From: Candidatus Bathyarchaeota archaeon
GTDB taxonomy: Archaea; Thermoproteota; Bathyarchaeia; Bathyarchaeales; Bathycorpusculaceae
DNA: 46,808 bases
Direction: 5' to 3'
NCBI GenBank assembly: GCA_016927895.1
Contig: JAFGLT010000033.1
Location: 1 to 46,808 of the forward strand
The notes beneath the pieces were generated by a model. The model searched no databases. It was not told the DNA's origin and was given only the letters and a program-made list of their open reading frames with translations. Positions 1 through 46,808 of this stretch are shown in pieces. The stretch's first letter is position 1, and each line of letters begins with the position of its first letter. A program made the translations under genes and the position numbers.

Positions 1-387
1 AGTGTCAAAATCGTCGCCAGCGTTTATTGCATCTGGAACTCGGTCTACTTCAGACACGGACAGCAACTGGTTGGTTGAACTAAAAACTCCAATCAAGTCG
101 TCTAATTCATGGTAGTCAGACCCCCCATAATTGTCAACCGTGCCTTCAAAACTAATCAGTATAGTGTCGCCAGCGGAAATACCGTTACTCTGCAAATCAG
201 CAATGCCTGGAGATTCCACACCAGAATTATCTCGGGGATCTACGTACAAGTATGCGCCTCTGACCGATACGTCAACTTCAATTGAACCGTTCGAAGCCTT
301 CACTTGAGCTCCAACTCCAGAAAATGTAACAACCAGAAACGTTGATAGCAGCAACGCAATTAGTATTTTCTTACTTATTTGTCGCAT
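1..387 (-). CDS. exported protein, N-terminal part only (runs off the window)
   Basis: The minus-strand frame starts with ATG at 387 and stays open for 129 codons to the window edge, so the C-terminus is missing. Residues 1-26 form a signal peptide: MRQISKK, then a hydrophobic stretch ending near GVGAQ. The mature part is rich in Asp, Gly, Ser and Val. It has the pattern ISAGDTILISFEG followed by a Gly-rich turn and later RVPDAINAGDD, which resembles jelly-roll sugar-binding proteins of the PA-IL/LecA type; that resemblance is by eye only. It would act outside the cell. A TATA-like A/T stretch lies near 409-422. The next genes downstream on the minus strand lie outside the window. Confidence 0.7.
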   Translation of the reverse strand, partial: MRQISKKILIALLLSTFLVVTFSGVGAQVKASNGSIEVDVSVRGAYLYVDPRDNSGVESPGIADLQSNGISAGDTILISFEGTVDNYGGSDYHELDDLIGVFSSTNQLLSVSEVDRVPDAINAGDDFDT

Positions 388-579
388 AAACTCAACATCC
401 TATGAGCGAAAATATGATATTTGCTGCGTTTGCTTATAGGGTTTATGGAATACACATGATGCGCTCTAATTAAAACAACTTGTTAGCTTACCGAGTCAGT
501 TCAATAATTCAAAAGGCTCTTATCCCAAGGCGATAGATTGAAAAATTCGATAAAAATGATGGTTTTGTTGGGAGTGGAG

Positions 580-668
580 ATATAGCCACTTGCACCGAGG
601 CTACCTCACTTCGCCCACTTCAGTCTAATATTAAAAAAAGAGAACATAATGAGGAGATATCGCCACTT
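580..668. repeat. intergenic repeat, copy 1 (related to 2887-2970)
   Basis: The 299-bp gap 388-686 holds no gene. It contains two copies of a short unit, GGAGATAT(A/C)GCCACTT, near 586-602 and 651-667. Between them is a CGAGGCTACCTCACTTCG stretch and an A-rich run. The same order of elements recurs at 2887-2970, in both cases just past the 3' end of a minus-strand gene. The first unit can fold, because AGTGG and CCACT flank an 8-base loop. Function is unknown; a shared 3'-end or processing element is possible. Confidence 0.5.
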
Positions 669-686
669 ACCTCAGAAATGCATATT

Positions 687-1145
687 TCAGGTAGGATGGT
701 TTTTTCTGTGAAGTAATACCGCCAGTAATGTTGTTGTGATTAGGGTTGTCAGAATCAAGTATGCCGAAAGTTCGGGTATCAGAGTGATTTCTGCATCAAA
801 AGGCACATCAGCACTTATTATAACATATCCTGTGAAAGGATCATTCGTAAATGGTGCTGATTGGGATAGATCTATTGTTAGTGATTGACCAGTATTTATT
901 TGCTTATTTTCGGTGGCTAAATGAGTATCGTTTTCTAAATAATAGTCGAGAGCAAAATTTCCATTAATGGTGCCGTTATTGTTTATAACAAAAACGCTAG
1001 AAACTCCAGAGGAGTCCCGATAGATAGGGCTTAAAGTCTCAGTATAAACTCCCACGCTTGTTACTTTGTCAATCAAGAAACTTGATGTAACCAAAAGTAT
1101 TGTTATCATCAACATATTTTTGTTCAAAGATATCTTAGGATTCAT
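687..1145 (-). CDS. small exported protein with C-terminal membrane anchor / sorting-like signal
   Basis: This 152-residue protein starts at ATG 1145. Residues about 8-30 are a signal peptide or N-anchor (MLMITILLVTSSFLI). The middle (about 35-120) reads as one small beta-rich extracellular domain with an N-glycosylation sequon (NDT). The C-terminus is ITLIPEL, then a hydrophobic helix of about 20 residues, then HRKN. This tripartite tail (Pro-Glu, helix, basic end) resembles archaeal CTERM sorting signals and is shared with the neighbouring beta-helix protein, which ends IEIIPDL-helix-RRKR. It lies 15 bp downstream of that gene, so the two are probably co-transcribed. No function is recognised. 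Confidence 0.65.
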   Translation of the reverse strand: MNPKISLNKNMLMITILLVTSSFLIDKVTSVGVYTETLSPIYRDSSGVSSVFVINNNGTINGNFALDYYLENDTHLATENKQINTGQSLTIDLSQSAPFTNDPFTGYVIISADVPFDAEITLIPELSAYLILTTLITTTLLAVLLHRKNHPT

Positions 1146-1160
1146 AACGGTCTGTTCATT

Positions 1161-2750
1161 TTATGTTAGGTTTACTAATAAAGCGTGTGCACTAAAAAAG
1201 GGAAATTGGGTCTTGTTTCGTGCGGAAAGTGTTCTCTTCCTTCTGGAGATGATGGCTATGAGCAGTGTTGCCATCATTAATAGTGAAATAATTGTGAGTG
1301 CTCGTAAATCCGGTATTATCTCTATCTCTCGTGTTGTGTGTTCATATTCGAAATAAATCCATCCGTGTGTCCCGTTGTCATAGAGGGTGTAGTTCCAATA
1401 GGTTGGATTAGCTCCATCAATAGTTACGTTGAATGGTTCAGACATTACTTCGTATGGTATACTTACTCGGCAGAACCCATGAGTTTGATTAGCTGTCATA
1501 TTGGATACGTGCATTGTTATTGTGCTGTTAGACGCAAAATACTGGAAGCTTTCTATGGTGGAGTTGGAGATAATGTTCACTTGTTTTCCCAGAGAAGTGT
1601 TGAAACAATGAAACATGCCCATTAGAGGATAGTAGTCTGTGTCGTTTGCATCAATGACCTGCGGAGTATCTCCTATTCCATCATGACTTAAGTCAACACC
1701 AGTGTAGTTGCTCCAATAGTTACCTTCAATACCATCATCCCATTTATTCGCATAACTTAGATCGACGACGACCTGATTGGTATTGTTGATTAAGTTGTTA
1801 TGGTGAAACGTGTTATTTGAAGACTCCTCAAGGTAGATGCCAAGATATTCGTTGTCTATTATGTTGTTTGCAGAAACGATGTTAAAGTCCGAACTGGCGG
1901 AGTTGATACCAACGCTATTGTTTCTTATGTCATTCCCAAATATGGTGTTATTGTTTGAAGACGAAGGGTTAATGCCCCACCAGTTGTTTGCTATTATGTT
2001 GTTTCTAGATATGGTGTTGTTAGAAGAGTTGTCGAGCATGATGCCACTTCCGCCGATTACAACCGAGTTATTTGCAATATCGTTTTCAGAAATCGTGTTG
2101 TTAGATGACTCTGAGATATAGATGCCAGAGTTGTTGTTTTCTGTTATGTTGTTTCCCGAGATCACATTATCAGCAGAATTGAATCTAACCCAAACACCGA
2201 TATTATTTTCGCTCATGCTGTTGCCTAAGATTGTGTTATTGGAAGAAGCATAAAGCTGAACAGCTTCAACGCCATCTGTTATGGTGTTGTCTGTTATCGT
2301 GTTGTCGGAAGAGTTCTCAAGGTAAATGTTTCCCTCGTTGAATGTTATGTTGTTTTCCAAGATGATGTTCAGGATTGACGACTGAAGATAGATTCCATAT
2401 CCAAACCCCATGACGTTTAAGTTTCTGATTGTCACATTGCTTACGCTTGTCAGATTGAAGCCGTATATGAGAGTCCCCGAGCCGTTGACTGCGTATCCGT
2501 CTCCGTCAACTATTATGTTGCTTCTCTCAACTACTATCGAATCGGCGATGTCGTCTGTTAATGTGTATGTAACATTGTTTTCATTGGTAATCTTGTTCGT
2601 GCCCTCAACCAAACCATTAGACCTAATGTAAATGGTTCCAGACGCGTATGCAACCATATTCACTTTGAAAAATGCTAATCCAGTTGCTCCTAGCAACAGA
2701 GCCACAATCCCCCAAACCAAAATGTTTCTAAGCAAACCCTTCACGTTCAT
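1161..2750 (-). CDS. NosD-like right-handed beta-helix surface protein
   Basis: The 529-residue protein has an N-terminal signal anchor (about residues 10-35). From about residue 85 to 345 it carries many repeats of the form NNTI-x-x-N-x-I, the ladder of a right-handed parallel beta-helix as in NosD/pectate-lyase-like proteins. A second extracellular domain (about 380-480) has several N-glycosylation sequons. Near residue 485 the tail starts with IPDLRAL, then a hydrophobic helix, then RRKR. About 20 further residues follow this basic stretch, which is longer than usual. It is probably a cell-surface or S-layer-associated protein. The name NosD reflects fold only, since no nos genes are nearby. 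A paralogue lies at 36902-38272. The start ATG 2750 directly precedes the signal segment. Confidence 0.8.
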   Translation of the reverse strand: MNVKGLLRNILVWGIVALLLGATGLAFFKVNMVAYASGTIYIRSNGLVEGTNKITNENNVTYTLTDDIADSIVVERSNIIVDGDGYAVNGSGTLIYGFNLTSVSNVTIRNLNVMGFGYGIYLQSSILNIILENNITFNEGNIYLENSSDNTITDNTITDGVEAVQLYASSNNTILGNSMSENNIGVWVRFNSADNVISGNNITENNNSGIYISESSNNTISENDIANNSVVIGGSGIMLDNSSNNTISRNNIIANNWWGINPSSSNNNTIFGNDIRNNSVGINSASSDFNIVSANNIIDNEYLGIYLEESSNNTFHHNNLINNTNQVVVDLSYANKWDDGIEGNYWSNYTGVDLSHDGIGDTPQVIDANDTDYYPLMGMFHCFNTSLGKQVNIISNSTIESFQYFASNSTITMHVSNMTANQTHGFCRVSIPYEVMSEPFNVTIDGANPTYWNYTLYDNGTHGWIYFEYEHTTREIEIIPDLRALTIISLLMMATLLIAIISRRKRTLSARNKTQFPFFSAHALLVNLT

Positions 2751-2886
2751 GCTAAAATCCCCAATGTAATCTAAACATTGGTGTCCAAAGTCTTATAACG
2801 CTTCTCACAAAAACCCACATATGGGCAAATTTCTTTTTCAAAAAAGGGAAAAAAGGTTACGTGGTACATGGGAAAAATGCCTAAAA

Positions 2887-2970
2887 CGAACGAGGCTATC
2901 TCACCTCGGCCACTTTGATTTTGCTTATCCTAAAAAAGAGGGGAATAGTTGCGGGAGACATCGCCACTAA
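2887..2970. repeat. intergenic repeat, copy 2 (related to 580-668)
   Basis: This lies in the gene-free stretch 2751-2992, just past the 3' end of the signal peptidase gene. It repeats the order seen at 600-668: CGAGGCTATCTCACCTCG, then CCACTT, an A-rich run, and GGAGACATCGCCACTAAC. CGAGG and CCTCG can pair around an 8-base loop. The element differs from copy 1 by scattered substitutions and small gaps, so it is an old or selected duplicate rather than a recent one. The rest of the gap is A/T-rich with promoter-like character for the beta-helix gene. Confidence 0.5.
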
Positions 2971-2992
2971 CGATATAACTTTATAAATACAT

Positions 2993-3655
2993 CTATGGTT
3001 GCTGTTGCAATTCTCTCTGCTGTTCAGACGGCTTTTTGTTTCTCAGCAGCGGGTACACAAACTCGATAACCACTATTAGTATTATGAGGGCTATGACTAT
3101 GGGCAAGCCCACGGAGTTGCGCATGAACAGCACAATATGCCCAAACCAGGGAATGCGCATAACCACTTTGCCAACCACCAAGTCCTCGGGAACCCCTTGA
3201 CCACTGTTCCACGGGTCGTACTCGCTTCTTTCAGGCGTGGCTGGCCACTTGTTGTAGCCATTTCCGTCGCCTTTAGTGTAAAAATATAATACCCCATCCC
3301 TCTCCTCTGTAGCAACTATCCTGTGTACAATAAGCTCGTCTTCGTCACCAGGTTTGTGGAAGACAATTATGTCGCTTTCGGGGTAATCCGCGTTCAATTC
3401 CGCTGGATTCACTCCTTGAACGATAATGAGGTCGCCTATGTGCAGGGTGTGGGAAAATGGGTGTGTCCATCCGTCGCATGCGCCGTTTTGGGGTATGCAC
3501 ATGCTACCGCTTACTACTGCTAAAGCGGGGTATGATGTGTTCAGGACTACTTGTGACCCGTACCAGAAGCCGAAAACTGCTAGAGCAATCAAGCCGATGA
3601 CAACTGCGGTTTGGACGTAGTCATTATTCCAAATTTTCTTGAGATTAGCAGTCAA
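2993..3655 (-). CDS. signal peptidase I, archaeal/ER (Sec11) type
   Basis: This 220-residue membrane protease should remove signal peptides at the outer face of the membrane. TM1 spans about residues 14-34. The catalytic Ser51 lies in VSGSMCIP. A His in LIVHRIV (about 111) replaces the bacterial Lys, as in archaeal and ER enzymes, and an Asp lies in the TKGDGN box (about 130). A second TM lies near 178-200. The start is TTG at 3655 with GAGG 6 bases upstream. It sits next to several exported proteins. A paralogue with the same motifs is at 17790-18443. Confidence 0.9.
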   Translation of the reverse strand: MTANLKKIWNNDYVQTAVVIGLIALAVFGFWYGSQVVLNTSYPALAVVSGSMCIPQNGACDGWTHPFSHTLHIGDLIIVQGVNPAELNADYPESDIIVFHKPGDEDELIVHRIVATEERDGVLYFYTKGDGNGYNKWPATPERSEYDPWNSGQGVPEDLVVGKVVMRIPWFGHIVLFMRNSVGLPIVIALIILIVVIEFVYPLLRNKKPSEQQRELQQQP

Positions 3656-3805
3656 AGCGGGGCCTCGGTTGAATTGAAGTATTCTTGTTCATAAAGCAAT
3701 CTATGTTATAAAACTTAACGCTGCCAAAAAAGGAAAAATGAGGAATTTGAGAGTTAATTGCAATTACTTGCGTTGCTGCTCGTTGACTGCTCTGTTGACG
3801 CAGAT

Positions 3806-3976
3806 TTAGATTTTCTTTTTACTGAGTACTTCGCGGAAGCTGGCGTGACATTTCGGGCATTCATACAGCCCGATTTCCAGCTGCATCCTCTTTCCTTGCT
3901 TGTCTGGACGACCGGCCATCTTCCATGATTTCTTCATCTTTGGAACGTCGGCTCCACATTTAGGACATTTAGCCAT
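3806..3976 (-). CDS. small zinc-ribbon protein with Cren7-like core
   Basis: This 56-residue protein starts at ATG 3976 behind a strong GGAGG at about 3983-3987. It begins MAKCPKCG and carries a second knuckle, ECPKCH, so four cysteines form a likely zinc ribbon (residues 4, 7, 43 and 46). Between and after the knuckles, the pattern W-K-M-A-G-R...IGLYECPKC-x3-FRE recalls the Cren7 chromatin protein (W-x-L-A-P-K-G-R-K-G-V-K-IGLF-x2-P-x3-x-FR). The protein is very basic. A role in DNA binding or chromatin is plausible but is inferred from this by-eye match. A TATA-like box lies upstream at 4025-4036. Confidence 0.75.
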   Translation of the reverse strand: MAKCPKCGADVPKMKKSWKMAGRPDKQGKRMQLEIGLYECPKCHASFREVLSKKKI

Positions 3977-4024
3977 TTACTTTCCTCCATGATATTACGG
4001 TTCCATCGTTTCTTACTATGATAG

Positions 4025-4036
4025 ATATATAATTTT
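4025..4036 (-). promoter_or_regulatory. TATA-like box for the zinc-ribbon gene
   Basis: On the minus strand, AAAATTATATAT lies about 50 bases upstream of ATG 3976. This would place transcription start near 4000 and leave a short leader containing the GGAGG ribosome site. Position and composition fit an archaeal promoter; there is no direct evidence. Confidence 0.45.
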
Positions 4037-4271
4037 CCATTGTTTTCAAATAGAAACTTTCTGTTTAAACATCAAAATTAAACACTTTTATGTTAAAAGC
4101 ATGGAAAAACAAAAAACAACCTGGAAAATTGCAAAACAAAATGTGATAAACGCGTTTTTTCTTCGCTTTAATTTAAAAATTTAAGACGTAACCTCTTTCA
4201 AAAACACGCCAAAACGTTTTTACCGTTGATTCTCCGCTTAATCTCTTCGATACCCTGAGGTCTACCTGAAA

Positions 4272-7145
4272 TTGCAGGATTCTGAAAGCGTTTTTGAGAT
4301 GCTTGTTAAGCCAGTTCGAAGGCTCATCGAACAGAAAGGCTTCCCAGAACCCACTGAACCTCAGGAGAAAACAATTCCCAAGATACTCGAGGGCAAAAAC
4401 GTCCTTTTGATTTCGCCCACGGCAACAGGCAAAACTGAAGCAGCGTTTCTTCCATTGCTTAGTATGCTATTGCAGGCACAGCAGACGCCGGGGATAAAAG
4501 TTTTGTATATTACACCGTTGCGGGCTTTGAACAGAGACATGCTTGAACGGCTTGAATGGTGGTGCAACAACTTGGACATCAAGTTGGCGGTCAGGCACGG
4601 CGACACTGACACCAAAGAGAGAACGCGCCAGTCCAGAAGTCCTCCAGATGTACTGATAACCACGCCTGAAACGTTACAAGCCATGCTGTCTGGTTGGCTG
4701 CTGCGGCAGCACCTGCAAAGCTTGCGGTGGGTGGTAATTGACGAGGTGCATGAACTGGCAGACAGCAAACGGGGAAGCCAGCTGTCTTTGGCTTTGGAGC
4801 GTGTCAGAAACTTGGCGCATACAGACTTCCAAATGATAGGGTTGTCCGCCACTATAGGCACCCCTGAGAAGGTAGCTCAGTTTCTCGTGGGTAACAACCG
4901 ACCCGTAGAAATCATTCGCGTGCCCGTCGCTAAAATGATGCGGTTGGAAGTAGTTTTTCCGAAGCCAACCGAGGACGACGTGAGGCTCGCAGGTAAACTT
5001 TACACCCACCCCGAAGTAGCAGCCCGCTTACGGCTTATACGTGAGTACATGGGCAAACACAAGTCTGTGCTCCTGTTCACTAACACCCGCTCAGTCTCGG
5101 AGGTGCTGGCAAGCAGGTTCAAAGTTTGGGACATAGACTTTCCCGTTTCCATTCACCACGGATCACTCGCTAAGCCCTCCCGGATAGCAGCGGAAACCGG
5201 GCTTAAACGAGGAAGCCTCAAAGGTTTAATCGCCACCAGCAGCCTTGAGTTAGGCATAGACGTAGGCCGCATCGACTTGGTTATTCAGTACATGAGTTCC
5301 AGGCAGGTTGCAAGGCTTATTCAACGGGTGGGCAGGGCAGGTCACCGAGTAGGTCGCGTGGCGAAAGGCGTGATTATCGGCATGGACTCTGATGACACCT
5401 TAGAGGCGTTGGTTATCGCACGGAGAGCTTTGAAAGAGGAGCTGGAGCCTGTTCAAGTTCCACCTAAACCGTACGACGCTTTGACTCATCAGATTGCGGG
5501 TTTGCTTCTTAAGAAAAGGCGTTTGGAATTCGCCGAGATTTTGGAAGTGGCACGAAACGCTTACCCATACCAGGGTGTAACGATGGAGGATATTGAGAAG
5601 TCGCTCAAGTACATGCATGAGCGTTTTCCACGGTTGGCTTGGGTTTCCTTTGAGGACCAAGTGGTTTTGAAGCCTTCGCAAACCAAGGCGCTTTTCGAGT
5701 ACTACTTTGACAATCTATCCATGATTCCCGTAGAGAAACAGTTTCTAGTTGTGGACAATGCAAGCGACACGTCAATTGGAGTGCTTGACGAAGCGTTTAT
5801 GGCGGAGTATGGCAAGGTTGGAACCAAATTCATCATTAGGGGCAGCCCGTGGCAGATAATGCACACCACTGAAGACAAGGTTTACGTCAGGTCTGTCGAT
5901 GACCCCACAGGCGCCATACCAAGCTGGATAGGCGAAGAAATTCCTGTGCCTTTCCAAATAGCGCAGGAGGTGGCTTGGATTAGAGGGTTCGTGGAACAGA
6001 AAATTCACAGTGGGCTTTCACCGGAGGAAACCAGCGAGTTGCTCAGCCAGCGGTACCCCGCTGACAAGGACACTATACTGCGTGCTTTGGCGGAGACAAT
6101 TGAGCAAGTGAACGATGGCTTGGCAGTTCCCACAGATAAGCGGATAGTGCTTGAGGACTGGGAGGATTTCGTGGTAATCCACGCTAATTTTGGTTCTCTT
6201 GCGAACAGGGCTCTGGCTCAGCTGTTGGGGGATGTGCTCTCGGATAAACTTGGTCACGGAATTGTTGTTCAGCATGACCCTTACCGCATCTTTGTGCAGA
6301 CAATGGGCGCAGCCAACGTAGATCGTATACTAGAGGTTTTTGATGAATTGCAGGGTATGCCTGAAGAATCAGTTAAAGGCGCGCTTACCCGGTCAACTGT
6401 GAAAACAGGGCTTTTCAAGCGGCGTGTAATCCATGTCGCTCGCCGTTTTGGCGCATTGAAAAAGTGGGCGGATTTCAGCAGTGTTAGTCTTCAGAAGTTG
6501 ATTACGAGTTTTGAGGGTACGCCTATTTACGACGAGGGGTTGAAGGAGGTTTTCACGAAGGACTTGGATGCTGACGGACTTGTCCACGTTTTAGGAAATA
6601 TTCGAGACGGTGAAATCAAGCTGCAACCGGTGAATACTGGCGGCGCCGCGACTCCGGTGGCTCGGGTGGGTATTGAAAGAGTTAGTATGAAAACTGATCT
6701 CATTCCTCCTGACAGGATGCGTGCTGTGCTTGTGGAGTCGGCCAAGGCACGGTTACTGAATGAGACTGGCACTTTTGTGTGCACGAACTGCTGGGATTAT
6801 TTGGAAATGAGTCGCGTTAAGGATTTGCCTGACCAGCCTAAATGTCCGCGATGCGGTTCTTTTGGTGTTGGGGTTTTGAAGGTTGCTGAGGAGCGGGCGT
6901 TTCCTTTGGTTGAGAAGAAGGGCCAGAAGTTGACGCAGGCCGAGGAACGGTTGCGGGTGAGGGCGGTGGAAACTGGACAGCTGGTGCGAAAGTATGGTAA
7001 AGCGGCTGTAGTGGCTTTGAGCGCGCGTAAGGTTTGGGCGTCAGAAGCCGCCAGTGTTCTCGAGAAAGAGTCTAAGCTCAGTAGCCGGTTTTACGAGCTG
7101 GTTCTTGAAGCAGAGCGCAAGGCGTTGAGTAAACGGTTCAGATAG
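4272..7145 (+). CDS. lhr: Lhr-family DEAD/DEAH-box helicase
   Basis: This 957-residue superfamily 2 helicase acts in DNA or RNA remodelling and repair. Motifs in order are Walker A SPTATGKTE (about 49-56), motif Ia TPLRALNRD (about 81-89), DEVHEL (157-162), SAT (192-194), the second RecA domain with ATSSLELGID (about 321-330), and QRVGRAGHR (351-359). After the helicase core come the winged-helix and beta-barrel parts typical of Lhr. A C-terminal four-cysteine zinc knuckle follows (CTNC near 837 and CPRC near 861), then a basic helical tail. The start is TTG 4272, with GAGGT about 9 bases upstream. It is monocistronic, with a TATA-like A/T stretch upstream. Confidence 0.92.
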   Translation: MQDSESVFEMLVKPVRRLIEQKGFPEPTEPQEKTIPKILEGKNVLLISPTATGKTEAAFLPLLSMLLQAQQTPGIKVLYITPLRALNRDMLERLEWWCNNLDIKLAVRHGDTDTKERTRQSRSPPDVLITTPETLQAMLSGWLLRQHLQSLRWVVIDEVHELADSKRGSQLSLALERVRNLAHTDFQMIGLSATIGTPEKVAQFLVGNNRPVEIIRVPVAKMMRLEVVFPKPTEDDVRLAGKLYTHPEVAARLRLIREYMGKHKSVLLFTNTRSVSEVLASRFKVWDIDFPVSIHHGSLAKPSRIAAETGLKRGSLKGLIATSSLELGIDVGRIDLVIQYMSSRQVARLIQRVGRAGHRVGRVAKGVIIGMDSDDTLEALVIARRALKEELEPVQVPPKPYDALTHQIAGLLLKKRRLEFAEILEVARNAYPYQGVTMEDIEKSLKYMHERFPRLAWVSFEDQVVLKPSQTKALFEYYFDNLSMIPVEKQFLVVDNASDTSIGVLDEAFMAEYGKVGTKFIIRGSPWQIMHTTEDKVYVRSVDDPTGAIPSWIGEEIPVPFQIAQEVAWIRGFVEQKIHSGLSPEETSELLSQRYPADKDTILRALAETIEQVNDGLAVPTDKRIVLEDWEDFVVIHANFGSLANRALAQLLGDVLSDKLGHGIVVQHDPYRIFVQTMGAANVDRILEVFDELQGMPEESVKGALTRSTVKTGLFKRRVIHVARRFGALKKWADFSSVSLQKLITSFEGTPIYDEGLKEVFTKDLDADGLVHVLGNIRDGEIKLQPVNTGGAATPVARVGIERVSMKTDLIPPDRMRAVLVESAKARLLNETGTFVCTNCWDYLEMSRVKDLPDQPKCPRCGSFGVGVLKVAEERAFPLVEKKGQKLTQAEERLRVRAVETGQLVRKYGKAAVVALSARKVWASEAASVLEKESKLSSRFYELVLEAERKALSKRFR

Positions 7146-7310
7146 AGTTTTTATGGTTATTTCCTTGATTTGGCGGCATTTTTTCTTCGCAGTTTTTTTG
7201 CTGTTTGCGGTTATTGACTGTGGAAAGTTAGGAACAGTTAACAACCTTTTTAAGGTGAACACGTTCATACTTTGTTCTAGCATCCATTACAACTACAGGA
7301 GACCAAAAAG

Positions 7311-7637
7311 GTGGAAATAAGCCGCAAAAAGCTCCGCGACGAGGTTCTCATGCGTATTAAGTATGTTAAGACCTGTGTTATGGCTAGAGAGTTATGTCTT
7401 CTTGTGCGCACGAACCGCGCTGTGCTGGAGCCTGAGGATGTGAAGGAAGTTTGCAGTTACATTTCGGGTCTTTGCAAGGAGGAAGGGTGTTTAGAGCCCA
7501 GCGAGTTGTGTCGGAAAGCTGCTGAAGCAATCGGTTCCAATGATGAGGAGAAGTATTTGGAGCTGTGTGCGCAGAGTTGCGTTAAGTGCGGCGAGGCTAA
7601 ACGACCGCTGCAGAAGAAGAATGCTTATGTGGCGTGA
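7311..7637 (+). CDS. cysteine-rich helical protein, unknown function
   Basis: The start is GTG 7311, after a TTTTTAAGG promoter-like stretch near 7247-7255. The 108 residues are predicted all-helical and contain nine cysteines, ending in a cluster of the type LCAQSCVKCGEA. This cluster recalls the cysteine pattern of four-helix copper-binding proteins (DUF326/Csp), but spacing in the rest of the protein is looser, so I do not assign that function. Metal binding is the likely theme. A class I methyltransferase follows 49 bp downstream on the same strand, so the two may share a transcript. Confidence 0.6.
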   Translation: MEISRKKLRDEVLMRIKYVKTCVMARELCLLVRTNRAVLEPEDVKEVCSYISGLCKEEGCLEPSELCRKAAEAIGSNDEEKYLELCAQSCVKCGEAKRPLQKKNAYVA

Positions 7638-7686
7638 AAAGCATAAGTTGAACAATATTCACAATCAGTTTGGAGAGGGTAATTAA

Positions 7687-8163
7687 ATGTTCATTGCACC
7701 GTTCGTCCCAAGTCCTGCTCAAGTAATCGAGTATATGCTTAAGTTGGCTGATTTGAAAGCTGGCGAAGTTTTGTTTGATTTGGGCGCGGGGGATGGACGG
7801 ACAGTTATTATGGCCGCGAAGTCTTTTGGCGCACGGGCTGTAGGCGTTGAGTTGAGAGAGGATTTAGCTAAGAAGGCGTTAAGCACTATACATGAGAATG
7901 GACTCTCGGACAGGGTAACCATAGTTAACGGTGACATGTTTAATGTGAATTTAACTTCTGCTGACGTGGTTTTTCTCTATTTGACAACTAGCGCGAACGA
8001 GAAGATCCGACCAAAGCTGGAGACTGATTTGAGGAAAGGTGTTCGCGTGGTTTCTCACGACTACGAGATTGTCGGGTGGAAGCCCCTGAGAGTTGAGAAT
8101 TACTGTGAAAACCCGAAGCTAGGCTACCCGTCACACACAATTTACCTTTACGAGAAGCCGTAG
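7687..8163 (+). CDS. class I SAM-dependent methyltransferase
   Basis: This 158-residue protein starts at ATG 7687 behind a GGAGAGGGT site. It opens with FVPSPAQVIEYML, a leader typical of small archaeal methyltransferases. Motif I is FDLGAGDGR (about 35-43) and motif II is GVELRED near 58-64. A later acidic segment, NGDMF, should contact adenine. The usual DPPY/NPPF signature of DNA or RNA base methylases is absent; VVFLYLTT stands at that position, as in methyltransferases acting on proteins or small molecules. The substrate cannot be told. Confidence 0.8.
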   Translation: MFIAPFVPSPAQVIEYMLKLADLKAGEVLFDLGAGDGRTVIMAAKSFGARAVGVELREDLAKKALSTIHENGLSDRVTIVNGDMFNVNLTSADVVFLYLTTSANEKIRPKLETDLRKGVRVVSHDYEIVGWKPLRVENYCENPKLGYPSHTIYLYEKP

Positions 8164-8221
8164 TTTCCCTGTATTTCCCGTGATTTGGTTTCTTTCTGGT
8201 TTTAGTTGTTTTTTCTGATTT

Positions 8222-9112
8222 TTAAGCGAATGTGAATTTTAGTAGGCTGCTAAGCATCAGGCTAAGGGTGAATACGATTGCTATTATAACAAAGTCTTTG
8301 GAGAGTACCTCTCCTATTTTGAACAGTTGTTTCGTGTTTTCAGAGTTTTTTAGTAGGGTTTTGCGTTTTTGGATTACTCGGAGGGTGACAAAAGTTGAGA
8401 GTGCCGCGAGCGTGAGGTAGTAGATCCAGCCGAGTTGAAAGAGTACGCCGACCAACGCCATAAGTGGGATTAGAGTGTAGCCCATGATTATGGTGAATAT
8501 GAGTCCTCGTTTGTAGCCGAGTATTACTGGTATTGTTCGGGAACCGCTGGAGAAGTCTGAGGCGTAATCCGATAGGTCCTCCCAGAGGCTGTTAACAGCC
8601 GTGGTTATGCCTATGAGGAGTACGAGGGCTATTATATTGATTGTGTAGACGTTGAAGAACGCGGCGACTATGAGGACTGGGACTGCGCCGACTGTAAAGT
8701 TTACAACGGGTTTGTAGGCAGTTTTTCTGAGTCTGAAGGGCGGCACGGAGTAGAGTACGCCAAACATTATGCCCAGCGCGATGAAGAGTACTACGTAGGG
8801 GGTCATGGTGAACGCGCCCAGCGCGAGTGATAGTGCAGTGAAGAACATGGCTATGAACAGCCCGAGTTTTCCCAGTTTCTTAGTGAACTCTGCCCTGAAC
8901 GGGTCTGAAAGTAAGTCGAGGTCAACGTCGAAAATGTTGTTCATAGCGTCTGCGGCGCTCCAAATGCAGAACGCGATTACGCCGAGGAAAGCCGCTTCAA
9001 ACCACACCAGCGACCCGCCCATAAGAAAGCTTGCCCCTACCGAAATCATCAAAACCATCAAGCCTCTCTCTACAGAGATGAACTGGGCAAACCCCTTCAA
9101 ATCTTGGAACAT
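8222..9112 (-). CDS. UbiA-family prenyltransferase
   Basis: This 296-residue integral membrane protein has about eight or nine hydrophobic segments. The first aspartate-rich motif is NNIFDVDLD (about 62-70) and the second is DLSDYASDF (about 178-186), followed by the conserved SRTIPVILG. UbiA enzymes join polyprenyl diphosphates to acceptors. In archaea these include geranylgeranylglyceryl phosphate (DGGGP synthase), quinone rings and haem. The acceptor cannot be told here; DGGGP synthase is one option. ATG 9112 lies about 20 bases from a TTTAAATA box at 9133-9140 on the minus strand, which suggests a leaderless or very short-leader transcript. Confidence 0.85.
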   Translation of the reverse strand: MFQDLKGFAQFISVERGLMVLMISVGASFLMGGSLVWFEAAFLGVIAFCIWSAADAMNNIFDVDLDLLSDPFRAEFTKKLGKLGLFIAMFFTALSLALGAFTMTPYVVLFIALGIMFGVLYSVPPFRLRKTAYKPVVNFTVGAVPVLIVAAFFNVYTINIIALVLLIGITTAVNSLWEDLSDYASDFSSGSRTIPVILGYKRGLIFTIIMGYTLIPLMALVGVLFQLGWIYYLTLAALSTFVTLRVIQKRKTLLKNSENTKQLFKIGEVLSKDFVIIAIVFTLSLMLSSLLKFTFA

Positions 9113-9373
9113 AACCCCTTAAGGCAAGGAACACGTTATTTAAACAGTTCTCTACAGAAGCAGAAAAAAACCATCAAAAATCGTAATCTGCGCAGGCTTT
9201 AAAGGTAGTTCCAATAGCGTCCTCTTATTTTTCCGTTTGACACTAAACATAAGTAGCCAGCATTAGTCTAATCTATAGTTAAATCTATATGTAAAGGGGT
9301 GTACGTCAATTTTTGCGCGTTTGATGATTTGATTTTGTTGTTTTGTTTAGATTAGGTTATTAGGTGCAAGTTG

Positions 9374-9387
9374 GAAAGTTAACTTTC
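9374..9387. promoter_or_regulatory. 14-bp perfect palindrome upstream of the TIM-barrel gene
   Basis: GAAAGTTAACTTTC reads the same on both strands and ends 26 bases before the chosen start at 9414. The 290-bp gap 9113-9404 contains no gene otherwise. Position and symmetry fit a binding site for a dimeric regulator, but no second copy was found in this window. Confidence 0.4.
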
Positions 9388-9413
9388 AATACTGTAAAAG
9401 GGGATTGAAGTGC

Positions 9414-10199
9414 ATGTCTAAGCCTAGAATTGGGGTTTCTATGCTTTACTGTTTAAGTGAGCCTTTCAGTAGGATGCTTAAGCGTTTGGCTAAGGTTGAC
9501 GTGAAACTTGTTGAGGTTATGGATGAAGGCTTGCACGAACTCAACAAGAAAAGAGTTGCTAAACTCAACGAAATCGCCAAGGCTAAAGGCATACGCTACA
9601 CGGTCCACGCTCCCTTCGCAGACATAAACATAGCGTCACCTTCAAAACCCCTGCTGAACGCCAGCATAAAACGCTTAGAACAGTCAATGGTTTACGCAAG
9701 GGATTTAGACGCGCAACTCTGGGTTTTCCATCCAGGCGCAAGAACAGGCATCAGCAGCTTCTACCCAAACCAAGACTGGAAACAAAATATCCAAACCATA
9801 CAAGACCTTCACGAAAAAGCGGAGAAACACGGCTTAAACACTGCAATTGAGAACCTCCCAGAAAAATATGGGTTCCTCATGAAAACCCCTGAAGACTTCC
9901 AACGATTCTACAAGGAAACCAGCCTACACGACATAGGCATAGTACTCGACGTGGGACACGCAAACCTCGAAAACCAAACCCTAAACTTCCTAAGGAAACT
10001 ACCCGACAAAATCGTTCACATACACCTCAGCGACAACATGGGAGAACACGATCAACACTTAGGAATCGGCTACGGAAAAATCGACTGGCAACAATTCGCC
10101 GAAACCCTCAAAGAAATCGCCTACGACAAAAACATAATCATCGAAGCCATAGAACACGTACCCGAAAGCCTGCAAAAACTACGCGAAATGACAGCTTAA
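9414..10199 (+). CDS. sugar phosphate isomerase/epimerase-like TIM-barrel protein
   Basis: The protein has about 261 residues from ATG 9414; GGGG lies 10 bases upstream. TTG 9405 would add three residues. The fold is that of the xylose isomerase/AP endonuclease 2 family: YTVHAPFADINIAS on an early strand, LWVFHPG, then TAIENLPE, VLDVGHANL and VHIHLSDN, which supply the His, Glu and Asp metal ligands. The late glutamate lies in IIIEAIEH. All metal-binding strands appear intact. The product could be an epimerase or an endonuclease IV-like protein; the short length and motif order favour an epimerase-like role. Its 3' end overlaps the converging rnz gene by 4 bp. Confidence 0.82.
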   Translation: MSKPRIGVSMLYCLSEPFSRMLKRLAKVDVKLVEVMDEGLHELNKKRVAKLNEIAKAKGIRYTVHAPFADINIASPSKPLLNASIKRLEQSMVYARDLDAQLWVFHPGARTGISSFYPNQDWKQNIQTIQDLHEKAEKHGLNTAIENLPEKYGFLMKTPEDFQRFYKETSLHDIGIVLDVGHANLENQTLNFLRKLPDKIVHIHLSDNMGEHDQHLGIGYGKIDWQQFAETLKEIAYDKNIIIEAIEHVPESLQKLREMTA

Positions 10200-11119
10200 T
10201 CCTTTAGAAGCGGCAACTCCAACACCAAAAAATCCTCAGCCACCACCACATCCTCAAAAACTTTCCGTGCCTGCTCCAAAAGCAAACCAGCATCCGCATA
10301 CCTGGCACTAATATGCGTCAAAACAAGCTTTTTCGCCTTCGCCCTTTTAGCCTGCAAAGCGGCTTGACTAGGAGTAGAATGGCCATCTACCTCAGCCTTC
10401 TCCGCAAGCGAGTCATCAAACGTAGCCTCATGAATAACCAAGTCCGCATCAGCCGCGAACTCCACAAACTCCTCAAAAGGTCTCGTGTCACCCGAATACA
10501 CAATTTTCCGCCCCTTCCGCAGCGAACCCACAACCGCCTCAGGAAGCACAACACGCCCATCTGCCAACTCAACCGCTTCACCACGCTGCAACCGTGACCA
10601 CAACTCACCCTCAGGAACATCCAAAGCCCTAGCTTTTTCAGGGTAAAACTTACCCGCACGCGGCTTCTCCACAAACGCAAACGACCAACCATTAACTACA
10701 TGATTCGACCGTGCAGCCTCAACCACGTAGTCCTCCTCCTCACAAACCACGCCATTACCACAAACCTCGCGGATTTCAACAGGAAACGTCAAACCAAACT
10801 GCAAACTCTCACGCACACACCCCAAAAACTGCGCTATACCTTCTGGACCATAAACCTCCAGTTTCCTCTCCCTGCCCAGCAAAGCCATAGTCTGTAGCAA
10901 CCCCGGCAAACCCAAAACGTGGTCACCATGCATATGCGACACGAAAATCTTTATCTTCCTGTGAAAACCCACTTTCGCCTTCACCATTTGCCGCTGCACC
11001 CCTTCTCCACAGTCAAACATCAGCTGCTCACCCTGACGCCGCAAAAGCACCGCTGGTAAACTCCTCCCAGCCGTCGGAACACTGCCACCAGTCCCAAGGA
11101 ACACCACACGCAAACTCAC
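10196..11119 (-). CDS. rnz: ribonuclease Z (tRNA 3' processing endonuclease)
   Basis: This 307-residue metallo-beta-lactamase-fold enzyme cuts tRNA precursors at the 3' end. It starts MSLRVVFLGTGGSVPT. The metal site is SHMHGDHVLGLPG (His-x-His-x-Asp-His, about 61-73), with Ser in place of the more common Thr before the first His. Further ligands lie at SNHVVNGW, YSGDTRP and LVLTHISARY. Length fits tRNase Z short forms. It is the last gene of a prs - trmG10 - rnz cluster, 12 bp after the methyltransferase. Pairing with a tRNA methyltransferase fits a tRNA-maturation operon. Confidence 0.93.
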   Translation of the reverse strand: MSLRVVFLGTGGSVPTAGRSLPAVLLRRQGEQLMFDCGEGVQRQMVKAKVGFHRKIKIFVSHMHGDHVLGLPGLLQTMALLGRERKLEVYGPEGIAQFLGCVRESLQFGLTFPVEIREVCGNGVVCEEEDYVVEAARSNHVVNGWSFAFVEKPRAGKFYPEKARALDVPEGELWSRLQRGEAVELADGRVVLPEAVVGSLRKGRKIVYSGDTRPFEEFVEFAADADLVIHEATFDDSLAEKAEVDGHSTPSQAALQAKRAKAKKLVLTHISARYADAGLLLEQARKVFEDVVVAEDFLVLELPLLKD

Positions 11120-11131
11120 TCCGTTTCCACC

Positions 11132-12169
11132 TCACACCTTCTCGAACACTGCAATCTCCCGCGTCAAAGTCCCATGGACATACGCGAAATGAGACTCCAC
11201 ATGCCTATACCCTAACTCCTCGCCAACACGAGAGATACCTAATGTCTTCGGAGAAGCAATACAAATCAGTTGCCCTGCCCCAAGCAAACCACGCGCAGAA
11301 CCCAATACGCCTTCAACAAGCCGCTTAGTAGTAGACTTCATGGTCGTTGCAGACTTACCATACGGCGGATCAGAAACAACACGGTCAACCCGCATCAAAG
11401 GTAACTTTCTAGAATCCGCCACCACCACGCCCTCAGCCTCAACACCAAAATGCTCAAGGTTTCGCCGAGTGCCTTCCGCCATACGCCGTTGAACATCAAA
11501 ACCCAAAACCCTGCAGCCGACAAAACCCGCTTCAATCATCGTGCTTCCCGTGCCACAAAACGGATCCAGCAACACCTCCCCACGACGCGCACGCGATAAA
11601 TTCACCATACACCGCGCAAGCTTCGACGGCATCGCAGACGGATGAAAATACGGCTTCTTCCTAGGACGCCTTTCCGAGAAAGTTAAAATCTCCATCTCTG
11701 CAAGCTTAAGACCAAAAACCAGTTTCCCACTGGTCAAAACACCGAAAAAAGTTTTATCAGGCTTTTTCAAGTTAACCCGTGTTCCCGTTGTGTTGTCGAG
11801 TATGATTTTGCCAAGCTTTCCCTCAAGAGGAACACTGCCAATTTCTTCCGAGTAATTCTTCACGCGCCTCACACGAACCGCAAAGCTCTCACCTTCACCT
11901 AAAACACCCCTAAAATCCACAGCCTCCGCAGCCTTCGCAATCGCCGCTTCCTCAGCTTCACACGCAAACAACTCAAGCACACACACCATAGTGTAAGCTG
12001 ATCTGCGGTGAACAGCCTCAACGCTGTCCTCAGCTGCCTTCAACCGCATCACTAAGTCAAGCTGCTCTTCAACTTCAAAAGGAAAGCCTTCAGCTTCAAG
12101 AATCGCCTTCAACTCGGCAGCAGGCAAGGTTTCATTTTCGCCCGAAAGCAAAAAGAAAAGCTCAGCCAC
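11132..12169 (-). CDS. tRNA (guanine-N2) methyltransferase, Trm-G10/Trm11 type
   Basis: This 345-residue enzyme should methylate N2 of guanosine, most likely G10, in tRNA. Residues about 1-165 form a THUMP-type RNA-binding region (VRVRRVKNYSEE...LEGKLGKIIL). Residues about 170-345 are a Rossmann methyltransferase with motif I LLDPFCGTGSTMIEA and catalytic motif IV VVSDPPYGKSAT, as in N2-guanine methylases. The upstream HPSAMPSKLARCMVNLS segment is a family signature. Its start overlaps the end of prs by 8 bp, which implies translational coupling. Confidence 0.9.
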   Translation of the reverse strand: MAELFFLLSGENETLPAAELKAILEAEGFPFEVEEQLDLVMRLKAAEDSVEAVHRRSAYTMVCVLELFACEAEEAAIAKAAEAVDFRGVLGEGESFAVRVRRVKNYSEEIGSVPLEGKLGKIILDNTTGTRVNLKKPDKTFFGVLTSGKLVFGLKLAEMEILTFSERRPRKKPYFHPSAMPSKLARCMVNLSRARRGEVLLDPFCGTGSTMIEAGFVGCRVLGFDVQRRMAEGTRRNLEHFGVEAEGVVVADSRKLPLMRVDRVVSDPPYGKSATTMKSTTKRLVEGVLGSARGLLGAGQLICIASPKTLGISRVGEELGYRHVESHFAYVHGTLTREIAVFEKV

Positions 12170-13046
12170 TTTCCTGCGCCTTCAAAGCCTTGGCGATCAA
12201 CGGTGCAAGCGAGACCTTGCTGACGTGGCTGGGAACGCTGTCCGTGCCCACAACCTCATCAACTCCCGCGCCTAGAATCCGCTGTTCAGCGTCGCCCACC
12301 AAAACTGGGTGGACACAAGCCGTAAAAATGTTCGCGGCGCCTAGTTCCCGCAGAATTTTGGCTGCGCCCACGATTGTTCCGCCTGTGCTGATTATGTCGT
12401 CGAAGATTATGACGGGTTGTCCCTTCACTTTCAAGCCTTCGCCAGTCTGCGTTGTTTGTCCCGTGTAACGGTCCCGTTTCTTCTCAAGATGCCCCGCACC
12501 GCCACCCAAAACGCGCTGCGCCTGCTCCGCAATATACATCGCCCCTTTATCCGGAGCCAAAGCAAATGCTTTCCCGTAGCCTTTCTCAACAAAATATTCA
12601 GCTAAAAGCGGAATGGCAGACAAGGTCTTAGCTGGAAACGGGAACTTTTTCAATGCGGCTTCCGCGTGAATATTCACTGTGACCAAAGAGTCAACTCCCG
12701 CAGCGTTTAACATGCACGCCACGGTTTCAACACTCACGCCCTCGCCTTCTAGAAACATTTTGTCCTGACGCGCATAACCCAAGTAAGGAACCACAGCCGT
12801 TACTTTGCATGCTCCGTTCCGCTTGGAAGCACCCGCCAAAAAAGCCAGCTGCATCAAACGGCTATCCTGAGGTGCACTAGTCGTCTGCACGATAACCACA
12901 TGCTCATCCCTAACTGAACCCTCCAAACGGACATAGGATTCTCCATCTGGAAACGCTTTATACGCAACCCCCACCGTTTCTAAACCAGATAACTCCGCTG
13001 TTTTTTCACCCAACTCTCTCGACGCAGGACCCAGAACAACCTTCAT
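12162..13046 (-). CDS. prs: ribose-phosphate pyrophosphokinase (PRPP synthase)
   Basis: This 294-residue enzyme makes PRPP from ribose 5-phosphate and ATP for nucleotide, His and Trp synthesis. Visible motifs are GYARQDKMFLEGE (ATP flexible loop, about 91-103), VNIHAEA (metal-binding His), LAPDKGAM, and the PRPP loop IIFDDIISTGGTI (about 214-226). Length matches archaeal PRPP synthases. It heads the cluster with trmG10 and rnz. A TTAATTAAAG box at about 13108-13117 is the likely promoter. ATG 13046 is the only sensible start. Confidence 0.93.
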   Translation of the reverse strand: MKVVLGPASRELGEKTAELSGLETVGVAYKAFPDGESYVRLEGSVRDEHVVIVQTTSAPQDSRLMQLAFLAGASKRNGACKVTAVVPYLGYARQDKMFLEGEGVSVETVACMLNAAGVDSLVTVNIHAEAALKKFPFPAKTLSAIPLLAEYFVEKGYGKAFALAPDKGAMYIAEQAQRVLGGGAGHLEKKRDRYTGQTTQTGEGLKVKGQPVIIFDDIISTGGTIVGAAKILRELGAANIFTACVHPVLVGDAEQRILGAGVDEVVGTDSVPSHVSKVSLAPLIAKALKAQESG

Positions 13047-13144
13047 TCAAACATCACACTTCTAACATGAGACACGTATGATTTTTAGCTTTATCCCACC
13101 CAACTTTAATTAACTTTTCACTAACCTATCAAAGCATACCCCAC

Positions 13145-13209
13145 AATAGTGTCCGGCGCAAGTAGACTCCCTCTATAGGTTTCTGTATAGAATCACTATT
13201 AGGATTCTA
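13145..13209. other. structured intergenic stretch (nested inverted repeats)
   Basis: Between prs (start 13046) and the PHP gene (end 13246), three inverted repeats are packed together. TAGAATC/GATTCTA at 13188-13209 has 7-bp arms and an 8-base loop. AATAGTG/CACTATT at 13145-13200 has 7-bp arms. CTATA/TATAG lies inside the latter. The first two are mutually exclusive pairings. I checked for a tRNA and found no TTCRANNC T-loop in a correct arm. It may be a terminator, small RNA or regulator site. Confidence 0.35.
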
Positions 13210-13245
13210 ATCGGCTCCAAATATGATGGTGCGTTTATGGCCTGT

Positions 13246-13905
13246 TTAGGTGGTCTCGCGTTTGTTCAGGTATTTCAGTAAAAAGCGTCCTTGATGTTCA
13301 AGTCTTAGCCTTAGGGATAATCCTGTTCCTGCGGGTGTGCACTGTCCTTTCTTTATGGCTTTGATTACGGCTTCTAGGTTTGCTTCGGAGTCAATAATCG
13401 TGTAAGCTTGGCCTATAACGGGACCGTAATGCGCGTCTGTCCCCGCGACTTTAGGCAGTTTCAGTCGTTCCGCTAGCTGGTTGGCTTTGCTGGTTGCTCT
13501 GTTAAACGGGAAAGCTGAAGCGTTTATGACTTCAACTGCGTCGAACTTGCCGGAAACGTGTTTGCCTATACTGTTTTTCATTAGGGCGAAGGGGTGGCAT
13601 GCAATGGCGATGCCGCCGGCCTCGTGGATTCTGTCAACCGTTTCGTCTGCGCTTAAGCCTCGTGGAATAAGCGTGTTCACGTTTAAGCCTACTATGTGTC
13701 CGTGCATGCTGGAGACTTCCGTGCCTGGGATTATTAGGAAGTCTGTTTGTTTGGCGATTTTCTGGGCGCCTTCAACTTTGTTGTGGTCTGTCACGGCTAC
13801 GGCGGTTAAACCACGTTTTTTAGCGTAGAAAACAAGCTCTGTCGGCGTGATTACTGAGTCGCTGGAGTAGGTTGTGTGAACGTGGAGGTCGGCTTTGACT
13901 TGCAT
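13246..13905 (-). CDS. PHP-domain phosphoesterase
   Basis: This 219-residue protein has the polymerase and histidinol phosphatase (PHP) fold. The first metal motif is DLHVHTTYSSDS (about 6-17). VTDHNKVEGA follows, then PGTEVSS, IACHPFAL and AGTDAHYGPVIG, covering the His/Asp/Glu metal ligands in the usual order. Such stand-alone proteins hydrolyse phosphate monoesters or nucleotides; the substrate is not known. It lies 21 bp after metG on the same strand and is probably co-transcribed with it. The last 30 residues are basic (LRLRLEHQGRFLLKYLNKR), perhaps for nucleic acid contact. Confidence 0.85.
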   Translation of the reverse strand: MQVKADLHVHTTYSSDSVITPTELVFYAKKRGLTAVAVTDHNKVEGAQKIAKQTDFLIIPGTEVSSMHGHIVGLNVNTLIPRGLSADETVDRIHEAGGIAIACHPFALMKNSIGKHVSGKFDAVEVINASAFPFNRATSKANQLAERLKLPKVAGTDAHYGPVIGQAYTIIDSEANLEAVIKAIKKGQCTPAGTGLSLRLRLEHQGRFLLKYLNKRETT

Positions 13906-13926
13906 GTACGTTAACCTAGCTTTCTT

Positions 13927-15627
13927 TTAGGCGGATTTCGCCTTTTTCTCTCTGACCGCGGCCAGCATCTCATCCAACTGTTTTTCGTCAGCGTCTATTT
14001 TCTGGAAGAGTGGCTTTGGTCTGGCTATTTTGTGTCCTGCTTCCAGAGGCTTCAGGGCTTCTTTCCACCTGCCCTCGTGAACGCTTCCATCTAGATTTAG
14101 GGTCTGCCAGAGCTGCTCCGCTGTTGCCGGCATGAACGGGGCTGAGACTAAGGTTATTGCTTTCACTACTTGCGCTGTTACGTAGAGCACGGTTGCTGCT
14201 TTCTCCCTGTCTGTTTTAACGAGTTTCCACGGTTCCTTCTCGTTCAGGTACTGGTTTCCAATACGCCCTATGCTGATTAACGTGTTTGCCGCGGACTGCA
14301 GTTTAGCCTCTTCGAATTCTTGAGCGGCAGTTTCCACTTTCTCTTTGACAGCCTGCAGCACCGCCTCGTCTTCTGCGGTGAGTTTCGGTTGTGGAATTTC
14401 ACCGTTGAACTTGGAGTTTATGAACGTTAAGGTTCTGTGGATGAAGTTGCCGAGGGTGTCGTTTAAGTCAGCGTTAACTTTTTCAAGGAACACGTCCCAG
14501 GAGAAGTTGCTGTCTTTGCTCTCTGGACGCGTAGCCATAAGGAAGAAACGCCAGTAATCAGCGGGGAAAAGCTCCAGTGCTTCATCTATCCAGATGCCGA
14601 TTCGCTGGCTTTTGCTGGCTTTTTCGCCTTTGAACTGGAGAAACTCTGTAGCTGAAACGTTCCAAGGAAGATTATAGTCTTCGCCTGAAGCTAAAAGCAG
14701 CGCAGGAAGGATTATGGTGTGGAAAGGGATATTGTCTTTTCCCACGAAATACAGTGTTTTAGCCGCCTTGTCAAACCAGAATTCTTTCCACTTCTCAGGT
14801 TCGCCGATGCGCTTGCAATACTCGATGGTGGCGGAGACGTAGCCCATGACCGCTTCAACCCACACGTAGATGGTTTTGCCTTCTGCTCCGGGGAAAGGCG
14901 CTGGGATTCCCCAGTCCACATCGCGAGTGACTGCTCGGGGTTTCAAGCCTTCTTTTATCCAGTTTAAGCTAAAGTTTTTGGCGTTAGCTGGAAGCTGCTT
15001 GTTCTCCGACAGGTACTGGATGAGTGGGTTGGCGAAACGTGACAGGTCAATATACCAGTGCTTCGTAGTTTTCACGGTGGGCTTGTTGCCGCAGATCACG
15101 CAATAGGGTTCAAGCAGGAAGCTGGGTTCCAGAAGCCGCCCGCACAGGTCACACTGGTCGCCGCGAGCTCGTTCGCCACCGCAGTACGGGCATTTGCCTT
15201 CCACGAACCTGTCAGGCAAAAATCGCTGGTCGTGTTCGCAGTACAGCATCTGCGTTTCCTTGCTGAAGATGTAGCCGTTCTTGTAAATTTTCATCAATGT
15301 TTCCTGTACGAAGTCTCGGTGGACTGGGCTTTCAGTTCGTGTGTAATTGTCAAAGGATGCTCCCCACTTCCGGAACAGCTCAGCTACCCGTGCGTGGTTC
15401 CTATCCGTTAACTCCTTCGGTGTTACACCCTGTTTCATTGCTTCCACTTCAATGGGTGTGCCATGCTCATCCGAACCGCTCACCATTAACACTTCGTCGC
15501 CAATCAACCTGTAATACCTGGCGACAACATCAGCAGACAAGACTGACCCAACTAGGTTACCCAAATGGGGTATAACGTTAATGTAAGGCCACGCAGACGT
15601 AACTAAAACTTTACCGAAATTCGGCAC
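13927..15627 (-). CDS. metG: methionyl-tRNA synthetase
   Basis: This 566-residue class I synthetase charges tRNA-Met. The HIGH-type motif is PHLGN (about 20-24), and the KMSKS-type loop is KASKS within LQFKGEKASKSQRIG (about 335-349). Four cysteine pairs form the zinc knuckles of the connective peptide (CEHD...CPYCGG...CDLCG...CVICGN, about 130-185). The anticodon domain covers about 380-530. The protein ends with a short helical KK-rich tail and lacks the C-terminal EMAP/OB tRNA-binding domain found in some homologues; in some archaea that domain is a separate gene. ATG 15627 is the start. Confidence 0.95.
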   Translation of the reverse strand: MPNFGKVLVTSAWPYINVIPHLGNLVGSVLSADVVARYYRLIGDEVLMVSGSDEHGTPIEVEAMKQGVTPKELTDRNHARVAELFRKWGASFDNYTRTESPVHRDFVQETLMKIYKNGYIFSKETQMLYCEHDQRFLPDRFVEGKCPYCGGERARGDQCDLCGRLLEPSFLLEPYCVICGNKPTVKTTKHWYIDLSRFANPLIQYLSENKQLPANAKNFSLNWIKEGLKPRAVTRDVDWGIPAPFPGAEGKTIYVWVEAVMGYVSATIEYCKRIGEPEKWKEFWFDKAAKTLYFVGKDNIPFHTIILPALLLASGEDYNLPWNVSATEFLQFKGEKASKSQRIGIWIDEALELFPADYWRFFLMATRPESKDSNFSWDVFLEKVNADLNDTLGNFIHRTLTFINSKFNGEIPQPKLTAEDEAVLQAVKEKVETAAQEFEEAKLQSAANTLISIGRIGNQYLNEKEPWKLVKTDREKAATVLYVTAQVVKAITLVSAPFMPATAEQLWQTLNLDGSVHEGRWKEALKPLEAGHKIARPKPLFQKIDADEKQLDEMLAAVREKKAKSA

Positions 15628-15889
15628 ACTCCATCATGTTCAATTTTAACGGTTGAATAGAAATATCAATTCTATTACTTAATAATGATGCCGATGGCGC
15701 TTCAACAAGAGAATTAATTGATAGCTAAGACTCCTCAGAGATAGCACGCGCACAATATCAGTTTGGTGTTCATCTGATGGAACAAGCTTCCTAAACGGTA
15801 GCAAATCCAAAAAACTCAAAAAAGAAAAAAGAGGGTTATTTTAATAGGGATTCTGAACTGTTCACGCTTTTTACCAAAAAATAGAAAAA
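15628..15889. other. gene-free stretch between divergent metG and the coiled-coil gene
   Basis: The 320-bp gap 15628-15947 contains no supported gene. A TTATTAAG-type box near 15677-15687 on the minus strand would serve metG. The middle part, about 15690-15840, is mixed composition with no ORF or tRNA I can support. The last 60 bases hold the inverted repeat reported at 15890-15918 and the ribosome site of the plus-strand gene. Confidence 0.4.
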
Positions 15890-15918
15890 TTGAGAGCGAT
15901 AAATAGAAATGCTCTCAA
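15890..15918 (+). promoter_or_regulatory. inverted repeat in the leader of the coiled-coil surface protein
   Basis: TTGAGAGC at 15890-15897 pairs perfectly with GCTCTCAA at 15911-15918 around a 13-base A-rich loop. It ends 29 bases before ATG 15948 and just before the GAGGT ribosome site at about 15935. It could be an operator or an RNA hairpin that influences translation. Confidence 0.45.
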
Positions 15919-15947
15919 CAATAAATTAGCATTCAGAGGTTAAAAGA

Positions 15948-16673
15948 ATGGAAACCAAAATCTACGCATTTCTCTTAATTACCTTAATAATCGGCTTAGT
16001 CGGGGGATACATTGTTGGTTCAATCTCTCAACAGAATCAAGCCCCAACATTAGATGAAGCAATTGATGCCAAGAATGAGCAAATAGCAACCTTGCAATCA
16101 GAGGTTCAAAGCCTAAACGACCAAATAGATACCAAGAACCAGCAAATAACCACTCTCCAATCAGAGGTTCAAAATATTGAGGAACAAATAGACACCAAAA
16201 ATAGCCAAATAGCAAGCCTACAGACAGAGGTTCAAAGTCTTAACAACCAAATTGATGCCAAGAATGAGCAAATAGCAACCCTGCAATCAGAGGTTCAAAG
16301 TCTGAACAACGAAATAGATGTCAAGAACCAGCAGATTCTAGCCCTTGAATTAGAGGTAGATGAGTTACGCGTTAGCCTAGAAGTGGAGGGGGTCGTTTGG
16401 GATGTTGCAGCTGATACCGCGAACATAACGATAAGGAATACAGGAGGAGTTAATGTGACAATAACTTCCATAAGCCTACAAGAGACTTATCCTGGAGCTC
16501 CTTGGATTCCCGATACTTCACCAGATGCAACGGGATGGATAAACGTAGGAGACAACAAGGTATTTGTATGGGATGGATCAGCAGTTTATGATTTACTTCC
16601 TGCCACTTCTTACGCTATTAACATAGATTATGCTTCAATTTACGACACCCAATACTTAGATGGAACACCATGA
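15948..16673 (+). CDS. membrane-anchored coiled-coil protein with 21-residue repeats
   Basis: This 241-residue protein has a signal anchor at residues about 5-26 and then a long coiled coil made of five 21-residue units (three heptads each) of the type D-x-KN-x-QI...LQ-x-EVQ-x-LN-x-x-I. A C-terminal beta domain (about residues 145-241) begins VEGVVWDVAADTANITIRNTGG, like the CARDB/pilin-type domains of archaeal surface proteins. It would project from the membrane as a stalk carrying a head domain. The DNA units are close to identical, so unit number may vary between strains. GAGGT precedes ATG 15948. Confidence 0.8.
   Translation: METKIYAFLLITLIIGLVGGYIVGSISQQNQAPTLDEAIDAKNEQIATLQSEVQSLNDQIDTKNQQITTLQSEVQNIEEQIDTKNSQIASLQTEVQSLNNQIDAKNEQIATLQSEVQSLNNEIDVKNQQILALELEVDELRVSLEVEGVVWDVAADTANITIRNTGGVNVTITSISLQETYPGAPWIPDTSPDATGWINVGDNKVFVWDGSAVYDLLPATSYAINIDYASIYDTQYLDGTP
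16065..16379 (+). repeat. five tandem 63-bp units inside the coiled-coil gene
   Basis: Units start at 16065, 16128, 16191, 16254 and 16317. Each encodes 21 residues. Units 1 to 4 are very similar in DNA (for example the shared core CAATCAGAGGTTCAAAG), and unit 5 is more diverged. The in-frame 63-bp length allows gain or loss of whole units without breaking the coiled-coil register. Confidence 0.85.
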
Positions 16674-16803
16674 TACCTTCCCTTGGTCCCCTTCTGCAAG
16701 TGCACAAGAAACGTATTCGCTACCCCTCTGAAGGCAGGGGAAATAACTTAATCGAAAAATATGCTTCTTTCGGTTTTAAATTCAACCTGATTAAAAGGTG
16801 CTT

Positions 16804-17355
16804 TCAGGTTTCCTTCACAACTATCGTTTCTGATATGTAGTTGAAGATTCTCTGGCGTCTTTTCGGGTATAGAAGCCAGCCTATCAGGCAGTCCAGCGGA
16901 AGCAGAAACGCTTTGCCCACGCTCTCTATAGCCGCGGGGCCTATTCCTATTGGGCTGCCGTCTAAGCGTGTGACTTTTATGCGCATAATCATTTTCCCGA
17001 TGGATTGCCCGTACAAGCCATCCATGAACATCCAGTACAAGAAGTATATGACCCCGCCCACATTGAAGTTGAAGAAGGGAATCCAACTGGGCCAGACAGA
17101 CCACGTTAAGCCCGCAATCAGACTAAACAGACCCAGTATGCCTACTGCAATGCCGAGGATGATAGCATCTAGTAGCCACGCGACGAAGCGCTCGCCCCAA
17201 AACGCCAACTTGACTCCAGACATATCAGGCTTAGTTGACGCTACGCGTACCGTGGAAGCCGCAGGCGCTTCTTCTGAGGACGTAGCCGTCCCGCATACAG
17301 GACAGTATTTTGCTTCTTCAGAAAGTTCATTTCCGCATTTCTTGCAATAAACCAT
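16804..17355 (-). CDS. zinc-ribbon RDD-family membrane protein
   Basis: The 183 residues start MVYCKKCG and continue to YCPVCG, a four-cysteine zinc ribbon (C4, C7, C18, C21). A low-complexity linker (about 24-45) follows, then an RDD domain. That domain opens with FWGERFVAWLLDAIILGI (the Arg-Asp pair), has three to four hydrophobic helices, and ends with GKMIMRIKVTRLDGSPIG and the IDCLIGWLLYPKRR-like region. RDD proteins are membrane proteins, some implicated in transport, but function here is unknown. The zinc-ribbon-plus-RDD arrangement is common in archaea. It is a single-gene unit. Confidence 0.82.
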   Translation of the reverse strand: MVYCKKCGNELSEEAKYCPVCGTATSSEEAPAASTVRVASTKPDMSGVKLAFWGERFVAWLLDAIILGIAVGILGLFSLIAGLTWSVWPSWIPFFNFNVGGVIYFLYWMFMDGLYGQSIGKMIMRIKVTRLDGSPIGIGPAAIESVGKAFLLPLDCLIGWLLYPKRRQRIFNYISETIVVKET

Positions 17356-17551
17356 TCAGGTTTCCTCCCTGTAAGTTATTGCTCTGAAGTATATCATTGT
17401 TGCTGCATTTAAACGCCTAGGCGCATGCGGTTGAAAAATGCATAAATTTGAAAAAATTTTCCGCAAAAGCCAAGTTTTACGTAACCATTACTGCCGTAAA
17501 TTTTTAAAGCCTGTTTTGCTTTTGTACAAGATGGTATAGGTGGCGTTTTTG

Positions 17552-17788
17552 GTGGAACTCAAAAAGTTCACAGTTAAAGAGCTTGAAGAATACACTGGGA
17601 AAAACGGCAAACCCGCATACGTGGCTTACAACGGAAAAATCTATGATATCTCGCAGAGCGGTCTCTGGGGAGGCGGTGAACACATGGGCATGCACCACGC
17701 AGGAAAGGACATCACGGAAGAGTTAGAGCTTGCGCCTCACGGGGAAGAAGTCTTGGAAAGATTGAAACTAATAGGCGACCTGGTGTAG
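17552..17788 (+). CDS. cytochrome b5-like haem/steroid-binding domain protein
   Basis: The 78-residue protein begins VELKKFTVKELEEYTGKNGKPAYVAYNG and continues KIYDIS, the start of the b5 fold (MAPR-like subgroup). The usual HPGG of cytochrome b5 is replaced by GGGEHMGMHHAGKDIT, where the His residues may bind haem. The tail, APHGEEVLERLKLIG, is typical of the prokaryotic group. The chosen start is GTG 17552, 8 bases after AGGTGG. GTG 17540 would add four residues. It ends 1 bp before the converging signal peptidase gene. A TTTTTAAAG box lies near 17500. Confidence 0.8.
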   Translation: MELKKFTVKELEEYTGKNGKPAYVAYNGKIYDISQSGLWGGGEHMGMHHAGKDITEELELAPHGEEVLERLKLIGDLV

Positions 17789-17789
17789 C

Positions 17790-18443
17790 CTAAACACTAT
17801 TTTCATGGGGTGTTTTCCGTCTAAACAACGGAAGGATGAACTCGACAACAACTACAAGCAAAATGAGTACAACAATTAAGGGAACCCCAAACGAACTGCG
17901 CATGAACAGCGCAAGATGCCCAACCCATGGAACACGCATAATTACCTTGCCCACAACAAGGTCTTCGGGGATGCCGTCAGGATAACCGCTCCAATAGTCT
18001 ATTCCATACTCGGGAGTGCTGGGCCAAACGTTTCCGTTTCCGTCGCCCTTAGTTGTGAAATAAGATGTTCCGTTAATTTCTTGTTTAGATATTATCCTGT
18101 GGACAATTAGCTCCGTTGGGTTTGAAGGCTCATGAAAAACGATTATGTCGCTGTCAGGGTAATCTGCGCTTAGATCTTGTGGGTCTACGCCTTGAACTAT
18201 TATGAGGTCGCCTACGTGTAAAGTGCGATCAAAAGGATGCGCCAAACCGTCACAGGCAACGCCGTAGGATATACACATGCTGCCGCTTGAAACCGCCGAC
18301 AACGGATAAGACGTGTTCAGCACTGCCTGCGGTCCATACATGAGGGTGAAAAGTGCTAGGGCAAACAAGCCAATAATGACCGCCGTCTGGAAATACCTGT
18401 TTTTCCAAAGCTTCTTCAAGTTAGCGGTCAAACTCTGCCCCAT
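17790..18443 (-). CDS. signal peptidase I, archaeal/ER type (second copy)
   Basis: The 217 residues are clearly paralogous to the protein at 2993-3655. A cytoplasmic TANLKKLWKN stretch is followed by TM1 (about 20-37) and the catalytic Ser55 in VSSGSMCIS. The HPFDRTLHVGDLIIVQG region and the His in LIVHRII follow, then TTKGDGNG and a C-terminal TM (about 185-205). Shared framing such as CDG(L/W)-x-HPF suggests duplication within this lineage rather than two different families. ATG 18443 is well placed. Two enzymes may differ in timing or preference for exported proteins. Confidence 0.9.
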   Translation of the reverse strand: MGQSLTANLKKLWKNRYFQTAVIIGLFALALFTLMYGPQAVLNTSYPLSAVSSGSMCISYGVACDGLAHPFDRTLHVGDLIIVQGVDPQDLSADYPDSDIIVFHEPSNPTELIVHRIISKQEINGTSYFTTKGDGNGNVWPSTPEYGIDYWSGYPDGIPEDLVVGKVIMRVPWVGHLALFMRSSFGVPLIVVLILLVVVVEFILPLFRRKTPHENSV

Positions 18444-18503
18444 GGCTCCGCCCCTTTGTCGGTTATATTTATCAATTAAACGCCTTGAACGCCTATAAGG
18501 CTT

Positions 18504-19070
18504 CTATGAAGAACCCTGCGGTTTTGCGGTAACAATGTAGAAGTCGCTTTCCAAATCCTTTATGCTCTCCACGGTGAATCCAGCTTGCTTGACAAGGTTT
18601 GCAGCGTGCTCTTCGCTGAATCTTATTTGCAATGGCGGACCAAATGCCGTTGGTTTCTTCTTCCAATCCATGTTCACTAGTGTTCCGCTGGGTTTGAGCA
18701 TGATCTTGGCGTTACGCAAAACTTTTGCTGGGTCTCTGAAATCATGAAGCACAGTATTGTAGAAGATGATGTCAGCGCATTCTTGGCAGAAGACTGTTTC
18801 CTCCGCCTCTGCAACTTCTGCGTGGATGTTTTTCAAGCCTTTTTCAGCGGCTTCACGTTTCAACTGGTCAATACTGGAAGCGTCTATGTCCACGGCGTAG
18901 ACTTTGCCTTTTTCGCCCACTATTTGGGCGGCTGGAATGGTGAAGAAACCGTATCCACAGCCTACGTCCATAAGCGTCATGCCTTCGCGTAAGCCTAGGC
19001 TTTCCAACCTGATTTCGGGGTGATGCCACCGCCGTTTTGTTCCTTCACCGAAGTGTTCAGGGTTACTCAT
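18504..19070 (-). CDS. class I SAM-dependent methyltransferase (UbiE/Methyltransf_31-like)
   Basis: The protein has about 188 residues from ATG 19070 (TTG 19082 would add four). It opens with FGEGTKRRWHHPEIRLESLGL, a family leader. Motif I is LMDVGCGYGFFTIPAA (about 34-49), then AVDIDASSIDQL, HAEVAEAEETVF and DIIFYNTVLHDF (motif IV). The FYNTVLHDF pattern fits small-molecule methylation (quinone, arsenite-like or lipid) rather than nucleic acid. The substrate is unknown. It is monocistronic, between signal peptidase and a divergent glycosylase. Confidence 0.82.
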   Translation of the reverse strand: MSNPEHFGEGTKRRWHHPEIRLESLGLREGMTLMDVGCGYGFFTIPAAQIVGEKGKVYAVDIDASSIDQLKREAAEKGLKNIHAEVAEAEETVFCQECADIIFYNTVLHDFRDPAKVLRNAKIMLKPSGTLVNMDWKKKPTAFGPPLQIRFSEEHAANLVKQAGFTVESIKDLESDFYIVTAKPQGSS

Positions 19071-19177
19071 GCACGTTGTCAACTCGCTTGTACACTAATC
19101 ATTGTTTATGAAGTAAGTGAAGAGTTTTTTAGCGTTATATGTATGTATTTCATAACCAACGGCAAAGATGACTTAAC

Positions 19178-19672
19178 ATGGCTCTGGCAGAAGTGAATGA
19201 GCAGATAAAGAATTGCAGAAAATGCAGGCTTTGGCAAGATGCCAAACAAGCGGTTCCCGGAGAAGGCCCAGATAACGCAAAACTAATGCTTGTTGGACAA
19301 AACCCTGGAGCAGAAGAAGACAATACAGGCAAACCTTTCATTGGCAGAGCAGGAAAATTTCTAAATAAAGTTTTAGCCAAAAACGACATCCGCCGCGAAG
19401 AAGTGTTTGTAACCAACATCGTTAAGCACTTGTCACCCGAGAACAGAAAGCCGCTACCCGACGAGATAGAAGCTTGCGCACCTTACTTAGAGACGCAGAT
19501 TAAAGCAGTTCAGCCGGAAATAGTCGTTTTGATGGGTAAAGTTGCTTGGTTAGCTCCGCGGGTTGAAGGCGTAACTTACATGGAGACGTATCATCCTTCA
19601 GCTGCGATGCGTTTCACGAAAATGAAGAAAAGGTTCGAGGACGACTTCAACAGATTAAAGAAATTGTTGTAG
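19178..19672 (+). CDS. uracil-DNA glycosylase, family 4-like (UDGa)
   Basis: This 164-residue enzyme should remove uracil from deaminated DNA. Motif 1 is VGQNPGAEED (39-48), followed by GKPFIGRAGKFLN. The catalytic loop is YHPSAA near 138-143. Family 4 enzymes bind a [4Fe-4S] cluster with four cysteines. Here C13, C16 (CRKC) and C100 (EACAPYL) are present, but the third ligand, in KCRPPxNR of typical members, is His84 (VKHLSPENR). The spacing of 16 residues to C100 is kept. Gln41 stands where many have Glu. It is monocistronic, with a TATATGTATG stretch upstream of ATG 19178. Confidence 0.85.
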   Translation: MALAEVNEQIKNCRKCRLWQDAKQAVPGEGPDNAKLMLVGQNPGAEEDNTGKPFIGRAGKFLNKVLAKNDIRREEVFVTNIVKHLSPENRKPLPDEIEACAPYLETQIKAVQPEIVVLMGKVAWLAPRVEGVTYMETYHPSAAMRFTKMKKRFEDDFNRLKKLL

Positions 19673-19678
19673 CGGCTT

Positions 19679-19889
19679 TTACCATTTCTGCGCGTAACGC
19701 CAGCCGCCTTCGAAAGTCCCAGCTATGCACTTGACGCATTTGCCGTACTCCATTGTTGATACGTTAAGGATTTTGTCGTTCATCCATGTTACGTTAAAGA
19801 TTAACTGCGAGAAGGTTACTGAGCGAGTTGGCTTCTTCGCCTTCATAGTCAACGTACATCCGCGCTTTCGTGGTCGCATCCGATTTCAT
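19679..19889 (-). pseudogene. possible short or broken gene (two overlapping frames)
   Basis: Two short minus-strand frames overlap here. One runs from ATG 19889 to a stop at 19794 and reads MKSDATTKARMYVDYEGEEAN... for 31 residues. The other runs from ATG 19879 to 19679 and ends with CVKCIAGTFEGGW and a stop. A single frameshift near 19797 would join the start of the first to the end of the second. I recognise neither half. It lies in the 279-bp gap between the glycosylase and rqcH. It could be a decayed gene or simply non-coding. Confidence 0.25.
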
Positions 19890-19953
19890 TGGCCTTGAAG
19901 AGTTGAACATCGAGAAATGAGGGAGGGTTTAGTCCTTGCAAGCAAGTACCTTA

Positions 19954-21996
19954 TTAAACGTTCTTGACGAGCCTGCCTTTGGTGTAGGGTACGAACTCCC
20001 TGATCTGTTCAATTGATGTTTTACTAATTTTTTCGCGTTGCTCCTTCGGCAGCTTCAAAGTTAAAGCCTGCAGGATTTTCTTCAGGAACCCTTTCCCCGT
20101 TTCGTCTCCTGGCACTAAGGTGACGTAGTTTTTTGTTTTTGCCTGTACAGCGTCTACGGCTCCACCCACAAACCGTGTTTTCTCATCTTCAACCACGCCA
20201 ATTGCCAGTTTGAGGGGCGCGTTGCGCATCCAGTTTCGTTTTCCATTCACCGCGAAGGCACCGTGAGGCACGTACTCGCCTGAAGGACCGCTCTTGGTTA
20301 ACTGCTTGGGCTCAACCCAGTAAACATCCGCGGAACCTGCACCTTCACGCCACGCTCTGGAAAAAGAAGCCGCGTACTCGCCAGCCTCGCGTAGTGCCTG
20401 CTCGCTTGCAGTTTTGCCTTCGGTTTTAACCACGACGAAAGGGGCTCCTGCAACTTCAGCGTGGAAAACTGGTTCGTCAACCGCCGCGTACTTTTTGACA
20501 AGAACTTCGTTGCTGACAGCGTCTTTACCCGCGACCACCAAGAACCCGTCGGAGGAGGTGAACCAGCGGAACTTCTCATACCACTCTTTACGTTTCACTT
20601 TGCGCTTAACCAGTTCCTCCATGACTTCCTTTGGCTTAACGGCTTTCTCCTCTTCAGCCTCACGTATCTTCTTCTCAGCCTCAGCCAGTTTTCTGCGGGT
20701 TTCCTCGAGGGCTACTAATGCGCCTGCGGATTTCTGCTTAGCTTTTTTCCCGCGCTCATAGTACTCTGCAGCGTTTTCAAACAGTGATCGGCGCAGGTTC
20801 AAGCTAAAACGCAGGTCATCCACGCAAACGTTAGCTAATAGGTTCCGAGAGTCAAAAGACTCGACAAACGACTCCCCTTCAGCCTTTTTACCCGTCATGA
20901 TTTCTGAAATTAGGATGTTCCAGTCTTTTCCTTCCCTTTTCGCTGCTGCAAACCTGTCTAGGAAAGCTTGGATCTCGCTGGAGTGCGCGTAGATAACGTC
21001 GCCTATGTGCCTGTAGTGTTCCGCTTTTTTCTCGTCTTCACGCAAGGCTTGTTCTTGCTCAGCGATTATCCGCTTCAGTCTTTCAGCTTCCCTCGTTAAC
21101 TTGGTAACTTCAACGCTGGCAACCGCTTTCTCCGTTGCTGTGGCTCTCAGGAAAAACTCGTCCAGAGCCTCATTAAAACTGCCGTAACCCTTAGACCTGA
21201 ATGCTTCGTAACGTTTCAGCTTGAAGGGGGCAACATCCAGAAAACTCCCGTCTTCAGCCAAAACAATATGGGGCTCCGTTTTGAAGTCTGAAACGGCTGA
21301 AAGTAAACCTTGAAGCCCCGCGAATATGCCGTCGACTTCCCCGTCAGATAGGGCATTACAAGGCGCGGTTTTTTCCATGTTAGCCCTCAGCAGGATTTCT
21401 TCCGCGTAAAAGCCGCCGACACCTAGAAAACGTGCCAGCGCCCGGACAACTTCAACGTCTCCTCCGTCTTTTAAAATCTCTCCTAGCGAGTCTCTTGTCA
21501 CTTGGAAAGGGTTCTTACCTACTGAAGGTGGAAACTGGAAAAATTCTTTGCGGACGATGTTGCGGTCGCGCATATGCTTGAAAACCAGTGCTTGCAGAAT
21601 CGCGTCTTTTTCGCCGGTTAGGATGATGTTGCCTTCGCCGAAAAGCTCCAGAATAAGCTTCATAATGCCGTTTTTGGTTTTGAAATGGATGGTGACTACG
21701 CGTTCAAACTCGTATTGTTCAACTTTTTCTAGCCATGCGCCGCGTAAATGTTTTCTTAGCGCCATGCAGAACGCGGGTGGAGTTTTGGGAGGCTTCAAGG
21801 CGTAAGTGGTTAAGTGGAGTCTTCTGCCTGCTTCCATGATAAGACGCAGCGGAGGCTTGTCGGTTTTGTGTAGCTTCAGAATTACTGTTTTCTCGTTGAG
21901 TTGGTAGATGTTGTTGACTCTGGAGTGGACTACTGCTTCGTTTAACTCGTGAACTGCGACGGCGATGTCAAAGCTCGTGAATTCTTTTTTGCGCAA
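19954..21996 (-). CDS. rqcH: NFACT/RqcH family ribosome quality control protein
   Basis: This 680-residue protein is the archaeal relative of Rqc2/RqcH, which binds stalled 50S subunits and recruits tRNA to add C-terminal tails. The NFACT-N domain covers about 1-190 (MRKKEFTSFDIAVAVHELNEA...LELFGEGNIILT). A helix-hairpin-helix region follows at about 190-260. Coiled coil lies at about 300-340 and again about 410-470. The NFACT-R domain covers about 475-590, with EPKQLTKSGPSGEYVPHG and GKRNWM. The D-R pair of the N domain reads E-R here (YEFERVV, about 98-99). ATG 21996 follows upstream A/T-rich sequence. Confidence 0.9.
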   Translation of the reverse strand: MRKKEFTSFDIAVAVHELNEAVVHSRVNNIYQLNEKTVILKLHKTDKPPLRLIMEAGRRLHLTTYALKPPKTPPAFCMALRKHLRGAWLEKVEQYEFERVVTIHFKTKNGIMKLILELFGEGNIILTGEKDAILQALVFKHMRDRNIVRKEFFQFPPSVGKNPFQVTRDSLGEILKDGGDVEVVRALARFLGVGGFYAEEILLRANMEKTAPCNALSDGEVDGIFAGLQGLLSAVSDFKTEPHIVLAEDGSFLDVAPFKLKRYEAFRSKGYGSFNEALDEFFLRATATEKAVASVEVTKLTREAERLKRIIAEQEQALREDEKKAEHYRHIGDVIYAHSSEIQAFLDRFAAAKREGKDWNILISEIMTGKKAEGESFVESFDSRNLLANVCVDDLRFSLNLRRSLFENAAEYYERGKKAKQKSAGALVALEETRRKLAEAEKKIREAEEEKAVKPKEVMEELVKRKVKRKEWYEKFRWFTSSDGFLVVAGKDAVSNEVLVKKYAAVDEPVFHAEVAGAPFVVVKTEGKTASEQALREAGEYAASFSRAWREGAGSADVYWVEPKQLTKSGPSGEYVPHGAFAVNGKRNWMRNAPLKLAIGVVEDEKTRFVGGAVDAVQAKTKNYVTLVPGDETGKGFLKKILQALTLKLPKEQREKISKTSIEQIREFVPYTKGRLVKNV

Positions 21997-22246
21997 GGGC
22001 GTTCAGCACCATGGTCTGGCATCTAAATAGTTGGGACTACAAAATAACCCTTTCATAAGACCTAAAATCTCTTCGCTTTGAGGTATACGTAGGCGTTTAA
22101 AAAGCCAATGAAAGTATTTAACTTTAAACCGGTATAGCTACTATCAACCTAATTTCTACCCAACAACCAACATCATAAAACCGAGGCGTAAAACAACGAA
22201 AAAAGCTGAGGTTACAATCAAACTCCACAAACCAGACGCCAGCGAA

Positions 22247-22768
22247 ATGGTATTCTTCTTCCTTTGCGGCGTAATAATAAGCGTGCCCCTAACCCTCTTC
22301 ATTTACCAGTACACAGACATCCTACTAACAGGGCTCAGTACGTTCACCATAGCCCTAATCTCCCGCGCGTTCTTCGCACCTTTCATCGAGGAATTCGCGA
22401 AAGCTTACCCTCTCTTTTACCGCCACGGCGAAACCCAACGGTCAATATTCAACCTTGCAGTATTAGTCGGCTTGGGTTTCGGAATTGTCGAACTGTTGAC
22501 ATACCTCTCATTGGGCGTACCCATAATCTACAGGCTGCCTGGTCTCTTCTTTCACCCAGCAAGCACCGCCATAACCGCGTACGGCATCGCCACAAAACGA
22601 CCACTGGCATTCTACTTGATAGCAGTTTTCTTTCACTTCGCCAACAACTACTTTGCGCTTATACTGATAGGCGATTTACCATTGCTAAGCTCAATTATTT
22701 TGGTGTCCATAACTCTGTACGCATTTTGGCAGCTGCGGAACAGAACCAAAGAAAAAATCGTAATGTAA
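22247..22768 (+). CDS. PrsW-like intramembrane metalloprotease
   Basis: The 173 residues span about five or six hydrophobic segments. The family signatures are EEFAKAYPLF (EExxK, about 45-48), FHPASTAITAYG (HxxxT-like, about 104-115) and FHFANNY (about 133-139). ATG 22247 falls right at the start of the first membrane helix. The same frame is open upstream to about 22107 and reads as plausible coding (EVTIKLHKPDASE), but has no ATG, GTG or TTG. A TTTAAA box lies near 22121. The true start may therefore be non-standard, or the 5' end may be frameshifted. PrsW proteins cut membrane regulators; the target is unknown. Confidence 0.75.
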   Translation: MVFFFLCGVIISVPLTLFIYQYTDILLTGLSTFTIALISRAFFAPFIEEFAKAYPLFYRHGETQRSIFNLAVLVGLGFGIVELLTYLSLGVPIIYRLPGLFFHPASTAITAYGIATKRPLAFYLIAVFFHFANNYFALILIGDLPLLSSIILVSITLYAFWQLRNRTKEKIVM

Positions 22769-22804
22769 CAAACTTGTATTCAGTAAATAGTGAGGCGTAC
22801 CAAG

Positions 22805-23000
22805 TTAAATCTCGTCTGATTTAGGTTCGTCTGGAATATTTATGGTGAACATTGTTCCCCTGTCAACTTCGCTTTCCACAGGTTCAGCCGCCATGAGCCT
22901 TGACCATACGCATGCAAATAGCCAAGCCAAACCCCCTGCCTTTCGCCTTTGTCGTAAACAAAGACCCGAAAAGTTTTTTCATATTCTCTTCAGAAATATT
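22805..23000 (-). pseudogene. relic of a histidine kinase C-terminus
   Basis: Read on the minus strand from about 23000, the sequence encodes ISEENMKKLFGSLFTTKAKG, then FGLAICMRMVKAHGG and a stop (TGA). In another frame it continues VESEVDRGTMFTINIP and ends at a stop at 22805. Together these match the G2 box and last strand of the HATPase domain of the intact kinase at 42025-45189 (LLFTTKAKGMGFGLPICK...VESKVGKGTVITITLP). A frameshift breaks the join, and everything upstream of the G2 box is gone. This is a clear gene relic. Confidence 0.8.
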
Positions 23001-23113
23001 ACAGTTTAACGTATAATTATTATCAGCATCTGTGGGGCGAATAGAGAAACAATTTATAATTAGGCAACTTTTTAATGTAAGTTCAAATTATAGTGTGCGA
23101 GGACTGAAGCATA

Positions 23114-23413
23114 TTGAAGCCACTTGAGATAATATACTGGATAAGAGTCATATTAGCCATAGTTGCAGGTGTAATAAGTGCTGTAGTAGCTACACTTTTT
23201 GGCGCAGCCGAGTTCAACACGTTCTTGAACGGCGTAACAATAGCCTTAGCGATTTACTTGATATCCTATTATGCGCTTAAAGCCAAATTTGCAAATCAAG
23301 TGGAGAAGCAGTCAAAAATCATGAGTATGGGCATATTCATGTACTTCATTGCATGGGCAGTCTTCTTCATACTATTCTACTCTATCCTGAAAGGACCAAC
23401 CTTGCTAGGCTGA
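23114..23413 (+). CDS. small three-helix membrane protein
   Basis: The 99 residues start with TTG 23114, about 11 bases after GAGG. Three hydrophobic helices are seen at about 5-27, 34-53 and 68-92. Between helices 2 and 3 is a charged loop (KAKFANQVEKQSK). Size and layout recall the archaeal EMC6-like/Sec-related small membrane proteins, but no sequence signature lets me assign this. A TTTATAATTAG box near 23050-23060 and TTTTTAATG near 23068 could be its promoter. Confidence 0.6.
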   Translation: MKPLEIIYWIRVILAIVAGVISAVVATLFGAAEFNTFLNGVTIALAIYLISYYALKAKFANQVEKQSKIMSMGIFMYFIAWAVFFILFYSILKGPTLLG

Positions 23414-23417
23414 AAAG

Positions 23418-23873
23418 CTAAGCTTCACTTTTGTCGATGAAATTCGCCATTGTAGCTTGGCTCTTATCGCTTTTCACAGTTTCAATCTTTTCCGGTTCAG
23501 AACTCGTACTTTTGCGCGTTTTAGGGGCTGGAACATCCATTCGTGTTAGGATACGCATGCAATCAGCCCACGCTGAGAAATAACCGCGGTCAAAATCGCC
23601 GTGGCGCCCATTTCGCATGTGGTCCAGAAACTCGCGACGATACCCGTGCAGAGCCTCCATATCGGTTAGGTCCAGCTTTGAAAAGAACGCGTATACGTCG
23701 CCGTTGGTTTTGCGTGAAAGGTACATGCCGTATAACGCTCGGAAGTAACCTCTGTTCCATTCTGTCTTGTGCATTTTCTGTTTAAGCCGCTCCAGCTCCC
23801 GTGTTGCTTCTGTAAACTGCCTGTTAATGACCAGCTGGAAGTACCGGGTTACTAAGGCTTGAGAGATAGGCAT
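23418..23873 (-). CDS. unknown protein tightly linked to radA
   Basis: The 151 residues are mostly helical up to about residue 110 (MPISQALVTRYFQLVINRQF...RGYFRALYGMYLSRK...RGYFSAWADCMRIL). A polar, Ser/Thr/Lys-rich disordered tail follows. Two similar helical segments, each with RGYFxA, hint at an internal repeat. Its ATG 23873 lies 3 bases after the radA stop, so it is almost certainly co-transcribed and perhaps translationally coupled. A role beside RadA in recombination is a reasonable guess; no known domain is recognised. Confidence 0.75.
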   Translation of the reverse strand: MPISQALVTRYFQLVINRQFTEATRELERLKQKMHKTEWNRGYFRALYGMYLSRKTNGDVYAFFSKLDLTDMEALHGYRREFLDHMRNGRHGDFDRGYFSAWADCMRILTRMDVPAPKTRKSTSSEPEKIETVKSDKSQATMANFIDKSEA

Positions 23874-23876
23874 TTT

Positions 23877-24965
23877 CTAACGACCGCGACGTTTGCTTGT
23901 TTTCTCCTCTTCAGAGACATCCTCTATACCGTTTTCCGTTACTTTAAAGATTTCCTCGCCTTCGGGCAGATACGGGCTTGAAACCAGTCTAGCAATGCGC
24001 ACAGGACCACGGGAAGCTCTCCTCAGGTAAATTCGCGTGTGGCTTGTGTGCCCGACAATGTGTCCTCCGATGGGGGAAACGGCGTCGCCGAAGAAAACGT
24101 CTGGTTTAGCCATAACCTGGTTAGTTACCACGGCCACGGTGTTAAATGCTCTTGCTAAGGCGATGAGCTTGTGCATGTGTTTATTCAACTTTTGTTGTCT
24201 GCGAGCCAACATTTCTCTTCCAACGTATTCGCTTCTGAAATGGGAAGTTAAAGAGTCTACGATTATCAGCTTGATGTTGTTCTGTTTGATGATTTCATCA
24301 GCGTTTTCCAAAAGGAACATCTGATGGTCTGAAGTGAAGGCTTCAGCGTAGATTATGTTCTTAACGACTTCTTCAGGCTCAAGACCCGCGTGCTTAGCCA
24401 TCTGCACGATACGTTCGAGTCTAAAAGTGTTTTCCGTGTCGACATACAAGGCGGCACCGTTAAGACCACCACGTTCTGGAGGCAACTGAACGTTCACGCA
24501 CAACTGGTGGCACATCTGGCTCTTTCCGCTGCCGTATTCACCGTAAAACTCGGTTATAGTCTGTGTTTCTAAACCGCCGTCAACAATCTTGTCTAATGCT
24601 TGACTACCAGTGGTTAGGCGCAGAACGTCTTTCCGCATCTTGAGAAGTTCATCGGCACGAATGAAGTTAACGCCGATTGCGGAACGGGCTGCTTCGATGA
24701 TTGCGAAAGCCTTTTTTTCACCGACACCTACGGGTTCCAGTTCGCGGGCAGTAGCCATAGCTAGCGACTCAACAGTGTGGTAACCGAGGTCGCGGAGTTT
24801 CTGAGCTGTAGCTGGTCCGACTCCTGGAATATCCTCTATGAAATCGTAACTCTTTGTAGGTTTCGGTAACTCTTCTTCTTGTTCCTCTTGTTCAGGTTCT
24901 TCCTGTTCTTCTGGTTCCATTTCTTGTGGTTCTTCTTGGTTTTCGATGTTCTCGTCTTCTGACAT
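23877..24965 (-). CDS. radA: DNA repair and recombination protein RadA
   Basis: The 362-residue recombinase forms filaments on single-stranded DNA and drives strand exchange. Residues 1-35 are a very acidic leader (Glu/Gln/Pro-rich). The helix-hairpin-helix domain follows at about 40-95 (IPGVGPATAQKLRDLGYHTVESLA). The ATPase core has Walker A GEYGSGKS (142-149), Walker B LIIVD (233-237), and MVTNQVMAK-type loops with VGHTSHTRIYLRR near 315-327. All catalytic residues are present. The acidic leader is longer than in many homologues. The promoter TATA lies at 24999-25008; ATG 24965 is the start. Confidence 0.96.
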   Translation of the reverse strand: MSEDENIENQEEPQEMEPEEQEEPEQEEQEEELPKPTKSYDFIEDIPGVGPATAQKLRDLGYHTVESLAMATARELEPVGVGEKKAFAIIEAARSAIGVNFIRADELLKMRKDVLRLTTGSQALDKIVDGGLETQTITEFYGEYGSGKSQMCHQLCVNVQLPPERGGLNGAALYVDTENTFRLERIVQMAKHAGLEPEEVVKNIIYAEAFTSDHQMFLLENADEIIKQNNIKLIIVDSLTSHFRSEYVGREMLARRQQKLNKHMHKLIALARAFNTVAVVTNQVMAKPDVFFGDAVSPIGGHIVGHTSHTRIYLRRASRGPVRIARLVSSPYLPEGEEIFKVTENGIEDVSEEEKTSKRRGR

Positions 24966-24998
24966 GTAGCTAACCTTGAATTCAGTTGCGAAAAGCCA

Positions 24999-25008
24999 TA
25001 TTTAAAAC
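24999..25008 (-). promoter_or_regulatory. TATA box of radA
   Basis: On the minus strand, GTTTTAAATA lies about 35 bases upstream of ATG 24965. This fits a TATA element with transcription start near 24975 and a leader of about 10 bases. There is no further evidence beyond position and sequence. Confidence 0.5.
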
Positions 25009-25052
25009 ACGCGAAATAGAGGATTTTTTGGTATATGGAGAGGTGGGTTAAA

Positions 25053-25118
25053 GTGAAGCTTTTTTTGTGGGTGTTGTTGGTGGGGTTGGGTTTAGCGGGG
25101 GTTTTGTTTGATTTGTGA
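25053..25118 (+). CDS. possible 21-residue hydrophobic peptide
   Basis: GTG 25053 follows GAGAGGTGGG by 5 bases and opens a 22-codon frame, MKLFLWVLLVGLGLAGVLF with a short DL end, stop at 25118. It is one hydrophobic helix preceded by one lysine. The local strand is strongly G/T-rich. The good ribosome site and ideal membrane-helix composition argue for a real micropeptide. Short length means it could also be chance. It lies in the 230-bp gap between radA and the membrane-protein operon. Confidence 0.35.
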   Translation: MKLFLWVLLVGLGLAGVLFDL

Positions 25119-25197
25119 TAGTTAGCTGGGATTTTGTTTTGTCTTTCGGAAGACTTAATATTAAATCGTGCCATTCAATATAAGAGGTCGAGTAGAT

Positions 25198-25647
25198 ATG
25201 TTCAAAAAATTCAGAGACAAAATAGCCCTCTCTGGAGTCACAGTGCTATGCATCGGCGTAGCCCTTCTCGTATTCACGTTCTTCAGCGCCTACGGGTTCT
25301 TAACGACAGACCTATCTCCAATATCAACCCAAGACCTCGTACAAACCTTCGGAGAATCCTTGGGACCGCTAATCGCTGCAGCCATACATATAATGTACCT
25401 CGGCGTCATGGGCTGGGTCTCCTCCCTCATAACCATCAGAGGAGTGACAATACTAACGCATGTTCCACAGCCGCCGAAGCCTCAACAGCAAACGCAACAT
25501 AAGCCTCAACCTCAACCCCAAAACGCGAAAGCAATACCTAAGAAACGACCAGAAGCTACGCCTTCAGAACCAGAAATGATGGTTATTCCGCTGGAAGAAA
25601 TGGAACAGCAGCCTCAAGCGCAGAAAAAAACTAAGGGATCCGCGTAA
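25198..25647 (+). CDS. two-helix membrane protein with Pro/Gln-rich tail
   Basis: The protein has 149 residues from ATG 25198, with GAGGT 9 bases upstream; a GTG at 25168 is less likely. Helices lie at about 12-35 and 55-85. From about residue 90 to the end the tail is low in complexity, rich in Pro, Gln and Lys, with a MMVIPLEEMEQ segment near the end. The tail is probably cytoplasmic and flexible. It is first of three consecutive membrane-protein genes (to 26925). I do not recognise the family. Confidence 0.7.
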   Translation: MFKKFRDKIALSGVTVLCIGVALLVFTFFSAYGFLTTDLSPISTQDLVQTFGESLGPLIAAAIHIMYLGVMGWVSSLITIRGVTILTHVPQPPKPQQQTQHKPQPQPQNAKAIPKKRPEATPSEPEMMVIPLEEMEQQPQAQKKTKGSA

Positions 25648-25685
25648 AAAAAGCTGCTTTCAACCGCCCTAAAGAAGGAACTGCA

Positions 25686-26477
25686 ATGATCGTGCCAATT
25701 CGAATGCTAGGGATAGCTACATCCATTTTCTGGGTACTTCTTATAGCCTTTATTGCTTTGGCAGCGTACTCAGTTAAAGATTTAAGTGTTGACTTCGGCG
25801 AACCCGAATACACAATAACCGCAGAAGGCGAGCTGAACCTCGCGCTGCCTCTGTACGTTGATAATAGAGGATACTACAGCCTCAAAGATTTCCACCTTTC
25901 AACAGTGTTCTCAGACGCGGAAGGCTCAGAAATCTCACGGTCCGACACAATCGTTCCTGTCATACCACACGGGGAAAACGTCACAATAACACACAACGTG
26001 ACATTAGACCCCCTCAGCCTTCTCGAAAGAGGTGAACAGTACCTGTTCAATGACAACGACCTCAATGTTTCTTTTACGGCTGGACTAAACTTCGCAGAGT
26101 TACTTCCCGCCGAGATTTCAGCAAACTTTACGTTTCCGTGGGGCGCACCATTCTATAATTTCGCTGTCGGCGAGCCATCCTTTGAAGTAGTTGACTTGAC
26201 ACACGTAATGGTGTCAGCTTCTATGAGCTTTGAAAACCACGCTGTTTTCGACATAGCGGGCAACATAAGAATAGAGCTTTACGACAGCGGCGACTCGCTT
26301 CTAAGCGAAAGCCAAACTGTACTGTATGTCCCGCAATACTCCAGCTACGAGGATAACATAGAGTTTGCTTTACCTTTAAGTGCATCATCTTTGTCAACTG
26401 TCCAAAGCGGACACTTTGAAGTTTACTTCGACATAGGGGTAGCCCATTATGGGCCTCTGGTGGTTCCATATGGCTGA
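25686..26477 (+). CDS. membrane-anchored beta-rich protein
   Basis: The 263 residues have one N-terminal membrane helix (about 7-29). Two similar beta-sandwich-like extracellular parts follow. One is about 35-125, starting FGEPEYTITAEGELNLALPLYVDNRG; the other is about 150-260, starting FAVGEPSFEVVDLTHVMVSASMSFEN. The two halves align in outline, with GEP at the start and a paired polar strand after it, so an internal duplication is likely. It overlaps the next gene by 8 bp. Probably a component of a surface or envelope complex; function unknown. Confidence 0.7.
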   Translation: MIVPIRMLGIATSIFWVLLIAFIALAAYSVKDLSVDFGEPEYTITAEGELNLALPLYVDNRGYYSLKDFHLSTVFSDAEGSEISRSDTIVPVIPHGENVTITHNVTLDPLSLLERGEQYLFNDNDLNVSFTAGLNFAELLPAEISANFTFPWGAPFYNFAVGEPSFEVVDLTHVMVSASMSFENHAVFDIAGNIRIELYDSGDSLLSESQTVLYVPQYSSYEDNIEFALPLSASSLSTVQSGHFEVYFDIGVAHYGPLVVPYG

Positions 26478-26925
26478 ACAGCAGAAAAGTAAAAACCTAG
26501 TCAAAGACGTTTCGTTCAGAGTAGCTAAGGCTACGGTAAAAGCTATACTTGTTTACTTACTTTACTTCCTTCTCATGCCGATGTTGTCGCCGCTTTTTGA
26601 GATGGTGCCCGGCTTCGTAGAATCGATTGAAGCGTTCATCGCATTTTACATTGTGCTGATGATTCTAGGCGACCTCACATCGAAAACGGTTTTTCAACAC
26701 TTTTTCAACACTGCCAGAGCTCTGTTCTTCATAGGCTACTTGCTTCTTTCGATGGGCGACGGGGTATTCAGCACAAGCTACGAAAGCTTCAGCTTAACCG
26801 TGAATCTCACCCTATTCTACACGATTGCCGCGACCCTCAGCCTTCTCGGCTTGGCACGAACAATATTGCAGGCAATAAACTTCATGCATGAAAAAGCAGA
26901 AGCCGACAGCAACCTGGAACCATGA
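26470..26925 (+). CDS. four-helix membrane protein
   Basis: The 151 residues start at ATG 26470, inside the end of the previous gene (8-bp overlap). Four hydrophobic helices are visible at about 17-38, 45-67, 78-95 and 110-135, with short charged ends. The N-terminus, MAEQQKSKNLVKDVSFR, is cytoplasmic-like. It completes the three-gene membrane operon. I do not recognise the family. Confidence 0.7.
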   Translation: MAEQQKSKNLVKDVSFRVAKATVKAILVYLLYFLLMPMLSPLFEMVPGFVESIEAFIAFYIVLMILGDLTSKTVFQHFFNTARALFFIGYLLLSMGDGVFSTSYESFSLTVNLTLFYTIAATLSLLGLARTILQAINFMHEKAEADSNLEP

Positions 26926-26952
26926 AAGGCTGCTAACCTTAGTCAAGCCGCA

Positions 26953-27414
26953 CTATACGTCCGTGAGTCTTTGTCTGTACGTCTCGTAGTCTGGCAGGGT
27001 CCGCGGGTATTCTTGGCACATAAGCGGTGAAGATATCAGGAAGTCAGCGGAAGCGCGGTTGCATGCTGTGGGTATGTTCCATACTGTAGCCATGCGCAGT
27101 AGCGCCTTAACGTCTGGGTCATGTGACAGCGACTCCAGCGGGTCCCAGAAGAAAATGAGAAAGTCAATATAGCCTTCAGCTATGCGTGAGCCTATTTGCT
27201 GGTCACCACCCAAGGGGCCACTCTCAAAAGTAGTGATTTTCACGCCTAACTCTTTTTCTATGATTTTGCCGGTTGTTCCAGTGGCGAAAAGCTCATGCTG
27301 AACTAGGGTGTCCTTGTTAAACTTGACCCATTCAAGCAAATCCGCTTTTTTGTGGTCGTGAGCTACAAGCGCAATTTTCTTTTTATGTCCGATAACCGAT
27401 ATTCGTTTCGACAT
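26953..27414 (-). CDS. mgsA: methylglyoxal synthase
   Basis: The protein has 153 residues from ATG 27414 (GGAG 8 bases upstream; a GTG at 27423 would add three). It converts dihydroxyacetone phosphate to methylglyoxal and phosphate. Signatures are IALVAHDHKKADLLEW (catalytic His), ATGTTG, SGPLGGDQQIG (catalytic Asp, phosphate site) and the DPL-x4-SHDPDVKALLR motif, with Ser where bacteria often have Pro. All active-site residues of the E. coli enzyme are represented. This gene is common in bacteria and patchy in archaea, so transfer at some time is likely. It is monocistronic and converges on the membrane operon. Confidence 0.92.
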   Translation of the reverse strand: MSKRISVIGHKKKIALVAHDHKKADLLEWVKFNKDTLVQHELFATGTTGKIIEKELGVKITTFESGPLGGDQQIGSRIAEGYIDFLIFFWDPLESLSHDPDVKALLRMATVWNIPTACNRASADFLISSPLMCQEYPRTLPDYETYRQRLTDV

Positions 27415-27545
27415 CTTTTTCACTCCTTATTGAAATAACGCAATAGTTTAGGTGCCTATATTGGTTTCCTCAATAAAACATTTGCAGCTATTTAGACGCA
27501 CGTTTTAAATTGCGCGAAGCGAAAGTATCTGTTAGGTGAAGTTTT

Positions 27546-27725
27546 ATGGGTTGGGGCAGCGCCGGCACTCCGCCATGGGTCGACGCGAAAAAATTGGATG
27601 AGGAAAAAAGAAGACAGAAAGCCGCACAGGATGCTGAAAGGATTAAAACTTTAGAGAAAGAGAACGAAGCGCTCAAGAAACGGGTAAAGCAGTTGGAACA
27701 CGAACTGGAAAAACTCAAGAAATGA
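27546..27725 (+). CDS. 59-residue coiled-coil microprotein
   Basis: ATG 27546 opens a 60-codon frame ending at 27725. It begins MGWGSAGTPPWVDAKKL, then becomes a continuous charged coiled coil (KTLEKENEALKKRVKQLEHELEKL) to the end. Leucines and valine at heptad positions support a dimeric coil. The N-terminal aromatic-glycine-proline stretch would be a flexible or peptide-binding head. No family is recognised. The promoter stretch near 27500-27515 (TTTTAAAT) and clean codon use support a real gene. Confidence 0.6.
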   Translation: MGWGSAGTPPWVDAKKLDEEKRRQKAAQDAERIKTLEKENEALKKRVKQLEHELEKLKK

Positions 27726-27741
27726 TGCGGTTTTTCCAGTC

Positions 27742-28203
27742 TTAATCGTTTGCATGTTTTTCAGGTTGGGTTTTTCTACGCAATAATATGCCTTCTCCGA
27801 GGAACAGGCTCATGGCAATAGCGGTTATCACTATCAAGTATAAAATTTCCAAGTTAAGACTCTGCCTAAAAAAGAACACTTGTACTGCAATTATAGCAAT
27901 TTCAGCGCCTAGAATGCCCATAAAAAAGAAGGAGTAAAACACCAGCCTCGGCACAAGGTTTCTGCCAATCCACAGGTGTCCGCTAATGCTTGTTCTTTCC
28001 TTAACCACGTATTCACCGTACTGGTTTTTCTCTAACAGCCCGAAGTTTTCTAGTTTCTGCAGTTGCCTGTAAGCCACGCTAGGGCTGCTGAGGTTCACGC
28101 CTCGCATGACATCCCGTGGACCAACAGGCTTCCCCTCTTTAACCACGTATGCATACACGTTTAGCGTGTTGCCTTCTAACTCCTCGTTGACCGCGTCTGT
28201 CAA
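27742..28203 (-). CDS. membrane-anchored winged-helix regulator
   Basis: The 153 residues start with TTG 28203, with GAGGA about 9 bases upstream. Residues about 10-70 form a winged helix (VGPRDVMRGVNLSSPSVAYRQLQKLENFGLLEKNQYGEYVV), fit for DNA binding. Two hydrophobic helices follow at about 88-110 and 118-138, then a basic tail. It is a one-component regulator tethered to the membrane. It lies 2 bp after the exported protein gene upstream on the same strand, so it may sense or control that protein. Confidence 0.75.
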   Translation of the reverse strand: MTDAVNEELEGNTLNVYAYVVKEGKPVGPRDVMRGVNLSSPSVAYRQLQKLENFGLLEKNQYGEYVVKERTSISGHLWIGRNLVPRLVFYSFFFMGILGAEIAIIAVQVFFFRQSLNLEILYLIVITAIAMSLFLGEGILLRRKTQPEKHAND

Positions 28204-28205
28204 GC

Positions 28206-29351
28206 TTAGCTCCTCGGTTTAATGAATACCTCTACGCCAAACTGATCAGGTTGGAATATTTGATTTTCGCCCAAGATTTTGTTGTATATGTAGCCGTCTG
28301 CTGTTTTCTCCAGTGAGATTGATTTGAGTTGGGTTGTGAGGGAAGATGTGTCGTAGAAAGTGCCGTTTACGGGTTCGTCGTAGATGTAGTTGTTTGTTGC
28401 CGCGTAGACGTTGATTCTACCTGCTGTGAAGCCGTTGATGACATCAACCGTGGCGGCTGTTACGGTGCCAGTTAACTCAATTAGGCGTGATTGCTGAGGC
28501 GCCCACGTGTTGTTGAAGTCGTCATCTTCTGACCAAACAGTAGACCATAAACTTGGTCCAATAGTTCCATCAGATAATTGGGTGCCGTTGAAAGCGTTGC
28601 GCGGCGCGAAATTTGTTGTAGCTTGGATAATTGTTCCGAATTCGAGGACGCTGGTTACAGGCTGCTCTATGCGGATTCTTCCTGTGACGGTAACCCATGT
28701 TCCGTTGACGTAAATGCTATCCCAGAGCTGCAACGTGCTTGCACTGCTGTTGAAAAAGAAGTATTGCTTTATTGGCACGCCCTCCATCCGATACCCTGTT
28801 TCAGAAGCATTAGATGGTAAACTTGGAATCACAGTAGGCATCGCACTTAAAAACCTGACAGTGTCACCAGAACCCCACGGATTATTAGTCATGACCTCAT
28901 CCAAACCCTCAGGATATACTCCGGGTATCCATGTGACATTAAGCCACTCGTTGTCCAGCCATATGCCTTCGATTACAGTTCCGAAATGTCCACCACTGCT
29001 TCCTCCTCCCGAAGAGCTGGCTGTGGTGCCTTCCGATGCACCCTCAAGTATGGTGATGTTTTGGGAGGCAGCAAAGTTTACCGACCCTAGTTTGGCTGCA
29101 ATGTCAGAGTAATTCGTGATGTTTAAAACGACGCGGTAGCTGATTTGTGGCAAAGAGAACACATCTGAAGTTTGTTCCTGAACAGCAAAGTTGGCGTATA
29201 CTATGTCGACTCCGAAGTCTGCTGTAGGTCCTTGAGGTGTTCGGCGAAACGGCCTAACCGCCAAGTTTTCATAGAGAAGAGGCGACGCGAAAGCAACTCC
29301 CACTGAAAAAGCGAGAATTGCAAGTATTATTAGCTTTACTCCGAATTTCAT
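28206..29351 (-). CDS. exported protein of unknown function
   Basis: The 381 residues have a signal peptide or N-anchor (about 1-24, MKFGVKLIILAILAFSVGVAFA). The large extracellular part carries many N-glycosylation sequons, a Gly/Ser-rich loop (ASSSGGGSSGG), and two halves with similar phrases (VVLNITNYSD and WVTVTGRIRIEQPVTSVLEFG). There is no C-terminal anchor. It is followed by a membrane winged-helix gene after 2 bp. The pair looks like a surface protein with its own membrane regulator. I do not recognise a family. Confidence 0.7.
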   Translation of the reverse strand: MKFGVKLIILAILAFSVGVAFASPLLYENLAVRPFRRTPQGPTADFGVDIVYANFAVQEQTSDVFSLPQISYRVVLNITNYSDIAAKLGSVNFAASQNITILEGASEGTTASSSGGGSSGGHFGTVIEGIWLDNEWLNVTWIPGVYPEGLDEVMTNNPWGSGDTVRFLSAMPTVIPSLPSNASETGYRMEGVPIKQYFFFNSSASTLQLWDSIYVNGTWVTVTGRIRIEQPVTSVLEFGTIIQATTNFAPRNAFNGTQLSDGTIGPSLWSTVWSEDDDFNNTWAPQQSRLIELTGTVTAATVDVINGFTAGRINVYAATNNYIYDEPVNGTFYDTSSLTTQLKSISLEKTADGYIYNKILGENQIFQPDQFGVEVFIKPRS

Positions 29352-29437
29352 TTTTTGTCACGCATCACCTTTACTAAAAAGAGGCTATTAGCTCTGCTTG
29401 AGGAACAGTTGTGTTCCGCCACAGGAACGGTTCAGCT

Positions 29438-30436
29438 TTAGAAGGTTGTTCTTTTATCCTCAAAATACTTGGTTTTTGAGGGGGTGCCTTCGGCTCGGTA
29501 AATCTTGTTATTTGTTATATCGAACACTGAAGACCATATGGTTTCAAAGTTCAATTTTTTTTGGTATTGGCACATGAACCCGTGTTTTCCGTTGAGAATG
29601 TTTTTTGCGTGTTCGACGCCGTCAACGTAATTGATGTGCTTTAATGCGTTGTATGCAGTTTGGTACCTTTTGTCTGATGAGTAGATGTTCCAATTGCTTG
29701 CATTGTGCTCTTGCATTTCATCGGAAGAGAAATGGTTGGCTGCCACAACAAAACTTTCGCCTGTAACTGGTTTCCTTATGAAATTTTTGTCAGGCGTGCA
29801 CTCCGCAACTGCCATGTCGCCTGTTTTATCCGCTAAAATTATTTGGCAGTTTGACGCTATCGGCAAGCTACGTAAAGCCCCAATCGCCTCTCGTGTCGAG
29901 GAGCATTTTTCAACCAGATAACGAACCAAAAACACCGAATTTATTCCCGGCGCAATTTTTTTGGGAACAACAAATTCCATGGCAACAGCTAAGCCTTTCT
30001 GGTTTAAGCCTTCTTCGAGGTTCACAATCGAGCAAGTGTTGCCGATAAATGAGTAACCCTGTTTAGGTTCGTATAGTATGCTTTGGCTTGTTTTTTTGAG
30101 AAACGGCGGCAGATCATTGTTCCTGCCATAAAATACGGTGTCCTTGTGGTTGAAGCAGAAGGTTGTGCAGCCTTTCGGTTCATAACAGCAGCCCATACAG
30201 AGCAGCCACGAAGCAAACTTTTCGTAAGAATAACATAGGCCGTCGGTTATGCCGTGGATTTCGCTGCAAACTTGAGGATAAACGCTTGCGAGGATAACTT
30301 GTGATTTTCTGCCATGCTCACGTTGAAATTCATCTAACTCGATAATCTGGTCAAAATCAACCTTTTTCTTTTTCAATGTCTTGCCGAACTTTAAGCCGAT
30401 GTCATAGTGATCGCCTTTAAACCTAGGATGAAACAT
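29438..30436 (-). CDS. peptidase C45 / acyltransferase-like Ntn hydrolase
   Basis: The 332 residues match the IAT (isopenicillin N acyltransferase) type of cysteine Ntn hydrolases. The likely nucleophile is Cys90 in EPKGCTTFCFN. The chain must be cut before it to expose the amine. GRNNDLP (about 104-110) contains the conserved Arg. A later KGLAVAMEF block and the LRSLPIASNCQIILADKTGDMAVAE segment are typical. These enzymes act on amide bonds of small molecules such as acyl amino compounds. No substrate is suggested by neighbours. ATG 30436 is the start. Confidence 0.78.
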   Translation of the reverse strand: MFHPRFKGDHYDIGLKFGKTLKKKKVDFDQIIELDEFQREHGRKSQVILASVYPQVCSEIHGITDGLCYSYEKFASWLLCMGCCYEPKGCTTFCFNHKDTVFYGRNNDLPPFLKKTSQSILYEPKQGYSFIGNTCSIVNLEEGLNQKGLAVAMEFVVPKKIAPGINSVFLVRYLVEKCSSTREAIGALRSLPIASNCQIILADKTGDMAVAECTPDKNFIRKPVTGESFVVAANHFSSDEMQEHNASNWNIYSSDKRYQTAYNALKHINYVDGVEHAKNILNGKHGFMCQYQKKLNFETIWSSVFDITNNKIYRAEGTPSKTKYFEDKRTTF

Positions 30437-30581
30437 GTTTAGTCTCCTTCAAATTCGAGGCGTTTTCAATTTTAAATTTAATTTTTTACCTCCCGCTGGC
30501 AGTAAAAGAAGGAGTTTATATGGATTTTGGATTAAACAATAATTTAGACGTAACACTGGATAGCTGGGTATTTTCAGAAGT

Positions 30582-31061
30582 CTAGTCGAGTTTTTTGGTC
30601 ATGACGTAGGCGTCTTCGCCGTCTGAGTAGTAGCCTTTGAGCGTTCGGCTTACCTCGAACCCCAGCTTCTTGTAAAGCGCGACTCCGGGGTCATTTGTTA
30701 CCCTTACTTCCAAGTAGCATAGTTTAGCTTTGTAGTAGACCATGCCCTTTATGGCGATGTCCATCAGTGCTTGAGCTACGCCTTTTCGTCTGCCCTGCGG
30801 CAAAACCGCGATGGAAACCACGTGACCCTTTCTGATTAAGCCGCCTAAACCGTAACTTGCTAAACCGACTTCAATACGGCACATTATGTAGCCGACGATT
30901 TTCCTGTCTTCTTCTGCTATTATGAAGGTTTCCGGAAAACGCTGATGCAAATCCATGAAGAAGAAATCCATGTAGTTTTCGGGGAGACAAAGACGGTTGA
31001 TGTGGATTACACTCTGCAAATCGTCTGGCTTGAATTTGCGCAGCTTGACAGTCTGTTGCAT
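30582..31061 (-). CDS. rimI: GNAT acetyltransferase, RimI-like
   Basis: The 159 residues match the archaeal N-alpha-acetyltransferase/RimI group that acetylates protein N-termini. Motif A is VVSIAVLPQGRRKGVAQALMD (about 87-107), with the acetyl-CoA loop Q-x-x-R-x-G/A. The CYLEVRVTNDPGVALYKKLGFEVSRTLKGYYSDGEDAYVM C-terminal pattern is diagnostic. The N-terminal LPENYMDFFFMDLHQRFPETF contains the peptide-binding helix. It is a single gene between the C45-like gene and larA. The gap to the C45-like gene holds a 21-codon frame of doubtful value. Confidence 0.88.
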   Translation of the reverse strand: MQQTVKLRKFKPDDLQSVIHINRLCLPENYMDFFFMDLHQRFPETFIIAEEDRKIVGYIMCRIEVGLASYGLGGLIRKGHVVSIAVLPQGRRKGVAQALMDIAIKGMVYYKAKLCYLEVRVTNDPGVALYKKLGFEVSRTLKGYYSDGEDAYVMTKKLD

Positions 31062-31159
31062 CTTTTCGCCTTCTTAAACGAAGGTTTAAAAACCAAACTT
31101 AAAGCTTACGCTTCATACCTATTGACGAATGGTTGATTTTTGAGAACTTGATGCTGAAA

Positions 31160-32434
31160 CTATGCGTTTTCGGCTGATTTAACCCCGGGTAAAGTGGAAT
31201 TTCCCTGAGGCATAACCCACACCCTAGCCTGCGAGCCACCCGTCTTCAACGCTTCGCGTAAAGCATCGTTAACAGCTCGCGCCGTCTTTAACTTGAAAAC
31301 GCCGTTGGCGTAGTAATCTGGCAGTGAAGAAACCAGAATAATCTGGTGGCTTTTCAGCGCTTTCAGCAGGTAATACGCTTTGTGCCCGCCCAGCTCGAAG
31401 TGGCGCTTGACCTCGCGTTCCACTTTCTTCAAGTCCTCCATCCGCGTCATCCAATCATAAAAAACTTGGTTGCCATGGCCTTCAGGGCACTCAGCCACTA
31501 CGATTATGGTGCCTCCTCGCTTCGTCACTTCCAAAGCGTTATCCAGCGCTTTATACGCTTGATACAGGTTTATGTCCGCGGGGTAGCCTCCTGAGCTCAC
31601 CACTACGATGTCGGCTCTGCGGTCCACCGATACACGGTACATGTCATCCACAAGTTTGGTTGCTTCAAGAAACGCCTGCTCCAAATCGCCAGCAAACGCC
31701 TTCACGATTTCCCCTTTACCGTTAGTTACCACGTTAAGGATGAAATCCACTTTCGCCAGCCTAGCCGCTTCAGTCATGTCGTCATGAACCGGGTTGCCCT
31801 CTAAAGCTCCAGTCCGCGCGTTAGGGTCTAGAAGCATAGCGTGATTGTGACTGATGGTTTCTTTGCATGAAACGGCGGGCATAACGCTTTTGCGTCCACC
31901 CCCGTACCCAGCGTAATAGTGAAAGCCCACGTCGCCCACAAGCACCTTCACGTCCGCCTCAGCGAAAACTCTGTTCACACGCACGTTATTTCCGTGCTTG
32001 GTTTTGCCGACGGAAACCAAATCTTCTGCTTTACAGTCGTGGCTTATGGTTTTCACGCGGTTAAGAACTTCCTCGCCAACCAGCCGCGCCGCTTCTTCAG
32101 GCTTAACTGCCCTGTGGGTGCCGCAGCCAAAAATGACGGTGACGTTTTCGTCTTTGACGCCTGCAGCATTAAGCTCTGCAAGCACTGGCGGAAGCATAAT
32201 GTGGCTGGGAGTGCTTCGAGTGAAATCGTCCACGACAATAGCAACTTTATGCTCTGGCTGGGCAATTTCGCTTAGCCTTTTAGAACCTATGGGTTCGCGT
32301 AGTGCTCGTTCAATTTCAGCCTTCACGTCTTCGGCGCCAGCCACCTGTTTAGGTTCTATTGAGCCGAGAAGGTTTCGAGCTGGAATTCTAACACAAACAT
32401 CGCTTTTGCCGTAAGGAAGCCAAACATCTACCAT
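31160..32434 (-). CDS. larA: lactate racemase-like nickel-pincer enzyme (LarA/DUF2088)
   Basis: The 424 residues match LarA, which interconverts D- and L-lactate using a nickel pincer nucleotide tethered to lysine. Visible family residues are DDFTR (D70, R73), GCGTHR (H107), HYYAGYGGGRKSVMPA (H172; K182, the cofactor-bearing lysine), and SHNHAM (about 196-200). A C-terminal Rossmann-type domain follows from about 260. Homologues also act on malate or other 2-hydroxy acids, so the exact substrate is open. No larB, larC or larE genes for the cofactor are in this window. It is divergent from a PadR regulator. Confidence 0.85.
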   Translation of the reverse strand: MVDVWLPYGKSDVCVRIPARNLLGSIEPKQVAGAEDVKAEIERALREPIGSKRLSEIAQPEHKVAIVVDDFTRSTPSHIMLPPVLAELNAAGVKDENVTVIFGCGTHRAVKPEEAARLVGEEVLNRVKTISHDCKAEDLVSVGKTKHGNNVRVNRVFAEADVKVLVGDVGFHYYAGYGGGRKSVMPAVSCKETISHNHAMLLDPNARTGALEGNPVHDDMTEAARLAKVDFILNVVTNGKGEIVKAFAGDLEQAFLEATKLVDDMYRVSVDRRADIVVVSSGGYPADINLYQAYKALDNALEVTKRGGTIIVVAECPEGHGNQVFYDWMTRMEDLKKVEREVKRHFELGGHKAYYLLKALKSHQIILVSSLPDYYANGVFKLKTARAVNDALREALKTGGSQARVWVMPQGNSTLPGVKSAENA

Positions 32435-32751
32435 GGCAGATTCACACGGTTAATATTGAAAAAAAGAAGGCATGAAGCCGCTATTAAGCCTTATCAAAAA
32501 AGTTGTGACAAGAAGAAAAATAATGCACTGTATTTGGAAATTGCAGTCAGAATACTGAAGGTTCCTTTTTGATAGCTACTGAAAACAGCAGATTTTCAAT
32601 TGTACTTTAGCTAATCTGCTATGGAGGAACATAAAAAGAGTACTGAATCAGTATTTATGTTGCACATCAAATCCGAAGTTTTTATAAGTCATGATGTCGC
32701 CGACTTCTTGGACGCTTAAGAGTTGCAGAGAAAAGCACCTTAAGGGTTTAC
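32435..32751. promoter_or_regulatory. divergent control region between larA and the PadR gene
   Basis: The 317-bp gap has no gene I can support. AGCAGATT (32587-32594) and AATCTGCT (32613-32620) form an inverted repeat with an 18-base spacer. TACTGA-A-TCAGTA (32641-32653) is a 13-bp near-palindrome. A TTTTTATAAG box at 32678-32687 is the likely PadR promoter. The two symmetric sites lie upstream of that box, where a PadR dimer could act on both genes. A 32-codon frame from 32621 is probably chance because the TATA box lies inside it. Confidence 0.45.
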
Positions 32752-33096
32752 GTGAGAGTGTTCATCATGATACCGGAATTGAAGCCAACCGTGCAGGAAA
32801 GAAGTCTCAAGGCCTTCTTAGACCTAGCTATTCTCTGCGCTTTGACAGAACACCCCATGACGGGCTACGAAATAAACCGCCTTTTCCTCAAGAAACACAG
32901 AGTCTTTGTCAGTCACAGCACCATATACTCCAAGTTAACCTCTCTTGAAAGAAAAAGCTGGATAGAATGCGTCAAGAACAGCACCGGAAGAGTCTACGGA
33001 TTAACAGAAAAAGGAAAAGAAGCGGTCGCTGACATGGCAGACATAACAAGAGAAATTCAAACCGCCTTAAAACTCATACTGAAATGCCGCGGTTAA
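32752..33096 (+). CDS. PadR-family winged-helix regulator
   Basis: The 114 residues from GTG 32752 (ATG 32767 is an alternative) contain one PadR winged helix. It runs from FLDLAILCALTEHPMTGYEINRLF to HSTIYSKLTSLERKSWIE and GRVYGLTEKGKEAV. The C-terminal helix (MADITREIQTALKLIL) should mediate dimerisation. PadR regulators often repress neighbouring genes and bind small ligands. The divergent larA gene, with inverted repeats between, is the natural candidate target. Confidence 0.82.
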   Translation: MRVFIMIPELKPTVQERSLKAFLDLAILCALTEHPMTGYEINRLFLKKHRVFVSHSTIYSKLTSLERKSWIECVKNSTGRVYGLTEKGKEAVADMADITREIQTALKLILKCRG

Positions 33097-33144
33097 TCCA
33101 GCGAAATCAAGGACCTCGATTTACGAAGCGTTGCAGTCCCAAAT

Positions 33145-33639
33145 TTATTGTTTTTGAAGAACCATTTTTATGAATTCCATAGGCATCAAAGATTTCTTGG
33201 CGATTTCCTCCAGGCTTAACCCGTTCTTGTGTAATCTTAGAACAACACTCGCCATTGACTCTGCAAACTCAACAATATGGTTATCTGGGTCGTACACTCG
33301 GAAAACCCTTTGACCCCAAGGCTGCTCCACTATGGAATGAATAACCTTGACGCCTTCCTTCGTTAACCGTTCATACAAAGCGTCTACGTCGCCAGACTCA
33401 AAATAAACTTCAACATTGTTGCCCCCAGCCTTCACGCCCTGCGACTTACCTTGGAAAATCAAATTCAACGCGTAATCTCGCTCCCAAATGGCTAAGCCTC
33501 CTTCAAAACCAACATTCCGCCCAAAATCCATAACCACCTTTTGGCCGAGAACAGCACCATAGAAACGCTTCGACCTTTCAATATCCTCAACCAACAAAAC
33601 AACACTGTGAAAAGTCGGCTTCAAATTTACTTCACCCAT
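33145..33639 (-). CDS. VOC/glyoxalase-fold protein with extra C-terminal helices
   Basis: The protein has 164 residues from ATG 33639 (GAGGT 5 bases upstream; a GTG at 33660 would add seven). The fold is glyoxalase/VOC: FHSVVLLVEDIERSKRFYGAVLGQKV, then NVEVYFESGDVDALYERL and VYDPDNHIVEFAES, with His/Glu metal-site positions. The C-terminal 30 residues (VVLRLHKNGLSLEEIAKKSLMPMEFIKMVL) form a helix-turn-helix-like addition, which is unusual. It could be a glyoxalase, a dioxygenase relative or a binding protein. Confidence 0.8.
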   Translation of the reverse strand: MGEVNLKPTFHSVVLLVEDIERSKRFYGAVLGQKVVMDFGRNVGFEGGLAIWERDYALNLIFQGKSQGVKAGGNNVEVYFESGDVDALYERLTKEGVKVIHSIVEQPWGQRVFRVYDPDNHIVEFAESMASVVLRLHKNGLSLEEIAKKSLMPMEFIKMVLQKQ

Positions 33640-33660
33640 CCCCAACCTCACAAACAACAC

Positions 33661-34110
33661 AGCTGCACTGCCTAATCCTCAAGATAAACATTAAAATTTT
33701 TTGCACATATACACGCATGTTTTAGAAAAAACTGAACAAGACCACGTTCAAGGTCTCACCCTTTATATAAGACATAGGTAAACTCCGCAAGCAGGAAACA
33801 CCACACCAGCATATTTGCCGTCTATTAGGCTTCTAATAGTGCATGTATGCAGAAAAATATTGAGGGAATCTACTCGCATTGGCTGTTTTCAACGTCAATA
33901 GCATGTTGAAAAAACTAGGCGCGTATATTTGGTGCCAATTAGTAATTGTATGCAGAAAACGGGGAGGGGGTCTACCTGAAGTCGTTTCTATTGAGGCGGC
34001 ATAGCACCCCTTTAGATACGGGGCGTATTGTCTTACTTTTTTCAGCAAGTGGCCTTATTTTGTTGAAAATATGGTTGCCTGAAAAAGTGGTGAACCGAAG
34101 GGAGAAGCTG
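33661..34110. other. 450-bp gene-free stretch with repeated motifs
   Basis: No convincing gene is present. CTTTATATAAG at 33761-33771 is a strong TATA-like box. AGACATAGGTAAAC (33770-33783) is identical to a 14-mer at 36167-36180 and one base from another at 36769-36782. TGTATGCAGAAAA followed by GAGGG...TCTAC occurs near 33842 and again near 33945. A 64-codon frame (33946-34140) lacks a ribosome site and overlaps a converging gene. A promoter for an unseen RNA, or remnants of a mobile element, are possible. Confidence 0.4.
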
Positions 34111-34392
34111 TTAAACCTTTTCCATTTGGTAAAGGTCTAGGTCCAGGTCGATTTTCACTGTTTTCTCTGACTCAGGGTAATCTTCTAGATTGTAGAGTTC
34201 AGGCACCATTTTTTGCAGTCCTTTTCTTATTGGTTTAATTTCATTAGTGATTTGGGTGACTTCAATTGTGCTTTCTATTTCTGGGCTGGTTTGCACGCTG
34301 CAAACTGCGATCGTGTTTTCCTCGACGAGTTTTTTTGGCTCTTCCACGGTTAAGTGGCATTTGAGCGTGTCGTCAGGTGCGTGTTTAGTCAA
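34111..34392 (-). CDS. small acidic protein downstream of an RHH regulator
   Basis: The 93-residue frame starts with TTG 34392, eight bases after GGAGGA and overlapping the end of the RHH gene by 8 bp. A TTG at 34416 would overlap more and is less likely. The protein begins MTKHAPDDTLKCHLTVEEPKKLVEE and ends with an acidic KIDLDLDLYQMEKV. It is predicted alpha/beta and soluble. The overlap suggests co-translation with the regulator, which may indicate a paired function. No family is recognised. Confidence 0.6.
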   Translation of the reverse strand: MTKHAPDDTLKCHLTVEEPKKLVEENTIAVCSVQTSPEIESTIEVTQITNEIKPIRKGLQKMVPELYNLEDYPESEKTVKIDLDLDLYQMEKV

Positions 34393-34540
34393 CGCCTTTT
34401 CTCCTCCATACTTCAACGCTGATCATGTCGCGGATGGCTACGCGTATGGCTTCAGCTCTGTTTGGGTAGAACCTTTCGTCCACAAGCTGGTCTAAAGCTT
34501 TTATGTATGTTTCGGGTAAGTATAGGGTGATTAGTTTCAT
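34385..34540 (-). CDS. ribbon-helix-helix (CopG/MetJ-like) regulator
   Basis: The 51 residues read MKLITLYLPETYIKALDQLV, then FYPNRAEAIRVAIRDMI. This is the beta-strand plus two helices of an RHH DNA-binding dimer, with Asn-Arg at the turn (PNRAEAIR). It starts at ATG 34540 and overlaps the next gene by 8 bp. RHH proteins of this type are common in archaea near ftsZ and other cell-cycle genes, but here the partner is a short unknown protein. It probably regulates its own operon. Confidence 0.8.
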   Translation of the reverse strand: MKLITLYLPETYIKALDQLVDERFYPNRAEAIRVAIRDMISVEVWRRKGVD

Positions 34541-34748
34541 GGTTGTCTTCTCCCTCGGTGAAATATGAAAATGATGGTTATCAGTTATACACCTATATGT
34601 TATGATGTAAATATGTGGTGAGCATGTTCGTGCCTTAGTTTATAAGTGTTGCAAGGGGCATGTTACAGCTTCTTGTAAATTCCAGTGGAAAGCAACCCCT
34701 ATGTTTTTATTTCTTGTTGAAGCATCTAATGTACTGCGATGAAGAATT

Positions 34749-36035
34749 ATGCACGTTTTCGTGAAGAGCTACGGGTGCTCTGCAAATCTAGCTGACGGCG
34801 AAGTTCTCGAAGGTTGTATAGCTGAAGCAGGCTACACGCTGGTTGATTCCGTCTCAGACGCAGACGTGGTAATTTACAACACATGCGCCGTGAAGGGTCC
34901 AACTGAAAACCGTGCAATAGCCGCTTTGAAGCGTGCTCCGAAGGATAAGAAGCTGATTGTCGCTGGATGCTTGCCTCTAATCAATTTTGAAAGGTTGCGC
35001 CGCGAAGTGCGTTTTGACGGGGTTATTGGACCAGCTGTTGGAGGTGAAATTGTAGATGTTGTCAGCCGGGTGTTGGCAGGTGAAAAAGTTGTGGCTTTGG
35101 ATGGAGCGTTGTCGGCGAAGCCGGGGTTGGGTTTGCCGCGTTTAAGGTCGAATCCTGTGGTAAGTGTGGTTCCTGTAAGTTACGGTTGCTTAGGCTCTTG
35201 CGCTTACTGCTGTGTTGTTTCTGCTAGGGGACGCTTGCGCAGTTACACAGTGAGCGAGATTACTGAACGCGTGCGGAAGGATTTAATTGCGGGTGCAAAG
35301 GAGTTTTGGGTTACTTCGCAGGACATGGCGTGCTACGGAAGAGACAACGGTACGAACCTTGCGGAGCTGCTTAAGGCCTTAGCAGATGTTGAAGGCGATT
35401 TTCGGGTTCGCGTTGGCATGATGACGCCAAATCTGGTGACAGACATCTTGAATGATTTGGTTGAGGCTTTTAGGAGCAGTAAGGTTTTCAAGTTTGTGCA
35501 TTTGCCTGTGCAGAGTGGTGACGACTTGGTTTTGCGGGGTATGAATCGTTTTTATACGGTTCAGGGTTTCAGGGAGGTTGTGGATTCATTTCGCGGTGTT
35601 TTTCCTAAGGTTACGGTTGCCACGGATGTTATTTGTGGTTTTCCCGGTGAAACCAGAGAAGCCTTCGAGAACACGCTGAAGCTAATCGGTGAAGTGAAGC
35701 CTGACATTGTTAATGTTTCAAAGTTTTTTGCCAGACCTGGAACAGTAGCAGCTGAGATGCGTGTTGGGGTTGTGGAGCCAGCTGAGATTAAGCGGAGAAG
35801 CAGTGAAGCGGCTAAGCTGGTTAGGCAGGTGTCTTTGGAGCGGAACAGGCGTTGGCTGGGCTGGCGTGGAGACGTGTTGGTGGATGAGAAGGGAAAAGTG
35901 CCTGGTTCGTGGATAGGCAGAAACTTGGCATACAAGCCTGTAACCTTGAAAAGTTCAGAAAACCTTCTTGGCAAAACGTTGCATGTTAAAGTTGTGAAAG
36001 CCTTTTCCACTTATCTCGCAGGAAAAGCCGAGTAA
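34749..36035 (+). CDS. MiaB-like radical SAM tRNA methylthiotransferase (CDKAL1/e-MtaB type)
   Basis: The 428 residues should add a methylthio group to tRNA, probably to t6A37 as in the archaeal/eukaryotic branch. The N-terminal domain has three cluster cysteines (C10, C46, C74: KSYGC, YNTC, AGCLP). The radical SAM motif is SYGCLGSCAYC (C147, C151, C154). A TRAM-type domain with the RRWLGWRGDVLVDEKG region ends the protein (about 365-428). The archaeal sub-branch is inferred from context. ATG 34749 follows a TTTATAAG box near 34640. It is monocistronic. Confidence 0.9.
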   Translation: MHVFVKSYGCSANLADGEVLEGCIAEAGYTLVDSVSDADVVIYNTCAVKGPTENRAIAALKRAPKDKKLIVAGCLPLINFERLRREVRFDGVIGPAVGGEIVDVVSRVLAGEKVVALDGALSAKPGLGLPRLRSNPVVSVVPVSYGCLGSCAYCCVVSARGRLRSYTVSEITERVRKDLIAGAKEFWVTSQDMACYGRDNGTNLAELLKALADVEGDFRVRVGMMTPNLVTDILNDLVEAFRSSKVFKFVHLPVQSGDDLVLRGMNRFYTVQGFREVVDSFRGVFPKVTVATDVICGFPGETREAFENTLKLIGEVKPDIVNVSKFFARPGTVAAEMRVGVVEPAEIKRRSSEAAKLVRQVSLERNRRWLGWRGDVLVDEKGKVPGSWIGRNLAYKPVTLKSSENLLGKTLHVKVVKAFSTYLAGKAE

Positions 36036-36133
36036 GACGTGGTGATTTGTTGCGAATTTTTGTCTATAACCCCCTTTATATAGTAACTGTTTAAAGGAAA
36101 CGGTTGTTCTAAAGGGGGCAGCCTTTGGGGGGT

Positions 36134-36242
36134 GAAAGCACAGGTATTCTTCAACTCATACCCTATAGACATAGGTAAACATAAAACAAGCGCTTGTCAA
36201 TATTTTTTGAGTCAAGAAATTCTTACAAGAACGCTTTTACAG
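36134..36242 (+). repeat. duplicated leader element, copy A
   Basis: This element lies upstream of the DUF5752-like gene. It aligns with 36733-36865 over GAAAGCAC(A/G)GGTATT, ACTCA, AGA(C/T)ATAGGTAAACATAAA, GCTTGTCAA, AGTCAAGAAA and AACGCTTTTACAG. ACAAGCGCTTGT inside it is a perfect 12-bp palindrome. A 14-base core also occurs at 33770. It is read through by a long frame, but the ribosome site and TTG start at 36333 show that the true gene begins later, so this segment is non-coding leader. Confidence 0.7.
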
Positions 36243-36332
36243 TTGAAGCTAATTGGTATTAGTTGGTGCTGTTATGAGGAGAAAGGCATAGCGCACCAAT
36301 ATCGTTTCAAAAGTTATTTGGGAGGAATTGTA

Positions 36333-36689
36333 TTGTCTAAAAGAGAAACAGTTTTTAGAAAAGTTGTTAATAAGACGCTTGCTTCACAGATTCTGAGAAC
36401 AGTTCATAATCATGAAGGTTTTTGGTTTTGCAGGGCTCCAGGAGAATATACAGGAAAGAACGCCATGAGCCTAAACGAATTTGCAAAAACGCTACAGGTG
36501 ATAGAAGTTCAGTCAGTAGATTTTCATTTTAGTCGGGGAGACTTCCGCAGATGGATACAGTTTATTCTTGGTGATGTTGCCCTTTCGTCTAGAATAAATA
36601 GGATTCCTCAGGATACACGAGGCGAGCAACTCAGAAGCGCCCTAATCAAAACTGTTAACGAACGGATTATTGAGCTGAAAAAGATTTAG
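36333..36689 (+). CDS. DUF5752-like protein
   Basis: The 118 residues begin at TTG 36333, with GGGAGGAA about 6 bases before. The upstream in-frame stretch from 36132 has coding-unlike sequence, falls in the repeated leader, and is left out. The body GFWFCRAPGEYTGKNAMSLNEFAKTLQVIEVQSVDFHFSRGDFRRWI is typical of the archaeal DUF5752 family: a small alpha/beta domain with a conserved Arg-Gly-Asp-Phe and Trp. Function is not known. The C-terminus (TVNERIIELKK) is helical. Confidence 0.75.
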   Translation: MSKRETVFRKVVNKTLASQILRTVHNHEGFWFCRAPGEYTGKNAMSLNEFAKTLQVIEVQSVDFHFSRGDFRRWIQFILGDVALSSRINRIPQDTRGEQLRSALIKTVNERIIELKKI

Positions 36690-36732
36690 CATATTTGCAA
36701 ATTGCAGTACGCACAGGTTTCTGATCTGCCAA

Positions 36733-36865
36733 GAAAGCACGGGTATTATACTTTAACTCACACTCTACAGATATAGGTAAACATAAACACGTGTGCTTGT
36801 CAAGTAAGCTTGACTAACGCTGTTTCTGATTAAGTCAAGAAACTTTGACAAAAACGCTTTTACAG
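36733..36865 (+). repeat. duplicated leader element, copy B
   Basis: This second copy starts 43 bp after the DUF5752-like gene and ends 36 bp before the beta-helix gene start at 36902. Compared with copy A it has an extra segment of about 24 bases in the middle, which contains GTCAAG-TAAG-CTTGAC, a 6-bp stem with a 4-base loop. Ends and core are conserved (ATAGGTAAACATAAA, ACGCTTTTACAG). It is outside any supported gene and probably acts as promoter or leader RNA. Confidence 0.7.
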
Positions 36866-36901
36866 CATAAGCAGCCAATGTTAATCGTGGAATATAAAGC
36901 A

Positions 36902-38272
36902 ATGAACGATTTGGTGCTCATAAAAAGAAAAGCATCAGCGCTAACGGTTATCCTTGTAGTCCTGTGTTCACTAGCAGTTCTAAGTTGTAACATAACAATG
37001 GCAAATGCCTCCTTCCACATCGCCCAAGACGGTCACGTCGCTGGCACCGACAAGATACGCCGTAACGGCGACGTATACACTTTCACTGGTAATATTGATA
37101 TGGATATTAGGGTAGAAAAAAGCAACATCATAATTGATGGAGCAGGCTTCAAACTCGTAAAAGGTGGGTGTGCAGGAAACTGGGGGATTAAGTTTTCGTT
37201 CGATGTGCACGATGTCACCATTAAAAACTTAATAATAACTGGTTTTGGCTGCGGTATTTCGATGACGGGTTCAGGCAACACAGTGACTGGATGCACAATA
37301 ATAGACTGTTATACGGGCATTTTGCTAGAAGGAGCCAATGATAATACTATCACGGATAACAAATTTGTAAACACCAGCATTCGCTTCGATGATTCATCAA
37401 ACAATAGACTTAGGAATAACAAGCTTGAAAACGCTGGGATAGGCACTTCGTGGCAAAATATTTACAACGATGTTGATACTTCAAATACAATTGACGGAAA
37501 ACCAGTATATTACTTGGTAAATCAGCATGATTTAGTTATAAGTCCAGTTAATTATCCGGAAATCGGCTGCCTTATCTTAATAGGTTGTACAGGCATAACA
37601 ATTAAAGATATAGCCTTCTCCATCCAAACCACAAATGGCGGGGTTACTATAACGTATACAAGTGACTCAATGGTAATCAACAATACTTTCACCGACCTTT
37701 GGCGAGGCATAACAATCTATGACTGTAGCGATATGACGGTTTTGGGTAATTTTATCGTGAACAATGAAATAGGAATCGCCATCCATGGGCAAAGCCATGC
37801 GCACAACTCACGCATCAATATAACAAGAAATCATATTGAAAATAACGAGATGGGCATTTCTCTTATGGGGTCAGACCTAAACATCTATCACAACAACTTC
37901 ATTAATAATACACAGCACGCTTATGATACGATATGGCACCCATTGAACTTTGTCAATGCTGTTACGTATGTCTGGGATGATGGCAAGCAAGGCAACTTTT
38001 GGAGTGACCATAACACCACCGATGCTGACGACGACGGCGTTGCCGACACACCCTACGTAATCAATAAACGGGGGAACAACACTGATCGATATCCGCTTAT
38101 GGAACCTGTTCAAATAGAAGTTAATCTTCCTGTAGAGCCAGAACCTACGCCTTCTCCGGCAGAACCCAATTACGGTGCAGAGCTACTTCAACTTATCGCC
38201 GCTGCCTCAGTTGCCTCAATTGCCATAACTACCATAGCCTTAATCATCTACTTCAAGAAACGCAAACAATAA
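36902..38272 (+). CDS. NosD-like beta-helix surface protein (second copy)
   Basis: The protein has 456 residues from ATG 36902, chosen because it directly precedes a signal anchor (MNDLVLIKRKASALTVILVV, to about 32). TTG 36845 lies in the repeated leader. The start of the mature part, ASFHIAQDGHVAGTDKI, parallels the other beta-helix protein, as does RVEKSNIIIDGAG. Beta-helix coils follow (about 70-370). A Pro/Glu-rich linker (PVEPEPTPSPAEP) leads to a C-terminal membrane helix and KKRKQ. An N-terminal region and fold are shared with 1161-2750, but the anchor differs in type. Confidence 0.8.
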   Translation: MNDLVLIKRKASALTVILVVLCSLAVLSCNITMANASFHIAQDGHVAGTDKIRRNGDVYTFTGNIDMDIRVEKSNIIIDGAGFKLVKGGCAGNWGIKFSFDVHDVTIKNLIITGFGCGISMTGSGNTVTGCTIIDCYTGILLEGANDNTITDNKFVNTSIRFDDSSNNRLRNNKLENAGIGTSWQNIYNDVDTSNTIDGKPVYYLVNQHDLVISPVNYPEIGCLILIGCTGITIKDIAFSIQTTNGGVTITYTSDSMVINNTFTDLWRGITIYDCSDMTVLGNFIVNNEIGIAIHGQSHAHNSRINITRNHIENNEMGISLMGSDLNIYHNNFINNTQHAYDTIWHPLNFVNAVTYVWDDGKQGNFWSDHNTTDADDDGVADTPYVINKRGNNTDRYPLMEPVQIEVNLPVEPEPTPSPAEPNYGAELLQLIAAASVASIAITTIALIIYFKKRKQ

Positions 38273-38442
38273 TACAATGTTTGATATTTCTTTTTCTAAA
38301 AACTTCCTTTAATCTAAAGCGTGTTTTCTTCAAGTTTATTTTATAAACAAAAAATTTAATGGGGATTAGATGATAAAATAGCTCTGGAAAAATGCGTTAT
38401 GTTATTCATGGGGATAACTGCCGCATTTGGAGAGTTTAAAAA

Positions 38443-38931
38443 ATGAGGCATGGTTTGGGTTCTGAACATCCGCTTTGCGACAGATTTCAGCTTCTCATGT
38501 TGCTTTCGTTTTTTGTTGTATGGGGAATCGATATGCTATGCTTTTTTGTATGGGGGTATTCAAATGTCTTTGTTCAAGCAATTACGTATCCACTGCTTTT
38601 AGCAGGAACAGCAGTATTCGTATGTCTAAGTTTTTATCTCGTATCAAAATCTCATAAAGCAGTACTAGAACAAGTCGTAGACCCGCCTAAACTGGTTGAT
38701 TCAGGCGTGTACGCTTGGGTAAGGCATCCAATGTATCTAGGTACCCTGCTCTTCTGCTTAGCCTTTCTATTCATCAGCATCTCACTCGTTTCAATCGGAA
38801 TCTGGATAACTTTCTTCATCTTCTACGACAGAATGGCAACATACGAGGAACAAAGCTTAATCAAGATATTAGGAGAGCCATACACGACTTACCAAAAACG
38901 CGTCTCCAAATGGCTTCCCGGAGTATGGTAA
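38443..38931 (+). CDS. ICMT/PEMT-like membrane methyltransferase, copy 1
   Basis: The 162 residues are an integral membrane protein with four or five helices. The C-terminal half carries the isoprenylcysteine carboxyl methyltransferase-like core: SGVYAWVRHPMYLG (RHPxY, SAM site), then helices and ATYEEQSLIKILGEPYTTYQKRVSKWLPG (the E-x-x-L...F/Y-G-x-x-Y-x-x-Y-x-x-V ending). In archaea the substrate may be an isoprenoid or lipid rather than a CaaX protein. It starts at ATG 38443 and is followed by a homologue after 40 bp, probably one transcript. Confidence 0.82.
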   Translation: MRHGLGSEHPLCDRFQLLMLLSFFVVWGIDMLCFFVWGYSNVFVQAITYPLLLAGTAVFVCLSFYLVSKSHKAVLEQVVDPPKLVDSGVYAWVRHPMYLGTLLFCLAFLFISISLVSIGIWITFFIFYDRMATYEEQSLIKILGEPYTTYQKRVSKWLPGVW

Positions 38932-38971
38932 ATTGACGAAATTATTTTTACTTAAGTTGAGGAACGAATAA

Positions 38972-39484
38972 ATGTCTGACAGAACCTTTTCTTGGAAGGA
39001 CCATGTTCCAGCAACCTTATCAACGGTCCTTTTCATCTCGCAAATCATTGTCGGCATTTATCTGCTATCTGAGGTTTCACAGATTGACGTTTTGGCTTAT
39101 GCTGGCGTAGCGCTTTACTTTCTTTCAGGCATAGTTTTTGGCACGCTTCCCGTATTCGAGTTTCGCAGAAAAGGCGGCGTAAAAAAAGGACAAAGCTACA
39201 TTCACACCACGAAACTTGTTGACACGGGCATATACTCCATTGTTCGCCACCCACAATACATAACCTTCATACTGTGGGCACTTTCAGGCATGCTACTTTT
39301 TCAACACTGGATTGTTATCCTACTCGGCGTTCCCGTCATCCCGTTAACGTACATCGATTTAATCAGAGCAGACAAAGCCTGCACAGAAAGGTTCGGAGAC
39401 GCCTACAAAGCTTACATGAAAAAGGTTCCAAGAGCAAACTTCCTGCTCGGCATCCTACACAGATTCAGGAAAAGTGCAAAATGA
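38972..39484 (+). CDS. ICMT/PEMT-like membrane methyltransferase, copy 2
   Basis: The 170 residues share the design of the previous gene. An N-terminal pair of helices is followed by TGIYSIVRHPQYITFILWAL (RHPxY) and ADKACTERFGDAYKAYMKKVPRANFL at the end. Sequence identity with copy 1 is modest by eye, so the duplication is old or the genes came together by selection. ATG 38972 lies after a GTTGAGGAACG ribosome-like site. Two membrane methyltransferases in tandem could act in steps on one lipid or prenyl substrate. Confidence 0.8.
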   Translation: MSDRTFSWKDHVPATLSTVLFISQIIVGIYLLSEVSQIDVLAYAGVALYFLSGIVFGTLPVFEFRRKGGVKKGQSYIHTTKLVDTGIYSIVRHPQYITFILWALSGMLLFQHWIVILLGVPVIPLTYIDLIRADKACTERFGDAYKAYMKKVPRANFLLGILHRFRKSAK

Positions 39485-39589
39485 AGTTTTGAATTGGTGC
39501 AGATTACCTTTACATCTTCCAGGTTTTGAGTGGGTTAAACAAGTTTTTTATGCTTTCGAAACGATATAGTGTTCCAGGGGTTGTTGTGT

Positions 39590-39850
39590 TTGAGTGAGGA
39601 AAACGTTATCGAAGTTGGGCATGTAACGCATTTCTTCTCTAAAATTAATGTTGCAGTTTTAGAGCTCACGGCGCCTTTGGCTGTGGGCGACCGCATACTC
39701 GTGAAGGGACCAACCACGGATTTTGAGCAGGTTGTGGATTCGATTCAGATTGAGCACGAGAGCATTCCAAAGGCGGAAGCGGGGCAGAGCATAGGCTTGA
39801 AGATGGTGGAACATGCCCGAGAAAGAGACGTAGTTTACAAGAGACTCTAA
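39590..39850 (+). CDS. translation factor domain-2-like small protein
   Basis: The protein has 86 residues from TTG 39590 (AGGGG about 9 bases upstream; GTG 39569 would add seven). It is a single beta-barrel of the EF-Tu/translation factor domain II type: VIEVGHVTHFFSKINVAVLELTAPLAVGDRILVKG, ending VVDSIQIEHESIPKAEAGQSIGLKMVEHARERDVVYK. No GTPase domain is present. Proteins like this occur widely in archaea and bacteria as stand-alone elongation-factor-like genes, sometimes beside U32 peptidases. Function unknown. It converges on sufB. Confidence 0.75.
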   Translation: MSEENVIEVGHVTHFFSKINVAVLELTAPLAVGDRILVKGPTTDFEQVVDSIQIEHESIPKAEAGQSIGLKMVEHARERDVVYKRL

Positions 39851-39888
39851 GATCTACACCTTTTTTTCGTTGCCTTGGAGACAGGGTT

Positions 39889-41013
39889 TTAGTCGGCTTC
39901 GGCTGAAGCTTCCACTATACGCTTTATCTCAGCGTTCAAGGCGTCTGGTAAACCCAGTATACCCACATCCATGAATCCTCGAATTATCAGCGAAACCGCT
40001 TCGTCCCGCGACAGTTTCCTAGTCATCAAATAAGTTATTTCTCTTTCCGAGATTTTGCCTACAGCCGCTTCATGTGTGATTTCGACACCTTTCTTTTTGG
40101 CGATTAACTCCGGTATGGACTTCAAGAAGGCCTCGTCATCAATGAGCAATCCGCGACACTCCAAGTGTCCCTTGCAGTCAGTGTTGTCGCCTTCGATTAA
40201 GCCCCTGATTATCATTTTGGAGCCTTCGCGTGCTATGGCGCGGCTGACCATTTCTGCTTTGCTGCCTTTACCAGTGAGAACCGCTTTCGACCCAATATCC
40301 ATAGTAGAATTTGCATGTCCATACAGGATGCTGTTGAAGCTCACTGTTGACTCAGCGCCACTGCAGAGAGCTGCGGGGTACATCTGCACGTCACGAACGG
40401 GGCGCATACACACATAATTCGAAACGAACGTGGCTTTGTCCCCTACCTCCGCGGCGCTTCTAGGACGCACCAGCGTGTTTTCGCTCCACTGATGAATCAT
40501 AGTAAAGTTGAGCATGGCGCCTTTCTTAACGTAGATTTCTGACACGCCCAAGTGCGCAGCGTCTGGAACACTGGAGTGCTGAACACAACTGGTGATTATG
40601 TGCGATTTTGAGCCTTCCTCGGCGATGATGATGTTGTGAACTCGCTGCTCCAAGTTTTTCTTCGTAATTAACAAGCATGACTGCAACGGAAACGTTATCT
40701 CGGCGCCTGGCATAACACGCATAAAATAGCCTCCGCTCCAGTTATCCGCCACTTTCCGCGTGTACTCATCCTTATTCATGTCGACGAGCTTCCACATATA
40801 CTCTTTAAGCCACGAATACTTCTCCAAAGCTGTTTTCGTGTCCATAAGCTCGATTTTTCCTTGGAAAAGCTCGTTGACCTTCGAGTAAACTGTGGACTGG
40901 TCCACATGATAAAAGGTGCCTGAGCGGTCTTTATCGCCCGCTTCCATGCCCGCCTTGTAGGTTTCTTCCAGAATCTCATGCGGGATCTTCATGAGTTCAT
41001 TTTCTTTACTCAA
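39889..41013 (-). CDS. sufB: SufB/SufD-family Fe-S cluster scaffold protein
   Basis: The 374-residue beta-helix protein works with SufC to assemble Fe-S clusters. It is shorter than bacterial SufB. The core has ARAIAREGSKMIIRGLIEGDNTDCKGHLECRGLLIDD and ITHEAAVGKISEREITYLMTRKLSRDEA (the His of the SufB/SufD site). The Cys in ECRGLL may serve as a ligand. The TTG start at 41013 overlaps the end of sufC by 8 bp. Archaea with only sufC and one sufB-like gene are thought to use the minimal SufBC system, which fits here. Confidence 0.9.
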   Translation of the reverse strand: MSKENELMKIPHEILEETYKAGMEAGDKDRSGTFYHVDQSTVYSKVNELFQGKIELMDTKTALEKYSWLKEYMWKLVDMNKDEYTRKVADNWSGGYFMRVMPGAEITFPLQSCLLITKKNLEQRVHNIIIAEEGSKSHIITSCVQHSSVPDAAHLGVSEIYVKKGAMLNFTMIHQWSENTLVRPRSAAEVGDKATFVSNYVCMRPVRDVQMYPAALCSGAESTVSFNSILYGHANSTMDIGSKAVLTGKGSKAEMVSRAIAREGSKMIIRGLIEGDNTDCKGHLECRGLLIDDEAFLKSIPELIAKKKGVEITHEAAVGKISEREITYLMTRKLSRDEAVSLIIRGFMDVGILGLPDALNAEIKRIVEASAEAD

Positions 41014-41764
41014 ACTTCCATCCTTCCGTCTTTCTTACTCTACACGCTACGCATTCTTCGTAGCCGACTTTCTTTATGTCCTTGTAAATATGCGTGGGAT
41101 CAGTGAAACAGTGAAACTTGCCCGATAACAGTACGCATCCATACTTTGCTTTGATGTGGTCAAGTATGTCGCCCTTATGCGTAATTATCAGCGCGGAACT
41201 GCCGTTACGTTCAACGTACTGCTGTATCTCATCTGCGATAAGCCGCAGGCTTTCCACGTCCACACCGGAGTCAGGCTCGTCCAGAAGCAGAAGTTTCGGC
41301 TTCAGAAAAATCAGCTGTAAAATCTCGGAACGTTTTCTTTCGCCGCCGGAGAAGCCCACGTTGATGTCTCTATCCAAGAATTTAGTGAGCCTGAACGCTT
41401 CTATGAGCTTTTGCTCTTCATCGTTGAAGCGAGCAATCGGGCTCTTGCCTAGACACAGTTTCAGCAGGTCAGACAGTTTCACGCCTGTAATCTCGGGTGG
41501 ATTCTGGAAGCTTACAACCATGCCCAGTCGCGCTCGTTCCTCAACGCTTTTGTTGGTGATGTCAACGCCCATGAAAGATATTTTGCCTGAAACCACCTCA
41601 TAGGAGGGGAGACCCATCAAAGCGCTTAGAAGTGTTGTCTTTCCAGACCCGTTGGGTCCAAAGAGAATGTGGCTTTCATGGCTCTTCAGGCTGAAAGTGA
41701 TGTCTTCAAGAATAAGTTTACCTTCAACCTTAACTGATAAATTCTCAACATCAAGTATATTCAT
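41006..41764 (-). CDS. sufC: SufC ATPase
   Basis: The protein has 252 residues from ATG 41764 (TTG 41788 would add eight). It is an ABC-type ATPase: Walker A LFGPNGSGKTTL, Q-loop VVSFQNPPEI, signature VGFSGGERKRSEIL, Walker B LLLLDEPDSGVD, and ALIITHKGD at the H-loop. GFSGGERKR is diagnostic for SufC. It powers cluster assembly on SufB encoded just downstream. There is an unusual C-terminal CVACRVRK pair of cysteines near the end, which could bind metal. Confidence 0.93.
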   Translation of the reverse strand: MNILDVENLSVKVEGKLILEDITFSLKSHESHILFGPNGSGKTTLLSALMGLPSYEVVSGKISFMGVDITNKSVEERARLGMVVSFQNPPEITGVKLSDLLKLCLGKSPIARFNDEEQKLIEAFRLTKFLDRDINVGFSGGERKRSEILQLIFLKPKLLLLDEPDSGVDVESLRLIADEIQQYVERNGSSALIITHKGDILDHIKAKYGCVLLSGKFHCFTDPTHIYKDIKKVGYEECVACRVRKTEGWKFE

Positions 41765-42024
41765 AACAATCAATAGAAGTGGTTCCAAGGAAAAAATAAA
41801 CCTTTTGAATGGCTGCTGTTTTGCTAAGGTTTGAACGTTGCGAGGAGCCTGCGTTTAATCTCTTCTACCAATGAGGTATGAGTTAACTTTTACAATACAC
41901 AAAGGAGAATAATCTGTATCAACGATTCATAACCCTTTACTTACTATTCATGATTATCATATGCACCAACTTCAAACGAGTCGGGAAATCAACTTCAACC
42001 AGTAAACAGTGAAGAGGGAGTGCC

Positions 42025-45000
42025 ATGCAAAGCAAAGCCCGAAGAAGCACTAAAAAAAATTTGGTTACACTTCTAAAGTTCATTGCTGCCCCTGCACTTG
42101 TTGTTGACGGAAAAAGCAAGATTCTTTTGATAAACGACGCACTTTTAGGCTTGTCTGGTCTGAAAAAGAAAGACCTGATTGGCAAGTCATTCTTGGATTT
42201 GAGCGTCCTAAACGAAAAAAACAAAGCAAGAATCGCTAAAAAATTTGAAGCAAGGCTCAAAGGATTACCTGTTAAACCCTACGAAGTCACTTTAACAGAT
42301 AAAAATGGTGAAGTAAGAGCTATAGAGATAACGTCAAAAAAGATAGAATGTTTTGAACACCCCATTTTTCTCGTTGTCGTACACGACATTACTGAAAGAA
42401 AAGCAAAAACAAAGCAGCTCGAGGAATATTCTGAGAAAATGGAAGCTCTTGTGGCTGAAAAGGCTAGGCAAATAATCGAAAGTAAAGAAAAACTAGAAGC
42501 GATTTTTAACTCTTCTCCTGACGCCATAGTAGTTACTGATTTAAATGGAAAACTCGTCGAAGTTAACGAAGCGGCAATAAAGCTTTACGGATGTTCATCA
42601 AAAAACGGTTTAATTGGAAAGAACGTTTTTGAACTCGTTTCAAGAGAGGAACAAGCGAATCTGTCGCTATTAATCGAGAATATTTCAAGAGATGGTACCG
42701 TAAAGAACGCTGAGCAGATTTTTTTAACTGAAAATGGCAGAGAATTACCTGTCGAGTTTTCTGCCAGCTTTATCAAAAATTCTTCGGATAATCCGGTAGG
42801 TTTCGTTAGCATAGTCAAAGACATCTCAGAACGCAAAAAGGCACAAGAGGCTATAAAAGAAAGTGAAGAGAAATTCAGGGACCTCTCTGAAGAATCCCCG
42901 AACATGATTTTCATAAACAAAAAGGGTGAGGTGGTCTACGCAAACAAAAAGTGCGAAGAGTTAATGGGATACACAAAGGAAGAGTTCTATGCTCCCACAT
43001 TCAACTTCTTATCTTTAATCGCCCCAGAGTCACTAGAGAAAATTAAATCAATCTACAGCAGACATAAATTAGGAGAAGAAGCAGCTCCATATGAATATGA
43101 TATTGTTACTAAAGCGGGAAAAAGAATTAGCGTGGTTATAACTACAAAACTGATAAAATATGGTGGAGAACGCGCTATCCTAGGAATAGTAACTGACATT
43201 AGTGAACGCAAACATCTTGAAACTGCACTGCGTGAAAGTGAGGAAATGTTTCGCGCAATAAGTACTTCCGCGATAGATGCAATTATTCTGCTAGATAAGA
43301 GAGGCAAAGTTACATATTGGAATCCTGCGGCTGAAAGAATTTTTGGTTATACAAGTGAAGAAGCGATAGGTAAACCACTGGATGCTCTAATAATTCCCGA
43401 AAAGTATAGAGGAATGCATTCAAAATCTGCCATGAAAACATTCGAGAACGGAAAACATCATAAAACTTCAATGGAATTTAAAGCTCTTAGAAAAAACGGA
43501 AAAGAAGTTCCGATAGAGCTTTCAATTTCACTGTTGCAACTTAAAGATAAAAAACACCTGCTGGGAATTATACGAGATACTTCAGAGCGCAAAAGAATGG
43601 AGACTACATTGCAAGAAGCCGAAAAACGTTACCATGCACTATTTAACAAGGCGCCGTTAGGCATTCTGCTTCTTGATGAAACAGCTACCGCGGTTGAGTT
43701 CAATGAAGAAGCCTATCGTCACCTCGGCTATACCCGAGAAGAGTTCGCAAAGCTCACGGTTTCTGATTATGAAGTAATTGAAACCACTAAAGAAACAAAG
43801 GCACGCATGAAAAAGATAATGCGCGAAGGAAAGGACGAGTTTGAAACCAAACATCGAACCAAGAACGGTGAAATCAGAGACGTCATAATCTCGGTGCAGG
43901 TTATCGAGCTTGCTGGAAAGAAGTTATTCCATCTCATCTCAAAAGACGTTACTGAGCAGAAGAAAATTGAACGTGAACTTAAAATCGAAAAAGCCAAACT
44001 GGAAGCTGTTACAGAGAACATCGGTGCTGGTCTGGCAATTATCAGCAAAGACTATCAAATATTATGGGCGAACAAGCTTCTGAAGCAGATTAATGGTGAA
44101 TGCGAAGGCAAAATATGTTATTCGACGTTTAACAGGCTTAGTGAGGTTTGTCCCGATTGTGGGGTCAAAAAAGTCTTTGAGACTGGTGTGTCTCTTGATA
44201 TTCACGAATATTCCAATGTTGATGATAAAGGCAACCGATTTTGGGTTGAGCTTATTATCACTCCAATTAAAGACGAAAATGGAAATGTTATAGCTGCTTT
44301 GGAACTGGCAGTAAACATAACTGAACGGAAAATCATGGAAAACAAGCTGGCAGAGTACTCTCAAAAGCTAGAGAAAGTAGTTGAGAAAAGAACAAGACAG
44401 TTGCAGCAGGCGCAGGCTAAACTCGTCAAGTCTGAGCGGCTTGCGGCCATTGGTGAATTAGCTGCCATGGTTGGGCATGACCTGCGTAATCCATTAACAG
44501 GCATAATGGGTGCGACATACTACTTAAAAAATAAACATAATGGAGAATTGGGTGCTAAAGGACAAGAAATGCTTGAAACCATCGAAAAAGCAATTTTGTA
44601 CTCTAACAAAATCGTGAACGACTTGCTAGAATATTCGAAAGACCTGAAGTTAGAAATCACTGAGACTACCCCAAAAGACCTGTTTAAAAACTCGTTGTCT
44701 TTAATTGAAGTTCCAGAAGCAATCCGTATTGTAGACGCCACCGAAGACAAGCCTACGATAAAAGCTGATGCGGAAAAGATGCAGCGGGTTTTCATTAACC
44801 TCATCCGAAACGCTTTTGACGCTATGCCTGAAGGTGGAACCCTGACAGTGAAAAGTAAGGAAGTCAAAGGCAAATTGAAAATTTCCTTCAAGGATACGGG
44901 AACAGGTATGTCAAAAGTAACTTTAAGCAAGCTTAAAGGGGACGTTCTCCTGTTCACGACTAAAGCGAAAGGCATGGGCTTCGGCTTGCCCATTTGCAAA

Positions 45001-45189
45001 CGCATAGCAGAAGCTCACGACGGAAAACTCTCTGTGGAAAGCAAAGTCGGGAAAGGAACCGTGATTACTATAACCCTTCCAGTCAACCCCGAACCAGCGA
45101 ATGAAAACGAGGTAAAATTGTTTTTCAACCACTTCATGCTGGACGCAATTGCTGCAAAACAAAAAGCTAAACAAACCCCTTCTCCGTAG
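42025..45189 (+). CDS. soluble multi-PAS sensor histidine kinase
   Basis: The 1054-residue kinase has no membrane helix. About six PAS domains occupy residues 12-790, several ending with the DISERKxxE-type linker: DITERKAK, DISERKKA, DISERKHL, DTSERKRM, DVTEQKKI and NITERKIM. The sixth has a Cys-rich loop (GKICYSTF...CPDCGVKKVFETG, about 690-715), perhaps binding metal or haem. HisKA holds His818 in VGHDLRNPLTG. The HATPase has the N box NLIRNAFDAM, then DTGTGMS and FTTKAKGMGFGLPIC. No response regulator is adjacent. It was probably acquired or expanded in this lineage; a relic of a similar kinase lies at 22805-23000. Confidence 0.92.
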   Translation: MQSKARRSTKKNLVTLLKFIAAPALVVDGKSKILLINDALLGLSGLKKKDLIGKSFLDLSVLNEKNKARIAKKFEARLKGLPVKPYEVTLTDKNGEVRAIEITSKKIECFEHPIFLVVVHDITERKAKTKQLEEYSEKMEALVAEKARQIIESKEKLEAIFNSSPDAIVVTDLNGKLVEVNEAAIKLYGCSSKNGLIGKNVFELVSREEQANLSLLIENISRDGTVKNAEQIFLTENGRELPVEFSASFIKNSSDNPVGFVSIVKDISERKKAQEAIKESEEKFRDLSEESPNMIFINKKGEVVYANKKCEELMGYTKEEFYAPTFNFLSLIAPESLEKIKSIYSRHKLGEEAAPYEYDIVTKAGKRISVVITTKLIKYGGERAILGIVTDISERKHLETALRESEEMFRAISTSAIDAIILLDKRGKVTYWNPAAERIFGYTSEEAIGKPLDALIIPEKYRGMHSKSAMKTFENGKHHKTSMEFKALRKNGKEVPIELSISLLQLKDKKHLLGIIRDTSERKRMETTLQEAEKRYHALFNKAPLGILLLDETATAVEFNEEAYRHLGYTREEFAKLTVSDYEVIETTKETKARMKKIMREGKDEFETKHRTKNGEIRDVIISVQVIELAGKKLFHLISKDVTEQKKIERELKIEKAKLEAVTENIGAGLAIISKDYQILWANKLLKQINGECEGKICYSTFNRLSEVCPDCGVKKVFETGVSLDIHEYSNVDDKGNRFWVELIITPIKDENGNVIAALELAVNITERKIMENKLAEYSQKLEKVVEKRTRQLQQAQAKLVKSERLAAIGELAAMVGHDLRNPLTGIMGATYYLKNKHNGELGAKGQEMLETIEKAILYSNKIVNDLLEYSKDLKLEITETTPKDLFKNSLSLIEVPEAIRIVDATEDKPTIKADAEKMQRVFINLIRNAFDAMPEGGTLTVKSKEVKGKLKISFKDTGTGMSKVTLSKLKGDVLLFTTKAKGMGFGLPICKRIAEAHDGKLSVESKVGKGTVITITLPVNPEPANENEVKLFFNHFMLDAIAAKQKAKQTPSP

Positions 45190-45203
45190 ATTTAGGGGTT
45201 ATC

Positions 45204-46733
45204 TCACGGCTGTTTTGAATAATAATAGATTTTTATTACTGAGGAATCACCCGTTATCGGGTAACCCAGAATTGAAATACTGTTCAGAATGTCTTGAGAA
45301 ACGAATTCGCTTTCCTCATTTAACTGGTGACTATCATTAAGCCTCGTTTTAACTTCCCCATCTGGATCAGCGACATTATCGTGTGAAAGGATTAACCATA
45401 ATTTGTCATGCTCATTTGTTAAGAGCGCTTCACTTAACTGATCAGTTGTTTGCACTCCTACGATAACATTGCTTCCAGTGTAGTATTGTTCAAAGCTTAG
45501 TTTAAGCCAAGGTGCATTCACTATTATTATGTCTCCAACCGTCTCATGCTCTTGAACGTAAAATGCTGCTTCTCTCCACTGTTCCTTGTTCGGGTTGGTA
45601 TAATAAGAATAAGCAATAACAGCGCTATCAATTAACAGAATAAGAAGTAAAATGTAACGAAGTTTCCGGTTCTTGTTTGCTAAACCTTTAGAAACTAGCA
45701 AGTAGAATGCAGGCGAGACCAGTATAAGATACTTTGGTAAGTAAATTGGTTGAAAAATAAAAGAAATTAACAGGGCGAGAATAATCGGTATTCCAATCCA
45801 CATAAAGCAGAAAGTAATGCTAAAATTGGACGAATTAAAAACGCATGCTTTTATTCTTTTTAGGTTTTCCAAAGAGGATGAATTGGCAAAACGTTTTTTC
45901 AAGTTGTTTAATGTGAAAATGCTTCTTAGTGAATACCCAAAAACTAGGATGCTGACAACCGAACTATTACAAAACACTGTGATAGTTCCTATAATTAGAA
46001 TGATGTCTGGTTGTGGAATCCATCCTATCGCACTGGAACCCTCTAGAACGTAAGGGGTTACATCTAAAAGTTTAATCAACCACGGAAAAAAACCTGCAGT
46101 AATCAGGGACAAAGCGGTAAAACCCTTTTTGAAAACTCCCTTTTCATGCCTATAATAGATTAGAAGACAGAAAAATTGTAAAATTATTATGAAAATGCCG
46201 TAAGCGTGAGTGTACAACATTAGTATGCTTGCAATTATGTAACTAACCCAGTATCTTTTGCGGTTCTCATTAAGGCTCTTTACGAAAAAGAAAATTGAAA
46301 GCAAAGTCGTTAACATCAAAAGGCTGTACATGCGTGCTTCTTGTGAAAAATAAATTTGAAAAATCGAGATTGCCAAAATAAAAGAACTGTATACAGCTAT
46401 CTTGACATTAAACAAGGTTTTTCCAAGTTTATACAACGCAAATATTGACAAAACACCAAAAATTGCCGATAAAGATCTAACTGCAAATTCGCTGGTTCCA
46501 AATAATCCTATCCAGAAATGCAGCATCAGGTAATAAAGAGGAGGAATATGGGCTTCATAAGATGGAGGATTTATGATAGCGCCAAGGTCTTGCTGAGAAA
46601 AATAGAGACTCATTGTCTCGTCAAACCAGTAACTCTCCCCGCCAAGATTGTTAAACCTTAAGAAAAATCCTAATACACAGATCAGGAGAATAAGAATCAG
46701 CTTGTTTTTCTCAATCCAACTTAAAGCTTGCAA
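45204..46733 (-). CDS. GT-C glycosyltransferase, PMT_2/ArnT-like
   Basis: The 509-residue protein has about ten to twelve membrane helices. It opens with a helix (about 11-27) and then FNNLGGESYWFDETMSLYFSQ, whose Asp-Glu (DE) in the first outer loop is the catalytic signature of GT-C transferases using dolichyl- or polyprenyl-phosphate sugars. SQEARMYSLLMLTTL follows and is typical of the PMT_2/GT39-GT83 group. A soluble domain forms the C-terminal 120 residues. It likely glycosylates surface proteins, of which this window encodes several. It converges with the kinase gene, with 14 bp between. ATG 46733 is the start. Confidence 0.85.
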   Translation of the reverse strand: MQALSWIEKNKLILILLICVLGFFLRFNNLGGESYWFDETMSLYFSQQDLGAIINPPSYEAHIPPLYYLMLHFWIGLFGTSEFAVRSLSAIFGVLSIFALYKLGKTLFNVKIAVYSSFILAISIFQIYFSQEARMYSLLMLTTLLSIFFFVKSLNENRKRYWVSYIIASILMLYTHAYGIFIIILQFFCLLIYYRHEKGVFKKGFTALSLITAGFFPWLIKLLDVTPYVLEGSSAIGWIPQPDIILIIGTITVFCNSSVVSILVFGYSLRSIFTLNNLKKRFANSSSLENLKRIKACVFNSSNFSITFCFMWIGIPIILALLISFIFQPIYLPKYLILVSPAFYLLVSKGLANKNRKLRYILLLILLIDSAVIAYSYYTNPNKEQWREAAFYVQEHETVGDIIIVNAPWLKLSFEQYYTGSNVIVGVQTTDQLSEALLTNEHDKLWLILSHDNVADPDGEVKTRLNDSHQLNEESEFVSQDILNSISILGYPITGDSSVIKIYYYSKQP

Positions 46734-46808
46734 ATACTTGCCTCTTAAAGAGACATATACCGTATGCTAATTTAAAACGTTAGCAAACTTCAAAAAATTA
46801 GGGAATTA

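Follow-up and report, generated by a model that had tools for sequence, protein, structure and literature searches.

Two similar non-coding segments at positions 36134-36242 (copy A) and 36733-36865 (copy B) are copies of a promoter module that is dispersed through this Bathyarchaeia genome and its relatives. They lie within the window, the whole 46,808-nucleotide stretch that was analysed. The module is almost certainly a DNA operator that defines a regulon of exported proteins, and a membrane-anchored HTH protein that occurs in the same genera is, judged from its sequence and distribution, probably the regulator. The window is contig C31 of an archaeal genome of 1.69 Mb in 119 contigs (assembly 93% complete), which was compared with a class-wide survey set of 257 genomes from 109 genera, including 163 genomes of the order; genera, families, genomes and loci are given anonymous labels beginning with g, f, G and L, respectively. 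Bathyarchaeia are abundant in anoxic sediments and are thought to use buried organic matter, including protein. Scanning for GTCAAGAAACYTTGAYAAAAACNCTTT across named genomes gave 22 places, all of them in Bathyarchaeota or Crenarchaeota MAGs.

Anatomy and Copy Number of the Module

A preliminary description of this DNA had aligned copies A and B along their length, and the alignment holds: the 5' half agrees at 82% across 71 bp, the 3' half at 88% across 33 bp, and a gap of ~20 bp falls at the position of copy B's longer operator spacing. The 14-mer it had singled out stands unchanged at 33770 and 36167 and with one mismatch at 36769; genome-wide it occurs in 11 places at ≤1 mismatch vs. 0 for the reversed control. 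An 801-bp stretch gave 28 significant BLAST matches within its own genome, and 201 bp around copy B matched five relatives (G001, G002, G003, G015, and G036), so the outcome on which the proposal was to be dropped, no further copies and no conservation in relatives, did not arise.

Alignment of all copies resolved three parts: an optional upstream half, the palindromes, and a TATA-like element. The upstream half, module A (AAAAAGCATAGGTATTATACTTTAACTCATACTCTACAGACATAGGTAAACATAAAC, 55 bp), contains CATAGGTA twice, ~34 bp apart, and is a lineage-limited addition holding the 14-mer, with about 18 copies in genera g1 and g14 only; its direct repeats are probably the pair of sites of a second protein. 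The palindrome core is 16 bp long, GTCAAG-N4-CTTGAC, with one to three per module, usually in tandem. Directly 3' of the proximal palindrome stands a fixed BRE/TATA-like element, AAAAANNCTTTTA, followed by the start codon ~30 nt further; its consensus is AAAAACgCTTTTA in 42 copies from g1, g2, and g14 and AAAAAccCTTTT in 29 copies from g33. We infer that this element is the core promoter, and general archaeal promoter geometry would place the transcription start ~26 bp past its centre, ~10 nt before the start codon.

All of the features that follow are on the plus strand. In copy B, module A (36733..36788) carries the imperfect direct repeats CACGGGTA and TATAGGTA, ~34 bp apart, with the 14-mer variant inside. 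The distal palindrome GTCAAGTAAGCTTGAC (36799..36814), earlier noted as a small stem-loop, lies 35 bp from the proximal palindrome GTCAAGAAACTTTGAC (36834..36849), which adjoins the BRE/TATA-like element AAAAACGCTTTTACAG (36850..36865). Copy A comprises module A (36134..36185, with the exact 14-mer at 36167-36180), a decayed palindrome pair, GTCAATATTTTTTGA-GTCAAGAAATTCTTAC (36196..36226), of a 15-bp-spacing type also found in L018, L024, L027, and L050, and the TATA-like element AAGAACGCTTTTACAG (36227..36242), which has the same form in L018 and L024. A different palindrome reported for copy A, ACAAGCGCTTGT, is missing from the other copies, and we rejected it as a feature of the module.

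The recurrence at 33770 is real for the 14 bases; because the match is limited to these and the other parts are absent, the site is probably a bare 14-mer and not a module copy. Within window positions 33765-33800, CTTTATATAAGACATAGGTAAACTCCGCAAG at 33770 also resembles CTTATANAACAAAGGTAAnTTCCGCTAAATC, which precedes module A by ~60 bp in L040, L043, and L050, with the common pattern CTTATA..ACAAAGGTAA.TTCCGC; this element may be a third module, the remnant of a coding 3' end, or chance. A second dispersed intergenic repeat, GGGTAGACCCCC..GTTTTCTGCAT..ACTATTAG-N-CCTAATAGG..CAAATATGC, has its own inverted repeat (CTATTAG/CTAATAG) and about 25 matches in the genome, directly upstream of GTCAAG palindromes, alone, or in tandem; its places include window 33800-33985 (-) and 13162 (+) and loci L023, L025, L027, L031, L090, L091, and L092.

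The palindrome itself is strongly over-represented in its own genome, at 91 places with ≤2 mismatches vs. 6 for the reversed pattern, and 59 vs. 0 at ≤1 mismatch. Across the class, tandem palindromes were found in 34 of the 257 genomes and eight of the 109 genera, with one control match in all genomes combined.

Genes Downstream of the Module

The two different genes of the preliminary description are too narrow a frame for what is instead a regulon of exported proteins. Signal-peptide-like N-termini were called by a simple hydropathy rule on the ORF within 150 bp of each site cluster. Such an ORF followed 25 of the 27 assignable clusters in the window's own genome, compared with 42/135 other ORFs of the same stretches; the corresponding figures were 16/17 vs. 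23/102 in the g1, g2, and g14 relatives and 34/38 vs. 34/108 in g33 (p from 2e-8 to 3e-10 across the three sets, background 22-31%). Excluded from these fractions were 3, 6, and 3 clusters, respectively, without an assignable gene, mostly at contig ends or in broken frames. The contrast is conservative, since the background is itself rich in surface genes.

Copy B precedes an exported NosD-type beta-helix surface protein (gene B, 36902..38272, +; Pfam NosD 8e-25) with an N-terminal hydrophobic segment and a C-terminal membrane anchor, for which we prefer the start at 36902 over the in-frame ATG at 36878. Inspection of other N-termini by eye added kelch- and SBBP-repeat-like proteins. Many regulon proteins have in common a C-terminal domain of ~110 residues while the remainder differs (L009-L012, L014, L037, L071), and those of L016 and L042 have only the C-terminal tail in common; we regard these exported proteins as a mosaic surface-protein family. 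Given the common domain, gene duplication may explain part of the promoter similarity.

Copy A lacks an exported-protein gene after its promoter. It is followed by a five-codon stub, ATGAGGAGAAAGGCATAG (36274..36291, +), apparently what is left of the start of an exported-protein gene (it resembles MKRKALAL in L021), and then by a DUF5752-like ORF (36333..36689, +) that matches only the C-terminal half of its family (PF19027, 1e-6, profile positions 99-207 of 208). We agree with the earlier observation that the usual start at 36132 hides the module as coding; a TTG at 36333 after GGAGG, giving 118 aa, is the likelier start. In our reading, copy A is a promoter that has decayed or been put to another use.

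A Membrane-Anchored Candidate Regulator

The lead to this candidate was L070, where a palindrome pair stands in front of an HTH-protein gene; the complete relative G046 has the same protein as the "Candidatus Bathyarchaeum" record CP070820. The candidate consists of an ArsR/HTH_20 winged helix (HTH_20/HTH_5 at residues 7-47; Pfam HTH_5 1e-8 to 8e-8), one TM segment (seen in the orthologues inspected as a hydrophobic helix at ~residues 90-110), and an outer domain of ~280 residues. In its AlphaFold model (pLDDT 74.6, with a poor TM linker), Foldseek placed the wHTH near the ArsR-type proteins YodB, Rv0081, and CzrA (TM 0.65-0.74), so the domain is of the ArsR winged-helix type by both sequence and fold. 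The outer domain matched YpeB and PepSY-FTP (PDB 5boi and 3nqz; 9e-7 and 2e-4) at 9-14% identity; curated Pfam PepSY gave no hit in the candidate at E up to 0.1, and the likeness is one of predicted fold only. Those known domains belong to germination proteins and protease propeptides and not to DNA-binding proteins.

Of the 163 genomes of the order, 54 have a full-length orthologue, and the rest of the 257 class genomes have none; the orthologues fall in genera g1, g2, g10, g12, g14, g19, g33, and g38, and weaker matches in other genera cover one domain. Exactly these eight genera have tandem palindromes; the other 101 have none. The candidate is present in 32 of the 34 tandem-bearing genomes (Fisher 5e-24, uncorrected for phylogeny) and, where single sites number five or more, in 40 of 42 genomes; of the 109 genomes that lack it, 107 have fewer than five such sites. 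One family accounts for seven of the eight genera; because genera share ancestry, these p-values are inflated, the separate family of g33 (f6) notwithstanding. Within family f1, genomes with at least two regulator paralogues have more sites.

Perfect palindromes lie upstream of seven of 27 regulator orthologues, compared with about 1% expected at the genome frequency. L066 encodes an exported protein with the regulator's outer domain and is itself preceded by the motif, so feedback would be possible. No palindrome precedes the regulator copy of the window's own genome (C71), and this assembly, 93% complete, yielded no example of the closest paralogue type. In another 22 genomes an orthologue is present and perfect tandem palindromes are absent; most of these genomes have one paralogue only, of other subtypes. 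Further relatives of the candidate were also observed: a frame in another f6 genus (G052:C1:1075844-1076167) is 76% identical to its HTH part, with 176 aa and no outer domain, and in g33 (L161-L164) two additional paralogues keep the HTH and have different, shorter membrane or outer parts, some with palindrome-like sites upstream.

Two other proteins beside the motif were set aside. The earliest candidate was a 132-aa HTH region belonging to a Bathyarchaeia protein of ~750 aa (N-terminal winged helix, DUF7347) that is divergent from the motif in L117 and L126. It is near-universal regardless of the motif (35 of the 37 genomes scanned), which makes it a negative control. A DtxR-like protein in L123 was discarded because a divergent exported-protein gene explains that site.

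The same operator and regulon could instead be served by a different, soluble transcription factor, with the membrane HTH protein merely co-occurring or being one of the targets. Correlation and promoter sites are what tie the membrane protein to the operator, and targets would be motif-preceded too; moreover, five motif-poor genomes (g12 and g19) retain it. Against this stand the exact genus match (8/109), a wHTH helix region that is invariant in five aligned orthologues from two families, and the near-universality of the one other HTH candidate profiled. We consider a soluble factor improbable, and take the membrane-anchored protein to be the probable regulator.

Dispersal of the Module and Its Action as DNA

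The preliminary description had also offered a small mobile element and a regulatory RNA. A mobile promoter, spread by transposition or recombination and carrying its activity with it, would fit the identity of up to 83% over 127 bp before partly unrelated genes, which suggests that promoter pieces were duplicated, as well as the fact that in L045 and L037 module A begins within a neighbouring gene or at its end, and the stranding of copy A without an exported-protein gene. However, alignments of the flanks revealed no inverted or terminal repeats and no target duplications, many downstream genes are paralogues with a common C-terminal domain that could have been copied together with their promoters, and conservation of the palindrome core reaches across families, much further than recent spread would account for. 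A mobile element is not needed, and we think it quite unlikely.

The arrangement of the palindromes bears on whether they act as DNA. Neighbour distances at the fetched loci of three lineage sets are 15, 25, 32-36, and 43-45 bp, with no others between 9 and 120, and their phase has a resultant length of 0.84 at period 10; a scan permitting any spacing from 24 to 46 gave 24-25, 33-35, and 43-46 among the matches listed. One-turn steps are a requirement for proteins sharing one DNA face and are unneeded by RNA, so this spacing argues for the former. In g33 the proximal palindrome is mostly inverted (GTCAAGGTTTCTTGAC), with the symmetric core, the distances, and AAAAANNCTTTT kept. The test for compensatory changes proposed in the preliminary description found, in base-pair counts, no double changes in the arms of 42 and 27 proximal palindromes (69 in all); where an arm departs from the palindrome, the change lies on one side and breaks or weakens the pair. 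Given this lack of compensation in the arms and the inversion of the proximal palindrome in a second family, we interpret the element as a DNA operator. A structured leader RNA (riboswitch-like or acting by antitermination) in the 5' UTR of surface-protein genes is hardly credible and was rejected as an RNA family: the palindromes can pair, with folding z-scores of -1.7 to -2.5, but an Rfam search of the module was empty, covariation is missing, spacing follows the helix turn, and the TATA-like element and predicted transcription start lie downstream of the palindromes. The preliminary description's remaining option, an operator, is the one backed by the helically phased palindromes, their fixed abutment on the TATA-like element, and the class of gene downstream.

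Proposed Mechanism and Comparison with Known Systems

We propose that in several Bathyarchaeia genera the module exerts transcriptional control over a regulon whose products are exported and surface-anchored proteins. The winged-helix regulator would sit as dimers on the palindromes at about -45 and -80, all on one side of the helix, and would bring TBP/TFB to a TATA box that is weak by itself. From the position of the sites, activation appears likelier than repression. The regulator would be a one-component protein anchored in the membrane by one TM helix, with its ArsR/HTH_20 wHTH in the cytoplasm and the PepSY/YpeB-like domain outside, a picture with strong correlative support; it may sense something extracellular and adjust the secretome and its own expression. 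That the signal is peptides or proteases is rather doubtful. We hold with good confidence the whole explanation, which joins a phased-operator regulon, winged-helix activation, and a membrane one-component regulator as predicted from sequence. The fullest version is conceivable at somewhat less than an even chance: that this single-pass protein directly runs a secretome-wide regulon from the membrane through phased tandem operators, senses peptides or proteases, and is fed back on by secreted sensor-domain proteins.

The closest parallel is with ArnR and ArnR1 of Sulfolobus acidocaldarius, membrane-bound one-component HTH regulators of surface-structure genes, where flaB requires both of two 15-bp inverted repeats between -43 and -84 (PMC6396743). 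As there, two inverted-repeat boxes of 15-16 bp lie directly upstream of the BRE/TATA, and the candidate regulator is predicted to be membrane-bound. Differences lie in the box (TCGAC-N5-GTCGA vs. GTCAAG-N4-CTTGAC here), in the protein (N-terminal HTH, HAMP, sensor, and two C-terminal TM helices vs. one TM at ~residue 100 and an outside C-terminal domain here), and in the number of targets (few vs. dozens here). By analogy, the Bathyarchaeia arrangement may work like ArnR, whereas the candidate does not appear to be an ArnR/ArnR1 family member. The predicted combination of a DNA-binding domain and a TM region in one chain is that of TTRs, described as widespread in bacteria and archaea, with single-pass proteins the commonest form; a term search of that survey's main text gave no mention of Bathyarchaeia, and no regulon or operator linked to a similar protein was seen there (PMC10269533). 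Thermococcus TrmBL4 is likewise an archaeal regulator tied to many secreted proteins, but it belongs to the sugar-sensing TrmB family, its sites are of the TACT-N3-AGTA type, and for many of those secreted proteins no site was found upstream (PMC10667668). The open-access literature searched yielded no description of this regulon and no work on the regulation of export in Bathyarchaeia.

Implications

Within the set of genomes examined, the motif can serve to annotate exported proteins and to correct start codons, as at window position 36132. The palindrome predicts an exported-protein regulon from sequence and, with a named candidate regulator, makes an in vitro test possible without culturing. 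Standing in front of dozens of exported-protein genes, the module would, if the proposal is true, be among the broadest such switches proposed in archaea, and, should the membrane-anchored protein be its regulator, membrane-bound transcription factors in archaea would be extended from pili and archaella to the whole secretome.
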